NCBI GenBank assembly: GCA_949285255.1 | Contig: CASDXV010000012.1 | Span: forward strand, 1-48,161 | Source: an uncultured bacterium | GTDB taxonomy: Bacteria > Cyanobacteriota > Vampirovibrionia > Gastranaerophilales > Gastranaerophilaceae | Length of the DNA stretch: 48,161 nucleotides | Direction: 5' to 3' | Shown here: positions 1 through 48,161 of the stretch, piece by piece | Layout: every line of letters starts with the position of its first letter | Position numbering within the stretch: the first letter of the stretch is position 1 | Notes under the pieces: generated by a model | Told to the model about the DNA's origin: nothing | Databases searched by the model: none | Seen by the model: only the letters and a program-made list of their open reading frames with translations | Position numbers and translations under genes: made by a program

Positions 1-79
1 TGATTTAGCAGCCTGAAGACAAATTTATTGTATTTCATTTTAAGATTGTATATAAAATTTTCCATTTTTAATCCGATTT

Positions 80-108
80 AAAAAAACTAAGCCGGCAAAA
101 GCCGGCTT
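80..108 (-). terminator. Rho-independent terminator of nrdJ
   Basis: Read on the minus strand, an 8-bp GC-rich stem (AAGCCGGC / GCCGGCTT) with a four-base TTTT loop is followed by a run of T. It begins about 10 bases after the nrdJ stop codon. Nothing recognisable lies between it and the window edge (1-79). Confidence 0.88.
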
Positions 109-117
109 AAAAAGTTT

Positions 118-2205
118 TTAGCTGCAACCTGAGTATCCGCAGTTAAGGCATATAAAGCAGCCTTCTGCCATTTCAATTGAGTTGCCGCATTCGGGACATA
201 CAACGGTTTTAAGTGTTACACCGTTTTCATCCACTCTCTCCCCTATAGTTTCCAATTCTTTATGTTCTTCTTTAAACTCGGGCAAGCTTACGCTTTGAGT
301 TTGATTTGAAACTTCTTGAGCGTTTTCTTGTTGAGCTTTCATTTCTGCTTCTTTTTCTTCCCTTGTTTTAACTTTATCAACAACCATGGGCTGTGACCAT
401 CTGGAGTTGTTACGATAAACGGTTAAGCCTTTAAGACCTGCCTTAAAGCCAAGCATGTAGGCTTTTGCAACATCTTCAACAGTAGCGCTTTCAACAAAGT
501 TAATTGTTTTTGAAACAGCGTTGTCCGTGTGAAGTTGAAATGCTGCCTGCATCATAATGTGTGCTTCGGGAGAAACGTCATGAGCCGTTGCAAAGATTTT
601 TTTGGTTTGCTCGTCAATACCGTCAATGTGGGCTATTGAACCTGTCTTTGCGATTTCTTCCATTAATTCTTCACTGTAGAAACCTTTTTCTTTTGCATAG
701 TTTTCAAAAATCGGGTTAACTTCAAGAAGAATAGTGCCATCCATGATGTTGCGTTTAAATACAAGACCAAACAGTGGTTCAATACCGCCTGAAGCACCTG
801 CTATCATTGATATTGTACCTGTTGGTGCAATGCATGTTGTTGTAGCGTTTCTGATACCTGATTTTGCAATTCTGTTATCAAGGTCTTTCCACATTTCATC
901 AATTATAACACCTGCGGATTTTCCTTTGTATTTGTTATACAGATAATCAGGACGAGCATAAACGCTCTCGTCAAAGCCTTTGAATTTACCTCTTGTTTCA
1001 CTCAGGTTAATACTTTGTGCTTTTGAATGGTAATCAATAAATTCCATTACCTTAGCACCCAAGTTGCAGCCTTCTTCAGTGTTATAAGGAATACCGAGTT
1101 TCATAAGCATATCGGCCAGACCCATAACACCAAGACCGATTTTTCTGATATTGCTGACCATTTCAGCTATTTGAGGCAAGGGGTAGTTATTAACCACAAT
1201 TACGTTATCTAAGAAGTGAATAGCGCTTCTTGTAACGCTTGCAAGCTTGCTCCAGTCAACATCCAAGCCGCCTGCGGGGTTTTGTTTAATCATTTTTGCA
1301 AGGTTAATTGAACCTAAGTTACAAGCCTCATAAGGTAAAAGCGGAACTTCACCGCATGGGTTTGTAGATTCGATTTCACCCAGAGCAGGTGTCGGGTTGT
1401 CTTCATTTATTCTGTCAATAAAGATAATGCCCGGTTCGCCTGAGCTCCAAGCGCCTTTTGTTATTATGTCAAAGATTTCTCTTGCTCTGACTTTTTGAAC
1501 ACACTGTTTTGTATTAGGGTGAATAAGTTCAAAATCTCTGTCTTCTTCAACAGCGTGCATAAATTCATCGGTTACTGCAATTGAAATATTAAAGTTGTTC
1601 AATTTGCTAAGGTCGTCTTTGCAGTGAATGAACTCTAAAATATCGGGGTGGTCGATTCTAAGAATACCCATATTTGCGCCGCGTCTTGTACCGCCTTGTT
1701 TAACGGCTTCCGTTGCTGCGTTAAATACTTCCATAAAAGAAACAGGCCCTGATGATACGCCCATAGTAGAGTGTACTACGTCATTTTTAGGTCTTAATCT
1801 TGCAAAAGAAAAACCTGTACCGCCGCCTGATTTGTGAATTAGAGCGGTATTTTTTATTGTTTCAAAAATTCCCTCAAGCGAGTCTTCAACAGGCAATACA
1901 AAGCAAGCACTTAACTGCCCCAACTCTCTTCCTGCGTTCATTAGTGTAGGAGAGTTTGGCATAAAGTAGCAGTTTGTAATCATTTCATAAAATTCTTGCG
2001 CAGTTTTCTTTACTTCTTCATCACTTGCGCCAAACTGCCTGTCTGCAGAGGCTATAGTATCTGCTACCCTGTGGAATAAATCCGCGGGACTTTCAACAAC
2101 CTCTCCGTCTAAACCTCTCTTTAAGTACCTTTTTTCTAAAACCTTGATGGCATTTTTTGATAACGACAACCCTGAATCGTTTGCACTTTCGCTAAGGGAA
2201 TTCAC
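118..2205 (-). CDS. nrdJ: Adenosylcobalamin-dependent (class II) ribonucleotide reductase
   Basis: Reduces ribonucleotides to deoxyribonucleotides in the cytoplasm, using a coenzyme B12-generated thiyl radical rather than an oxygen-dependent partner subunit. The 695-residue protein has the expected landmarks: the SACFVLP cysteine near residue 101, the NPCGE active-site motif near 282, and the PTGTIS segment of the barrel in the second half. It ends in a Cys-rich tail (CPECG...CFICLNCG, about 675-694) typical of B12-dependent reductases, which carries the cysteines that re-reduce the active site. Translation starts at a GTG preceded by GGAGG. A strong terminator follows. No partner nrdB or nrdD and no cobalamin riboswitch were seen in the 219-base region shared with the divergent TPR gene. 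Function is secure; B12 supply is not shown by this window. Confidence 0.96.
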   Translation of the reverse strand: MNSLSESANDSGLSLSKNAIKVLEKRYLKRGLDGEVVESPADLFHRVADTIASADRQFGASDEEVKKTAQEFYEMITNCYFMPNSPTLMNAGRELGQLSACFVLPVEDSLEGIFETIKNTALIHKSGGGTGFSFARLRPKNDVVHSTMGVSSGPVSFMEVFNAATEAVKQGGTRRGANMGILRIDHPDILEFIHCKDDLSKLNNFNISIAVTDEFMHAVEEDRDFELIHPNTKQCVQKVRAREIFDIITKGAWSSGEPGIIFIDRINEDNPTPALGEIESTNPCGEVPLLPYEACNLGSINLAKMIKQNPAGGLDVDWSKLASVTRSAIHFLDNVIVVNNYPLPQIAEMVSNIRKIGLGVMGLADMLMKLGIPYNTEEGCNLGAKVMEFIDYHSKAQSINLSETRGKFKGFDESVYARPDYLYNKYKGKSAGVIIDEMWKDLDNRIAKSGIRNATTTCIAPTGTISMIAGASGGIEPLFGLVFKRNIMDGTILLEVNPIFENYAKEKGFYSEELMEEIAKTGSIAHIDGIDEQTKKIFATAHDVSPEAHIMMQAAFQLHTDNAVSKTINFVESATVEDVAKAYMLGFKAGLKGLTVYRNNSRWSQPMVVDKVKTREEKEAEMKAQQENAQEVSNQTQSVSLPEFKEEHKELETIGERVDENGVTLKTVVCPECGNSIEMAEGCFICLNCGYSGCS

Positions 2206-2424
2206 CTTTTTGTACCTCCAACCAATAATATTTTTAAAAATTTAATTTCTATTAATTATATCTTAAAACTTTTTTAAAATTCATGCCTTAATGTAACGAT
2301 TTGTAATTTCATGCAAATCATGCATCCTGTCATGTTTTCGACCTTTTTATAAAAATATACTAGCCCTGTGTGCCTATAAGTCTATACAATGTAGCTTGTG
2401 AGAATTTTATAAATTATTAAAAAC

Positions 2425-2961
2425 ATGCAAGTTATAAATTTTTTAGCGGAAAAATACTATAAAATAGCCTACGATACGTTTTTTTATATTGAAGACAATA
2501 AAAAAGCGCACAAATACGTTGAATACGCCCTAAAAGAGTCTCCAAAACACAAAAAAGCACTCAGGCTGAAAGGCAGAATGCTTATTTTGGAAGATAAAAT
2601 AACCCAAGCGCTTAATATCTGGCAAAAGCTCTATGATATGGGAGAAAGTGACTTTGAAATTACTTCAAAACTCGCATACTGTTATTCTCAAAAAGGAGAG
2701 TACTCAAAAGCTTTAGAATTTTGCGAAAAAAGCGCTTTAAATGTAGGGCTTGGCGATAGTGAAAAAATGTTTTCTCTGTATCGTTTAAAAATAGATTTGC
2801 TTTTAAATATCAATAAACCTCTAAGTGCACTCAAGCTTTTTAAAAACGCTCTTAAAATCTTAAGCTCATCTTATGCCTGCGAGCTTAAGAGCAGCTATTC
2901 TTTTCTTACTTTTTACAAGGACAGTGTCATCAGTTTAAAAAACGTAAAAAGAGCATTTTAA
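2425..2961 (+). CDS. TPR-repeat protein, function unknown
   Basis: A 178-residue soluble protein made almost entirely of helix pairs that read as three or four tetratricopeptide-like units (for example KAHKYVEYALKESPKHKKAL near 28-47 and KALEFCEKSALNVG near 98-111). TPRs are protein-binding scaffolds, and nothing in the sequence identifies the partner. There is no signal peptide. No Shine-Dalgarno sequence precedes the ATG; the 60 bases upstream are very AT-rich. It ends 40 bases before nrnA, which has its own promoter-like sequence, so co-transcription is possible but not required. Confidence 0.75.
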   Translation: MQVINFLAEKYYKIAYDTFFYIEDNKKAHKYVEYALKESPKHKKALRLKGRMLILEDKITQALNIWQKLYDMGESDFEITSKLAYCYSQKGEYSKALEFCEKSALNVGLGDSEKMFSLYRLKIDLLLNINKPLSALKLFKNALKILSSSYACELKSSYSFLTFYKDSVISLKNVKRAF

Positions 2962-2964
2962 AAA

Positions 2965-2994
2965 TTGCAAGTGAAATATTTTTTGTGCTAATCT
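2965..2994 (+). promoter_or_regulatory. Probable promoter of nrnA (leaderless type)
   Basis: TTGCAA at 2965-2970, an 18-base spacer, then TAATCT at 2989-2994 preceded by TGTGC (extended -10). Transcription would start about 7 bases later, essentially at the ATG at 3002, leaving no room for a ribosome binding site; none is seen. Confidence 0.5.
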
Positions 2995-3001
2995 TTCAAA
3001 C

Positions 3002-3958
3002 ATGGAAGAAAAGATTTTTGATTTAATAGAGGGAGCAAAAAAAACCCTAATAATAACGCACGTTAACCCTGACGGGGATACGCTGGGTTGTGCTTGTGCT
3101 CTTAAATCATATATTGGAGATAAGGCAGATATTCTCCTGCAGCTTACAGGGGACAAAAGCTGCCCTGATACTTATACTTTTTTACCTTATTTAGATAAAG
3201 CAAAAACTCTTGAAAATGTTCAAAATACCTATGATACGGTTATTTGCATTGATGTGGCGTCAATTGATAGAGTAGTAGAGAACGCCAGAGATATTTTTAA
3301 CAATGCAAAAGTCACAATTAACATTGACCACCACAAAACAAACAGAGGCTTTGCCCGATACAACCTTGTAAAGGGCGGACTTTCAAGTGCCGGTGAAGTG
3401 CTTTATGAGATGTTTTTACAATCGGGTAAAAAAATCACTCTTGAGATGGCAAATTGCCTCTATGTGTCTATTTTAACAGATACAGGGTGTTTTAAGTATG
3501 AAACCGTAACGCCGAGAACTCTTGAAATTGCAGCTGAGCTTGCAAAGATAGGAGTTAATATATCAGATATTGCAAGAAAGTGCTATGACCTAAAAGCAAA
3601 GGCTATGGTGATGTTTCAGGCACATTGCGTGGCCGGTGCAAAGTTTTTGTGTGACGATAAGATTGTTTATACAACGGTTACAAAGAGCGATATGGAAAAG
3701 TTTGGTGCTAAAGATGAGCACACAGAGGGGATTTGCGAGAACTTACGCTCTATAAAAACAGTTGAATTTGCCTGTGTTTTAAAAGAATCATCAAATAACA
3801 CAACAAAAGTTTCACTTCGCTCAAAAGAAAAAGACGTGACGGAAATTGTAAAAAAATTCGGCGGCGGAGGACACATAAGGGCTGCGGGCTGTACTATAAG
3901 AAAGCCTGTTTTTGAGGCAGTTGAGCTTTTGATTGATGAAATTAAAAAACATCTGTAG
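3002..3958 (+). CDS. nrnA: DHH-family oligoribonuclease / pAp phosphatase (NrnA type)
   Basis: Degrades nano-RNA (2-5 mers) and, in many members, dephosphorylates pAp in the cytoplasm, using two metal ions. The 318-residue length is normal for NrnA. Visible motifs are THVNPDGDTLG near residue 18-28 (motif I metal ligands), an aspartate in VICIDVA near 82, the name-giving NIDHHKTN near 108, DTGCF near 160, and the C-terminal DHHA1 substrate motif GGGGHIRAAG near 287. It is followed at 9 bases by the YihY/BrkB gene, and the stop codon of nrnA forms part of that gene's ribosome binding site. nrnA itself lacks a Shine-Dalgarno sequence and looks leaderless. Together with the YhaM-like gene about 0.9 kb downstream it forms a small cluster of RNA-turnover genes. 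Confidence 0.93.
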   Translation: MEEKIFDLIEGAKKTLIITHVNPDGDTLGCACALKSYIGDKADILLQLTGDKSCPDTYTFLPYLDKAKTLENVQNTYDTVICIDVASIDRVVENARDIFNNAKVTINIDHHKTNRGFARYNLVKGGLSSAGEVLYEMFLQSGKKITLEMANCLYVSILTDTGCFKYETVTPRTLEIAAELAKIGVNISDIARKCYDLKAKAMVMFQAHCVAGAKFLCDDKIVYTTVTKSDMEKFGAKDEHTEGICENLRSIKTVEFACVLKESSNNTTKVSLRSKEKDVTEIVKKFGGGGHIRAAGCTIRKPVFEAVELLIDEIKKHL

Positions 3959-3967
3959 GAATTGAGA

Positions 3968-4825
3968 ATGATAAAACTTTTAAAAGAGTATGTTATTAAT
4001 TTGAAAAATTCAATAATAGAGGAAGATTTTCCGGGCGCTGCCTCTGAAATGGCTTTTATGCTTGTTTTAGGGATTTTTCCTTTTATGCTTTTTTTAATGG
4101 CGGTTTTTGGCTGGCTGGGTAAGAAATTTTTTGTAGATAAGGTAATATATGCTATTTCAGCATTCACACCCCATGGGGTAAGTGATTTATTCAGAAGTGT
4201 CTTAAAAGAAGTTATACTCTTTCAAAATGGCGGTATAATGGCAATAATCGGTTTTCTTGTGACCTTATTTTTAACCTCAAATGCCATAGCGGTGATTATA
4301 AAAGGGCTCAACAGAGCAAATAAAATTCAGGAAAACAGAAGTTTTATAAAAACAAGACTGCTCTCTGTGCTTATGGTTTTTGTGGATACTTTTTTCCTTT
4401 TTATATCAGTAAACCTCATTATCTTTGGTAAAGTGATTTTAAATTTTGTCGCAAATCATATTCACCTGCCTCAAAATATAGTAAATACGCTCCTTATCGG
4501 ACGTTGGCCCGTGGCGTTTATTTTGCTTTTTATACTTGCTTTAATAAACTACTATGTCCTGCCTGCAAGGGATTTTTCGGTAAAAAGAAAAAGCGTAGTC
4601 CCGGGGGCTTTGTTTTTCTGTGTATTTTGGTTGTTGGGTTCTTGGCTTTTTTCTCTTTATGTAAACGAGCTTGGAACGTATAACAGAGTGTATGGGACAA
4701 TCGGTACTTTTGCGATTTTAATGGTTTGGTTATATTACACATCAATTATTATGCTAATAGGCGGCGAGATTAACAATCAAACCCTTGTAAAATTAACTTG
4801 TAATAAGGTTGATAAGGCTAATTAA
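3968..4825 (+). CDS. YihY/BrkB-family inner membrane protein
   Basis: An integral membrane protein of the YihY/virulence factor BrkB family, whose biochemical role is not settled (transport or envelope maintenance have been suggested). About 285 residues with roughly six membrane segments. The family signatures are the N-terminal AASEMAFMLVLGIFPF block, the central hydrophobic helices and the C-terminal YGTIGTFAILMVWLYYTSII segment followed by GGEINNQ. The ATG at 3968 is chosen over an in-frame TTG at 3962 because AGGA, overlapping the nrnA stop, lies seven bases upstream of the ATG. It is probably translated from the nrnA transcript. Confidence 0.88.
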   Translation: MIKLLKEYVINLKNSIIEEDFPGAASEMAFMLVLGIFPFMLFLMAVFGWLGKKFFVDKVIYAISAFTPHGVSDLFRSVLKEVILFQNGGIMAIIGFLVTLFLTSNAIAVIIKGLNRANKIQENRSFIKTRLLSVLMVFVDTFFLFISVNLIIFGKVILNFVANHIHLPQNIVNTLLIGRWPVAFILLFILALINYYVLPARDFSVKRKSVVPGALFFCVFWLLGSWLFSLYVNELGTYNRVYGTIGTFAILMVWLYYTSIIMLIGGEINNQTLVKLTCNKVDKAN

Positions 4826-4831
4826 TAAAAC

Positions 4832-4860
4832 TTTACAAAAAATATTTTTTATAATAAAAT
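4832..4860 (+). promoter_or_regulatory. Promoter of the YhaM-like gene (leaderless type)
   Basis: TTTACA at 4832-4837, a 17-base spacer and TAAAAT at 4855-4860. The predicted start of transcription coincides with the ATG at 4867. No ribosome binding site is present. Confidence 0.65.
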
Positions 4861-4866
4861 TTGAAA

Positions 4867-5712
4867 ATGCCAGACTTAAATGCACAATATGAAGTTGTAA
4901 ATTTTATAGTGGGGGATACAAAAGCAGGAACTAAGATGGGTAAGCTCCAGCTTAAAAATGTATCTGACGCTTCTTTATTAAACTGTATTTTATGGGAAGA
5001 AACTCTAAACCGCCTTGAGGGTAAGATTTTTAAGACAGGAAATATTGTAAAAATACTGACCGCAAGCTATAACGAAAAGTATAACAACTGTCTTGTAAAT
5101 AACTTAGAACTTGTTGAAGAGGCGCTATGCGGCTTAGATGAAACACAAAGGGATGAAAAATACACTGAGCTTATTTCTTTTGTGGAAACTTTTGAAAATC
5201 AAAAACTAAAAGACTTTGTACTAAACATTTTAAAAGAAAATAAAGACTCAATAAAGGTCGCTCCTGCGGCAAAAGCTATGCATCACAATTATATAGGCGG
5301 ACTTTTGGTACATACTTTAGAATGCTTGGATTTTGCAAAAGTTGTGTATCCTAAACTTAATTCAAAAGTTGATAAAGAAGAGCTCTATAGCGCTTGTATT
5401 TTGCATGATATAGGTAAAATTTTTGAATATAAAATTGACCTTGAGACAGGTTTTATAGATTATAACGAAGAATTTAAAAAAGACTGGATAAGCCACTCTC
5501 AATTTGGCTATACGCTTTGTATGAAAGAGGGTTTTAAAAATATCGCAAAAATGATAGCTTCTCATCACGGAAGAGCAGAGTGGGGTGCTATGATTGACTT
5601 GTCTGAGAAAGATTTAGAGCCGTTTTACTATATTGTTCATCACATAGATGACTTATCGGCAAAGTTTGGAAAAATAAATGTAAGAGAGTTAAAAAATACG
5701 GAGAAAAATTAA
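4867..5712 (+). CDS. OB-fold plus HD-domain nuclease, YhaM-like
   Basis: Probably a 3'-5' exoribonuclease of the YhaM/CBF1 family acting on RNA or single-stranded DNA in the cytoplasm. The N-terminal ~90 residues look like an OB-fold (DTKAGTKMGKLQLKN...). The rest is an HD domain: HHNYIGGLLVHTLE near 137-150, CILHDIGKIFEY near 175, ASHHGRAEW near 235 and HHIDDLSAKFG near 258, the family's ordered metal ligands. At 281 residues it is slightly shorter than the usual ~310. A TTG at 4861 could also serve as start, but the promoter places transcription start at the ATG. Its TAA stop overlaps the ATG of the next gene (TAATG), indicating coupled translation. The HD fold is certain; RNA specificity is by family analogy. 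Confidence 0.85.
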   Translation: MPDLNAQYEVVNFIVGDTKAGTKMGKLQLKNVSDASLLNCILWEETLNRLEGKIFKTGNIVKILTASYNEKYNNCLVNNLELVEEALCGLDETQRDEKYTELISFVETFENQKLKDFVLNILKENKDSIKVAPAAKAMHHNYIGGLLVHTLECLDFAKVVYPKLNSKVDKEELYSACILHDIGKIFEYKIDLETGFIDYNEEFKKDWISHSQFGYTLCMKEGFKNIAKMIASHHGRAEWGAMIDLSEKDLEPFYYIVHHIDDLSAKFGKINVRELKNTEKN

Positions 5713-6407
5713 TGAAAAAGTTTTTTTACACGCTTTTTATACTTACTGCAATACTTTCCATGGGGCTTTTGCAATCAGGATTTGCTTATCAGATAAAAGC
5801 TGATATTCAAACAAGAAGATTGCCAAAAGGAACAAAATTAAACCTTGTAATGGCAGAGCCGGTATCGACATCAAATGTCCAAGAGGGCGATATGTTCAGC
5901 GCGAAGCTTACAAGCGATGTTAAAGTTGATGGCAGAACGGTTTTACCCTCGGGTTCTCTTGTAAGAGGAACAGTTGAAAAATATAAAACAACAGGACGCC
6001 TCTCAAGAAGTGCGCTTTTGTATTTAACTTTTGACCACGTGGTAACAGGGCAAGGCAAGCAGCTTCCTATAAGTGCCGCTGTTTGTTCAAACTTTGAAAT
6101 ACTTCCTGACGGAGCAATTTCAGGGGGCGGTAATTATTGGGATGAATTAAAAAGAAATACCAAAAAAAGCGGTAATATAATTTCAAAAACTACAAAATGG
6201 GGTATAAAATCAGGAGATGAATTATTCCCCGGAGGAAGATTTCTTGTAACGCCGATAGCAGCTGTGGGCGGTACAATCGGAGGTGCGGTTTACCTTGTAG
6301 GGGATAGCGTTTTTGACCTGTTTAGAAAAGGTAACGATGTAGTGATAGACCAAGGCATTGTTTTTGACATTATTCTTCTTGAACCGCTTGATGTACCGCT
6401 ATCTTAG
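5712..6407 (+). CDS. Exported protein of unknown function
   Basis: 231 residues with a clear signal peptide (Lys-Lys start, hydrophobic core, likely cleavage after GFA near residue 25), so it acts outside the inner membrane. The mature part is beta-rich. Its segment LPKGTKLNLVMAEPVSTSNVQEGD...LPSGSLVRGTVEK resembles the layout of small beta-barrel domains that begin with a statement of a minimum or default value, as in the TrbI/VirB10 C-terminal region, but the resemblance is weak. A Gly-rich hydrophobic stretch (AAVGGTIGGAVYLVGDSVFDLF, about 178-199) could associate with a membrane. It overlaps the YhaM-like stop by one base and ends 8 bases before the pncC start, so it belongs to that transcript. 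No function is assigned. Confidence 0.75.
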   Translation: MKKFFYTLFILTAILSMGLLQSGFAYQIKADIQTRRLPKGTKLNLVMAEPVSTSNVQEGDMFSAKLTSDVKVDGRTVLPSGSLVRGTVEKYKTTGRLSRSALLYLTFDHVVTGQGKQLPISAAVCSNFEILPDGAISGGGNYWDELKRNTKKSGNIISKTTKWGIKSGDELFPGGRFLVTPIAAVGGTIGGAVYLVGDSVFDLFRKGNDVVIDQGIVFDIILLEPLDVPLS

Positions 6408-6414
6408 GTGGAGT

Positions 6415-6945
6415 ATGGAAACAGAAGAAATAGTTGAGAAAATAAAAACAATACTTATTCAAAACAGTCTGAAAATCGCCTGTGCAGAGTCATGCACGGG
6501 CGGTTTAGTGAGTTCTTATTTAACAGATGTTGCAGGCGCAAGCAACTATATTGAGCAGAACTTTGTAACTTATTCAAATGAAGCAAAGATGAGGTTTCTA
6601 AAAGTTAAAAAAGAAACTCTTGATAACTTTGGCGCAGTAAGTCAGCAAACGGCGTATGAAATGGCGCAGGGGCTTTTAGAGTATGAGCCTGTAACTATTG
6701 CTACAACGGGGCTTTTAGGCCCTGACGGGGGCAGTGAACTTAAGCCTGTCGGGCTGTGTTATATGGGTTTTGGCATAAAGTGTAATAAGGGTGAAATTAT
6801 AAAAGTCGTCAAGTTTAACTCCTCTTTTGCCCAAGCGGATATTGAGAATAAAAGGGTGGTAATAAAAAAGGATATAGCAAAAAATGCTCTTTTAAATCTT
6901 GTTGGATTTTTGGAAGAAAATATTGCAAAATGTAAAGAAACTTAA
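6415..6945 (+). CDS. pncC: Nicotinamide-nucleotide amidohydrolase (CinA C-terminal type)
   Basis: Converts NMN to nicotinate mononucleotide and ammonia, recycling pyridine nucleotide in the cytoplasm. The 176-residue protein is a stand-alone PncC/CinA C-terminal domain: ESCTGG near 24-29 (catalytic Ser), TYSNEAK near 51-57 (Tyr and Lys of the active site) and TGLLGPDGG near 100-108, the last normally TGIAGPDGG. The start is the ATG at 6415, which follows GGTGGAG at ideal spacing; an upstream in-frame ATG inside the preceding gene has no ribosome binding site. It is the last gene of the run starting at nrnA; the next gene begins 55 bases later. Confidence 0.92.
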   Translation: METEEIVEKIKTILIQNSLKIACAESCTGGLVSSYLTDVAGASNYIEQNFVTYSNEAKMRFLKVKKETLDNFGAVSQQTAYEMAQGLLEYEPVTIATTGLLGPDGGSELKPVGLCYMGFGIKCNKGEIIKVVKFNSSFAQADIENKRVVIKKDIAKNALLNLVGFLEENIAKCKET

Positions 6946-7000
6946 TGATTTTTCTTAATGGGGAAAATAATGTAAAATATAAGCGGATGCTTGTGAGTTT

Positions 7001-7867
7001 ATGAGTATAAAAAAGAATAAAAATCAGCTTATAATTTCAATAATTGTAGGGGTGGCAATCGCTGTCATCTCCTATCAGGTTATTGTTAAGCTGAAAATTG
7101 AAAACGATAACTTAAAAAAACTCACTCAGACAAGCCAAAGCGCCCCTATTAAAAAAATTATGTATGTTGTTGCAAAAACGGACATTAAAAAAGGCGATAA
7201 AATACAAGCTGATAATCTCACAACAAAGCAATTCCCTATTGAAATAGAAGGCGCTGTTGAAAACGCGTCAAAAATATCAGGACTCACGGCTATAAAAGAT
7301 ATTAAAGCCGATTCTCCAATTGTAGAGGATTATTTTAAAATGTCTGATATGGATATGGTTCAGAGTGAACCAAGAAGCGGCTACAGGGCGTTGGGTGTAG
7401 GGCTTGAAACTCTTCCGCCGTTTGCAAAAGAGGGGGCAAATGTTGATATCTACTTTGCCAAAAATGCAATTCAGGCGCAAGATGTTAAAATCTTAAGCAT
7501 AATTGATGCTCCAAATGAGGGCAAAAAATACGTTATGCTTGAGATAAGGGACTCTGATGTGCCCGCTTTTATAACTGCCGCAAGCAGTGATAAGGCAGTT
7601 TTAATTCAGAGAAACAGGCATGAAAAAACAGGTTACAAATTTAGCGCAAACTCTCCTATAGCATTTTCTCAAATCCCTGATAGTGTACCCCCTGAGCTTG
7701 TCGAGGTTTCTGATGTAACGTATGATGAGCCTCCAAAAAGAAATGTTTCTTCTGCTCACAAAAAGCAAGTTGAAGATGTACCTGTTGTTAAGGCTAAAAG
7801 CCAGAGCGTAGGGGAGATAGAGTTTATTTCCGGAGATAAAAAGGTAATTATCGGAGCACCGCAGTAA
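7001..7867 (+). CDS. cpaB: Flp pilus assembly protein CpaB/RcpC
   Basis: Inner-membrane-anchored periplasmic component of the Tad (tight adherence) pilus machine. An N-terminal membrane helix (about residues 11-30) is followed by a SAF-type domain (YVVAKTDIKKGDKIQADNLT near 52-71) and the RcpC segment GYRALGVGLETLPPFAKEGANVDIYF, the usual arrangement for CpaB, and a long variable tail. A TAAAAT element at 6973-6978 is a likely -10 for the whole pilus operon. The stop codon is directly followed by the ATG of the secretin gene. At 288 residues the length is normal. Confidence 0.9.
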   Translation: MSIKKNKNQLIISIIVGVAIAVISYQVIVKLKIENDNLKKLTQTSQSAPIKKIMYVVAKTDIKKGDKIQADNLTTKQFPIEIEGAVENASKISGLTAIKDIKADSPIVEDYFKMSDMDMVQSEPRSGYRALGVGLETLPPFAKEGANVDIYFAKNAIQAQDVKILSIIDAPNEGKKYVMLEIRDSDVPAFITAASSDKAVLIQRNRHEKTGYKFSANSPIAFSQIPDSVPPELVEVSDVTYDEPPKRNVSSAHKKQVEDVPVVKAKSQSVGEIEFISGDKKVIIGAPQ

Positions 7868-9196
7868 ATGACAAAAAAACACATAAAAAATTTCATATTT
7901 TTCTTATTCTGTGCATTTTTATGTCAAAGTGTCTCTGCGCAGGGTGCTTACAGGGATATTTTACCCAGCTCAATTAGTATTGATGCTCCATGGGAAAATT
8001 CTTCAACTCAAAACTATAATGACTCCATGATTGTTAAAAATGCCCTAAAAGATAATAACGAAAAGCTATATGGGGTGGTGGGCAAATCTCAGATTTTAAA
8101 TTTTGACACACCGGTAAAAAGGATTTCCCTTGCTGACCCTAATCTTGCCGATATTGTTATACTCTCATCCAAGCAGCTTATGGTAAACGGTAAAAAGGCA
8201 GGCTCTACAAGTTTAATTTTCTGGGGTAAGGATAATGTTCCCGTTTTTTACAACCTTGTAATTCGTCAGGATGTTGATGAGTTTTTAAAAGCGGTAGACT
8301 ATATTGCGCCAAATGAAGATATATCAATAATTTTTAACGACAATGGTGCTGTTTTATCGGGAAAAGTCAGTACAACGGCTACAAGAAACAAAATAAAAGA
8401 ACTTGCAAAAGCTTACAATATTAACCTAGTTGATATGGCTGAAAGCGCTACAAAACAGGTGCTTTTAGAGGTCAAGGTAGCCGAGGTTACAAAAAATTTC
8501 ACAAGGAATTTAGGAACTGGCTTTACCATAGGAAGTGATGCAAAAAATCAACACATAAGCTCAATGAACGGTACTGCGACAAATGTTGTGGGTAAAATCT
8601 CTCGTGTTGTTGTAGATAACGGTGTTAAATACATTTTTGCAGACAAGTCGGGAAATTTTGCAATTGATTTGCAAGCAGCAGAGCTAAAAGGCGACGCGCA
8701 GATTTTAGCAGAGCCTAAGCTCCTTGCGGTGGATGGTGAAGAGGCAAGTTTTAACGTGGGTTCAGAAGTTCCCGTGCCATCTAACATGGGGCAATACGGG
8801 CAAATTGCGTATGAATTTAAAAAAACAGGGGTAATATTGAACTTTACTCCAACAATTATGGAAAAAACAAACAGAATAAAACTTAAACTATCTCCTGAAG
8901 TTAGTGAAATAGACCGCTCATCGGGAGTTATGGATACACAAAACGCCGTTGTAATCCCCGGGTTTAAAACAAGAAAAGTCGAAACCACAGTTGAGCTAAT
9001 GGATGGTGAAACACTTATAATAGCAGGGCTTTTAAATAATTCAAGTTCAAAAACAAACAACCAAGTCCCGCTTTTAGGCGATATTCCCGTTATAGGAGTT
9101 TTATTTAAGACAATTGAAGATAAGAAAAACGACACGGAGTTAATGATTTTTATTACTCCAAAAATAGTTGATGCACCGCAGATAGAGAGTATTTAA
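7868..9196 (+). CDS. cpaC: Tad pilus outer-membrane secretin (CpaC/RcpA)
   Basis: Forms the outer-membrane ring through which the Flp pilus passes. The 442-residue protein has a signal peptide (cleavage near SVSA, residue 24), an N-terminal pilus/BON-like region (GKSQILNFDTPVKRISLADP, about 71-90) and the secretin core. Diagnostic segments are VPVPSNMGQYGQIAYEFKKT near 299-318, GVILNFTPTIM and the C-terminal VPLLGDIPVIGVLFK near 395-409. Presence of a secretin confirms a two-membrane cell. It sits between cpaB (zero gap) and cpaE (5-base gap). Confidence 0.94.
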   Translation: MTKKHIKNFIFFLFCAFLCQSVSAQGAYRDILPSSISIDAPWENSSTQNYNDSMIVKNALKDNNEKLYGVVGKSQILNFDTPVKRISLADPNLADIVILSSKQLMVNGKKAGSTSLIFWGKDNVPVFYNLVIRQDVDEFLKAVDYIAPNEDISIIFNDNGAVLSGKVSTTATRNKIKELAKAYNINLVDMAESATKQVLLEVKVAEVTKNFTRNLGTGFTIGSDAKNQHISSMNGTATNVVGKISRVVVDNGVKYIFADKSGNFAIDLQAAELKGDAQILAEPKLLAVDGEEASFNVGSEVPVPSNMGQYGQIAYEFKKTGVILNFTPTIMEKTNRIKLKLSPEVSEIDRSSGVMDTQNAVVIPGFKTRKVETTVELMDGETLIIAGLLNNSSSKTNNQVPLLGDIPVIGVLFKTIEDKKNDTELMIFITPKIVDAPQIESI

Positions 9197-9201
9197 GCAA
9201 T

Positions 9202-10410
9202 ATGAGCATAAAGATAGATACAGTTATTATAGATTCGGATGAAACAAGCAGAGAGCTTGTAGGAAATTTTTTAAGAAAAGTCGAAGACATAAACATAGTA
9301 GGCGAATTTCAAGATGCTATAAACTCTTATGCTGAAATTATTGAAATGCATCCAAATCTTGTAATTGTAGATATATCGCAAAGAACCCAGTTGACGCTTG
9401 ATGTTATAGTTAAGCTTTCAAAAAACCTAAGAAATGTAAAAATTATTGTACTTTCTTACGATATGGACTCCGAGCTTGTTATAAAATCACTTCGCGCAGG
9501 TGCAAGAGAATTTCTTCTAAAGCCTCTTATAGAAAATGATTTTATAGAATCGGTTGAAAAAATCAAAGACCTGATTTTAGGTAATATTAATGATACGACA
9601 AAATGCAAGGTCATAACTACTTTTTCAAACAAAGGCGGCATTGGAAAAACTTCAATTGCAACAAATCTTGCTTTTGAGCTTGCAAGTCTTACAAACGAAA
9701 GAGTGGCGCTTGTCGATTTAAATTTTCAAATGGGCGATGTCACGACTTTTCTTGACTTAAATCCTGCTTTTGATACGTCTTATGTTGTAAATAACCTTGA
9801 GAGAATAGATGAAACTTTTTTGCTCTCAACTCTTGAAAAATACAAAAATACTTCACTTTATGTACTTGCTGACCCTCCGGATTTAGAGCAAGCGGAAATT
9901 ATTACAAGTGAGAATATTACAACTCTTATAAATGTCCTAAGGAGTGTGTTTTCCTACGTTGTTATAGACACAACAAGCTCTTTTGACGGCAAAACTATTA
10001 CTGCTCTTGATAATTCGGATTTAATACTGCTTGTTGCAATTTTAAATTTGCCTTCGGTAAGAAATTGTCAAAGATGTTTTGACCTTTTTAAGCGTCTTGG
10101 GTATCAAAAAGATAAAATAAAACTTATAATCAACAGGTATATGGAAAACGATGAAATAAAAATAGAAGATGTTGAGGATGTTTTAGGGCATAGTGTTTAT
10201 TACAAAATACCAAACAACTATTTTACAATTATAAATGCCATAAACAAGGGTATGCCCGCAAGCGATATTAATCACCAGTCAAACATTGCAAAAGCCTTTA
10301 GAGAGCTGGCTGCGCTTTTGTCGGATAATTATACTTATTCGGCAACAAAACAAACAAAGCGTGAGGAGTCGGGCTTTTTAGGCTTATTCAAAAAAAAGGA
10401 GAAGAGATAA
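9202..10410 (+). CDS. cpaE: Receiver plus ParA-like ATPase, Tad localisation protein (CpaE/TadZ)
   Basis: Places the Tad machine at its site on the inner membrane. The 402-residue protein has a response-regulator receiver domain in the first ~120 residues, with the acidic pocket (IDSDE), a possible phospho-acceptor Asp in LVIVDIS near 57 and a Lys in LLKPL near 110. A MinD/ParA ATPase follows: deviant Walker A SNKGGIGKTS near 142-151, Walker A' LVDLNFQMGD near 172 and VVIDTTSS near 254. Retention of receiver residues is notable because many CpaE/TadZ proteins have an atypical receiver; whether it is phosphorylated cannot be told. tadA follows immediately. Confidence 0.9.
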   Translation: MSIKIDTVIIDSDETSRELVGNFLRKVEDINIVGEFQDAINSYAEIIEMHPNLVIVDISQRTQLTLDVIVKLSKNLRNVKIIVLSYDMDSELVIKSLRAGAREFLLKPLIENDFIESVEKIKDLILGNINDTTKCKVITTFSNKGGIGKTSIATNLAFELASLTNERVALVDLNFQMGDVTTFLDLNPAFDTSYVVNNLERIDETFLLSTLEKYKNTSLYVLADPPDLEQAEIITSENITTLINVLRSVFSYVVIDTTSSFDGKTITALDNSDLILLVAILNLPSVRNCQRCFDLFKRLGYQKDKIKLIINRYMENDEIKIEDVEDVLGHSVYYKIPNNYFTIINAINKGMPASDINHQSNIAKAFRELAALLSDNYTYSATKQTKREESGFLGLFKKKEKR

Positions 10411-11919
10411 TTGTCACTAAAAGATAGATTAAACAGCAGTTCTAAAAAAAGTTTTATAGACACTCAGGAGGTTAAGGAAAATACTTTTATGATGGAAATT
10501 CCTTTAAGTGAGGAATTTGGCGAATTAAAAGAAAAACTGCATGCGCTTTTAATAGATAAAGTTAATACTACTCCTAACTGGAGTCAGTATTCTGATAATG
10601 AGCAAAAAAATCTCATGAAACAGTTTATTGAATACCAAATATCTACGAATTTTCGCTCAACACCTCTAAATAAAATTGAACGAGACAGATTAATAAGAGA
10701 GATAATTCAGGAAGCAAAGGGCTTTGGGCCGCTTGACCCGCTTTTATCCGATCCGAGTGTAAGTGATATTTTGGTAAACGGCGCAAAAAATGTTTATGTT
10801 GAAAGAAACGGCAAGCTCTATAAAACATCTGTTACTTTTAAGGATAATTATCACTTAAAAAATATAATTGAGAGGATTGTATCTAAAGTGGGCAGAAGAA
10901 TAGATGAAAAATCCCCCATGGTAGATGCTCGTTTGCCTGACGGTTCAAGGGTGAATGCTATAATCCCCCCTCTTGCAATTGACGGCCCATCTCTTTCAAT
11001 AAGACGTTTTCGTGCTGATTCGGGCACTATGGAAAGCCTTTTAAAATGGGGCTCTATCTCAACTGAAATGGCTCAGGTGCTTGAGGCCGCAGTTGCTGCA
11101 AGGTTAAATATTATAATAAGCGGCGGAACTGGTGCAGGTAAAACAACTCTTCTGAACAGTTTATCCGCTAAAATTCCAAACGGTGAGCGCATAATAACGA
11201 TTGAAGACTCCGCTGAGTTATCTTTGCAACAAGAGCATATTGTGCGTCTTGAAACAAGACCTCCAAACATTGAAGGTGAGGGTCAGGTAACAGCAAGAGA
11301 TTTAGTTATAAACAGTCTTAGGATGCGTCCTGATAGAATCATAATCGGTGAGTGTCGTGGTGCTGAAACTCTTGATATGTTGCAGGCTATGAACACAGGT
11401 CATGACGGCTCTTTAACTACCCTGCACGCTAACTCTCCTCGAGATGCGCTATCAAGACTTGAAACCATGGTAATGTTCTCGGGTATTGATTTGCCCGAAA
11501 GAAACATAAAAAGCCAGATAGCTTCCGCTATAAATATCGTAATTCAAGCATCAAGACTCTCTGACGGTTCAAGAAAAGTTACAAAAGTATCCGAAATTAT
11601 CGGTATGGAAGGCGATGTCATTACCATGCAGGATATTTTTGTGTGGGAGCAAACAGGTACGGGCGTAAATACTGTTATGGGGATGCATTCATCAACAGGC
11701 ATAAGACCAAAATTCTTAGATAAAATAATAGCAAAAGGTATTGATATTAACCCTCAAATATTTGACAGGAACTACAGACATACATACCTGTCAAAAAACG
11801 GTACAAAAAATCCCGCACCTTCTTCGCCTGCAGCACTTGAGCAAAACAAAACTCGTGAAGAAATCGTGCATAAGGGCACTGCGTTAAATGTTGATTTACT
11901 TAAGAGGCTTAAGAGATGA
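10411..11919 (+). CDS. tadA: Tad pilus assembly ATPase TadA/CpaF
   Basis: Cytoplasmic hexameric ATPase that powers Flp pilus extension and probably retraction. 502 residues of the type II/IV secretion ATPase family: N-terminal domain with KGFGPLDPLLSDPSVSDILVNG near 103-124, Walker A ISGGTGAGKTT near 236-246, the Asp-box IITIEDSAEL near 263, Walker B RIIIGECRG near 307 and the His-box TTLHANSP near 331. The start is TTG directly after the cpaE stop; GGAG within the end of cpaE serves as ribosome binding site. The last bases overlap the tadB start (ATGA), so the pair is translationally coupled. Confidence 0.95.
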   Translation: MSLKDRLNSSSKKSFIDTQEVKENTFMMEIPLSEEFGELKEKLHALLIDKVNTTPNWSQYSDNEQKNLMKQFIEYQISTNFRSTPLNKIERDRLIREIIQEAKGFGPLDPLLSDPSVSDILVNGAKNVYVERNGKLYKTSVTFKDNYHLKNIIERIVSKVGRRIDEKSPMVDARLPDGSRVNAIIPPLAIDGPSLSIRRFRADSGTMESLLKWGSISTEMAQVLEAAVAARLNIIISGGTGAGKTTLLNSLSAKIPNGERIITIEDSAELSLQQEHIVRLETRPPNIEGEGQVTARDLVINSLRMRPDRIIIGECRGAETLDMLQAMNTGHDGSLTTLHANSPRDALSRLETMVMFSGIDLPERNIKSQIASAINIVIQASRLSDGSRKVTKVSEIIGMEGDVITMQDIFVWEQTGTGVNTVMGMHSSTGIRPKFLDKIIAKGIDINPQIFDRNYRHTYLSKNGTKNPAPSSPAALEQNKTREEIVHKGTALNVDLLKRLKR

Positions 11920-12881
11920 ACCCTTTTTTAATATCGATATTATTGGGATTTTTATGCTTTCTTTTACTTGTAAACCTTTTTTCTATAAGAATCCCCAAAC
12001 AACCTATCTTACAAAAAAGGCTTGAGGATATAAAAAAAAGAGATTCTATAAAAACCTCAATAACTCTTGAGGATGATGAATATGCCTTTTTGTACAACAA
12101 TTTCAGATATAAACTTTTTGCAAAACATTTAAATAGTCTAAAAATTGTTGATAAAATAAAAGAACAAATAATGTTGTCAGGCGTTAATATGGAAGTCGAC
12201 ACTTTTATTTTAGTAAGTATTATGTGTGTAGTTCCTTTGGCGGCTGTTTTCCTTATCACTTCGCCAAAATTGTTGCCACTGTCTTTAATCGGGCTTCTTG
12301 TTCCGCTTAGTGTCTTAAAATTCAAAGCAAATTTAAGGAGCGCGGCTTTTGCAAAGCAGCTGCCCGATACTTTGGATTTACTTTCAAATTCGCTAAGGGC
12401 GGGGCATTCTATATACAGTTCTTTTGAAGTTATTACAAAAGAAATGCCAATGCCGATTTCCGGTGTTTTTAAATCTGCGCTTGATGAACTTGCGGTCGGT
12501 TCTGATTCAAAGCAGGCAATAGTGTCTTTAGCAAAAACTGTACCTGATAATATTGACTTTAAGTTTTTTATAACGGCAGTAATTTTGCAAAGAGAAGTAG
12601 GCGGCAATCTGGCAAAGATTTTAGACGGGTTATCGGTCACTATAAGAGAACGCTTTAAAATGGCAGGTCAATTAAAGGCGCAAACGGCGCAAGCCAGATT
12701 TTCGGGCTTTATGTTGATATGTGTTCCGCCTGCAATATCGGGGATACTTTTTGTACTCTCGCCTGATTATATGCAGCCGCTTTTAAATACTCAACAGGGC
12801 AACTCTGCTTTGTTGTTATCTGTTGTACTTTTGCTTTTGGGTGTTTATATGATTAAAAAAATTATAACAATAGAAATCTGA
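11916..12881 (+). CDS. tadB: Tad pilus inner-membrane platform protein TadB
   Basis: One of the two GspF-like platform proteins on which TadA acts. 321 residues: an N-terminal membrane helix (about 2-20), a central hydrophobic pair near 90-130, the T2SSF domain containing the TadB signature QLPDTLDLLSNSLRAGHS near 149-166 and VILQREVGGNLAKILD near 225, then two C-terminal membrane helices. It begins inside the tadA stop (ATGA) and ends 10 bases before tadC. Confidence 0.92.
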   Translation: MNPFLISILLGFLCFLLLVNLFSIRIPKQPILQKRLEDIKKRDSIKTSITLEDDEYAFLYNNFRYKLFAKHLNSLKIVDKIKEQIMLSGVNMEVDTFILVSIMCVVPLAAVFLITSPKLLPLSLIGLLVPLSVLKFKANLRSAAFAKQLPDTLDLLSNSLRAGHSIYSSFEVITKEMPMPISGVFKSALDELAVGSDSKQAIVSLAKTVPDNIDFKFFITAVILQREVGGNLAKILDGLSVTIRERFKMAGQLKAQTAQARFSGFMLICVPPAISGILFVLSPDYMQPLLNTQQGNSALLLSVVLLLLGVYMIKKIITIEI

Positions 12882-12891
12882 GGAGAGATAT

Positions 12892-13779
12892 TTGCTGCCT
12901 GAAATATTACCGATAATAATAGGAATATGGTTTGGATATGTCGTTTTCATCCTATCTCAGAGTGATGATAATTTCGTGCGTGAGAGATTAAGAAAAACCG
13001 GAGGCAAGAAGAAAAAAAATACTCTCTATAATCTTTTTGGGGATTTACTGCGTCCTTATTCACAAAAAAATATTGCTAATCAGGTTTCAAAAAATAAAAT
13101 TCACAATTTGCTTCAATCACTGGGTGTATCATCAGGAGAAGATGATATTTTGGAATTTGAAAATAAAAGGCTTTTTACCCTTTTGATTGTAGTTGTAATT
13201 TGTGCAATTGTATTATTTTTGTCTTTTAATACGATGACAGCTTCTTGCGCTATTTTGGTTTGCTACATTACCTATAAATATCCGGAATACAGGCTTTTAG
13301 GAATTATAAAAAAGAAACAAAAAGAGTTTATAAAGTTTTTCCCCGATGCAATTGATTTATTATCCGTTTGTGTTGAGGCGGGTTTAGGAATTGACGGTGC
13401 TATAGAGCGTGTGGCACAAGAGTTTAGCGGTCTGTCAAAAGCAGTAAGTGCTGAGTTTACAAGGCTTTCAAAAGATGTAATGTCAGGTCTTGCGCGTGAA
13501 GAGGCGCTTAAGAATATGACAAAAAGAGTAAACAGTCAGGATTTGCAGTCTTTTTGCGCTATGCTTGTTCAATCTGAAAAAATGGGTACAAGTGTTGCTC
13601 AGTCTTTAAGGGTGTACTGTGATACTCTTCGAACAAGGAAAAAACAAAGAATAGAAGAGCTTGTGCAAAGTGCAAGTGCAAAGATGACAATTCCAATGAT
13701 ACTGTTTCTTTTGCCGGCTTTGTTTATAGTTATTCTTTATCCGGCTGTAATAAAAATTATGGAGAACATGGCAGGTTAA
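12892..13779 (+). CDS. tadC: Tad pilus inner-membrane platform protein TadC
   Basis: Second GspF-like platform protein, acting with TadB. 295 residues: N-terminal helix, membrane pair near 97-135, the TadC signature PDAIDLLSVCVEAGLGIDGA near 151-170 and the C-terminal MTIPMILFLLPALFIVILYP helix. The start codon is TTG with GAGGAGA eight or so bases upstream. It is the last recognisable pilus gene here: no TadV/CpaA prepilin peptidase, TadE/F pseudopilins or TadD lipoprotein were found nearby, so these must be elsewhere. ribD begins two bases after its stop. Confidence 0.92.
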   Translation: MLPEILPIIIGIWFGYVVFILSQSDDNFVRERLRKTGGKKKKNTLYNLFGDLLRPYSQKNIANQVSKNKIHNLLQSLGVSSGEDDILEFENKRLFTLLIVVVICAIVLFLSFNTMTASCAILVCYITYKYPEYRLLGIIKKKQKEFIKFFPDAIDLLSVCVEAGLGIDGAIERVAQEFSGLSKAVSAEFTRLSKDVMSGLAREEALKNMTKRVNSQDLQSFCAMLVQSEKMGTSVAQSLRVYCDTLRTRKKQRIEELVQSASAKMTIPMILFLLPALFIVILYPAVIKIMENMAG

Positions 13780-13780
13780 T

Positions 13781-14848
13781 ATGATGAAAAAATACCAAGA
13801 ATTAATGAGGTTATGTTTAGAGCAGGCTCAAAAATATCGCTTTGAGGTTGCGCCAAACCCTATGGTGGGGGCAATTATTTATGATGAAAAAGAAGATAAA
13901 ATAATATCACAAGGTGTGCATGAAAAATATGGCGAAAACCACGCAGAAAGAAACGCTATACTTGCTGCCCCTGATTGTGATTTTTCGGATAAAACTCTTG
14001 TAGTTAATCTTGAACCTTGTACTCATCAGGGTAAAACCCCTCCGTGCGCGGATTTAATTATTGAAAAAGGTTTTAAAAAAGTAGTTATAGGTATGTATGA
14101 CCCAAACCCCATTGTATGTTCAAAAGGTGTTATGAAACTTAAAAACGCTGGTATAGAAGTTATTACAGGGGTTTTAGAGGATGAGTGCAAGGAGTTAAAC
14201 AAGGTATTTATTAAAAACGTCACAAAAAAACTTCCTTATGTTCTTGTAAAAATTGCAACTACATTTGATTCAAAAATAGTAACTCAAGGTGGTGAGTCAA
14301 AGTGGATAACAGGCGAAGCTTCAAGAGAATATGTGCAAAAAATAAGAGCAAAAAGCTTTGCGATTTTAAGCGGCTCGGGCACAGTCCTTGCGGATAATCC
14401 TGCTCTTACCTGCAGAATAAAGGGCGAGAGGACGCCTGATAGGATAATTATTGACAGGCACGGTAAAATTCCCTTTGACTATCAAGTATTTAGAGAAGAC
14501 GGGGCAAGGGTTTTTCTTGCTACAAATAATATGGACAGGGATTTTCCAAAAAATGTTATTCCTATAGCGTTTGCAAATTTCAGAGATTTATTTTTTAAGC
14601 TCTATGATTACGGTATTTATTCAATACTTGTTGAAACGGGTAAAACTATCCTTACAACTATTGTAAAACAAGAGATGGTGGATGAGATTTATAAATTTGT
14701 TTCTCCCAAAATTTTTGGTACAGGGCTTGATTTTGTAGGGAATTTAGGTGTATATAAAATAAACGAGTGCTATAAATTAGAATTTTGCGATATTGAAAAA
14801 GTTGAAGAAGATATTTTAATAAAAGCAAAATTCCGCTATGATGAATAA
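13781..14848 (+). CDS. ribD: Riboflavin biosynthesis deaminase/reductase RibD
   Basis: Bifunctional enzyme that deaminates diaminohydroxyphosphoribosylaminopyrimidine and then reduces the ribosyl chain, two early steps to riboflavin. The 355-residue protein has a CDA-type deaminase in the first ~125 residues (NHAERNA near 53-59 and [11 protein letters not shown] near 82-92 give the zinc ligands and catalytic Glu). The reductase domain spans about 145-355 ([25 protein letters not shown]). A second ATG one codon in could equally be the start. It follows the pilus gene tadC by one base, so this biosynthetic gene is apparently read from the pilus operon. No FMN riboswitch lies upstream. Confidence 0.95.
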
Positions 14849-14862
14849 AAAAGGAGAATGAT

Positions 14863-15300
14863 TTGAAAATTCTTGTAATAAACGGCCCGAACCTTAATAT
14901 GCTTGGTGTTAGAGAACCTGAAATATACGGCTCTTTTACGCTTGATGATATTGAAAAAGAGCTTAAGCAATACGCGCGCGAGCTTGATTTTTCTATTGAC
15001 CTTGAGTTTTTTCAGTCAAATTTTGAGGGCGAAATTGTGGATAAAATCCAAAATGCACTTGATAAATTTGACGGCATAATAATAAACCCTGCCGCTTACA
15101 CGCACACAAGCGTTGCAATAGCAGACGCCATAGCATCAGTCAACATTAAAACAGTTGAGGTGCACTTGAGTAATGTTTATTCAAGAGAAGAGTTCAGACA
15201 TAACTCCTATATCGCACCAAAGTGCTTGGGGCAAGTTGCGGGTTTTTCAAAAACAGGCTACAAAATGGCACTTCTCGGGCTTTATGAAGCGCTTAAATAA
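14863..15300 (+). CDS. aroQ: Type II 3-dehydroquinate dehydratase
   Basis: Dehydrates 3-dehydroquinate to 3-dehydroshikimate in the shikimate pathway. 145 residues, normal for the type II dodecameric enzyme. Motifs: [17 protein letters not shown] near 6-22 (catalytic Arg and Tyr), [12 protein letters not shown] near 75-86 and [17 protein letters not shown] near 99-115 (catalytic His and phosphate contacts). Start is TTG preceded by AAGGAG; a closer ATG at 14857 is out of frame. Confidence 0.96.
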
Positions 15301-15302
15301 GT

Positions 15303-16199
15303 ATGCAAAATAAAGAGTTAAAATTTATAGAAATTATAAAAAATTCCCTTAATGATTCAAGTTATTTGGGGGATGATTGTGCGCATCTAAAGGACTTTAA
15401 TCTTTGTGTGAGTGCTGATTCGCTTGTTGAAGGGGTGCATTTTGACCTTTCTTTTATATCTCCTTATGCGCTTGCAAAAAAGGCTCTAAAGGTTAATATA
15501 AGTGATATTTTAGCCTCAGGTGCTATTCCTAAGTACGCTCTTATTTGTCTTTGCGGTAAGCTGGATGAAGATTTTATAAAAGAGTTTTATAAGTCACTAA
15601 ATGAATGTGCCCTAAAATACGGTGTAAAAATCATAGGCGGAGATTTAACAGGAGGGGACAAGCTTACAATTTCCATAACAATTATGGGTGATACAAAAAA
15701 CAGAAATATCTCTTCAAGAAAAAATGCAAAAGAGGGCTATATTTTGGCTCTTTGCGGGAATTTCGGTTCAAGTGTAAGGGGTTTAAAAATGCTTTTAGAA
15801 AACCCTTGCGCCGATAACGAGTTTACAAGAGCGCATCTTGACCCGAAAATTCAATTTAGAGTGTCTGAGTTGATATCTCAAAAAGCGCTTGAACCTTACG
15901 CTATGATGGACTCATCAGATGGGCTTGTTAACGCTTTAGAGTGGATTAAAAAAAGCTCTAATGTAGGTTTTGAACTAAGTTATGATAAAATCCCAAAATT
16001 AAACGGTATAACAAGGCAGGAAGTGCTCTTTGGCGGAGAGGATTATTCCCTTGTTTGCGCTGTTTCAAAAGAAGATTTTAAAAGAATAAATTCGCCTGAA
16101 CTTATTGAAGTCGGCACGGTCAATAATTCAGGAGAGATTTTAATAGACGGTAAAAATATAAAAGAAGAAAAACGAGAGGAGTTTTTGCACTTTGATTAG
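15303..16199 (+). CDS. thiL: Thiamine-monophosphate kinase
   Basis: Phosphorylates thiamine monophosphate to the active diphosphate, using ATP and Mg2+. The 298-residue AIR-synthase-fold protein shows the metal-binding LGDDCAHL near 20-27, SADSLVEGVHFD near 37-48, GGDLTGGDKLTIS near 115-127 and MDSSDGL near 203-209. It starts two bases after aroQ and overlaps the beginning of ispD by 8 bases. The protein is slightly shorter than the usual 310-330 residues at the C terminus. Confidence 0.93.
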   Translation: MQNKELKFIEIIKNSLNDSSYLGDDCAHLKDFNLCVSADSLVEGVHFDLSFISPYALAKKALKVNISDILASGAIPKYALICLCGKLDEDFIKEFYKSLNECALKYGVKIIGGDLTGGDKLTISITIMGDTKNRNISSRKNAKEGYILALCGNFGSSVRGLKMLLENPCADNEFTRAHLDPKIQFRVSELISQKALEPYAMMDSSDGLVNALEWIKKSSNVGFELSYDKIPKLNGITRQEVLFGGEDYSLVCAVSKEDFKRINSPELIEVGTVNNSGEILIDGKNIKEEKREEFLHFD

Positions 16200-16818
16200 C
16201 ACTATAATCACAGCCGGCGGTTCATCTTTGCGCTTTGGAGAAAATAAACTTCTTGTAAAAATAGGCTCAATGAGCGTTATTGAGCATACGATATCAAAAT
16301 TTTTAAACGTGTCGGATGAAATAATTATCCCAACAACCAAGCCGACAAGAGATTTTATAGAGTCAAGCAGCGTATATGACAAAGAAAAAATCATCTTTGC
16401 CCCCTTTGGCAAAACCCGTCAAGAAAGTGTCTATAACGCTCTTTGCCTTTGTAAATACAACGATTACGTATTAATTCATGACGGGGCAAGGCCGTTTATT
16501 GAAAAAAGTGATATTTTAAAAATAATTGAAGAAGTGAAAGAAAAAAATGCCGTCTGCAGCGGTGTGTTTGCAGTTGATACTATTAAAATTATAAATGAAA
16601 AAGGAATAATAGAAAAAACAATCGACAGAAAAAAAGTCTTTCAAGCCCAAACTCCGCAAGCTTTTTATTATGATTTGATTATGGAGGCGCACAAAAAATT
16701 TAAGGGCTCTGATTATTTTACGGATGATTCAAGCATGATAGAGGCATTAGGCGAAAGTGTTTACATTTTTGAAAATACCGCGGGAAATAAAAAAATCACA
16801 ACGCCTGCTGACCTGTAA
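16192..16818 (+). CDS. ispD: 2-C-methyl-D-erythritol 4-phosphate cytidylyltransferase
   Basis: Transfers CMP to methylerythritol phosphate in the non-mevalonate isoprenoid pathway, whose products feed undecaprenyl synthesis by UppS encoded 4 kb away. 208 residues, a little short of the usual ~230. The nucleotide-binding start TAGGSSLRFGENK near 6-18, PFGKTRQESVYNAL near 73-86, VLIHDGARPFI near 95-105 and QTPQAF near 148 are all present. The start is TTG within the end of thiL behind GAGAGGAG. The last 23 bases overlap the convergent TPR gene, so the two transcripts share a 3' overlap and no terminator is visible. Confidence 0.93.
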   Translation: MISTIITAGGSSLRFGENKLLVKIGSMSVIEHTISKFLNVSDEIIIPTTKPTRDFIESSSVYDKEKIIFAPFGKTRQESVYNALCLCKYNDYVLIHDGARPFIEKSDILKIIEEVKEKNAVCSGVFAVDTIKIINEKGIIEKTIDRKKVFQAQTPQAFYYDLIMEAHKKFKGSDYFTDDSSMIEALGESVYIFENTAGNKKITTPADL

Positions 16819-18460
16819 TATCCTCTTGTTTAGGGGTTTGCGGTTTTATTTCATTCGGTATTAATTTTATAAGCTTTTTGTTTGCATCTTCAAAATCAGG
16901 ATTTAAACTCAGACAGTTTTTAAGGTTTACAATAGCCGAGTTTGTTCTGCCTAAAGCTATGTCATAGAGCGCATTTAGGTAAAAGTAAGTGTAATTTGTC
17001 TGATTTGAAAAAGAAATCATATACAAGAAATTTTTTGCCTCTTCAAAATTTTTATTGTCCAACTCAAGGTTTAAAAAAGCTACCCAGCCGTTTTCATACA
17101 AAGGATTTATAACGGTCGCGCGCCTTATATATTCTTTCCTCAGGTTTTTATTATTTTTTGCTATTGTTGCTGCTATTGAATGATAAGACAAAAAGGGCGA
17201 GGGATTCATTTTTGCAAGTTTTTTCTCAAGGTTTTTTAAGTCTTTTGAGTATTTTGAATCATTTTTGTAAATAAGTGCCATCTTAATAGCGCTTGTCTGG
17301 TCGTTTGGGTCTTGAGAGAGGGCTTTTTTGTAGTATTTAAGTGCACCTTCAAGGTCATATTCCACAAATTTAACATCGCCCAAACCGCTTAGAGTGGGTG
17401 CATAGTTTTTGTTTATTTCATAGCTTGCAAGGTAGTTTTTCTTTGCGTTATCCAAATCATTTGTAATAAATTGTCCAAGCGCAAGAAGTGTCAGGATTTT
17501 ATAATTTTTTTTGTCAAAACTTATGATATTTTTGCAATCTTGAATTGCTTTTTGATAGTTACCCTCAAGAAAAGTTTTCATGGCAAGGTGGTATTTTTTG
17601 TCTTTTTCATCATTTGAAAGGTTTGCAAGAACTGATTCTTTTAAAACTAAAACAGTGTTTTTAAAGATGTATTCATCCTTGTTTGTTTCTTGCATTTGTT
17701 CGATTAATTTAAGCGCATCTTTGTTTTTCTTTAGTGCGATAAGTGTTTTTATCTTAAAAATGTCATAAGATACGTTAGTTGGGTTCATTGAAGAGGCTTT
17801 ATTTATAAAAATTAAAGCTTGAGAATACTGTCTTGACTTGCTCATGGCTTGAGAGAGGATAAAGTTGGCATAATCCGATTTATTTATGATAGAAGATTTA
17901 TTCAGGTCAAAAGCCGTTTCTTGCGCTAAATTGTCAAAGTGAATTGATGAGTAGGCTTTAGCCAGATATATTTCTTCGTTTTTATCAAGAGCGTATGAGG
18001 GCAGGTAGCATTTTTTGAGCTCTTGGGTCATATTATCCAGAAATTTTTTGTGGCGAATTTTTTCAAGACTCTTTGTCCCTATTGAAAAGAAGCCTATTTC
18101 ATACATGCTCTTTGCAAAAATAACAAGAGCATAGTCACTGTTAATGGATTCTAAAAGCGTATTAAACTCATCATATGCTACTACAACATTGCCCTGATTG
18201 AATTTTTTTGTGGCAGAAACAAACGCGAGCCTTTGCCTTTCTGATTCATCAAGGTTTTTATTTTCATCCTGCTGAATATTTAAAAAATTGTCCATAATCG
18301 TTGTAAGGCTGAAAGTCCCGCCTTTAGACTCTTTTGGTGTTGTATTTGACACGGGGACATTTGATTTTTGAAATTCAAGCAGACTGTCGCTTGCGGCAAA
18401 TGCTTGCATAGCGCCGCTTAGCATAAAAATACACAGTAATATTGAGCTATAATATTTCAT
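16796..18460 (-). CDS. Secreted or periplasmic TPR protein
   Basis: 554 residues with a signal peptide (likely cut after AFA, residue 23), a Ser/Thr-rich linker and then about ten TPR-like helix pairs from ~75 to 530 (for example DLEGALKYYKKALSQDPNDQ near 365-384 and NSAIVNLKNCLSLNPDFEDA near 507-526). TPR arrays of this type act as scaffolds; here it would lie outside the cytoplasm. It starts 12 bases after the GAF/HD-GYP gene, with which it is probably co-transcribed, suggesting a shared surface or signalling role, but this is only inferred from position. The C terminus overlaps convergent ispD. Confidence 0.8.
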   Translation of the reverse strand: MKYYSSILLCIFMLSGAMQAFAASDSLLEFQKSNVPVSNTTPKESKGGTFSLTTIMDNFLNIQQDENKNLDESERQRLAFVSATKKFNQGNVVVAYDEFNTLLESINSDYALVIFAKSMYEIGFFSIGTKSLEKIRHKKFLDNMTQELKKCYLPSYALDKNEEIYLAKAYSSIHFDNLAQETAFDLNKSSIINKSDYANFILSQAMSKSRQYSQALIFINKASSMNPTNVSYDIFKIKTLIALKKNKDALKLIEQMQETNKDEYIFKNTVLVLKESVLANLSNDEKDKKYHLAMKTFLEGNYQKAIQDCKNIISFDKKNYKILTLLALGQFITNDLDNAKKNYLASYEINKNYAPTLSGLGDVKFVEYDLEGALKYYKKALSQDPNDQTSAIKMALIYKNDSKYSKDLKNLEKKLAKMNPSPFLSYHSIAATIAKNNKNLRKEYIRRATVINPLYENGWVAFLNLELDNKNFEEAKNFLYMISFSNQTNYTYFYLNALYDIALGRTNSAIVNLKNCLSLNPDFEDANKKLIKLIPNEIKPQTPKQEDITGQQAL

Positions 18461-18472
18461 TAATTATTTTCT

Positions 18473-20239
18473 TTAGTTCTGGGTGAAATTATAATATTTA
18501 CTAAAGACCTGCGCAACTGTTTTTTCGTGAGATTCGCCTTCTTCTTCCTTTTGTAAAATTGCATACAAATCAGCTAATTTGTACTTTTCAAGAAGTAATT
18601 TGTCATTTAGGGCGATTTCAAGATTAAAGTCGCAGGTTAGTACATGTATTATTTTATCACATGTAATAGATAAAAACACGTCGACAATTTTTTTATCAAA
18701 ATGCTTGTTTGACCCGTCTATTAGGACTTTTATGGCGTCTTCTATTTTCATTTTTGAACGGTAGTGCCTTTTTGATGTTATGGCGTCAAAAACGTCCGAT
18801 ACCGCAAGAATTCTGCCGCCAAGAGGGATATCGTCTCCTTTTAAACCCAAGAAATAACCCGTTCCGTCGTATTTTTCATGGTGAGATGAGGCAATTTGAG
18901 CTACATTTTCAAATTCTTTTGAAACGTAGATTTTGCCTAAAATATCATGGGTCATATTAGCATGCAGCTTGATGTGGTCGTATTCTTCAGGGGTCAGCTT
19001 GCCCTCTTTTTGAAGAATAGAGTCTTTTATGCCTATTTTTCCTATATCATGTAAAAGTGAGGCGTGTTTTATGACTTCTTTTTCTTTTTCGTTCATATCA
19101 AGCTCATCACAGATTAAAGAAGCGTACATGGTGACTCTTTTTGAATGGCCTGAGGTAATTTTGTCACGAGCATCGATTGAGGCTGAAAGCGTGTCTATGA
19201 AGCTTGAGAACAGCTGTTTTTGCTCTTCGATAAGGATTTTTTGCTTGTTAAATAAATTTGCATTTTCAAGAGCAATACCTGCTGAAGAACCTATTGCAAT
19301 AAGCAAATCCTCATCTTTGTCGCTAAATTCGCCGTCTTTTTTGTTTAAAACCTGAAAAACTCCTACAATCTGGTGGCTGAGGTTGCGAATAGGCATACAG
19401 AGGATAGTTTTTGTTTTATATCCTGTTTGCATATCTATTTCTTTATTAAAACGTCTGTCAGTGTAGGCGTCTTTTATATTTACCGTCTCGCCCGTTGTTG
19501 CAACGTGTCCTGCAAGACCCAAGTTAGAGGCGAAGCGGATTTCTTGCATTTCAAGCCCCAGTGCTACTTTTGACCAGAGTTCGTGTTTTTCTTCATCAAG
19601 TAAAAATACCGTGCACCTGTCAGCGTTGAGCGCTTGTTTAATTTCTTGTGCGATAATGGTCAAAAGGGTATCTATATTTGTTTCTACGGCTATTGTTCTT
19701 CCGACTTTAAGAAGTGCAATAAGAGGGTCTTCCTGCTTGTTATTTTCAGGTATAAAGCTTGGCGGGGCAGAGGATATAACCCTTTGTTTGTTGTGTTTTT
19801 CTATTTTTGTTTTTGAATTTTGAATTTTTTCGTCAAAATCAAGCGTATCTTCAAGTTTTATATGCAGCGCCGCCTCTATAAGTTCAAGCGATTGAGAGTA
19901 ATTTTGCTCAAAAAATTCAATTTGCGCCATAAGATACATATTGATTTTAAGTGCCAGCAGGGAATTTGAAGAGTTTGCAAGGTAGTGCGCGTCATTTAGG
20001 ATATTTAAGGTTTTATAGTACCTTTCCTGATTCCACCTGTAGCCGATGTAGCCTATAAGTGACATAGAAATTGAAACAAGGTCAAAAGCTTTAAGAGAGA
20101 TTGCCTTTTTGTGACACTGCTCAATTTTTGTTGTTTTTAAGGCTTTTGTATCGTCTAAAACGCTATCAAAAGTCTTTAAGAGAAAATCTCTAATCTCCGT
20201 GATTTGGGTGTCTTGAACATCTGTGGCAAGTTTTGACAT
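18473..20239 (-). CDS. GAF plus HD-GYP-like signalling protein
   Basis: Probably a sensor-linked phosphodiesterase of the cyclic di-GMP type. 588 residues, cytoplasmic: an N-terminal ~150 residues of TPR-like helices, a GAF domain about 180-330 (DRCTVFLLDEEKHELWSKVA, GLAGHVATTGETVNI) and an HD-GYP-type domain about 345-545. The metal ligands HSKR, HDIGKIG, HANMTHDIL and HHEKYDG are kept, but the GYP triplet reads GYF (GTGYFLGLKGDD). The Pro to Phe change may alter substrate or partner binding, so c-di-GMP hydrolysis should not be assumed. A TATAAT-type promoter lies upstream, overlapping the end of rdgB. The TPR gene follows 12 bases downstream. Confidence 0.87.
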   Translation of the reverse strand: MSKLATDVQDTQITEIRDFLLKTFDSVLDDTKALKTTKIEQCHKKAISLKAFDLVSISMSLIGYIGYRWNQERYYKTLNILNDAHYLANSSNSLLALKINMYLMAQIEFFEQNYSQSLELIEAALHIKLEDTLDFDEKIQNSKTKIEKHNKQRVISSAPPSFIPENNKQEDPLIALLKVGRTIAVETNIDTLLTIIAQEIKQALNADRCTVFLLDEEKHELWSKVALGLEMQEIRFASNLGLAGHVATTGETVNIKDAYTDRRFNKEIDMQTGYKTKTILCMPIRNLSHQIVGVFQVLNKKDGEFSDKDEDLLIAIGSSAGIALENANLFNKQKILIEEQKQLFSSFIDTLSASIDARDKITSGHSKRVTMYASLICDELDMNEKEKEVIKHASLLHDIGKIGIKDSILQKEGKLTPEEYDHIKLHANMTHDILGKIYVSKEFENVAQIASSHHEKYDGTGYFLGLKGDDIPLGGRILAVSDVFDAITSKRHYRSKMKIEDAIKVLIDGSNKHFDKKIVDVFLSITCDKIIHVLTCDFNLEIALNDKLLLEKYKLADLYAILQKEEEGESHEKTVAQVFSKYYNFTQN

Positions 20240-20271
20240 CTATAACCCTTAAAATTCTATCCTTACATGAG

Positions 20272-20299
20272 ATTATACTATATTTTTTACAGATTTGAA
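20272..20299 (-). promoter_or_regulatory. Possible promoter of the GAF/HD-GYP gene
   Basis: On the minus strand, TATAAT (20277 to 20272) is preceded at 16 bases by TTCAAA (20299 to 20294), which lies across the end of rdgB. The -10 is perfect and the -35 is weak. The leader would be about 25 bases and contains AAGGGT before the ATG. Confidence 0.4.
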
Positions 20300-20877
20300 C
20301 ATTTAATCCACATTAACATATCCATAAGTGCTCTGCCCCTGTGCGAGATGCGATTTTTCTCATCTTCACTCAGTGACGCCATGGTTTTGTTGATATTTTC
20401 TACAATAAATATCGGGTCATAACCAAAACCGCCCTCGCCGCTTTTTTGGTGAGCGATTTTACCTTTGCATATGCCGTTTGTTTTGTTTAATACTTCTCCT
20501 GTTTTATTTATCAAAACAAGCGAGCAGACAAACTTTGCCCCGCGCTCGGATTCTTTGGCGTCTTTTAGTGCACATAAAAGTTTTTCAATGCGCTCATCAG
20601 CACTTGGTGCATACCTTGCACTTTTAAGACCCGGTGCGCCGTTTAGAAAGTCTGTGCAAAGACCCGAATCATCCGCCATAAAGTACTTTCTGCCGCTTTT
20701 TTCGCACTGTGCGGCTGCAAGGGCTTTAGCATAAGAGTTTTCTTCAAAGGTTGAGCCGTCCTCAATCGGGTTAAAACCCTCATCAGGCAGTACAAACTCT
20801 ACTCCAAAGGGCACAGATACCTGATTTATTTCTTCAACTTTATGCTTATTTCCCGTTGCAAGTACGATTTGTAGCAT
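20287..20877 (-). CDS. rdgB: XTP/dITP diphosphatase (HAM1/RdgB)
   Basis: Hydrolyses non-canonical purine nucleoside triphosphates (XTP, ITP, dITP) to keep them out of nucleic acids. About 196 residues from the chosen start, the normal family size. Motifs: LATGNKHKVEEI near 6-17, STFEENSYAKA near 41-51, FMADDSGLC near 64-72 and GEGGFGYDPIF near 145-155, then SHRGRAL near 178. A longer in-frame reading that begins inside uppS would add 35 residues without a ribosome binding site or homology. The chosen ATG lies one base after the uppS stop, so the two genes are coupled. Confidence 0.94.
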   Translation of the reverse strand: MLQIVLATGNKHKVEEINQVSVPFGVEFVLPDEGFNPIEDGSTFEENSYAKALAAAQCEKSGRKYFMADDSGLCTDFLNGAPGLKSARYAPSADERIEKLLCALKDAKESERGAKFVCSLVLINKTGEVLNKTNGICKGKIAHQKSGEGGFGYDPIFIVENINKTMASLSEDEKNRISHRGRALMDMLMWIKCSNL

Positions 20878-20878
20878 A

Positions 20879-21607
20879 CTAACCGCCCCATCTGCGTTGT
20901 CTTTTTGCAAATTCAAGTATTGAGTTTCTAAGCGCTTCTTCATCAAACTCGGGCCAGTACATTTTTGTAACGTAAAATTCACTGTATGCTATCTGCCAGA
21001 GTAAGTAGTTGCTTATTCTCATCTCTCCGCCTGTTCTTATAAGTAAGTCAGGGTCAGGAATATCTGATGTATAAAGGAATTTTGAAACAAGTTCTTCATC
21101 TACATCTTGCGCTTGAACGCCTTGATTTATCATATCTTTTATGGCGTTTGTTATCTCGTTTCTTGCGCCGTAGTTAATTGCTATTTGAAGATTTACACCG
21201 TTATTGTTTTTGGTTTTTTCTTCAGCATCGGATAAAATCTCTTGCAGCTGAGGGTTTAGGGCTTTTAGATATCCGATAAACTTCAGTTTAACATTGTTTT
21301 GGTGTAATTCATCAAGCTGAGATTTTATGGTGCTTGCAAGCAGGTTCATTAAAAAATCAACCTCTTCCTGTTTTCGATTCCAGTTTTCGGTAGAAAAAGC
21401 GTATAAAGTGAGGTACTTTACGCCAAATTTATGAGCGGCTTTAAGGGTTTTTTTAAGGGCGTCAACGCCTTTTTTGTGTCCCATGGCTGAGGGCAGCATA
21501 TTTTCTTTCGCCCAGCGCCTGTTGCCATCCATAATAATTGCAATGTGTTTGAGGTTTGTCTTTTTTACTATTTCTTTTATATCTGTATTTTCAAGAGTTG
21601 ATAACAA
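20879..21607 (-). CDS. uppS: Undecaprenyl diphosphate synthase (cis-prenyltransferase)
   Basis: Adds isopentenyl units to farnesyl diphosphate to give the C55 lipid carrier for peptidoglycan and lipopolysaccharide. 242 residues, normal length. Catalytic Asp27 lies in IIMDGNRRWAKE, followed by GHKKGVDALKK near 44-54, TLYAFSTENWNR near 67-78 and the C-terminal LLIRTGGEMRISNYLLWQ near 191-208. It is first in an operon with rdgB and divergent from the PadR-like gene, with 85 AT-rich bases between them. Confidence 0.96.
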   Translation of the reverse strand: MLSTLENTDIKEIVKKTNLKHIAIIMDGNRRWAKENMLPSAMGHKKGVDALKKTLKAAHKFGVKYLTLYAFSTENWNRKQEEVDFLMNLLASTIKSQLDELHQNNVKLKFIGYLKALNPQLQEILSDAEEKTKNNNGVNLQIAINYGARNEITNAIKDMINQGVQAQDVDEELVSKFLYTSDIPDPDLLIRTGGEMRISNYLLWQIAYSEFYVTKMYWPEFDEEALRNSILEFAKRQRRWGG

Positions 21608-21676
21608 ATCTTAATCCCTGTATTTTAACTAGTTAAATTATAAATTAAATAAATTTAATAACAACAAAATTTGTGA

Positions 21677-21682
21677 TAAAAT
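21677..21682 (+). promoter_or_regulatory. Likely -10 element of the PadR-like gene
   Basis: TAAAAT preceded by TGTGA (extended -10). The matching -35 (TTTAAT, 21654-21659, 17-base spacer) is poor. Transcription would start only about 4 bases before the ATG at 21693 and there is no Shine-Dalgarno sequence. Confidence 0.45.
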
Positions 21683-21692
21683 TATCTTAATT

Positions 21693-22184
21693 ATGAGCGA
21701 GATTGTTATTTTATACATATTGTGCAGGTATGATGCCACAATTTACAAAATTTCAAAAATAATGGATGAAATGTTTTTTGCGTTTCTAAAATCAAGCTTA
21801 GGCACGGTTAACCCTGCAATAAAAAGACTCCAAAACCTCGGCTGCATCGAGCTTGAGGATAAAATGTCGCAAGGCGGTATGTCATCTAAACTCTGCTCTA
21901 TTACCCCTGTAGGGAGAAACCACTTAAAAAATCTGCTTTTATCTTTTGATTTTACTAATCCCTCTCATATTTTAAATAACGCAAGAATAGCGATTTTTTG
22001 CTCGGATGTTTTATCTGATGTTGAAAAAGAAGAATTTACAAAAAATATTCAAAATCACCTGATTTTATTTAAAGGTAGGACACTTGAGGCTCTTAAAAAC
22101 CCCTATAACAACTTAAGCGAGGCTCAAAAAAATATAGCTGCGCAAAGAGCCGATGAGGCGCAGAGGATTTTGGATTTGTTATGA
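21693..22184 (+). CDS. PadR-like winged-helix protein
   Basis: A 163-residue protein with a winged-helix N-terminal half (ILYILCRYDATIYKISKIM, then SSLGTVNPAIKRLQNLGCIE, then ITPVGRNHLKNLL), the pattern of PadR-family transcription regulators, followed by a helical C-terminal half that would dimerise. PadR proteins usually repress nearby genes in response to small molecules. The effector and targets are unknown. Its TGA stop overlaps the ATG of the DUF512 gene (ATGA), so the two proteins are made together, and it may regulate its own operon or the divergent uppS-rdgB pair. Confidence 0.7.
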   Translation: MSEIVILYILCRYDATIYKISKIMDEMFFAFLKSSLGTVNPAIKRLQNLGCIELEDKMSQGGMSSKLCSITPVGRNHLKNLLLSFDFTNPSHILNNARIAIFCSDVLSDVEKEEFTKNIQNHLILFKGRTLEALKNPYNNLSEAQKNIAAQRADEAQRILDLL

Positions 22185-23470
22185 AAATTATTATTTCAGA
22201 TGTTCAAAAAGACTCTATAGCAGATGAGCTGGGGCTAATTTCGGGAGATGAAATCGTATCAATTAACGGTAGTGTTCCAAGGGATATTATAGACTACAGT
22301 TTTCTTGTGCAAGATGAAGAAATTGAGCTTTATGTAAGGCACAAAAACGGCGAAGAAGAGATTTTTGAAATAGAAAAGGACTTAGAAGACGACCTTGGAA
22401 TAAGCTTTGAAAGTGCCGTTTTTGACAGGGTAAAGCCGTGCTGCAACAAGTGTATTTTTTGCTTTGTCGACCAGCAGCCAAAAGGTCTTAGACCCAGCTT
22501 ATACGTAAAAGACGATGACTGGCGGCTTTCTTATCTTCAAGGGACTTATGTTACCTTAACAAATATGAAAGAAAAAGACTGGCAGCGTCTTGAGCAGTTT
22601 CACCCTTCACCTATTTTTGTTTCAATTCACACTACAAATCCCGCTCTTCGCTCAAAAATGCTTAATAATCCAAACGCCAAAAGGATTATGGATGATTTAG
22701 AAAGATTAAAGAAAAGCGATATTAAAATCCACGCGCAGATTGTCCTGTGCCCTGATTATAACGACGGTGATGAGTTTTTAAGAACATTAGACGACCTTAA
22801 AAAATTCAAAAAAATCCTAAACTCGCTTGCAGTTGTGCCCGTTGGTGTTTCAAAATTCAGAAAAGAAAATTTAAAAACCGTTGATAAAAAAGTGGCGGAT
22901 TTTGTGATTGATTCAATTGATGAATTTAATAAACAAATGAAAAAAAATATAGCCATGGCATCTGATGAGTTCTTTTTAATTGCAAAAAGAGAAATTCCGG
23001 ATAAAAAATACTACGGAAAATTTTCCCAAATTGAAGATGGCGTTGGGGCTATAAGGCTTTTAGTCGATGATTTTAAAAAGTGCAGTAAGAAACTTAAAAA
23101 GAAACTTAAAAGCCCTAAAAAACTCACTCTTTTAACAGGTTCAAGCGCAGCTAAGATATTTACGGAATTTAAAAAAGAAATAAATGTCGAGGGGCTTGAG
23201 TTTGAAGTTATTGATGTTAAAAATAATTTTTTTGGCGACAAGATAAATGTCACAGGGCTTGTAACAGGTTTTGATATTGAGCGTGCAATTAAAGAAAACA
23301 AAGTAGAAAACGCCATTATCCCCTCTGTAATGCTAAGAGAGGGAACAGATGAGTTTTTAGACGGTATTAAAATAAGCGATTTAGGAAAAAAATTTCCAAA
23401 AACGGATTTTATTGTAATAAATGATTGTTACAAATTTGAAGAAATACTAAATATAATTAACTCTCTATAA
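22181..23470 (+). CDS. DUF512 / TIGR03279-type PDZ and Fe-S protein
   Basis: 429 residues. The N-terminal ~70 residues form a PDZ-like domain (DSIADELGLISGDEIVSINGS). A Cys cluster follows (CCNKCIFCFVDQQPKG near 86-101) that recalls the radical-SAM CxxxCxxC arrangement, then the conserved LYVKDDDWRLSYLQGTYVTL near 106-125 and the DUF512 domain from ~230 (TGSSAAKIFTEF, PSVMLREGTDEFLDG). The same layout defines a family described as a putative FeS oxidoreductase specific to Cyanobacteria, and related proteins occur in Clostridia; the reaction is unknown. Cytoplasmic. Coupled to the PadR-like gene by an ATGA overlap. It is one of the better lineage markers in the window. Confidence 0.85.
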   Translation: MKIIISDVQKDSIADELGLISGDEIVSINGSVPRDIIDYSFLVQDEEIELYVRHKNGEEEIFEIEKDLEDDLGISFESAVFDRVKPCCNKCIFCFVDQQPKGLRPSLYVKDDDWRLSYLQGTYVTLTNMKEKDWQRLEQFHPSPIFVSIHTTNPALRSKMLNNPNAKRIMDDLERLKKSDIKIHAQIVLCPDYNDGDEFLRTLDDLKKFKKILNSLAVVPVGVSKFRKENLKTVDKKVADFVIDSIDEFNKQMKKNIAMASDEFFLIAKREIPDKKYYGKFSQIEDGVGAIRLLVDDFKKCSKKLKKKLKSPKKLTLLTGSSAAKIFTEFKKEINVEGLEFEVIDVKNNFFGDKINVTGLVTGFDIERAIKENKVENAIIPSVMLREGTDEFLDGIKISDLGKKFPKTDFIVINDCYKFEEILNIINSL

Positions 23471-23529
23471 CAATATTTTGAGATTTTGTGTTTTTAATAA
23501 GTATGAAGGTTATTTTCTAAGGAGCTTTT

Positions 23530-24288
23530 ATGTCTGTAAATAATACGCAAAGTACAAGTCCTCAAAGTACAACTATGGCAAGCGCTATTTTAGACCAAGG
23601 TAGAAAAATGCTAATTGGCGGCGCTATAGGTGGTGTTGCAGGTAAAGCAGTTTCTCTTGCAGCTCCTGTTTCTCATAAGAAAATAGCCGCAGAAATTGCA
23701 GACCACTATATAAAAACCAATGAAAACAATATGGCGGATGCTATAAATAATGCTGCTGAGCTTATAGCTAAACAAGAAAATAATAAATATCTTCAGTCCG
23801 TACTTGAAACAATTGAAAAATCAAAGCCCGATGAGTTTTCAAAAAGCGCTCAGAAAATAAAAGAAGCATTAGGTGCTCTTGGTGAAAATATAGCCGATAA
23901 TGCCGAGTTTACAAAAGAAACAGCTATTGATAAAATAAAAAATTATCTTAAAAATAACCCTGTAAGCGATGATGAAATAAAAACCGCGGTAAAAAATTCT
24001 GACGATGCGCTTGAAAATATTATGAAAACCGCTACTCAAAAAGTTGAAGATTTCTTTAAAATTGCAAAGAAAAACCGCTCAAAAGAAGATATTGTCGCAA
24101 TAGCTAAAAAATGCGCTAAAAAGACACAAAGTGCAAAAATTATAGGTACGGCCATTATGGCAGGTATTACGACTATGATTTTCTCTGATGTTTTAGCAAA
24201 TTTTGCTTCAAAGTTTACAAAGGGAAAAGCTCAAAAGGATGTTTCTGCGCCAACTCCTCAAAGTAAAGTCCAAACTCATCAGGGCTAA
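23530..24288 (+). CDS. Helical membrane-associated protein, function unknown
   Basis: 252 residues, rich in Lys, Ala and Asn, with two Gly/Ala hydrophobic segments (about 31-48, LIGGAIGGVAGKAVSLAA, and about 204-222, IGTAIMAGITTMIFSDVLA) around a long charged helical middle. This suggests a protein that touches or inserts into membranes at both ends. There is no signal peptide. The N and C termini are Ser/Thr/Gln-rich. A strong AAGGAG precedes the ATG. No family is recognised; probably lineage-specific. ffh follows with its own promoter starting two bases after the stop codon. Confidence 0.7.
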   Translation: MSVNNTQSTSPQSTTMASAILDQGRKMLIGGAIGGVAGKAVSLAAPVSHKKIAAEIADHYIKTNENNMADAINNAAELIAKQENNKYLQSVLETIEKSKPDEFSKSAQKIKEALGALGENIADNAEFTKETAIDKIKNYLKNNPVSDDEIKTAVKNSDDALENIMKTATQKVEDFFKIAKKNRSKEDIVAIAKKCAKKTQSAKIIGTAIMAGITTMIFSDVLANFASKFTKGKAQKDVSAPTPQSKVQTHQG

Positions 24289-24290
24289 AT

Positions 24291-24318
24291 TTTACTAAAA
24301 TATTTTTTATAGTAAAAT
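24291..24318 (+). promoter_or_regulatory. Promoter of ffh (leaderless type)
   Basis: TTTACT at 24291-24296, a 16-base spacer, then TAAAAT at 24313-24318 preceded by TATAG. The predicted first transcribed base falls on the ATG at 24325; there is no Shine-Dalgarno sequence. Confidence 0.6.
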
Positions 24319-24324
24319 TTAGTT

Positions 24325-25692
24325 ATGTTTGATTCTCTATCGCAAAGACTTCAGGAAATTATTAAAAAAACCGCGGGCAATTCTCACTTAAGTGAAGAAA
24401 ATATGCAAGATGCCCTTCGTGAAATTCGCCGTGCGCTTTTAGGGGCGGACGTTTCGCTTAATGTTGTAAAGTCTTTTGTTTCAAATATAAAAGATAAAGC
24501 ACAGGGTCAAGAGGTCATAAAAAGTGTTAATCCCTCTCAAATGCTTATAAAAATCGTTAACGATGAGCTTATTGAGCTTTTGGGCAAGGAAAAATCCCCT
24601 CTTAATCTTGGTACCAACCCCTCTTTTATTATGATGCTTGGCTTGCAGGGTTCAGGTAAGACGACAAGTTCTGCAAAACTTGGTTTAAAGCTTAAAAAAG
24701 AAGGCAAAAAACCTCTGCTTGTAGCATGTGATGTGTACAGGCCCGCTGCTATTTTGCAGCTAAAGACACTATGTAAGGAAAACAATCTTGATTTCTTTTC
24801 TCTTGATGATGAAAAAGATGTCAGAAAAATCGTAGACAGCGCTATAGCTTATGCAAAAGAAAACCAAAATACTGTTTTAATCCTTGATACTGCAGGGCGC
24901 TTACAGATTGATACATCCATGATGGCAGAGCTGCTTTTGCTTGAGAGAATGTACCCGCTTAATGAAAAACTTCTTGTAATTGACTCTATGACAGGTCAAG
25001 AGGCGATTGATGTAGCAAGAAACTTTGACGAGCAGTTAGGTATAACAGGTATAATTCTAACCAAGCTTGACGGTGATACAAAGGGCGGTTGCGCGCTTAG
25101 TGTAGTTTATTCGACAAAAAAAGCAATTAAACTTGTCGGCATGGGCGAAAAAATCGAACCGCTTGAGGATTTTTACCCCGACAGAATGGCATCAAGAATA
25201 TTAGGCATGGGTGATATTGTCTCTCTTGTTGAAAAAGCCCAGCAGAATATTGATGTTGAAGAAGCAAAAAAACTTGAAGAAAAGTTTTTAAAAGCGCAGT
25301 TTAGTTTTGATGATTTTCTAAAAATTCAAAAACAAATAAAAATGCTCGGCTCGTTTGAGGGTATTTTGGGCATGCTGCCAATCCCCGGGTTAAATAAAGA
25401 CGACAGGCAAAAAATTTCTCATGAGGGTGAAAAACAGTTTAAAAAAATGGAGGTTTTTATATCCTCTATGACGCCTGAGGAGCGCAGAAACCCTGATTTG
25501 TTAAATGCTTCAAGGAAAAAAAGAATAGCGCGCGGGGCAGGCATGGAGCTAAACGAGCTTAACGCTTTTGTTTCTCAATTTGAACAAATGAGAAAGATGA
25601 TGCAGGGTTTAGGCGGCTTAAAGCAGGCATTTAAAAAAGGCGGCAAATCTGCACTTATGGGCAAAATGCCACGAAACGGACGTTTTAGATAA
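24325..25692 (+). CDS. ffh: Signal recognition particle protein Ffh
   Basis: GTPase of the signal recognition particle that brings nascent membrane proteins to the translocon. 455 residues with the N domain (1-~95), the G domain with G1 GLQGSGKTTSSAKL near 106-119, G3 DTAGRLQ near 190 and G4 TKLDGDTKGG near 245, and a Met-rich M domain to the end (MLPIPGLN, SMTPEERRNPDLLNASRKKRIARGAG split over ~351-405, then MRKMMQGLGG). It ends in a basic tail. No 4.5S RNA gene was recognised nearby. Followed after ~110 bases by rpsP. Confidence 0.97.
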   Translation: MFDSLSQRLQEIIKKTAGNSHLSEENMQDALREIRRALLGADVSLNVVKSFVSNIKDKAQGQEVIKSVNPSQMLIKIVNDELIELLGKEKSPLNLGTNPSFIMMLGLQGSGKTTSSAKLGLKLKKEGKKPLLVACDVYRPAAILQLKTLCKENNLDFFSLDDEKDVRKIVDSAIAYAKENQNTVLILDTAGRLQIDTSMMAELLLLERMYPLNEKLLVIDSMTGQEAIDVARNFDEQLGITGIILTKLDGDTKGGCALSVVYSTKKAIKLVGMGEKIEPLEDFYPDRMASRILGMGDIVSLVEKAQQNIDVEEAKKLEEKFLKAQFSFDDFLKIQKQIKMLGSFEGILGMLPIPGLNKDDRQKISHEGEKQFKKMEVFISSMTPEERRNPDLLNASRKKRIARGAGMELNELNAFVSQFEQMRKMMQGLGGLKQAFKKGGKSALMGKMPRNGRFR

Positions 25693-25743
25693 ACTTTTTT
25701 TAAAATGTCAAGTAAATTTAGCAAATTTGCTTGCAAATAAATC

Positions 25744-25770
25744 TTGCTTGTGTTTTGATTATCTTATAAT
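25744..25770 (+). promoter_or_regulatory. Possible promoter of rpsP
   Basis: A perfect TATAAT at 25765-25770 with a weak TTGCTT at 25744-25749 (15-base spacer). It would give a leader of about 30 bases that contains AAGGAGAT before the GTG start. Confidence 0.45.
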
Positions 25771-25805
25771 CAATTACTAATGACTTAAGGAGATAAGAAA
25801 AAGAA

Positions 25806-26195
25806 GTGGTTAAGATTAGACTAAAAAGACTAGGATATAAAAAGAACCCCACTTACCGTATAGTGGTTATTGACGGTCGCTGCAAAAGAGAAGGCGCACC
25901 TATAGAAGAACTTGGACATTACAATCCCAAGACAAAAGAAATGAAATTAAACTTAGCTTCAGCACAAGAATGGGTAAAAAAAGGTGCTCAACCTACAGCT
26001 ACGGTTACTTACCTTATGAAAAACTGTGATGAAGAAGGTAAATTAATTTATAACAAAAAAGAAACAGTGAAACTATCTAAAAAAGCTCAAGCCAAACTTG
26101 AAGCCCAAAAAGAAGCTGAAGCCCAAGCGGCAGCGGCGCAAGAAGCTGCGGCAGCAGACGAGGCACAAGTTGAGGCGGGTGAAGCTAGAGAATAA
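25806..26195 (+). CDS. rpsP: Ribosomal protein S16
   Basis: Small-subunit protein needed for 30S assembly. The core of about 85 residues is canonical (VKIRLKRLGYKKNPTYRIVV near 2-21, REGAPIEELGHYNP near 30-43). The start is GTG with AAGGAGAT ten bases upstream. The protein is 129 residues, longer than the usual 80-90, because of a low-complexity Ala/Glu/Gln tail from about residue 95 (KAQAKLEAQKEAEAQ...). This extension is probably disordered or helical and not essential for folding. The gene ends at a strong terminator. The common partners rimM and trmD are absent here. Confidence 0.96.
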   Translation: MVKIRLKRLGYKKNPTYRIVVIDGRCKREGAPIEELGHYNPKTKEMKLNLASAQEWVKKGAQPTATVTYLMKNCDEEGKLIYNKKETVKLSKKAQAKLEAQKEAEAQAAAAQEAAAADEAQVEAGEARE

Positions 26196-26213
26196 TATCG
26201 AAAAGAACACTTT

Positions 26214-26244
26214 ATTGAGCCTCAAATCGAGGCTCAATTTTTTT
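26214..26244 (+). terminator. Rho-independent terminator after rpsP
   Basis: A perfect 10-bp stem ATTGAGCCTC / GAGGCTCAAT with a five-base loop, followed by seven T. It closes the rpsP transcript. Confidence 0.92.
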
Positions 26245-26265
26245 ATATAAAATTTTTAGGATAAA

Positions 26266-27255
26266 ATGGCAAATATTTTAATCATATCACCTATAAGTAT
26301 CGCAGGAGAGCTCATTTTAAAGGGTTTTAAAAAGGGCTTTGACAACAACAGCGCTCACAATACGACTTTTGTTGATGTAAGAGAGCTAAAAAGCCTCCCT
26401 GTGCGTGATTTTGATTTTGTACTTTCTTATGATTACGGCTATATGATAAATGAAGATGCGCTTAATTTTGTGCAAAATCTTATAAAATTGAATAAAAATA
26501 TAAAACTCATTCACTACTTTGCAGACAATCCTTCATCAAACTACTCGCTATCAGGCAATTTAGGCTTAAAAGAAAAATTTGAGCAGTTTATAGATAATAA
26601 CAAGCGAAACATCGAGCTTATTTTTTGGGACAAAAAATATTTAAACGATTTTAAAAATATAAAGTCAAAATACTTCCCCATCTGTGTTGATTGCGATATT
26701 TATAAAGATTTAGATTTAGAAAAAAAATACGATATAACTTTTTTAGGTCGCCCCTTAAGTGATGTAAGACAAGAGATTTTAAGTGTTGTTATTAAAAATT
26801 TTCCCGATAAATTAAAGATTTTTTCATATCCTAAGCACTTTGAAACAAGTGTAGAGCAGATGAAAAAATATCTTAGCGACAATGAACTTTTAAATTATAA
26901 AAATTCTTTTTACGGTTTTATATCAGAGCAAAATTCTCTCTCAAAAGTTTATAATATGTCAAAAATCAACCTCAATATAAATCTTCAGGGCGAGAGCTCT
27001 CTTAACTATCGAACCTTTGAAGTTCTTGCTTGCGGCGGATTTTTGCTGTGCGATAAGAGAGATGATATTAAAAATCTTGATTTAGAAGATGCAGTTGTTT
27101 GCTATGAAGATAAAAACGATTTAGTTGATAAAATAAAATATTACCTAAATAACCCGCTTGAGCGTAAAAAAGTAAGCGCGCGAGCGAGAAAGCTCATTTA
27201 TGAGCGATACAACATAATTTCAAAAGCAAATGAGATACTTAATATAGTTGAGTGA
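26266..27255 (+). CDS. CgeB-like glycosyltransferase
   Basis: 329 residues resembling the GT-B fold CgeB/glycosyl transferases group 1 proteins used in surface polysaccharide or spore-coat glycosylation. The C-terminal half has KYDITFLGRPLSDVRQEIL near 163-181, the sugar-nucleotide binding pattern NYRTFEVLACGGFLLCDKRD near 246-265 and the closing RARKLIYERYNIISKANEIL. The N-terminal half begins with a Rossmann-like strand (NILIISPISIAGELILKG). No membrane segment or signal. A TAGGA sequence lies just before the ATG. The sugar and acceptor are unknown; in this organism a lipopolysaccharide or pilin-glycosylation role would be reasonable. Confidence 0.78.
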   Translation: MANILIISPISIAGELILKGFKKGFDNNSAHNTTFVDVRELKSLPVRDFDFVLSYDYGYMINEDALNFVQNLIKLNKNIKLIHYFADNPSSNYSLSGNLGLKEKFEQFIDNNKRNIELIFWDKKYLNDFKNIKSKYFPICVDCDIYKDLDLEKKYDITFLGRPLSDVRQEILSVVIKNFPDKLKIFSYPKHFETSVEQMKKYLSDNELLNYKNSFYGFISEQNSLSKVYNMSKINLNINLQGESSLNYRTFEVLACGGFLLCDKRDDIKNLDLEDAVVCYEDKNDLVDKIKYYLNNPLERKKVSARARKLIYERYNIISKANEILNIVE

Positions 27256-27300
27256 AATAAAAATTTATAATGATAAAATGTTTAGATTAAGGAGAATAAA

Positions 27301-28488
27301 ATGGAAACTTTATATAAAATTAAACCCTCAAAAAGAATTTTAGAAATACCAAAATATATCTTTGCAGAACTTAACGAGTGGAAAGATGAGGCTCGCGAGC
27401 AGGGTATTGACCTTATTGACCTTGGTATAGGCAACCCTGACGGTGCTACGCCAAAACCTGTAGTAGATGCTGCCCTAAAATCCATCCAAATGCCCGAAAG
27501 CCACGGTTATCCAAGCTTTAGAGGTAAGGATGACTTTAGGCGTGCTATAGCGAAGTGGATGAAAGACAGATATAACGTAGAAATTGACCCGATAAAAGAA
27601 GTTCAGACTCTAATCGGTGAAAAAGAGGGTCTTGCAAATATTGCAATGGCTTATTCTGACCCCGGGGACATAAACATAGTTCCTGACCCTTATTATCCTG
27701 TACTTTCTCGCGGAAGCTGGGTGGCAGGCGCACAAGTTTATCATGTTCCTTTGACTGATGAAAACGACTATCTTCCCGACCTTGATTCAATTCCTGAGGA
27801 TATTGCAAAAAAAGCGAAAATGTTTTTTATAAATTATCCAAATAACCCAACGGGCGCTACTGCTCCAAGAGAATTTTTGGAAAAAATGGTGGCATATTGT
27901 AAAAAATACAATATCCTGCTTGTGTCAGATTTAGCATACGGGGAAGTTTGTTATGATAACTATCGTCCCTTAAGTATCTTTAATATTGAGGGTGCTAAAG
28001 ATATAGCAATCGAGTTTCATTCATTCTCAAAAACATTTAATATGGCAGGCTGGAGAGCAGGCTTCGCCGTTGGTAATAAAGAGTTTATAGATGTTTTATA
28101 TGCTATGAAGTCTAATATTGACTACGGTACATCTTCAATTGTGCAAGACGCTTGTATAGCAGCGCTTGAGATGGATTACAAATATGTTCGGGAAATTATG
28201 GACAAGTATAATTCTCGCCGCGAAATTGTTGCACAAGGCTTTAATAAACTTGGCTGGCATATGAAAAGAAGCTCTGCTACTATGTATTTTTGGCTTAAAG
28301 TTCCAACAGGCAGACACTCTAAAGAGTTTTGTAAAGAGGTATTATTTAAAACAGGCGTTATGTTTACCCCCGGTATTGCTTTTGGTGAGTACAGTGATGA
28401 CCACTTTAGGGTATCTATAGTGCAGCCTGCAGAAAGATTAAAAGAAGCCTTCAGGCGTTTAGATGAAGCAGGCATTAGATATATGTAA
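27301..28488 (+). CDS. dapL: LL-diaminopimelate aminotransferase (DapL type)
   Basis: Pyridoxal-phosphate enzyme that makes LL-diaminopimelate directly from tetrahydrodipicolinate, a short lysine/peptidoglycan route known from cyanobacteria, plants and several anaerobes. 395 residues of the class I aminotransferase fold: IDLGIGNPDGATPKPVVDAA near 39-58, HGYPSFRGKDDFR near 69-81, FINYPNNPTGATAP near 177-190, the catalytic Lys in FHSFSKTFNMAGWRAGF near 240-256 and FRVSIVQP near 372. A TAAGGAG ribosome binding site precedes the ATG, and a TAAAAT element lies at 27274-27279. Related class I enzymes share these motifs, so the exact substrate is a family-based call. Confidence 0.87.
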   Translation: METLYKIKPSKRILEIPKYIFAELNEWKDEAREQGIDLIDLGIGNPDGATPKPVVDAALKSIQMPESHGYPSFRGKDDFRRAIAKWMKDRYNVEIDPIKEVQTLIGEKEGLANIAMAYSDPGDINIVPDPYYPVLSRGSWVAGAQVYHVPLTDENDYLPDLDSIPEDIAKKAKMFFINYPNNPTGATAPREFLEKMVAYCKKYNILLVSDLAYGEVCYDNYRPLSIFNIEGAKDIAIEFHSFSKTFNMAGWRAGFAVGNKEFIDVLYAMKSNIDYGTSSIVQDACIAALEMDYKYVREIMDKYNSRREIVAQGFNKLGWHMKRSSATMYFWLKVPTGRHSKEFCKEVLFKTGVMFTPGIAFGEYSDDHFRVSIVQPAERLKEAFRRLDEAGIRYM

Positions 28489-28493
28489 AATTA

Positions 28494-28521
28494 TTTACAT
28501 AAAATAAAAATATGGTAAAAT
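28494..28521 (+). promoter_or_regulatory. Promoter of the Flp pilin gene
   Basis: TTTACA at 28494-28499, a 16-base spacer and TAAAAT at 28516-28521 preceded by TATGG (extended -10). The best -35/-10 pair in the window, fitting a highly expressed structural gene. The short leader contains AAGGAAT upstream of the ATG at 28551. Confidence 0.7.
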
Positions 28522-28550
28522 ACATTTAGAAAGTAATAAGGAATATTTTA

Positions 28551-28796
28551 ATGAAATTCGCAAAGAAAAGTAAAGCACAGAGTTTGGTAGAATATGCTCT
28601 TATCCTTGCATTGGTTACAGTAATTGCTATTACTGCATTGCAGTTCTTAGGGCAAAAGGTAAATACGGCGGTAACAGGTGTGGGTGATGATGTTGAAACT
28701 ACGACAGAAAACGCAGCTGAAACTTACTGCAAGGGCTTAGGAACCGGTTACACTTGGGACAGCGCAAATTCTAAATGTGTTAGAAGCGGCAATTAG
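28551..28796 (+). CDS. flp: Flp-type type IVb prepilin
   Basis: The pilin subunit for the Tad machine encoded at 7.0-13.8 kb. 81 residues: a short basic leader ending at Ala9, then QSLVEYALILALVTVIAITA. Cleavage after Ala9 puts Glu at +5 and Tyr at +6, the type IVb hallmark. The helix is followed by a short variable tail with two Cys (C-K-G...S-K-C, about 70-77) that could form a disulphide, a feature less usual in Flp pilins. It is transcribed alone from its own promoter and its stop codon directly abuts that of convergent kdsB. Confidence 0.9.
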   Translation: MKFAKKSKAQSLVEYALILALVTVIAITALQFLGQKVNTAVTGVGDDVETTTENAAETYCKGLGTGYTWDSANSKCVRSGN

Positions 28797-29522
28797 TTAA
28801 TCTTTTTGCGAGTTAATAAATTTATCTAAATCCTGTTGGGTATCTATCCCGATAGGATTTAGTTTTGTAAGAGCCACTTTTATTGTCATTGAGTTTTTAA
28901 GTGCACGCAGCTGTTCAAGGCTTTCTGCTTTTTCAATGTCTGATTGTTCAAGAGATGTCATTTTGAGTAAAGACTCTCTTTTGTATCCGTATATTCCAAT
29001 GTGTGCGTAATATTTAGCTTCTTGCGGGTTTCTGGGGTATGGAATAGGGCAGCGGGAAAAATAAAGCGCTCTAAAATCATTATCAAAAACGCACTTTACA
29101 CAGTTTGGGTCGTTAATTTGCTCAGGGTCAGTTATTTGCCTTACAAGAGTTGAAATATCGCAATTGCCCTCTTTTAAGGCAGATATAGCAAGGTCTATAA
29201 CCTCGGGGGTAATTTGCGGTTCATCTCCTTGCATATTTAAAATATATTTAAACTCTTCGTGGCGCTTTGCTACTTCACAGATTCTATCCGAGCCTGATTT
29301 ATGCTCGGATGATGTCATTTCAGCCTTTGCACCGAATTCAACAGCCTTGTTTAAGATAATCTCAGAATCAGTCGCTATAATAACTTCATCGGCGAGTTTT
29401 GACTTTTTAGCTGCTTCCCAGACCCATTGAATAATAGGCTTATTTTTTACTTCCATAAGCAGTTTGCCTTTAAGTCTTGTTGATGAATATCTTGCTGGTA
29501 TTATAATGACTGTTTTTTCCAT
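28797..29522 (-). CDS. kdsB: CMP-Kdo synthetase (3-deoxy-manno-octulosonate cytidylyltransferase)
   Basis: Activates Kdo with CTP for lipopolysaccharide inner-core synthesis. 241 residues, normal length: IIIPARYSSTRLKGKLL near 6-22, IIATDSEII near 48-56, the MQGDEPQI motif near 97-104, FSRCPIPYPR near 135-144 and HIGIYGYKRESLL near 153-165. It points to an outer membrane with Kdo-containing lipid. It is read behind the large TPR gene (9-base gap) and has AAGGA before its ATG. Confidence 0.96.
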   Translation of the reverse strand: MEKTVIIIPARYSSTRLKGKLLMEVKNKPIIQWVWEAAKKSKLADEVIIATDSEIILNKAVEFGAKAEMTSSEHKSGSDRICEVAKRHEEFKYILNMQGDEPQITPEVIDLAISALKEGNCDISTLVRQITDPEQINDPNCVKCVFDNDFRALYFSRCPIPYPRNPQEAKYYAHIGIYGYKRESLLKMTSLEQSDIEKAESLEQLRALKNSMTIKVALTKLNPIGIDTQQDLDKFINSQKD

Positions 29523-29531
29523 ATTTTTTCC

Positions 29532-31637
29532 TTAGTAATATTTTTCACCGAGTTCTATAACTTTTTTCTGCGCTTCTTTTATAAGTTCTTCTTCTCGAGG
29601 GTCGGTTGCAAGGTATTTTTCATACGCTTCAAGAGCATCTCGGCCTCTGTTTATTTTTTCATATGCTTTTGCCATTGAATAGTACCCTAAACCAAAGCCC
29701 CTGCTCAATCTTACAGATGATTTATAATCTTTAATAGCTTGAGGATATAGCCCCATAGCTTCAAGTATTATACCTCTGTAATAGTATACCTGAGGGTCTT
29801 GTGGGAAGCGCTTAGCGGCTTCATTCATCACATTTATGGCTTTTTCGTATTGTTTTTTCTCATAGTAATTGTAAGCTTCATTTAGAATATCTGTTACAAT
29901 CTGACCGCTCAGGTAGTTTAGAAGCTTTATTGCTTTAACATTTCGAGGGTCAATTTCAACCGCTTTAGATAACATTGTCTGGGCAAGTTTCGGGCTTTTT
30001 TGCTCAAGATAAACAAGAGCCAGAGAATAATAAGTATCAGACTGTTTATCATCAAGCGTCAGGGCTTTTTTGTAGTATTCAACAGATTTTTTGTAATTTT
30101 TTAAATTTTTATAGCAGCTTGCCATAGTTGTGTAGATTTGACTTGTCTTTGGCTCAATCTGCTCGTAAATTTTAATCGCCTTAGCCCATTGCTTTTCTTT
30201 TAAATAATGAAGTGCTAAGTCGTCCTTTTTTGTTTGCGTGTTTTTGTTGAGATAAAAAAAAACTTTTTTAATCTCCTCGTTGTCAGGGAGGTTTTTATAT
30301 GCTTTTTTAATCAGCTCATGAGCCTCGGAGTCCTCTCCTGCAAGCTCGTATATTTCATAGAGCTTTAGGTATGCTTTTGCATTTTTGGAATCTTTGGCAA
30401 TAGCCTTTTTATAAAGACTTATAGCATCATCGTTGTTATCAAGACTTGTTAAAAGCTCCGCAAAATCAGAGTAAAATTCGCTTGAGGGCTTGAAATTTTC
30501 ATTTAAGGGGTAAAAATTATCTATTATAAAATCAAGGTCTTTTTTGCCTTTGAAAATCTCATATATTCCGTATTTTGCCTGTTTTGAATCGGGATATATG
30601 GCAAGAATTACCTGATATTCTTTAAGAGCAGCATTTGTCTGCCCGAGAGCAAGCAGGCTTTTTGCTTTGCCGGCACGGATTTGAGATTCATAGAGGTTAT
30701 CTCTTAAGATACTATCGTATATTCTTGTAGCTTGCGGATACTGTTTTGTTTCATATAAAAGTCCGCCAAGACGGTACTTTAGGAATATATCCCTTGGGTT
30801 AAGTGAAATTGCTCTTTGGTATAGTTCATATGTTTTTTTATAATCGCCTGTTTTTTCATACGTTGCGCCTAAAATCTCATATAAGTTAGCGTTCCTTGGT
30901 TTGCTTCTAACAGCACGGGTAAATACGCTGATACCTTTTTTTAATATTTCAGGGTCGTCTGTGAGATTTATTGCTTTTGTATAATATTCAAGGGCTAAGT
31001 CACCTTTGTTCATGTTATTTAAAACGGTTGCTACCTTAAACAGAGCTGATGCGTTATTCGGGTTGTACTCAAGGGATTTTTTGTAATATTTAAGGGATGC
31101 TTCTCTGTTTTTATTTATTCTCTGTTCAATATCCCCTAAATATTCATAGCAAACAGCGCACTCAAAGCCTTTTTCAATCAGTTCTTCAAACTCATACGCA
31201 CTTGCATACCATTCGCACTCAAGATAGAGGTTTTTAGCTACTTCCAGCCTGTTAAAATCGTCATTTTGGAAGCCTGATTTTTCCATCAGAGTGTTTAGTT
31301 TATCAAGAGTATTTTTATATTCGCTTGAGTTTTTGTTTCTTCTTAGAAAATATAAAGCTGAGCGCAGATTATCGCATGCTTCTATATTATCTCTTTTAAA
31401 TACCTTAAAATATGTTGAGCGTCTTTTTTGAGTATTTACGTATTGTTTTATTGTGTCAGGGTCTTCATTTTGACGCAGCTCTTTTTCAAGAGAATATATC
31501 TTGCCTGCGCCCCATCCTTCCTTTTGGCCGGCTGTGCAATTTACCGTACTAAATTGAGCATTTGCACTTAGAGGAAGGGATAAAGACAGACAAAACAGGG
31601 GTATTAATAGTCTTTTTTGTAATTTTCCTTTTTGCAT
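29532..31637 (-). CDS. Large secreted TPR protein
   Basis: 701 residues. A signal peptide (cleavage near ANA, residue 27) is followed by more than a dozen TPR units to the C terminus, many close to consensus (for example NREASLKYYKKSLEYNPNNA near 176-195 and YPQAIKDYKSSVRLSRGFGL near 640-659). It would be exported to the periplasm or anchored outside; no lipobox is visible. Such proteins commonly scaffold envelope complexes. No ribosome binding site precedes the ATG; TAAAAT ends 7 bases upstream, so the message may be leaderless. kdsB follows in the same direction. Confidence 0.85.
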   Translation of the reverse strand: MQKGKLQKRLLIPLFCLSLSLPLSANAQFSTVNCTAGQKEGWGAGKIYSLEKELRQNEDPDTIKQYVNTQKRRSTYFKVFKRDNIEACDNLRSALYFLRRNKNSSEYKNTLDKLNTLMEKSGFQNDDFNRLEVAKNLYLECEWYASAYEFEELIEKGFECAVCYEYLGDIEQRINKNREASLKYYKKSLEYNPNNASALFKVATVLNNMNKGDLALEYYTKAINLTDDPEILKKGISVFTRAVRSKPRNANLYEILGATYEKTGDYKKTYELYQRAISLNPRDIFLKYRLGGLLYETKQYPQATRIYDSILRDNLYESQIRAGKAKSLLALGQTNAALKEYQVILAIYPDSKQAKYGIYEIFKGKKDLDFIIDNFYPLNENFKPSSEFYSDFAELLTSLDNNDDAISLYKKAIAKDSKNAKAYLKLYEIYELAGEDSEAHELIKKAYKNLPDNEEIKKVFFYLNKNTQTKKDDLALHYLKEKQWAKAIKIYEQIEPKTSQIYTTMASCYKNLKNYKKSVEYYKKALTLDDKQSDTYYSLALVYLEQKSPKLAQTMLSKAVEIDPRNVKAIKLLNYLSGQIVTDILNEAYNYYEKKQYEKAINVMNEAAKRFPQDPQVYYYRGIILEAMGLYPQAIKDYKSSVRLSRGFGLGYYSMAKAYEKINRGRDALEAYEKYLATDPREEELIKEAQKKVIELGEKYY

Positions 31638-31644
31638 TACAGAT

Positions 31645-31650
31645 ATTTTA
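31645..31650 (-). promoter_or_regulatory. Possible -10 element of the large TPR gene
   Basis: TAAAAT on the minus strand, seven bases before the ATG; the candidate -35 (TTTATT, 17 bases further) is weak. The spacing places the transcription start on the start codon. Confidence 0.4.
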
Positions 31651-31705
31651 TATCAAATATTTCTTAAAATAAATACTATCATTTGTATGAGATTTTTACA
31701 ATATA

Positions 31706-31733
31706 AAAACGCCCTCTTTTTAGGGGGCGTTTT
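31706..31733 (-). terminator. Rho-independent terminator of the TpsA gene
   Basis: An 11-bp stem (AAAACGCCCCC / GAGGGCGTTTT with one G-T pair) and a T run on the minus strand, ending about 20 bases after the exoprotein stop codon. The A/T flanks make it partly bidirectional. Confidence 0.87.
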
Positions 31734-31751
31734 CTTGATTCAGATTATGAA

Positions 31752-34700
31752 CTAAATTTCAAATTCATCTTCATCGTCTTTTGTAGTTGTAGCGTTTTCA
31801 TCAACTTCTATTCTTGCAGCTGCGTTAACAATACCTGATGTTGGGTCTGTAGTGTTGTTAGCGATTGGTGCTACTCTTGAAGTGGGTTCCAATTGACGAG
31901 GTAAACGTAATTGGTTGATTAAGCTGTCAAGGTCGCTGCTGATGCCGGGGTCGAAGTTATCTTCCGGAGGATTTACTACAGGAGGTTCTTCGCATCCGAA
32001 CGGTTTTTCGTAAACAAGTAGGAATTTTTCAGTTACACCGTTTGAATCGAATTCGATGAAGTGTTTTTTGAATGTATCGATTGCATTACCTGCTTCAGGT
32101 TGGCGTTTGCCGGGAACAAAGTGGTCAGTGTATGTGAAGTAGTCAGATTGAGTGAAGTCTGTTGTGTATTCATCCATCGGGTCAAGGTTGAATTTACCCC
32201 AGTTAGCTACTTCAATGTATGCTCTTCCTGATGCATCTTCTGTAACACCTTCTAAGTCTGATGATGTTAAGTTAGTAAGAGCTGCAAGGAATGTATCGTT
32301 TGAGTCAAGGTTCAAGTTGCCTGATTTGATTTTTGATATTGCAAGTACGTTATCAGCTGCGTTGATTGTAACTGTTTTGTTTGAAAGTTGGTCGCTTGTG
32401 TATTTTGCGTTGATTTCGATACCTGCTTTTTTGTTGTTAGCGCCTGCTAATACGATGTCTGTGTCTTTATCAGCGTTAGCGATAAGTTTTGTACCGTTTA
32501 CTTTTAGAACTGTTTTGTCAGTTGTAAAGTTGCCGCCTGCGTTGATGTTTGTTTTTGTATTTTCAGGAGCTGCTGTATCTTTAGCTTTTATTGTTGAGTT
32601 TTTAAGAGTTACGTTGCCTGTAGCTGTGATGTTGTTAACGTGACCGTTGAATACTACATCATCAGTTGTTACGTTGCCTTTAATGTTGATGTTGTTGTTT
32701 CTTGTAGCATTGAAGTCAACTCTTTGAGCATTTAGGTTGCCTGTGCCTGTGATGTTGTTATCTCTGCCTGCGTTAAGTGCTAAGCGTTCGCTGTAGCTTA
32801 AGTTAGCAAAGTTATCAATGTCTGCGTTGATGTCAGCGTCTGCGTTTTTAGTTGTGATGTTGATATTTTTAGCGCTTAGAGCTGAATCTTTTGTGATGTG
32901 AGTACCTGCATTGTGAGTTAATGCTTGGTTTAGATTGATATTACCTGCTGCAGCGATTTTTGAGTTTTGTACGAATACTTCACCTTTTGCGCTGTCAACA
33001 GCTTTTGCTGTAAAGTCGCCTTTGTTTGTTTTGATATCTGAACCGTTTTTGATTGTAACTTTGCCGCCTGTTGATTCAAGAGTGATGCTATCTTGATTTG
33101 AAGTTTCACCTAAAGTTACGTTCATATCAAGTGTATCTTCATCAACTGTTGCGCTGAGACCTCTTTTTAGAAGGCTGTTACCGTCAATTGTTAAGTTACC
33201 GTTTGTAGAAAGTTTTAAACCGTCAGCGTATGGAGTTTTATCGTTAAGTGCTGTTGTGCCTGAAATTGTAACATTGTTTACCATACCTGATGGATGAACG
33301 AAGTTTAAGCCGTTGTATACAAGAGTTGAATCGGCGATTGTTGTGTTTGCACCGTATAGGTTAAGTGCTTTATTGGGTGAATACATTACGGAACCGTTTT
33401 TAACAGTGATGTTACCGGGTGTGTATACTTTTGTGTAGTCTGAAGATTCTGTGTAAGTATTGTCAAGAGTTACGCCATTGTTTGCAGTTAATTCAACTTT
33501 TTTAAGAAGCTTTGCTGCGTTGTCATCGTGAGAAGAGTAGTTTCTTGCTCTTAGAGTTGAATCTTTAGCGTTTATTTTGCCTGCTGCTGCAACAAGTAAG
33601 TTGCCTTTAGCGTGAACATTTGTATTTTCTGCAATTACATCACCTTTGTTAGCTGAGATTGTAATATCGCCTGCGTTAGAACCTGTGCTGCCGCCTGAGA
33701 AGTTTTTGCCGGAGTATGCAGATTCAATTTTTGTATTTGTTAATTTTACATTGTTGCCTGCGCTTATTGCAATTCTGCCGCCGTTTTGTGAGTATGTATC
33801 TTTGTTTGATTTGATTGAAGTATTGTTTGTTTGTAGGTGTGAATCAGCGATTGTTACATCTTCTTTACCTTTAATAATGATGTCGCCGTATTCGTTGTTA
33901 ACAAGTTTGTAACCTTTAACGATTGAATTTTTAATATTTACGTTAGAACCGGATTTTGTTCCTGCGTTTTCAATAGTTACTGCGCCTGATTTAATTGTAG
34001 CGCCGTCAATGTTTATGTTGTTTGTAACTTTGGGGTTGTTGCTGGAATTTGCTTTGTGTTCTTTAATGTTACCGTTTAATTGGTACGTAAAGTTAACGCC
34101 GTCGCTTGTAACTATTCTAACATTTGAGAATGATTGGTCATAATTTGCAGCATTTTGTCCGTCGCCGTAGTTGGGGTTAAGATTTGTTTGGATTAAAGAA
34201 CCTTTGTAGATATTAACATTATCTGCTGCAAGAGCAAGAGATTTGTCAATGTTCATTTTAGCGCCGTCAACAGTTACTGAAGCACCGTCTTTAGTTGCTA
34301 AAACGCCGTCTCTGATGAATTGAGCGTTTGTAACCATATCGGCAGGAAGACCGTTAACTACGTTGATTTGAGCTTTGTATGCTTCAAGTTCAGCGGGTGA
34401 TAAGTCGCTAAGGTTTTTTGCACCTTTAAGGTCGAAAGTTGTAGCTGTAAATGAGTTTAAGTCTACAGTTGCACCGTTACCGAATAATATACCGTTAGGG
34501 TTGATTAAGATAACTTTACCTGTACCCATATAGCTTGAGCAGTCACCGCCTGCGCAAGAGTTAGTTAATTTACCGTAAATTTGAGAAAGACCGCCTGAAG
34601 CAAGTACACGGTTAAGTGATGTCTGTGAGTTACCTGTAAAACCAAAGTTAACGTGAGCATTTGAACCTACGTTAAAGTCTTTCCAGTCAAATTGACCAAC

Positions 34701-34892
34701 AGTACCTGCGCCGCCTTGAACAGTAACATCCATTCTGTTGCCATCAGTTGTTACAGAACCGTTAATAGAGTTATCTAATGTTGGCAATGTGCCTGCGTCA
34801 ATAGCCATTGCAGTTGTTGTTGATAGAGGCATGTAACTTAAAAAACTGAGTAAAATCAACATTGAAGTTAATTTTTTGTGCTTAAGTTTCAT
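31752..34892 (-). CDS. Two-partner secretion exoprotein (filamentous haemagglutinin-type TpsA)
   Basis: A surface or released beta-helix protein exported through the TpsB pore encoded next door. 1046 residues: a long signal peptide (about 1-31) and the TPS domain (~33-180) with FDWKDFNVGSNAHVNFGF and the family signature ILINPNGILFGNG near 127-139. Around 750 residues of short Asn/Gly/Thr-rich repeats follow, as expected for a right-handed beta-helix (many ADNVNI / GNVTL-type rungs). The C-terminal region is Pro-rich and acidic and ends DEDEFEI. No toxin domain, RGD or cell-wall anchor is seen, so an adhesin is more likely than a CdiA toxin. GAAAGGA precedes the ATG. The divergent tpsB lies 367 bases away. 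Confidence 0.9.
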   Translation of the reverse strand: MKLKHKKLTSMLILLSFLSYMPLSTTTAMAIDAGTLPTLDNSINGSVTTDGNRMDVTVQGGAGTVGQFDWKDFNVGSNAHVNFGFTGNSQTSLNRVLASGGLSQIYGKLTNSCAGGDCSSYMGTGKVILINPNGILFGNGATVDLNSFTATTFDLKGAKNLSDLSPAELEAYKAQINVVNGLPADMVTNAQFIRDGVLATKDGASVTVDGAKMNIDKSLALAADNVNIYKGSLIQTNLNPNYGDGQNAANYDQSFSNVRIVTSDGVNFTYQLNGNIKEHKANSSNNPKVTNNINIDGATIKSGAVTIENAGTKSGSNVNIKNSIVKGYKLVNNEYGDIIIKGKEDVTIADSHLQTNNTSIKSNKDTYSQNGGRIAISAGNNVKLTNTKIESAYSGKNFSGGSTGSNAGDITISANKGDVIAENTNVHAKGNLLVAAAGKINAKDSTLRARNYSSHDDNAAKLLKKVELTANNGVTLDNTYTESSDYTKVYTPGNITVKNGSVMYSPNKALNLYGANTTIADSTLVYNGLNFVHPSGMVNNVTISGTTALNDKTPYADGLKLSTNGNLTIDGNSLLKRGLSATVDEDTLDMNVTLGETSNQDSITLESTGGKVTIKNGSDIKTNKGDFTAKAVDSAKGEVFVQNSKIAAAGNINLNQALTHNAGTHITKDSALSAKNINITTKNADADINADIDNFANLSYSERLALNAGRDNNITGTGNLNAQRVDFNATRNNNINIKGNVTTDDVVFNGHVNNITATGNVTLKNSTIKAKDTAAPENTKTNINAGGNFTTDKTVLKVNGTKLIANADKDTDIVLAGANNKKAGIEINAKYTSDQLSNKTVTINAADNVLAISKIKSGNLNLDSNDTFLAALTNLTSSDLEGVTEDASGRAYIEVANWGKFNLDPMDEYTTDFTQSDYFTYTDHFVPGKRQPEAGNAIDTFKKHFIEFDSNGVTEKFLLVYEKPFGCEEPPVVNPPEDNFDPGISSDLDSLINQLRLPRQLEPTSRVAPIANNTTDPTSGIVNAAARIEVDENATTTKDDEDEFEI

Positions 34893-35259
34893 TATGTTTC
34901 CTTTCTTCTAAAGTATATATTGCGTATATAATATTCCGATATTTATAAAAAAACATGTGAAAATAAATAATTGCAGGAATATGGAGAAATATTTCAAAAA
35001 TTTACAAAACTTTACCTTGACACCCCCAGAAAGTACCGTTAATTATAAATCAAACAGGTTTTTTATTCTTGATGGCAAAAAATATTATTTACATATTTTA
35101 ATAGTTGTGTTGATAAAGGAATGTTTTTAAAATATGCTGGAAAATGTCCCTTAAAATAAATCATTAATATGATTTATTGCCGTCATCACCATTATATATT
35201 ATTATTAACATAGTGTATTACTATTAATACCGCTTAAAAAAGTATGAAAAGGAATTAAA
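34893..35259 (+). promoter_or_regulatory. Divergent intergenic region between tpsA and tpsB
   Basis: 367 non-coding, very AT-rich bases serving both halves of the secretion system. A TTGACA at 35017-35022 is followed at 17-18 bases by TAATTAT, a plausible plus-strand promoter with a leader of about 210 bases to tpsB; the leader shows no clear riboswitch. A TATATT-rich stretch (about 34910-34940) is the likely minus-strand promoter zone for tpsA. No small gene is recognisable. Confidence 0.5.
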
Positions 35260-37029
35260 ATGCGCAATTTTAAACTTAAAAAGCTGGATGTGTTTTTGCT
35301 TTTGGCAGGCTTTTTATTTTCTGTTTCCCCGTCATTGTCATTGCCAATGGAAGGTGGCATGGGCGTTGGTAACTTTGACCCCGGTGTTGTTGACCAAACA
35401 AACTTAATTCAGTTAAAAGAATATGAACATAGAACTCGTGAGAACCTCGAAGAGCACGAAAGAGGCCGCGAAGTTATTGAAATGAATAAAAAAATGAAAG
35501 AAGAAGTTGACAAACTTCCCAACAAAGAGGTGAGTTTTAAACTTAATTCAATCAAATTCACCGGTAATACTCAATTTACCGAAGAGCAGTTGATGGACTT
35601 GATTTGTGAAAAAATCGGTCAGGAAGTTACAATCAACGACCTTATCGGTTATGCCAATATGGTTACGGAGTTTTATCAACAAAGAGGTTATATTTCAACA
35701 ATTGCTTATCTTCCCCCTCAAAAAGTTCAAGACGGTAACGTCGAAATCGTTATTATGGAAGGTAAATACGGTAAGGTTGAAATTGAGGGTAACAAATGGG
35801 CAAGAGATAAATTTGTCCGAGCTACGTATTTAAAAGATAAAAATATTGAAACAGACAAAGTATTAAACGTACTTGATATTCAAGAAACCCTAAGAGAAAT
35901 GAACGCTTCAAGATATATGAAAGCGCAAGTTTCTATGAATGATAACGAAGAATCCGCTCAGTATACGGATTTAACTTTGCAAATGAAAGACAGATTCCCG
36001 ATTGACTTTGACTTCCGTTTTGATAACCAAGGTCGTGACGCTATCGGCTTAAACCGTGCGGTATTCTTTGCAGGTATGTATAACCTGACAGGCTGGGGCG
36101 ATAAATTATTGTCAACAACATCACTTGCAAGACGTTCAGTCAGCCAAGGTGTTTTCTACTCTATTCCCGTTGGTCGCCATGAAACAAAAATCAACTTAGG
36201 CTACAGCTATAGCGGTGTTACAATGGGCGAAGATTTGAAAGACCTTGATATTAAAGGTAGTTCACACAACTTCTTTGGTGGTATTTCAAGACGTTTGGTA
36301 AAAACAGAAAACTATAAATTATACGGTGATATTTCTTTAGATATAAGAAACACCAAAACTACAATCGGTGAACAAAAACTCACTCTGTATGATTACAAAA
36401 CAAGAGCCTTAAGGGTTAACTTAACAAACATTAAAGATGACTTTTACGGTAAATGGTTCGGTAACATCGGTGCAAGCATAGGTTTGCCTATTATGGGTGC
36501 ATCTGACGAGTATGACGGCTATCACTACGATTGGCTGCCTACAAACAAATTCGTAAAAGTTAACGCTAATATCTCAAGACTTCAAATTTTACCTATGAGG
36601 TCTATGGCAATTATCCAAGCAGGCGGTCAATGGGCAAGCCACGGTTTGTATCCGTCTGAAAAAATGCAATTTGGTGGTATTTCTACAGTTCGTGGTTACG
36701 AAGAAGGTTTCTTCCTTAATGACTACGGTGTAACTGCATCTTTAGAATTAAGGTCGCACATTCCATTTTTGAACAGAATTTTGCCTGAAAAACTAAGATT
36801 TATCGATGATTCTATTCAATGGGCAGCATTCTATGATGCAGGTTGGTTCGGTAATGTCGGAACAAGCACATACGGCCCTAATTATATGATGAGTGTGGGC
36901 GGCGGTCTTATCGTAAGATTGACTAAATACTTATCAGGTAACGTCTATATCGGTATTCCTATCGGTGATAAGCCTGAGGGTGCATCAAACTGCCGTGTTC
37001 ACTTCACAATTACATCAAACATTCTGTAG
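35260..37029 (+). CDS. Two-partner secretion transporter (FhaC/ShlB-type TpsB)
   Basis: Outer-membrane beta-barrel that recognises and exports TpsA. 589 residues: a signal peptide (about 1-28), an N-terminal helix/linker rich in Glu and Arg (~48-85), two POTRA domains (NSIKFTGNTQFTEEQL near 92; KYGKVEIEGNKWARDKF near 169) and a C-terminal 16-strand barrel with the L6-loop motif GGISTVRGYEEG near 471-482 and the terminal strand ending in hydrophobic residues. Closest functional parallel is FhaC/ShlB/HecB. AAGGA precedes the ATG and a strong terminator follows. Confidence 0.93.
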   Translation: MRNFKLKKLDVFLLLAGFLFSVSPSLSLPMEGGMGVGNFDPGVVDQTNLIQLKEYEHRTRENLEEHERGREVIEMNKKMKEEVDKLPNKEVSFKLNSIKFTGNTQFTEEQLMDLICEKIGQEVTINDLIGYANMVTEFYQQRGYISTIAYLPPQKVQDGNVEIVIMEGKYGKVEIEGNKWARDKFVRATYLKDKNIETDKVLNVLDIQETLREMNASRYMKAQVSMNDNEESAQYTDLTLQMKDRFPIDFDFRFDNQGRDAIGLNRAVFFAGMYNLTGWGDKLLSTTSLARRSVSQGVFYSIPVGRHETKINLGYSYSGVTMGEDLKDLDIKGSSHNFFGGISRRLVKTENYKLYGDISLDIRNTKTTIGEQKLTLYDYKTRALRVNLTNIKDDFYGKWFGNIGASIGLPIMGASDEYDGYHYDWLPTNKFVKVNANISRLQILPMRSMAIIQAGGQWASHGLYPSEKMQFGGISTVRGYEEGFFLNDYGVTASLELRSHIPFLNRILPEKLRFIDDSIQWAAFYDAGWFGNVGTSTYGPNYMMSVGGGLIVRLTKYLSGNVYIGIPIGDKPEGASNCRVHFTITSNIL

Positions 37030-37045
37030 TATAATTAACATAAAT

Positions 37046-37075
37046 AAAGCCCCCTCATTTTTGCGGGGGCTTTTT
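37046..37075 (+). terminator. Rho-independent terminator of tpsB
   Basis: Stem AAAGCCCCC / GGGGGCTTT with a ten-base loop and five T, about 16 bases after the tpsB stop. Confidence 0.9.
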
Positions 37076-37127
37076 AGTGTTAATTTATTCTCTATAAAAG
37101 GGTGTTTTTCCTCTCTTATTATTACTA

Positions 37128-37156
37128 TTGTGACATTTTAACTATCTGCATATAAT
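37128..37156 (+). promoter_or_regulatory. Promoter of the small membrane protein (leaderless type)
   Basis: TTGTGA at 37128-37133, a 17-base spacer and a perfect TATAAT at 37151-37156. Six bases separate the -10 from the ATG, so transcription should begin on the start codon. Confidence 0.6.
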
Positions 37157-37162
37157 ATTGTT

Positions 37163-37531
37163 ATGAAAATGCATAATTACATATCTCTCAATCTGCTTTC
37201 TATGTCGAGTTATGCTGGATTTGCAGCGTTAAGGTTCGTTGTGGCGAAATATTATCAAGATGTAGAGTTCGCGAGGATAAATAATTTGGATGAAGGCATG
37301 TACATGACAATATCAGCGCTGCCTATAGCAATTCTTTTTCTCGGATTTGTCTATTTGGCCGTGTTTTTGCTTGCTTGTTTTTTGATTGAGCTTTTTGTGA
37401 GAGTGAAGTTTAAAAAACAGGGCGGGTGTATAAGGTTTAAAAATGAAATATTGGAGGTTGTCCATGTTATTTTGTTTTACTTTGGGATTGCTCTTCTACC
37501 TTTTGTTAATCCCTTCTGGTTTGCCATATAA
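37163..37531 (+). CDS. Small membrane protein, unknown, at the prophage edge
   Basis: 122 residues with three or four membrane segments (about 11-28, 50-80 and 100-120) and a basic cytoplasmic loop (VKFKKQGGCIRFKNE, about 88-102). No family recognised. It stands alone between the tpsB terminator and the first prophage gene, in plus orientation, with its own TTGTGA/TATAAT promoter and no ribosome binding site. It may be a host gene or a prophage cargo gene next to the boundary. The overall hydrophobic pattern and a good promoter support it being real. Confidence 0.6.
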   Translation: MKMHNYISLNLLSMSSYAGFAALRFVVAKYYQDVEFARINNLDEGMYMTISALPIAILFLGFVYLAVFLLACFLIELFVRVKFKKQGGCIRFKNEILEVVHVILFYFGIALLPFVNPFWFAI

Positions 37532-37600
37532 GGCTATTTTCTAAAACAGATATAAAAACTCTGAATATTTTATCCGTTTTATTTATAAATACATATTGCC

Positions 37601-37843
37601 CTAATCTCCATGGGTGTGCAGGAAGTAATCATAAATTTTATCTATTTTTTCTTTAATCTCGCCCCACTGATTTTTTAACTCTTCAATGTAGATAACAGAG
37701 GCAAAACGTTTCTGGCATTCGTTCATAATTTCTCTGTGCTTTTTTTCAAGTGCCTCAGGGGTGACAAAAATCTTTGTCTGCGCGGCAAAAAGTATTATTA
37801 CAATTAAAATCGGTGCAAATTCAAGATAGTTTTCTATATTCAT
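37601..37843 (-). CDS. Prophage small membrane protein, holin or spanin candidate
   Basis: 80 residues with one N-terminal membrane helix (about 9-25, FAPILIVIILFAAQTKI) and a charged, probably coiled-coil tail (EELKNQWGEIKEKIDKIYDYF). It starts 11 bases after the terminase gene with AAGGAAT before the ATG and is the last gene of the prophage transcript. Size and topology would fit a one-helix holin or an inner-membrane spanin, but no signature confirms either. Confidence 0.6.
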   Translation of the reverse strand: MNIENYLEFAPILIVIILFAAQTKIFVTPEALEKKHREIMNECQKRFASVIYIEELKNQWGEIKEKIDKIYDYFLHTHGD

Positions 37844-37854
37844 ATAATTCCTTT

Positions 37855-39144
37855 CTAAGTAATGGGAAAATAGTACTCTACAAGGTAGCTGGCGGCATCA
37901 AACGGGTGAGAGAGGTATTTTAGCTCTTTGTTGTTTTTAATTGCCCAATATGTCGGTATATCAATATTAGAGCCGCCCTCTCGGTATTTTAGATTGTTCA
38001 GGTTGTATATCAATTTCTCGCACTTCGGGTCAATTAATATGTGTCTTTGCCCGTCCATGGTTTGCATCATGGAGCAAAATGCGGCTACTCTGTTTTTAAT
38101 AGGCGGGTTAAACTGCCTCAGGTGAAACTCTACATTTCTTTTCATTCTCTGGGCAAAAAAGTTTCTTATCAGCATGTAATTTGTATACTCGCTTACACAA
38201 GTGCGATTATCGCCCGAGGCGTCGCCGTTTATGATTATTTTGCCTTTGTGATTAGGGTATCTTCTGGCGAATTCTTCACAGGTTTTTGTTGTTGTGGTGT
38301 TCTCAAGAACAATTTCATCAAAGAAATATACCCTGTGGTTGTCAATGTGGGCAAGTAACCAGCACATAGGGTCTACGTTAAAGTCGCAGGATATATGCAG
38401 GTCGCAAAATTCCAGATAGTTTATTTTTTCTATATTTTCTTTTGAAAAGTTAGGTACAACAAGGGGGCAATTATCCTCTTCAAATTCGCCCAAGACATTT
38501 TTTTTGTAATAATTTTCATCATATGCGCTTTTTAGATTTTCGCAAAAATCTTTTGGCAGATAGATATTTTCCGTTGACGGTGCCAAAACAAGCCGCCAGT
38601 TGGGTTTTTTGTTTTCATAAAAATTTTTATATATCCAGCCCCTTCTGCTTTGAGGGTTGGTGTGGCCAAAAATTCTGTATTTAAAATCTTTCCAGTTTTT
38701 CTTTTTTTTCTGGCGCATACGCCCCAAAAGCATTTTAAATGTTGCCTCAGGGATATCTGACATCTCCTCAATTTCTGCAAAGCCGAGGTTAAGAGATTTT
38801 AGTTTGTTCGGTTCGTCAAAGTGCCTGAAAAGTATGTTTGAGCCGTTTTTAAATACTATTTTTTGCTGAGATTTTATAAACTGCCAGTCGTTACCCTCCT
38901 GAAGTTCAAAGTTGTCAAAATGTTCAAAATAGGCTTCAAGCGTTGTATCACGTACAAGAGAATAAGTCTGTGCCCCGCAAAGTCCGTTTATACCGGGGAA
39001 CTTTAAGCACAAAAGTGTCCCTAAAAGCGACCCGGCCCAGGTTTTACCTGAGCCGAATCCTCCTTGATATACGCATACGTCGAGTTCTTCATTGTGCGGC
39101 ACTTCGAGAAATTTCTTCTGGGTTTTAAGGAGTTTGTATTTCAT
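37855..39144 (-). CDS. Prophage terminase large subunit
   Basis: ATP-driven DNA-packaging motor with a nuclease. 429 residues: Walker A GGFGSGKTWAG near 28-38, a Walker B-type LGFAEIEEMSD near 120-130, the motif III region GHTNPQS, and a C-terminal RNase H-like nuclease with HISCDFNVDPM near 229 and IINGDASGDNRT near 300-311. Length is typical. AGGGGG lies upstream of the ATG. It overlaps the end of the portal gene by 20 bases, so both are probably on one message. Confidence 0.92.
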   Translation of the reverse strand: MKYKLLKTQKKFLEVPHNEELDVCVYQGGFGSGKTWAGSLLGTLLCLKFPGINGLCGAQTYSLVRDTTLEAYFEHFDNFELQEGNDWQFIKSQQKIVFKNGSNILFRHFDEPNKLKSLNLGFAEIEEMSDIPEATFKMLLGRMRQKKKKNWKDFKYRIFGHTNPQSRRGWIYKNFYENKKPNWRLVLAPSTENIYLPKDFCENLKSAYDENYYKKNVLGEFEEDNCPLVVPNFSKENIEKINYLEFCDLHISCDFNVDPMCWLLAHIDNHRVYFFDEIVLENTTTTKTCEEFARRYPNHKGKIIINGDASGDNRTCVSEYTNYMLIRNFFAQRMKRNVEFHLRQFNPPIKNRVAAFCSMMQTMDGQRHILIDPKCEKLIYNLNNLKYREGGSNIDIPTYWAIKNNKELKYLSHPFDAASYLVEYYFPIT

Positions 39145-40828
39145 TTTTATTGCCCCCTAAAGAAGAGTTCTGAGCGGTTTTTACATCGTTGTTATTCAAA
39201 AGAAATTTTGATGTATTTTCTACTCCAAGGCTGCTTAGTGCGTATTTAAAACATTCTTCCCAGTTGATTTTTTCGGCAAGCGAGCCTACTTTTGCAAATT
39301 CTGAGATTGTTTTTTCTATTTCTTTAAATTTGTTGTTTTTAGCAAGTGTTGTTTTTCTGTCGGAGTATCTGTAGATAAAGTTGCCCTCTCTGACATCGGG
39401 GGTAATCTCGATAGTTACTGCTTTACCCTCAACTTCTGTGCTTATTTTTGTATTTTCAAGCATAAAGTTTGCATTTGTAAGGGCTGTTTTTTCTAAAAGC
39501 GGTATAATGATTTTTCTGTTTATTGAATCTACAAGCCAGTTAAGGCGAGCACTTTGACCGTTTGCACTGTAGTTTATTTCAGTTGCGCTGCGCTCAAGAG
39601 GCTGCAATTGCCCTGCCATATTTTCAAATACGCCTGTAGCGCTTTCAATCTGGCTTTTAAAGAATTTAATAAATTCCCAGCCGCCAAGCATGGCGCTGAA
39701 ATTAAGCGGTTGAGGCATTTGAGGTAAAAGCGAGGGGTCGTATTCAATTATTTTACCCGGTTTTACTTCTATCTCTCCGTGGAATGCCCCTCTTGGTGCT
39801 AAAAACGGAGGATTGGACACGAGTTTATGACCTAAAATTTGTGTCTGCATAATCTCGCCTGCCGCCTCAAGTACGGGTAAAATGGGCGATAACGGGCTTA
39901 AACCGCGCTTTGTTGCGGGGTCTTGAGTTATGTTTGCGTAGATATATGGGCAGCTTATATAAGGATTTGCTTCGTTTTGAACTACGGCGACCCTGCCTAC
40001 AACAACAATAAGGCGGTTTTTTAAAATTTTTCCGGATTCAAGTCTGATGTTTCCCCAAAATTTTAATACTTCAACAAGTCCGTCAGATACGCCTGTTGTG
40101 TCTTTGTCTTTTTTTGAGCGCTCAAGCAGAGTTTCAAGCTCATATTTAACGGTGTCATTTATGGTGAAGTTTTCTTTATTTTCAAGGATTTCATTTACTT
40201 CCATCCAGCTTCTTTGAATTTTAGGGCATGCGTCCCAGTTTTGCGCCCTATTTGTATCAAAAACAAAGTCATGCGAGGGTATAATCTTTAGCGATGCGCC
40301 TTCATAGGTTTTTTCTTTAATTACCTTAAAAGAATCTAGCATGGGGTTTTGGATTTTTTCATAAAGAGTTGTAGCAATGCGCCTTTTTCTCCATCTTGTT
40401 TCCCAGCCCACAAAGAGGATTATTTCCCCTGTTTCAATAAGTTTGTCTATTATTTCTTCAAGTTTTTGTGAGAATTTCATCTTCTCAAGAGCCCTGCATA
40501 AAAATATTTTGTGGTTGTTAGCGCGCTCAGAGCTTGAGTTATCCGTCTCAGAAACGTCAAAAAGCCCCTCGGGATATGAGGATATTGCCTCAAGCAAATG
40601 CGCCTTAAGAGTTGTCGCCTGCTCCCACGCATCAGGCAGGGAGAGCTTTTTTGTGCCGAGTTCACTGTGGCTGTGTGATGAGTATATGGCGTTTTTTATG
40701 CTTTTTATGTGCGAGAGTTGGTTTCGCCTTTTTTCGTGCAAATTGTCGAACTTGTTTACGATTTTATTTTTTATTTCTTCAAGTTCCAAATCACTGAGCT
40801 TTATCTGCTCAAATTCAGTATTTTTCAT
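39125..40828 (-). CDS. Prophage portal (head-to-tail connector) protein
   Basis: 567 residues, the dodecameric ring for DNA entry. Size and layout fit podovirus portals: an N-terminal helical region (NLHEKRRNQLSHIKSIKNAI), a central wing/stem (IIPSHDFVFDTNRAQNWDACP near 186-206, NPYISCPYIYANITQDPATKRG near 285-306) and a C-terminal crown (SATGVFENMAGQLQPLERSATE, about 396-417). The C-terminal tail is Asn/Ser-rich. AAAGG precedes the ATG. It lies between the small and large terminase genes rather than after both, which is uncommon. Confidence 0.88.
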   Translation of the reverse strand: MKNTEFEQIKLSDLELEEIKNKIVNKFDNLHEKRRNQLSHIKSIKNAIYSSHSHSELGTKKLSLPDAWEQATTLKAHLLEAISSYPEGLFDVSETDNSSSERANNHKIFLCRALEKMKFSQKLEEIIDKLIETGEIILFVGWETRWRKRRIATTLYEKIQNPMLDSFKVIKEKTYEGASLKIIPSHDFVFDTNRAQNWDACPKIQRSWMEVNEILENKENFTINDTVKYELETLLERSKKDKDTTGVSDGLVEVLKFWGNIRLESGKILKNRLIVVVGRVAVVQNEANPYISCPYIYANITQDPATKRGLSPLSPILPVLEAAGEIMQTQILGHKLVSNPPFLAPRGAFHGEIEVKPGKIIEYDPSLLPQMPQPLNFSAMLGGWEFIKFFKSQIESATGVFENMAGQLQPLERSATEINYSANGQSARLNWLVDSINRKIIIPLLEKTALTNANFMLENTKISTEVEGKAVTIEITPDVREGNFIYRYSDRKTTLAKNNKFKEIEKTISEFAKVGSLAEKINWEECFKYALSSLGVENTSKFLLNNNDVKTAQNSSLGGNKNEIQTP

Positions 40829-40840
40829 AGTCTGCCTTTC

Positions 40841-41245
40841 TTAAATTTTATCAGGGTCGAGCCCTTCTATGTTTTCAAATATGGATTTTTTATTTTTTAA
40901 TTCTTCATGCCTGTTGCCCCCGAGCTGTTTGCAGAGTCCGTCAAGTGCTCTTAGTGCAAGCTGAGGCTCTTTTAGGCCGTTTTCGTCTTCAAAAAACGCA
41001 TATTCAATGATTTTTAAGTATTTTTGAACAACAAATGCCTTTGTGATTTCGAGTTTTTGCGCACTTTGTTTTATTATTTTGTTTAGGAAATTGATTTTTT
41101 TCGGGTCATCGAGGATTTTTTTTACATTTGTAACAGAGTTTTTATTTTTGTAGCCTGCAAGGTGCGCACTGTGCTCTGCATCTAGTGTTCTGGCATAGTT
41201 TTCAAGAAATTTTTTTTGATTAATATTTATATTATCTTTATCCAT
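40841..41245 (-). CDS. Probable prophage terminase small subunit
   Basis: 134 residues. NQKKFLENYARTLDAEHSAHLAGYKNK near 8-34 and the following NVKKILDDPKKINFLNKI match the DNA-binding N-terminal pattern of terminase small subunits (Terminase_2 style: ...FVENYL...A...AGY...A.....L..P.V...I). The rest is helical oligomerisation region with a C-terminal acidic tail likely to contact TerL. No clear ribosome binding site precedes the ATG. The portal gene starts 12 bases downstream. Confidence 0.72.
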   Translation of the reverse strand: MDKDNININQKKFLENYARTLDAEHSAHLAGYKNKNSVTNVKKILDDPKKINFLNKIIKQSAQKLEITKAFVVQKYLKIIEYAFFEDENGLKEPQLALRALDGLCKQLGGNRHEELKNKKSIFENIEGLDPDKI

Positions 41246-41269
41246 TTTTAATATTTCTTAATAAAGTAA

Positions 41270-41298
41270 TTGATTTTTATAGATAAGTTATGTACAAT
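41270..41298 (+). promoter_or_regulatory. Plus-strand promoter inside the minus-strand prophage operon
   Basis: TTGATT at 41270-41275, a 17-base spacer and TACAAT at 41293-41298. It points away from the structural genes and towards the terminator at 41334-41355. Confidence 0.5.
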
Positions 41299-41304
41299 AA
41301 ACTT

Positions 41305-41355
41305 GTTGTTAATGCTTCGGCTAGTATGCGAATGGGGTTTCGACCCCTTTTTTTT
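41305..41355 (+). ncRNA. Candidate small RNA between TerS and scaffold genes
   Basis: A promoter (41270-41298) and a strong intrinsic terminator (41334-41355) frame a transcript of only about 50 bases, antisense in direction to the late genes and lying between them. The RNA would end in a UUCG-capped hairpin and includes a possible second small stem (TTCG at 41317-41320 with CGAA at 41329-41332). No open frame of note. Expression is unproven. Confidence 0.4.
41334..41355 (+). terminator. Plus-strand intrinsic terminator with UUCG loop
   Basis: Stem GGGGT / ACCCC closed by TTCG, then eight T at 41348-41355. On the minus strand there is no T run, so it acts only on plus-strand transcripts. Confidence 0.82.
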
Positions 41356-41362
41356 GTCCGAT

Positions 41363-41408
41363 TTTTAAAAAAACCTCAGGCAGCCTCGAAAATCAAGACT
41401 ACCCGAGG
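41363..41408 (-). terminator. Minus-strand terminator after the scaffold gene
   Basis: On the minus strand, CCTCGGGTAG pairs with CTGCCTGAGG (two G-T pairs), followed by seven T. An alternative inner pairing uses GCCTCG/CGAGGC. It follows the scaffold stop by about 11 bases and would separate scaffold and coat genes from TerS, portal and TerL. Confidence 0.65.
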
Positions 41409-41418
41409 CAAGGAGTTG

Positions 41419-42057
41419 TTAGCTGCGGATTAAATCCATTATCTGTGCGTTAATTTCATCTTCATGCTTTAGAAATTCATCTGTTGTCATAGCGTCAATG
41501 TCACTTGCGCTATAGTATTGGCGGCTTTTTAAACTGCCGTCAATTTCGCTTTTGCCGTTATTTTCAAGTTTGTTTAAAAATTTTGAATTTTCCTGCTGCA
41601 AAAAGTTTGCATACTTCGGGTTTTGGGCGCAAAAGCGCTTTATTGCGTCTTCTTCCATTCTTTTCACGATTTGTGCGATTTTATCCAGTTCTTCTTTGTC
41701 AAAATTTGCACCAAGTGAGTTTAAATATTCAAATAATACTTCTCTGCCGTTGAAAAAATCAGGATTTTGTTTCATAAATTCTTCAAAAACGACAGGTTTA
41801 TCGGTCTGAATTTGAGCCTTAACGGGTGTTTGAGGTGTTGTGTTAATATTTGTATTATTTGTGTTAGAAGTTGTTTGCTTTGGGGCATTATTTAAGTACA
41901 AGGACTTTAAGAGAGCTGAAAGAACTTCTCTTGAGTTGTTCTGTGTACTAAGCGATGCATTTTGACGTTGGTTGGTATTAGTGCTTGGCGCTGCAGTTGC
42001 GGGCTGCTTGGCAAGAAGCGCTCTTAGCAAAAGTTCTTGGACCATATTATCTTTCAT
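41419..42057 (-). CDS. Probable prophage scaffolding protein
   Basis: 212 residues. The N-terminal half is Gln/Asn/Thr-rich and disordered (KQPATAAPSTNTNQRQ). The C-terminal half is charged and helical, with repeated coiled-coil-like segments (KEELDKIAQIVKRMEEDAIK near 119-138). Position directly before the coat gene's location and composition match scaffolds in podovirus head modules; no catalytic motif is present. AGGAAGGG precedes the ATG. It stands between terminators on both sides. Confidence 0.6.
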   Translation of the reverse strand: MKDNMVQELLLRALLAKQPATAAPSTNTNQRQNASLSTQNNSREVLSALLKSLYLNNAPKQTTSNTNNTNINTTPQTPVKAQIQTDKPVVFEEFMKQNPDFFNGREVLFEYLNSLGANFDKEELDKIAQIVKRMEEDAIKRFCAQNPKYANFLQQENSKFLNKLENNGKSEIDGSLKSRQYYSASDIDAMTTDEFLKHEDEINAQIMDLIRS

Positions 42058-42089
42058 CTTATCCCTTCCTTTAACCTAGTTTTACAAAC

Positions 42090-42111
42090 GTCCCCTCGGG
42101 GACTTTTTTTT
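42090..42111 (+). terminator. Plus-strand terminator-like hairpin at the edge of the hairpin array
   Basis: GTCCC/GGGAC stem (42090-42103) followed by eight T. It faces the opposite way to the flanking structural genes. In the minus direction it has only a short T tract. Confidence 0.6.
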
Positions 42112-42325
42112 GGCGAAGCCGGTGCAGATGACTTGCGATGAGCAAGGCTTCTGCACTACGCTTACGAGCGAAGCTCGAAGCGCAGCACGACTGTGCGCGC
42201 TGAGAGCGAGTGAGTCTTTGGTGTGTGAAGTGCGTATGTGGCAAGCGAGGAGCTTGGCACAAAGCACGAACCGTACCCGAGCGAAGCTCGAATTGTGACG
42301 CGATGCGTCCAATGAGAGCAAGCTC
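42112..42325 (+). repeat. Array of small GA-loop hairpins
   Basis: Non-coding, GC-richer island between the scaffold and coat genes. Read on the plus strand it packs at least seven perfect or near-perfect short hairpins: GGC-GAA-GCC (42112-42120), CTTGC-GATGA-GCAAG (42132-42146) inside an outer GTGCAG/CTGCAC, CGAGC-GAA-GCTCG (42165-42177) inside CGCTT/AAGCG, GCAC-GACT-GTGC (42185-42196), CAAGC-GAGGA-GCTTG (42242-42256), a second identical CGAGC-GAA-GCTCG (42278-42290) and GACGC-GAT-GCGTC (42297-42309). All loops begin with GA. Open frames in three directions run through it only because it lacks stop codons; none has gene-like composition or a ribosome binding site. Confidence 0.75.
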
Positions 42326-42329
42326 GTAT

Positions 42330-43184
42330 CTATATTTCACATTTTAAGACTGCAAGTGCTTTAGGATTAAGCGCAACTGCGCCAAATGTGTACAATCCTC
42401 TTACGACCGTGTCAAATGACTGCTCTGCTCTTATTTGTTCAAATTTCTTTAATTGAGAAGCGTATGTAATGCCCTCTGTTGTACCTGCCATAATGATATA
42501 TTCATCATCTTCGCCTTTTCCTACGTTGTTGCTTACAAATACATCAAGGCCTGCTATTCTGCCTATTGAACCTTCTTTTTTAGCTTTGTCAGATTCATTA
42601 GATGAGCCTGAGAACTGTTCACAAAGCAAAAGAATTTCTTCTACATCAGGGTGAACTACAACCCAGCCTTGTTTTTGAGGAGTTATAGCGCCTGAGTTTT
42701 TAAGTAATTTTGCAAGAGATACAAAGTGAGAATATACATTTGTCTTATCAAGTGTAATAGCTGTTGTTGATTCGCCTTCGATAATGTTTGCGCTATCAGC
42801 GTATTGGTGCATTGTGAAAATGTATTTATCTATACCCTCGTCAATTGCTTTTTGTGCTTTTGTAAGAATTGTATCTGTCAGCTGCACGTTAGTTTGGGCC
42901 TGAACGATATCAGGAACGCTGAAAGCAAAGTATAAGCTTTGGTCAAGTTTAAGAGTTTTGCTTGATACGGTTGCTGCACTGTAAGCAGGCAGAGTGCCCG
43001 TGTATGCTCCTGTTGCAACGCTTTCAGGGGTTGCGATTTTAATTTCGCTTGTGCCGTTGTCGGCTTCTGCCTGATAGTCGCGGTTTACGCACTGAAGCAT
43101 TGTACAGGTTTTATCCAAGCCTGCGTTAATCTTTTTACTCCAAGTGCTGACAATCAAGCTGCTGTAGTTGGTTTGTTGTGACAT
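42330..43184 (-). CDS. Prophage major capsid protein (HK97-like)
   Basis: The coat subunit. 284 residues with the order seen in small HK97-fold coats: an N-terminal IVSTWSKKINAGLDKTCTML then CVNRDYQAEADNG near 33-45, a central A/P domain (AQKAIDEGIDKYIFTMHQYA near 108-127, GWVVVHPDVEEILL near 175-188) and a C-terminal GSIGRIAGLDVFVSNNVG near 207-224 closing with a hydrophobic strand. Such NRDYxxE sequences are common in siphovirus and podovirus coats. AAGGAAG precedes the ATG. A 6-bp-stem hairpin (CCGCAC TGTA GTGCGG, 43215-43230) lies just upstream at the end of the acetyltransferase gene. Confidence 0.82.
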   Translation of the reverse strand: MSQQTNYSSLIVSTWSKKINAGLDKTCTMLQCVNRDYQAEADNGTSEIKIATPESVATGAYTGTLPAYSAATVSSKTLKLDQSLYFAFSVPDIVQAQTNVQLTDTILTKAQKAIDEGIDKYIFTMHQYADSANIIEGESTTAITLDKTNVYSHFVSLAKLLKNSGAITPQKQGWVVVHPDVEEILLLCEQFSGSSNESDKAKKEGSIGRIAGLDVFVSNNVGKGEDDEYIIMAGTTEGITYASQLKKFEQIRAEQSFDTVVRGLYTFGAVALNPKALAVLKCEI

Positions 43185-43210
43185 GGTTTCTTCCTTTCTT
43201 TTTTATCTGC

Positions 43211-43753
43211 TTATCCGCACTGTAGTGCGGGATTAAATATTGAAAATACGTATAGATGGCATGGTTTGTTGAACTTATAACATTCATCTTTTAACCTTGC
43301 TTCAAATTCAAACCCGAGTTTTTCTATAAGGCTTCTTGCAAGAGTGTTTTCGCCCACTATTTCAATTGTGAGCTTTCTCACTTTCATTTTTTCAAATAAA
43401 AATTTAATGCCTTTTTTTGCTATTAAATACGAGCCAAAACCCCAGTAGGGCCTTGCTATACAAAATGTAACGCTTGTATCTGTTGCGCCAAAGGGTGTTT
43501 TTTTTCTGTTATAAAGGTAGAAAAACCCTCCGAAGCGGTCTTGTTTGCCGAGTTTTATGCAATAAATCGCATCTTTAAAATTTCTTACAAATCCTATGAA
43601 TTTTTCACTTGTCGACAGGTTCATGTAGTAAAAATTATCGTCAAACAGGCGGTAGTGGTATTTATTGCATTGTTTAAATACTTCCGGTAAATCGATTAGA
43701 GTGGGTTTTTCAAAATTTATTTCAAATAAGTCTTTTAGTTTATCTATTTTCAT
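43211..43753 (-). CDS. Prophage GNAT-family acetyltransferase
   Basis: 180 residues of the GNAT fold. The acetyl-CoA site is recognisable as VTFCIARPYWGFGSYLIAKKG near 94-114 (a variant of the R/Q-x-x-G-x-G/A loop) followed by KLTIEIVGENTLARSLIEKLGFEFEAR (about 127-153), the typical beta-5/helix-4 segment with the Asn-Ala-x-Ser-like ENTLARSLIEKLGF. The substrate is unknown; its place between coat and connector genes may hint at modification of a virion or host protein, but phages also carry such genes as cargo. GAGG precedes the ATG. Divergent from the membrane-protein gene. Confidence 0.75.
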   Translation of the reverse strand: MKIDKLKDLFEINFEKPTLIDLPEVFKQCNKYHYRLFDDNFYYMNLSTSEKFIGFVRNFKDAIYCIKLGKQDRFGGFFYLYNRKKTPFGATDTSVTFCIARPYWGFGSYLIAKKGIKFLFEKMKVRKLTIEIVGENTLARSLIEKLGFEFEARLKDECYKFNKPCHLYVFSIFNPALQCG

Positions 43754-43803
43754 TGTTGCCTCATTTGTTAATTTATGGTATTTTTAAGTCGGAGAATGTT
43801 GAT

Positions 43804-44274
43804 ATGCAAAATGATGAAAAATTTCTTGTTTTAGAACAGTACAGAGTTTATTCGCAAGCAAAAGAAGAGTTTATTTCAAGGAACTTCAGTACAAACAGGT
43901 TTTATCTTGTTTTGTCCTTAGTCTTGTTTTTGCTTTTGTATGTTTTTAACGCACTCACACCCTCTCTTATGCCTCTTGTAGTGGGTTCTATAATTGGTAT
44001 GGCTGTTTGTGTTATGTGGTGGCTAAACCTTGACAGTTATCAGTTTTTAATAAAAATTAAATACTCTAAGGTGTTAGAAGAAATGGAAAATATGCTTCCT
44101 TTTAACCCTTACAGAAAGGAATATCAGGCATTTCAGGAAGCAAAGAAAAATAAGAAAGCAATAGTATTTTCTGATTTTCAAAAGTTCCTTACAGTGGTTC
44201 TTTTCTGCCTATTTCTTGTAATATTTTCTAACAGTGTTACTTTTGTTATTTTGAATTTTACAAAATCTTACTAG
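43804..44274 (+). CDS. Two-helix-pair membrane protein (RipA-like), opposite strand
   Basis: 156 residues. A short polar N terminus is followed by two adjacent membrane helices (about 35-50 and 58-74), a cytoplasmic middle (VLEEMENMLPFNPYRKEYQAF) and one or two C-terminal membrane helices. This resembles small RipA-family membrane proteins, though the match is by topology and general sequence look only. The ATG at 43804 is chosen because GGAG sits nine bases upstream; an earlier TTG at 43753 has none. It is the only plus-strand gene within the prophage module, and its stop codon shares CTAG with the convergent connector gene. Candidate moron or superinfection-exclusion gene. Confidence 0.62.
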   Translation: MQNDEKFLVLEQYRVYSQAKEEFISRNFSTNRFYLVLSLVLFLLLYVFNALTPSLMPLVVGSIIGMAVCVMWWLNLDSYQFLIKIKYSKVLEEMENMLPFNPYRKEYQAFQEAKKNKKAIVFSDFQKFLTVVLFCLFLVIFSNSVTFVILNFTKSY

Positions 44275-44933
44275 CCAAAAGTAATTCTTGGAGTATTTTC
44301 TCTTGACTTAGTTCCTGAGGCCCTAAGATTGGTTATGGCGTTGTAGTAGAGTGTTCTCCAGTAGTTAAATTTTGCAAAAGACGGGTTTGCTTTGACTCTT
44401 ATTAATGTTCCGTAAACAAGAATTTGCTCTACGTAAGGTAGTGGTATGATGCTTGTGTCGTCACTGTTTTGCATTATTGCTTTTTTTGTGCCGTTAGAAT
44501 CTTGAGCATATAAGTCTGAAACATATATTACGCTTAATTTTCTATCTTGTTTCTGAGGTGTTGTTATGATTAAATTTCCGATATTTGAGTAAACGTCAGT
44601 TCTGTTTGAGAATTTTGGATTTAACTGTGTAGGGTGTACGTATTTGTATTTTTTGGAATTTTCCCATACAGAGATAATTCTTCCTCCAAAATCGCTCATG
44701 ATAGTTGTTGCGTCACGTTCGAGTTCAATTTCTTGTTTTTCAATTTGAAAATCCCAAATATATGAGCTTAAAACATCGGAGTTTGTCATATTAATAAGGT
44801 TTAAGACTCTTTTGTGTTCGCTTTTTTCTATTTCTTCAAAACTTGAAACCTCTCTCCAGCTCAGTTCATTTAGTACTTTTTTAAAGATATCAAAGTATGT
44901 TGGCTTTAGTTGCGAAGTGTTTTCTGTGTCCAT
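44271..44933 (-). CDS. Probable prophage head-tail adaptor (T7 gp11/P22 gp4-like role)
   Basis: 220 residues; helix-rich N terminus (FDIFKKVLNELSWREVSSFEEI) followed by strands and a C-terminal ...LYYNAITNLRASG segment. Length and location between coat and the large hub-like gene match the adaptor that sits under the portal in podoviruses; no signature is strong enough for a firm family. The ATG at 44933 is used because AAAGGAGG is five bases upstream; an in-frame start six codons earlier lacks one. Convergent with and overlapping the stop of the plus-strand membrane gene. Confidence 0.6.
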   Translation of the reverse strand: MDTENTSQLKPTYFDIFKKVLNELSWREVSSFEEIEKSEHKRVLNLINMTNSDVLSSYIWDFQIEKQEIELERDATTIMSDFGGRIISVWENSKKYKYVHPTQLNPKFSNRTDVYSNIGNLIITTPQKQDRKLSVIYVSDLYAQDSNGTKKAIMQNSDDTSIIPLPYVEQILVYGTLIRVKANPSFAKFNYWRTLYYNAITNLRASGTKSRENTPRITFG

Positions 44934-44943
44934 TTTTCCTCCT

Positions 44944-45180
44944 TTATACAAAACCTAGAAATTCGTATTTAAAACCTCGGCAGACAAATCTGTCTAAGCC
45001 TTCAAGATATATTTTTGAGGCGAGTTTTTTGCCTCTTTGGCTGCCTTTTAAGTCGTCAAGCAGCTTATTTGCACTGATTTTTATGCTAAAGTCGGCAAAG
45101 ACGGAGCTTTTTGTCCATATAGCGTGAGCTCCAAGCATTTGCTGATATTCGTAGTTAATTTCATTGTTACTAGAAGTCAT
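44944..45180 (-). CDS. Small prophage protein, unknown
   Basis: 78 residues, soluble, with a likely helix (SIKISANKLLDDLKGSQRG) and a terminal aromatic patch (FVCRGFKYEFLGFV). It overlaps the end of the hub-like gene by 11 bases, has AAGGAG before its ATG and is followed by the adaptor gene after 10 bases, so it is a genuine member of the connector operon. Function unknown; it may be a small neck or assembly factor. Confidence 0.65.
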   Translation of the reverse strand: MTSSNNEINYEYQQMLGAHAIWTKSSVFADFSIKISANKLLDDLKGSQRGKKLASKIYLEGLDRFVCRGFKYEFLGFV

Positions 45181-46705
45181 TTAAAAGCTCCTTAAATTCT
45201 ATTCCAACGAGCTTAAACCCGTCGTTTTCTTCTTCTCCTTCTATGTGAATTGCCACACTTAGGTTAGAATCAAATATCTGTACTCCTACAGTGCTCTGGT
45301 ATGAATGCGCCCAAATAGGATTGTACGCTGTTTCAAAACAGTTGTAGTTGTTTTTCGGTTCATCCTCGCTTGCCCATATAAGAGCACCTGTTTGAGTTGT
45401 TTTAATATATTCGTGGTCGGTTTTTATCTCTTTTATAAAATCCTTTGAAACGCTGAATTTAAAACGGTTTTCTCCTGTTTCATCAAGCAGAAGTGCAAAA
45501 TCTTCTACAATTTTTCTCTCGGATGGTTTACCAAGGTGGAAAAAGGGAGTAGAGAAGCTAAATTTTATAGGTAAACCGTCAAATGTGCTGCCTATATTTT
45601 CCATAAGTATTTTGCCGTTTGAACAGCCGGATATTATTTGATAGTTTACATTAGTAGCACATGTTATTTCTTGCTCTTCTATTCTTTTTGTCCAGCAATC
45701 GTTGGCAAAATCGTAAACCATAATGGTTCTAAAATACTTATCATCATTGTATGGGAGATAAAACCATATCTGGTTTTTCTTTTCATAAGGTACACAAAAA
45801 GCTTCGCTTATGCGGCTTGTGTCAATGTCTTTAAAAGAACTTTCTACAGGGTAAGCTATATTTCCGCTCATCATAATTTGAGAGAGTTCGCCTACTTGAG
45901 ACAGGGCAAAAAGCCCGTCTGCGTTAAAAAAGTACTGTTTGTTATTGCAGGTGCAGACTGCTTTTGAACCTTGAACACCCTTATCTGCAAATTTTATAAC
46001 GCTAAAGTTATCAGGTGATGTGCCTGAGAGCAGATATACGCCATCAGACTTAAATATGGCAAGGTTTCCGCAATATAGTGCAAGTGCTGATATTTTTGTT
46101 ACGGAGGAGTGAAAATTTGAAATATATCCTGCATCATTTGGGCTTTCCCAGTCGTCGTATCTGCCTAAAGCACTAAAATACAGAGTTGATTTTGAGCCAA
46201 TCCAGATACGTCCTGCAAATGTACATGTTGTATCGGGTATTATATCGTTTTCATCTGCATCTTTAGCATTCAGCGGTTTTACTTTTTCGCCACTCATTGA
46301 AGAGTTGTAATAATACGCCTCACAGCCTTTTGCGTAAAATACCACCCCGTCAAGATATAGAGTAAAATCGGCAGATGATATTTGTTTTTCATAATCAAAA
46401 ATTACCTCAGATATTCTTGTAAGGTAATTATAGTATTTGATTTTTCCGTCTGAGCGGGCGTAAATAAAGCCGTCTGTTGATTTGGGGTATTCGCAAATCC
46501 CGACAATTGAGCACTCGTCAGTTGTGTCGTCATCTAAATATGTTTGATTGCCCATCATTCTTTCGACACCTTGGTTTTTGTACAGTTCTACGTTATAACT
46601 GTCATCCCAGTTGAGTTTTTTTGCTCCGTAACCGAGCATTACCTTTGTGGCGTTTGTGTTTATGCCGCCTGAAAAGTCATAAAATGCAAGTTTATTATCG
46701 CTCAT
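45170..46705 (-). CDS. Probable prophage tail hub / DNA-stabilisation protein (P22 gp10-like)
   Basis: 511 residues, almost all beta-structure, with repeated aromatic strands such as FTLYLDGVVFYAKGCEAYYYN and GRIWIGSKSTLYFSALGRYDDW (about 184-205), consistent with a beta-propeller. P22 gp10 (472 residues) and related podovirus hub/nozzle proteins have this size, composition and position. The N-terminal FYDFSGGINTNATKVMLGYG is a segment often seen at the start of such proteins. It overlaps the endolysin gene by 11 bases and the 78-residue gene by 11 bases. Role in the virion neck is inferred. Confidence 0.65.
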   Translation of the reverse strand: MSDNKLAFYDFSGGINTNATKVMLGYGAKKLNWDDSYNVELYKNQGVERMMGNQTYLDDDTTDECSIVGICEYPKSTDGFIYARSDGKIKYYNYLTRISEVIFDYEKQISSADFTLYLDGVVFYAKGCEAYYYNSSMSGEKVKPLNAKDADENDIIPDTTCTFAGRIWIGSKSTLYFSALGRYDDWESPNDAGYISNFHSSVTKISALALYCGNLAIFKSDGVYLLSGTSPDNFSVIKFADKGVQGSKAVCTCNNKQYFFNADGLFALSQVGELSQIMMSGNIAYPVESSFKDIDTSRISEAFCVPYEKKNQIWFYLPYNDDKYFRTIMVYDFANDCWTKRIEEQEITCATNVNYQIISGCSNGKILMENIGSTFDGLPIKFSFSTPFFHLGKPSERKIVEDFALLLDETGENRFKFSVSKDFIKEIKTDHEYIKTTQTGALIWASEDEPKNNYNCFETAYNPIWAHSYQSTVGVQIFDSNLSVAIHIEGEEENDGFKLVGIEFKELLNDF

Positions 46706-47180
46706 AGTACCACCTTACTTTATTTCTTATGTAATCTCCTGCTTCATCTGCGCTTATAGTAGGCTCGTAGGGGATATATGTAATATCAATTTTGCCTGCA
46801 CTTGTAGATTTAGGGAGCATTTTTCCTACTTCATAATGTGTCATAACAGTGTCTTTTGAGGGCTTTAGATTGTATTTTTTAAGCAGTGTTGCGCAATACG
46901 ACCAGGCTGCTTCGCCTTGTACCCTTACAAAAGGGTAGTCACCTATGTTTTTTGGACTTTTATAGTTCCACATAGCACAAATGCTGAGCCCTATTGAGCC
47001 AGTGTTAAAGCCTCCGCAGTGGGCGGCATATTTTCCGTCATTGCAGTTTAAATTGTCCTCAGGTGTGTATTTTCCTTTTAAAATATCTCCGCACTTATCG
47101 ACTAAAAAATGATAGTGCTCAAAATCCGTTGACGAGGGAGTATACTTCCCTCCAGTCCAATGAAGAATTATCCTTTTCAT
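46695..47180 (-). CDS. Prophage endolysin, N-acetylmuramoyl-L-alanine amidase
   Basis: Cuts the amide bond between muramic acid and the peptide in peptidoglycan for lysis, or assists entry. 161 residues of the Amidase_2/PGRP fold, as in T7 lysozyme: IILHWTGG near 4-11 (first zinc His), AAHCGGFNTGSIGLSICAM near 58-76 and TVMTHYEVG near 110-118 (second His), then GKIDITYIP near 128-137 in place of the usual GRKxDPG, where the third ligand (Cys or Asp) is expected; Asp in KIDI may serve. No signal peptide, so it needs a holin. AGGAG precedes the ATG. The start lies inside the HTH gene (62-base overlap). Confidence 0.87.
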   Translation of the reverse strand: MKRIILHWTGGKYTPSSTDFEHYHFLVDKCGDILKGKYTPEDNLNCNDGKYAAHCGGFNTGSIGLSICAMWNYKSPKNIGDYPFVRVQGEAAWSYCATLLKKYNLKPSKDTVMTHYEVGKMLPKSTSAGKIDITYIPYEPTISADEAGDYIRNKVRWYYER

Positions 47181-47400
47181 TTTTTTCTCCTGAAATTAAA
47201 TCCAATACTAATTTTCCGTGAATGTTTAAAAATTTAGACACCGCCTGAGTTCTGTTTTTTGCATGGTATTTGATATAGATTCTTGCGAGGTAATTTTGAA
47301 CGGTTCTTACGCTAAGATTCAGAGTGCTTGCTATGGCACGGTCTTTAAGACCGCTGCAAAGCAGCGACATCACTTGCGCTTCGCGGTTTGTTAGCCTCAT
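47119..47400 (-). CDS. LuxR/GerE-type HTH protein
   Basis: About 93 residues consisting of a LuxR-type helix-turn-helix (LTNREAQVMSLLCSGLKDRA, then IASTLNLSVRTVQNYLARIY, about 3-42) and a short charged tail. It binds DNA and probably controls transcription of prophage genes. No receiver or sensor domain is attached. The ATG at 47400 follows GAGAGGA; an ATG 11 codons upstream lacks a ribosome binding site. The 3' 62 bases overlap the endolysin gene in another frame, and it leads the minus-strand late cluster, so it may regulate late or lysis genes. Confidence 0.82.
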   Translation of the reverse strand: MRLTNREAQVMSLLCSGLKDRAIASTLNLSVRTVQNYLARIYIKYHAKNRTQAVSKFLNIHGKLVLDLISGEKNEKDNSSLDWREVYSLVNGF

Positions 47401-47433
47401 TATTTGTCCTCTCTTGTTGATGAGTTTATTCAT

Positions 47434-47859
47434 ATCAGTTACTAATTGAAAAAAATAAATGTATTTTCCGTGGTTAATTTTTACCTTTTAAATATTTATT
47501 AAAAACTTTTTTAAGCAGCCAAAAAGCAAATGTGGTAAGAATATTAGAGAAAGTTATTTTTTTAAAATTTGCAAAAAATGTGACAAGTTTACTCAACTTT
47601 TCCATAAATACTCAATTCCTCGCTTATATTATTAAGGCTCAAAACATATATGGGGACTAAGAAAGCCTTGGTTTAGATATACATATAATATCAAACATTT
47701 TTATTTTGAAAATCACCAGAAATACTTGAGTAATTTTAGTTATTGCGTATATGTAAATAGTTGCTAAAAGCTTTGTGCTGCAAGCTTTTATGAACAATTT
47801 TATATTTAAAAATTATTATAAAAAATGTTATAATTTTACAAAAATTTATAATAAAAAAA
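47434..47859. other. AT-rich non-coding region upstream of the HTH gene
   Basis: About 430 bases without a credible gene. It contains a perfect 9-bp stem (TAAAAGCTT / AAGCTTTTA, 47765-47790) and an inverted pair TTACTCAA / TTGAGTAA about 145 bases apart that could be regulator sites. Two TATAAT sequences (47829-47834 and 47847-47852, plus strand) precede the structured element that follows, without good -35 boxes. Confidence 0.4.
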
Positions 47860-47924
47860 GAGGCACTATGTTGTATAGAATTAATCTACTTACCTGGAGC
47901 GTGCCTCAAAGAATTAAGAATTAA
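47860..47924 (+). promoter_or_regulatory. 18-codon open frame with hairpin-sequestered ribosome binding site
   Basis: GAGGCAC (47860-47866) overlaps a ribosome binding sequence AGAGG, followed by ATG at 47868 and 17 further sense codons to TAA at 47922-47924. GTGCCTC (47901-47907), inside the frame, is the perfect complement of GAGGCAC, so a folded RNA would hide the binding site. The layout looks like a leader peptide or attenuator, or is simply the outer stem of a larger RNA. Confidence 0.35.
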
Positions 47925-47931
47925 GATACGA

Positions 47932-48161
47932 AACGGATTTTGTGCGGGCGCGATAGCATTAGCGTGCGCCCATGCGAGTCACTTTGACGAAGTGACAAAA
48001 TTTCTATGAAATTTTCAAACGAAGTTAAAAAGTGAGGAGCGTCAATAATCCAAGAAACCTACGTAGAAAATTTTCTACGGGGCTTGTGCCCCGTTAAAAT
48101 TTTCAAACGAGCCTTAGGATGTGAGCCCGTTAGCTCTTCTTGTAGGCGAAGAATGAGCCGT
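47932..48161 (+). repeat. Second hairpin array / candidate structured RNA, cut by window edge
   Basis: Dense hairpins run to the end of the window: GGGCGC/GCGCCC (47946-47971), GTCACTT-TGACG-AAGTGAC (47978-47996), AAAATTTC-TAT-GAAATTTT (47997-48015), the perfect palindrome CGTAGAAAATTTTCTACG (48062-48079), ACGGGGC-TTGT-GCCCCGT (48077-48094), GAGC/GCTC (48123-48136) and TCTTC/GAAGA (48135-48152). A 14-base direct repeat AAATTTTCAAACGA occurs at 48009-48022 and 48097-48110, each followed after about 10 bases by GTGAG. No coding frame. Function unknown. Confidence 0.6.

Follow-up and report, generated by a model that had tools for sequence, protein, structure and literature searches.

A mosaic hairpin array behind a terminator-like stem, probably a mobile passenger in a phage-derived gene cluster of Gastranaerophilales

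REP and BIME sequences have been described as mosaic palindromic units which are extragenic, lie mostly 3' of genes and often form species-specific families, according to the cited sections of PMC3733652 and PMC2817692. The cited part of PMC2817692 also gives a typical REP copy number of more than 100 per genome and presents RAYT transposases as the proposed agents that spread REPs and BIMEs. In Streptococcus pneumoniae, BOX elements are built of modular hairpins in the order boxA-boxB(n)-boxC, with a variable number of modules at the same sites, and SPRITE is a small repeat found at terminators and gene 3' ends, both as outlined in the cited part of PMC3049150. BIME/REP and BOX are the closest kinds to the hairpin array described here, which belongs to neither family.

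The array lies in the window (the whole stretch of DNA that was analysed, 48,161 nucleotides) between the major head protein gene (42330-43184, minus strand) and the next gene of the operon (41419-42057). The operon encodes the large and small terminase subunits, a head-tail adaptor and the major head protein, as expected for the phage head operon named in the original prediction. The features are as follows.

42090..42111, plus strand: pre-existing target, the hairpin GTCCCCTCGGGGAC followed by T8, terminator-like and antisense to the operon; the same kind of hairpin with 7-9 T lies in this head-gene spacer in 14/14 genus genomes with the head protein gene
42112-42120, plus strand: GAA mini-hairpin GGC-GAA-GCC, from the fold, part of the first module
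42112..42161, plus strand: first module, the GGC-GAA-GCC mini-hairpin and a hairpin at 42122-42156 (15-nt arms, GATGA loop)
42165..42217, plus strand: X unit 1, a GAA mini-hairpin (42165-42177) overlapping the covarying long hairpin 42173-42207 (GCTC-GA-...GACT...-GA-GAGC)
42177-42178/42202-42203, plus strand: tandem G.A of X unit 1, from pair counts
42220..42277, plus strand: Y unit, a GGTGTG...GAGGA...CGTACC hairpin
42278..42319, plus strand: X unit 2, a GAA mini-hairpin (42278-42290) overlapping the covarying long hairpin 42286-42319, loop GAT
42320..42329, plus strand: right end of the insert, from comparison with empty alleles, directly adjoining the stop of the major head protein gene (TAG, 42330-42332, minus strand)

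The original prediction of a hairpin array with two identical palindromes, GA-type loops on the plus strand and raised GC content was confirmed. Seven plus-strand hairpins lie within 42112-42329, with the loops GAA, GATGA, GAA, GACT, GAGGA, GAA and GAT, and the 13-base palindrome CGAGCGAAGCTCG occurs at 42165 and 42278, inside the exact 15-nt repeat D2. The GC content is 0.56 in 42100-42299 vs 0.32-0.48 in windows within 41400-41999 and 42400-43099. The array is real and not a product of chance: the DNA fold of 42112-42325 had a z of -7.2 vs shuffles, and the RNA folds of 42085-42335, a range that takes in the terminator-like stem, had z of -6.1 on the plus strand and -5.9 on the minus strand, with 0/200 shuffles as good in each case. 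The separate hairpin with T8 directly precedes the array and had not been part of the original prediction. G013 has the first module as well, and at this site the G008 array starts without it. No Rfam family matched the window at the gathering score.

The array is composed of two kinds of unit. The X unit (about 51 nt) consists of a 3-bp mini-hairpin, whose loop is GNA in most copies, a long hairpin of the pattern GCTC-GA-(variable stem)-GA-GAGC and a tail like RAGYGAGYCT, and the Y unit (about 58 nt) of an outer stem, a variable inner stem and a loop. Model R1 matched X unit 1 at 42167-42217 (E 1.0e-16) and X unit 2 at 42280-42329 (E 1.5e-15), the two lying 113 nt apart from start to start. 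Arrays alternate X-Y-X-Y, with X neighbours 107-118 nt apart in 39/45 pairs, and their ends are ragged, inside a unit, at the sites compared. Among 37 distinct Y units the inner stem had 16 distinct arm pairs, and the loops were GNNGA in 30, GNRA in 3 and GAAG in 4. RNAalifold on the Y alignment gave no consensus structure and no pairs, so the Y structure rests on single-sequence folds; the Y results used here are the inner stem and the loop, with the outer-stem parsing left out (the GGTGTGTGA type was not parsed) and the sequence-only model R2 (Y) unused.

As judged from the alignments, compensatory changes, the sign of function named in the original prediction, maintain the long X hairpin. 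In 38 X units, 97.8% of long-hairpin cells were paired and 9/13 pairs had changed on both sides; in 107 distinct X units from five genera, 96.1% were paired, 12/13 pairs had changed on both sides and doubly changed cells numbered 354 vs 104 in shuffles. The cells are counts of sequences rather than of events, a module swap brings many changes together, and the 107-unit alignment (used for covariation and for the G.U/A.C counts) was fitted to the structure. One GCTC arm is common to the mini-hairpin and the long hairpin, so that the two folds are mutually exclusive. The GAA mini-hairpins of the original prediction are present, but covariation backs the competing long X hairpin and was not seen for the mini-hairpin in the X-unit alignment. 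The shared arm of these folds (e.g. in 42165-42207) might serve as a switch. Two observations suggest that the X unit folds on the plus strand: the non-Watson-Crick cells in X pairs include 25 G.U or U.G vs 3 A.C, with 50 others, and the internal loop of the 107 units is GA/GA in 90, AA/TT in 12, TT/AA in 3 and other in 2. Tandem G.A pairs are possible on the plus strand, and the complement would read TC/TC. The folded plus strand may be RNA or single-stranded DNA.

Compared with the described systems, these arrays resemble BIME/REP in being mosaic, palindromic, extragenic and mostly downstream of genes, with complementary changes kept; they are imperfect palindromes, extragenic and multicopy, as REPs and BIMEs are. 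They differ in having 1-21 X matches per genus genome, below typical REP numbers, and in the tags near the foot, with GTAG/CTAC in 10 of 131 distinct units and CGTC/GACG in 5. BIME units alternate in orientation, whereas X neighbours less than 300 nt apart had the same orientation in 45 pairs and opposite orientation in 0; RAYT was not found in 26/27 genomes searched, and many arrays are anchored behind T-runs and carry the tandem G.A motif. Because the tag, the alternating orientation and the cognate transposase are wanting, we do not call the array a REP/BIME member. With BOX it shares modular hairpin arrays of variable module number at the same sites, but the arrays here are X-Y-X with ragged ends and no constant 3' end module by eye, and they keep one orientation behind T-runs and stop codons. 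Like SPRITE, the repeat is small and tied to terminators and gene 3' ends, but SPRITE is itself terminator-like, whereas in these arrays the terminator-like hairpin is already there ahead of the repeat, and its sequence differs by site. Group IIC introns insert beside terminator hairpins; unlike them, the array lies in a window without an Rfam match, and RVT_1 had no match in six genus genomes.

The head protein gene gave one match each in 14/15 genus genomes, and at the orthologous phage-cluster site of 14 species, with junctions read by eye, 6 sites are empty, 4 hold X-type arrays and 4 hold other inserts. At the empty sites (G003, G004, G005, G007, G010 and G012), 7 nt separate the T-run from the conserved head-gene end; this distance is 227 in G000, 337 in G013, 261 in G008 and 69 in G006 (one X unit) among the X-type arrays, and 68 in G001, 68 in G009, 31 in G011 and 80 in G002 among the other inserts. 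The inserts start directly behind the T-run, and the head-gene stop is read as TAA at the T-run edge in the empty G004 and as TAG adjoining the insert in G000. The head protein of G006 is 79.6% identical to that of the window, and those of G000, G013 and G008 are 95-100% identical; carriers as distant as G006 and the other three suggest at least two insertions. G011 has a further empty allele at the flagellin site and G003 one at a third site, and X/Y units also lie behind flagellin, rmuC-like and other chromosomal genes. Whole modules are gained or lost between sister species, gain and loss not being separable at every site. The filled and empty orthologous sites, the unlinked host copies and the compensatory stem changes together favour the mobile hairpin element which was one of the alternatives originally put forward. 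At the flagellin site of G004, G007 and G010 (L243, L244 and L246), other repeats such as GACCCTGAAACAAGTTCAGGGTGAC-like short hairpins lie behind the same terminator, without an X-Y array.

The arrays are placed in a recurrent manner. Thirty-nine of 98 start at most 10 nt behind a run of at least 6 T, with a stem adjacent in 38/39, vs 572/20,000 random positions in the same segments (2.9%); the test took in 98/103 arrays, 5 with less than 40 nt upstream being left out. Where an upstream ORF ends at most 30 nt before the array, it has the same orientation in 21 cases and the opposite in 0, and two arrays follow a tRNA-like 3' end (by eye). The placement rule is strong but incomplete, because 59/98 arrays have no T-run at the start (21 arrays are near a stop codon and some are inner parts of longer arrays, which does not explain all) and the upstream ORF is in opposite orientation for 22/88 arrays, the window copy included. 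The mirror test, an A-run at most 14 nt downstream, gave 0/97 arrays with at least 40 nt downstream, a weak result, since the test starts from the last X unit rather than from the true end of the array.

X units are also homogenised within a genome (concerted evolution), as the comparison of 32 first X units from five recurrent sites showed. Mean identity was 0.818 for the same genome and different sites (32 pairs), 0.733 for the same site and different species (85 pairs, leaving out same-site pairs among the near-identical G000, G013 and G008) and much the same, 0.729, for units differing in both site and genome (339 pairs), and 0/2000 label permutations reached the observed values. Four site-genome cases gave no unit: the third site of G003 is empty, no X unit occurs at the phage site of G001, and a diverged unit escaped the pattern at the flagellin site of G003 and the rmuC site of G006. 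One inner stem is common to the phage and rmuC sites in G000 and G013, another is found at the phage, rmuC and flagellin sites of G008, and a third at the rmuC, flagellin and third sites of G009; the exceptions are the third site in G008 and G013, the flagellin site in G000 and the rmuC site in G006. In G000, a 125-nt block with 2 differences occurs at two unlinked sites.

Model R1 had matches in 15/15 genomes of the genus (1-21 X matches each), in 12/117 family genomes (5/41 genera) and in 13/386 phylum genomes, all 13 in the same family, the family and phylum genomes being drawn samples under stricter filters. For the genus 118/147 R1 rows were used, 29 with E >= 2e-4 being dropped, and for other genera 28/33 rows; 100/101 chosen array loci were entered. 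In 84,980 species genomes an exact gapped pattern matched 36 stretches, of which 30 were labelled Gastranaerophilales, which belongs to Melainabacteria, and the other 6 correspond to G009, G010 and G104 of the same Gastranaerophilales family. By blastn the hairpin repeat matched none of 50,697 phage and 72,556 plasmid records, and the exact pattern was absent from the viral contigs scanned. In the searches made, the repeat thus appears confined to one family of Gastranaerophilales, where the scan outside the phylum consisted of one exact pattern that diverged Firmicutes relatives could escape. The transfer between phyla suspected at first finds no support in this exact-pattern scan. Several X units were located at contig ends (e.g. 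G002:C22:24-74 and G010:C47:1-49), so that arrays may interrupt assemblies and the copy numbers are minimum values. A literature search gave no title on such repeats in Gastranaerophilales among the matches listed.

The surrounding phage head/lysis cluster (37601-47433, minus strand) encodes a terminase, a portal-like protein, the head protein, an endolysin and a regulator, and it is colinear in 13 other genomes fetched (L257-L269), as far as the contigs reach. Nine genomes have a complete or nearly complete terminase, with 90-100% identity, dN is 0.02 vs a dS of 0.95 between G000 and G001, and the ORF 35260-37029 is kept beside the cluster in five genomes. From such gene comparisons, the cluster looks vertically inherited and gene-transfer-agent-like. 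A literature search on gene transfer agents and Melainabacteria gave no title on such a cluster among the matches listed, and the head protein peptide pattern matched 3 stretches in IMG/VR, none encoding a relative. A plus-strand ORF of 173 codons (43753-44274) inside the minus-strand operon has 71-92% identity in 13/13 fetched relatives.

Our preferred reading is that the array is probably a mosaic repeat of X and Y modules which spreads by copying to a hairpin with a T-run or to gene 3' ends and is a passenger in the phage-derived cluster. The hairpin with T-run, or the gene 3' end, would mark the place where sequence from another array is copied in. Copying would start at the T-run and stop at variable points, so that left ends would be fixed and right ends ragged, and the single-stranded plus strand, RNA or DNA, may be the form recognised by the copier or user. 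In the window the target would be the terminator-like hairpin between two head genes of the phage-derived cluster, which makes the array a passenger there; this target is antisense to the operon, which suggests that structure counts and not the main transcript direction. Host recombination or template switching from T-run microhomology would do as the simplest remaining route. No mobilising enzyme was identified in searches for Y1_Tnp and RVT_1. The reverse-transcriptase route was set aside, as RVT_1 had no match in 6/15 genus genomes (G000, G001, G006, G007, G011 and G013). RVT_1 matches are found in the 9/15 others (L213-L220 and others), mostly in frames of about 350-410 aa. It is conceivable, but rather doubtful, that the arrays form a new class of non-coding mobile element, without RAYT, with a hairpin plus T-run or gene 3' end as the landing mark, recognised by a plus-strand fold that has GNA/GNNGA loops and tandem G.A pairs, and evolving in concert across the host chromosome and the resident phage-derived cluster.

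The same placement and strand data bear on a functional RNA at gene 3' ends, in which folded read-through or 3'-UTR modules would bind a protein or would stop exonucleases or antisense read-through, with selection keeping orientation and stems. As an alternative this is possible although unlikely: the arrays are oriented with upstream genes and terminators, the G.A motif is on the plus strand only with G.U kept over A.C, the Y loops are GNNGA in 30/37 with GNRA in 3 more, and a terminator-like hairpin, read by eye, follows an array starting near a stop codon at four loci (G005:C13, G009:C8, G011:C53 and G104:C64); but a terminator-like T-run precedes 39/98 arrays, which places these outside the main transcript, related genomes have empty sites and the window copy is antisense to its operon. 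Because of this last orientation, an antisense structured RNA is possible at the window array. An RNA role at gene ends and the mobile reading could coexist.

It is improbable that the arrays are a REP/BIME set mobilised by RAYT, an IS200/IS605-type HUH transposase. The mosaic palindromic units do keep complementary changes, as the cited part of PMC2817692 describes for BIMEs, but Y1_Tnp (PF01797, the REP transposase/RAYT family) was found in 1/15 genus genomes and 0/12 R1-positive genomes of other genera vs 5/14 control genomes, the foot tags come to the 10 and 5 of 131 units given above in a loose count, and neighbouring units are never in opposite orientation (0/45). A packaging, replication or priming signal of the phage head operon, as first envisaged, is very improbable: the array does separate the major head protein gene from the next one and its DNA hairpins are stable, but 6/14 orthologous clusters have no insert, which refutes it as a conserved requirement, and the same units lie behind flagellin, rmuC-like and other chromosomal genes. 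A translated small gene can practically be dismissed, since the overlapping frames of 89, 79 and 62 codons in the array have against them that the two tested (89 and 62 codons) had no Pfam match, that X spacing steps are not multiples of three (107-118 in 39/45 neighbour pairs) and that sister species differ by the presence of whole modules.

Small palindromic repeats occur widely among bacterial genomes. The family of arrays described here appears to spread, is homogenised and keeps one orientation, with a RAYT-type enzyme found in only one of the genomes searched, and sister species differ in whether the site behind the same terminator-like hairpin is filled or empty. This makes REP-like movement without a dedicated transposase directly testable.
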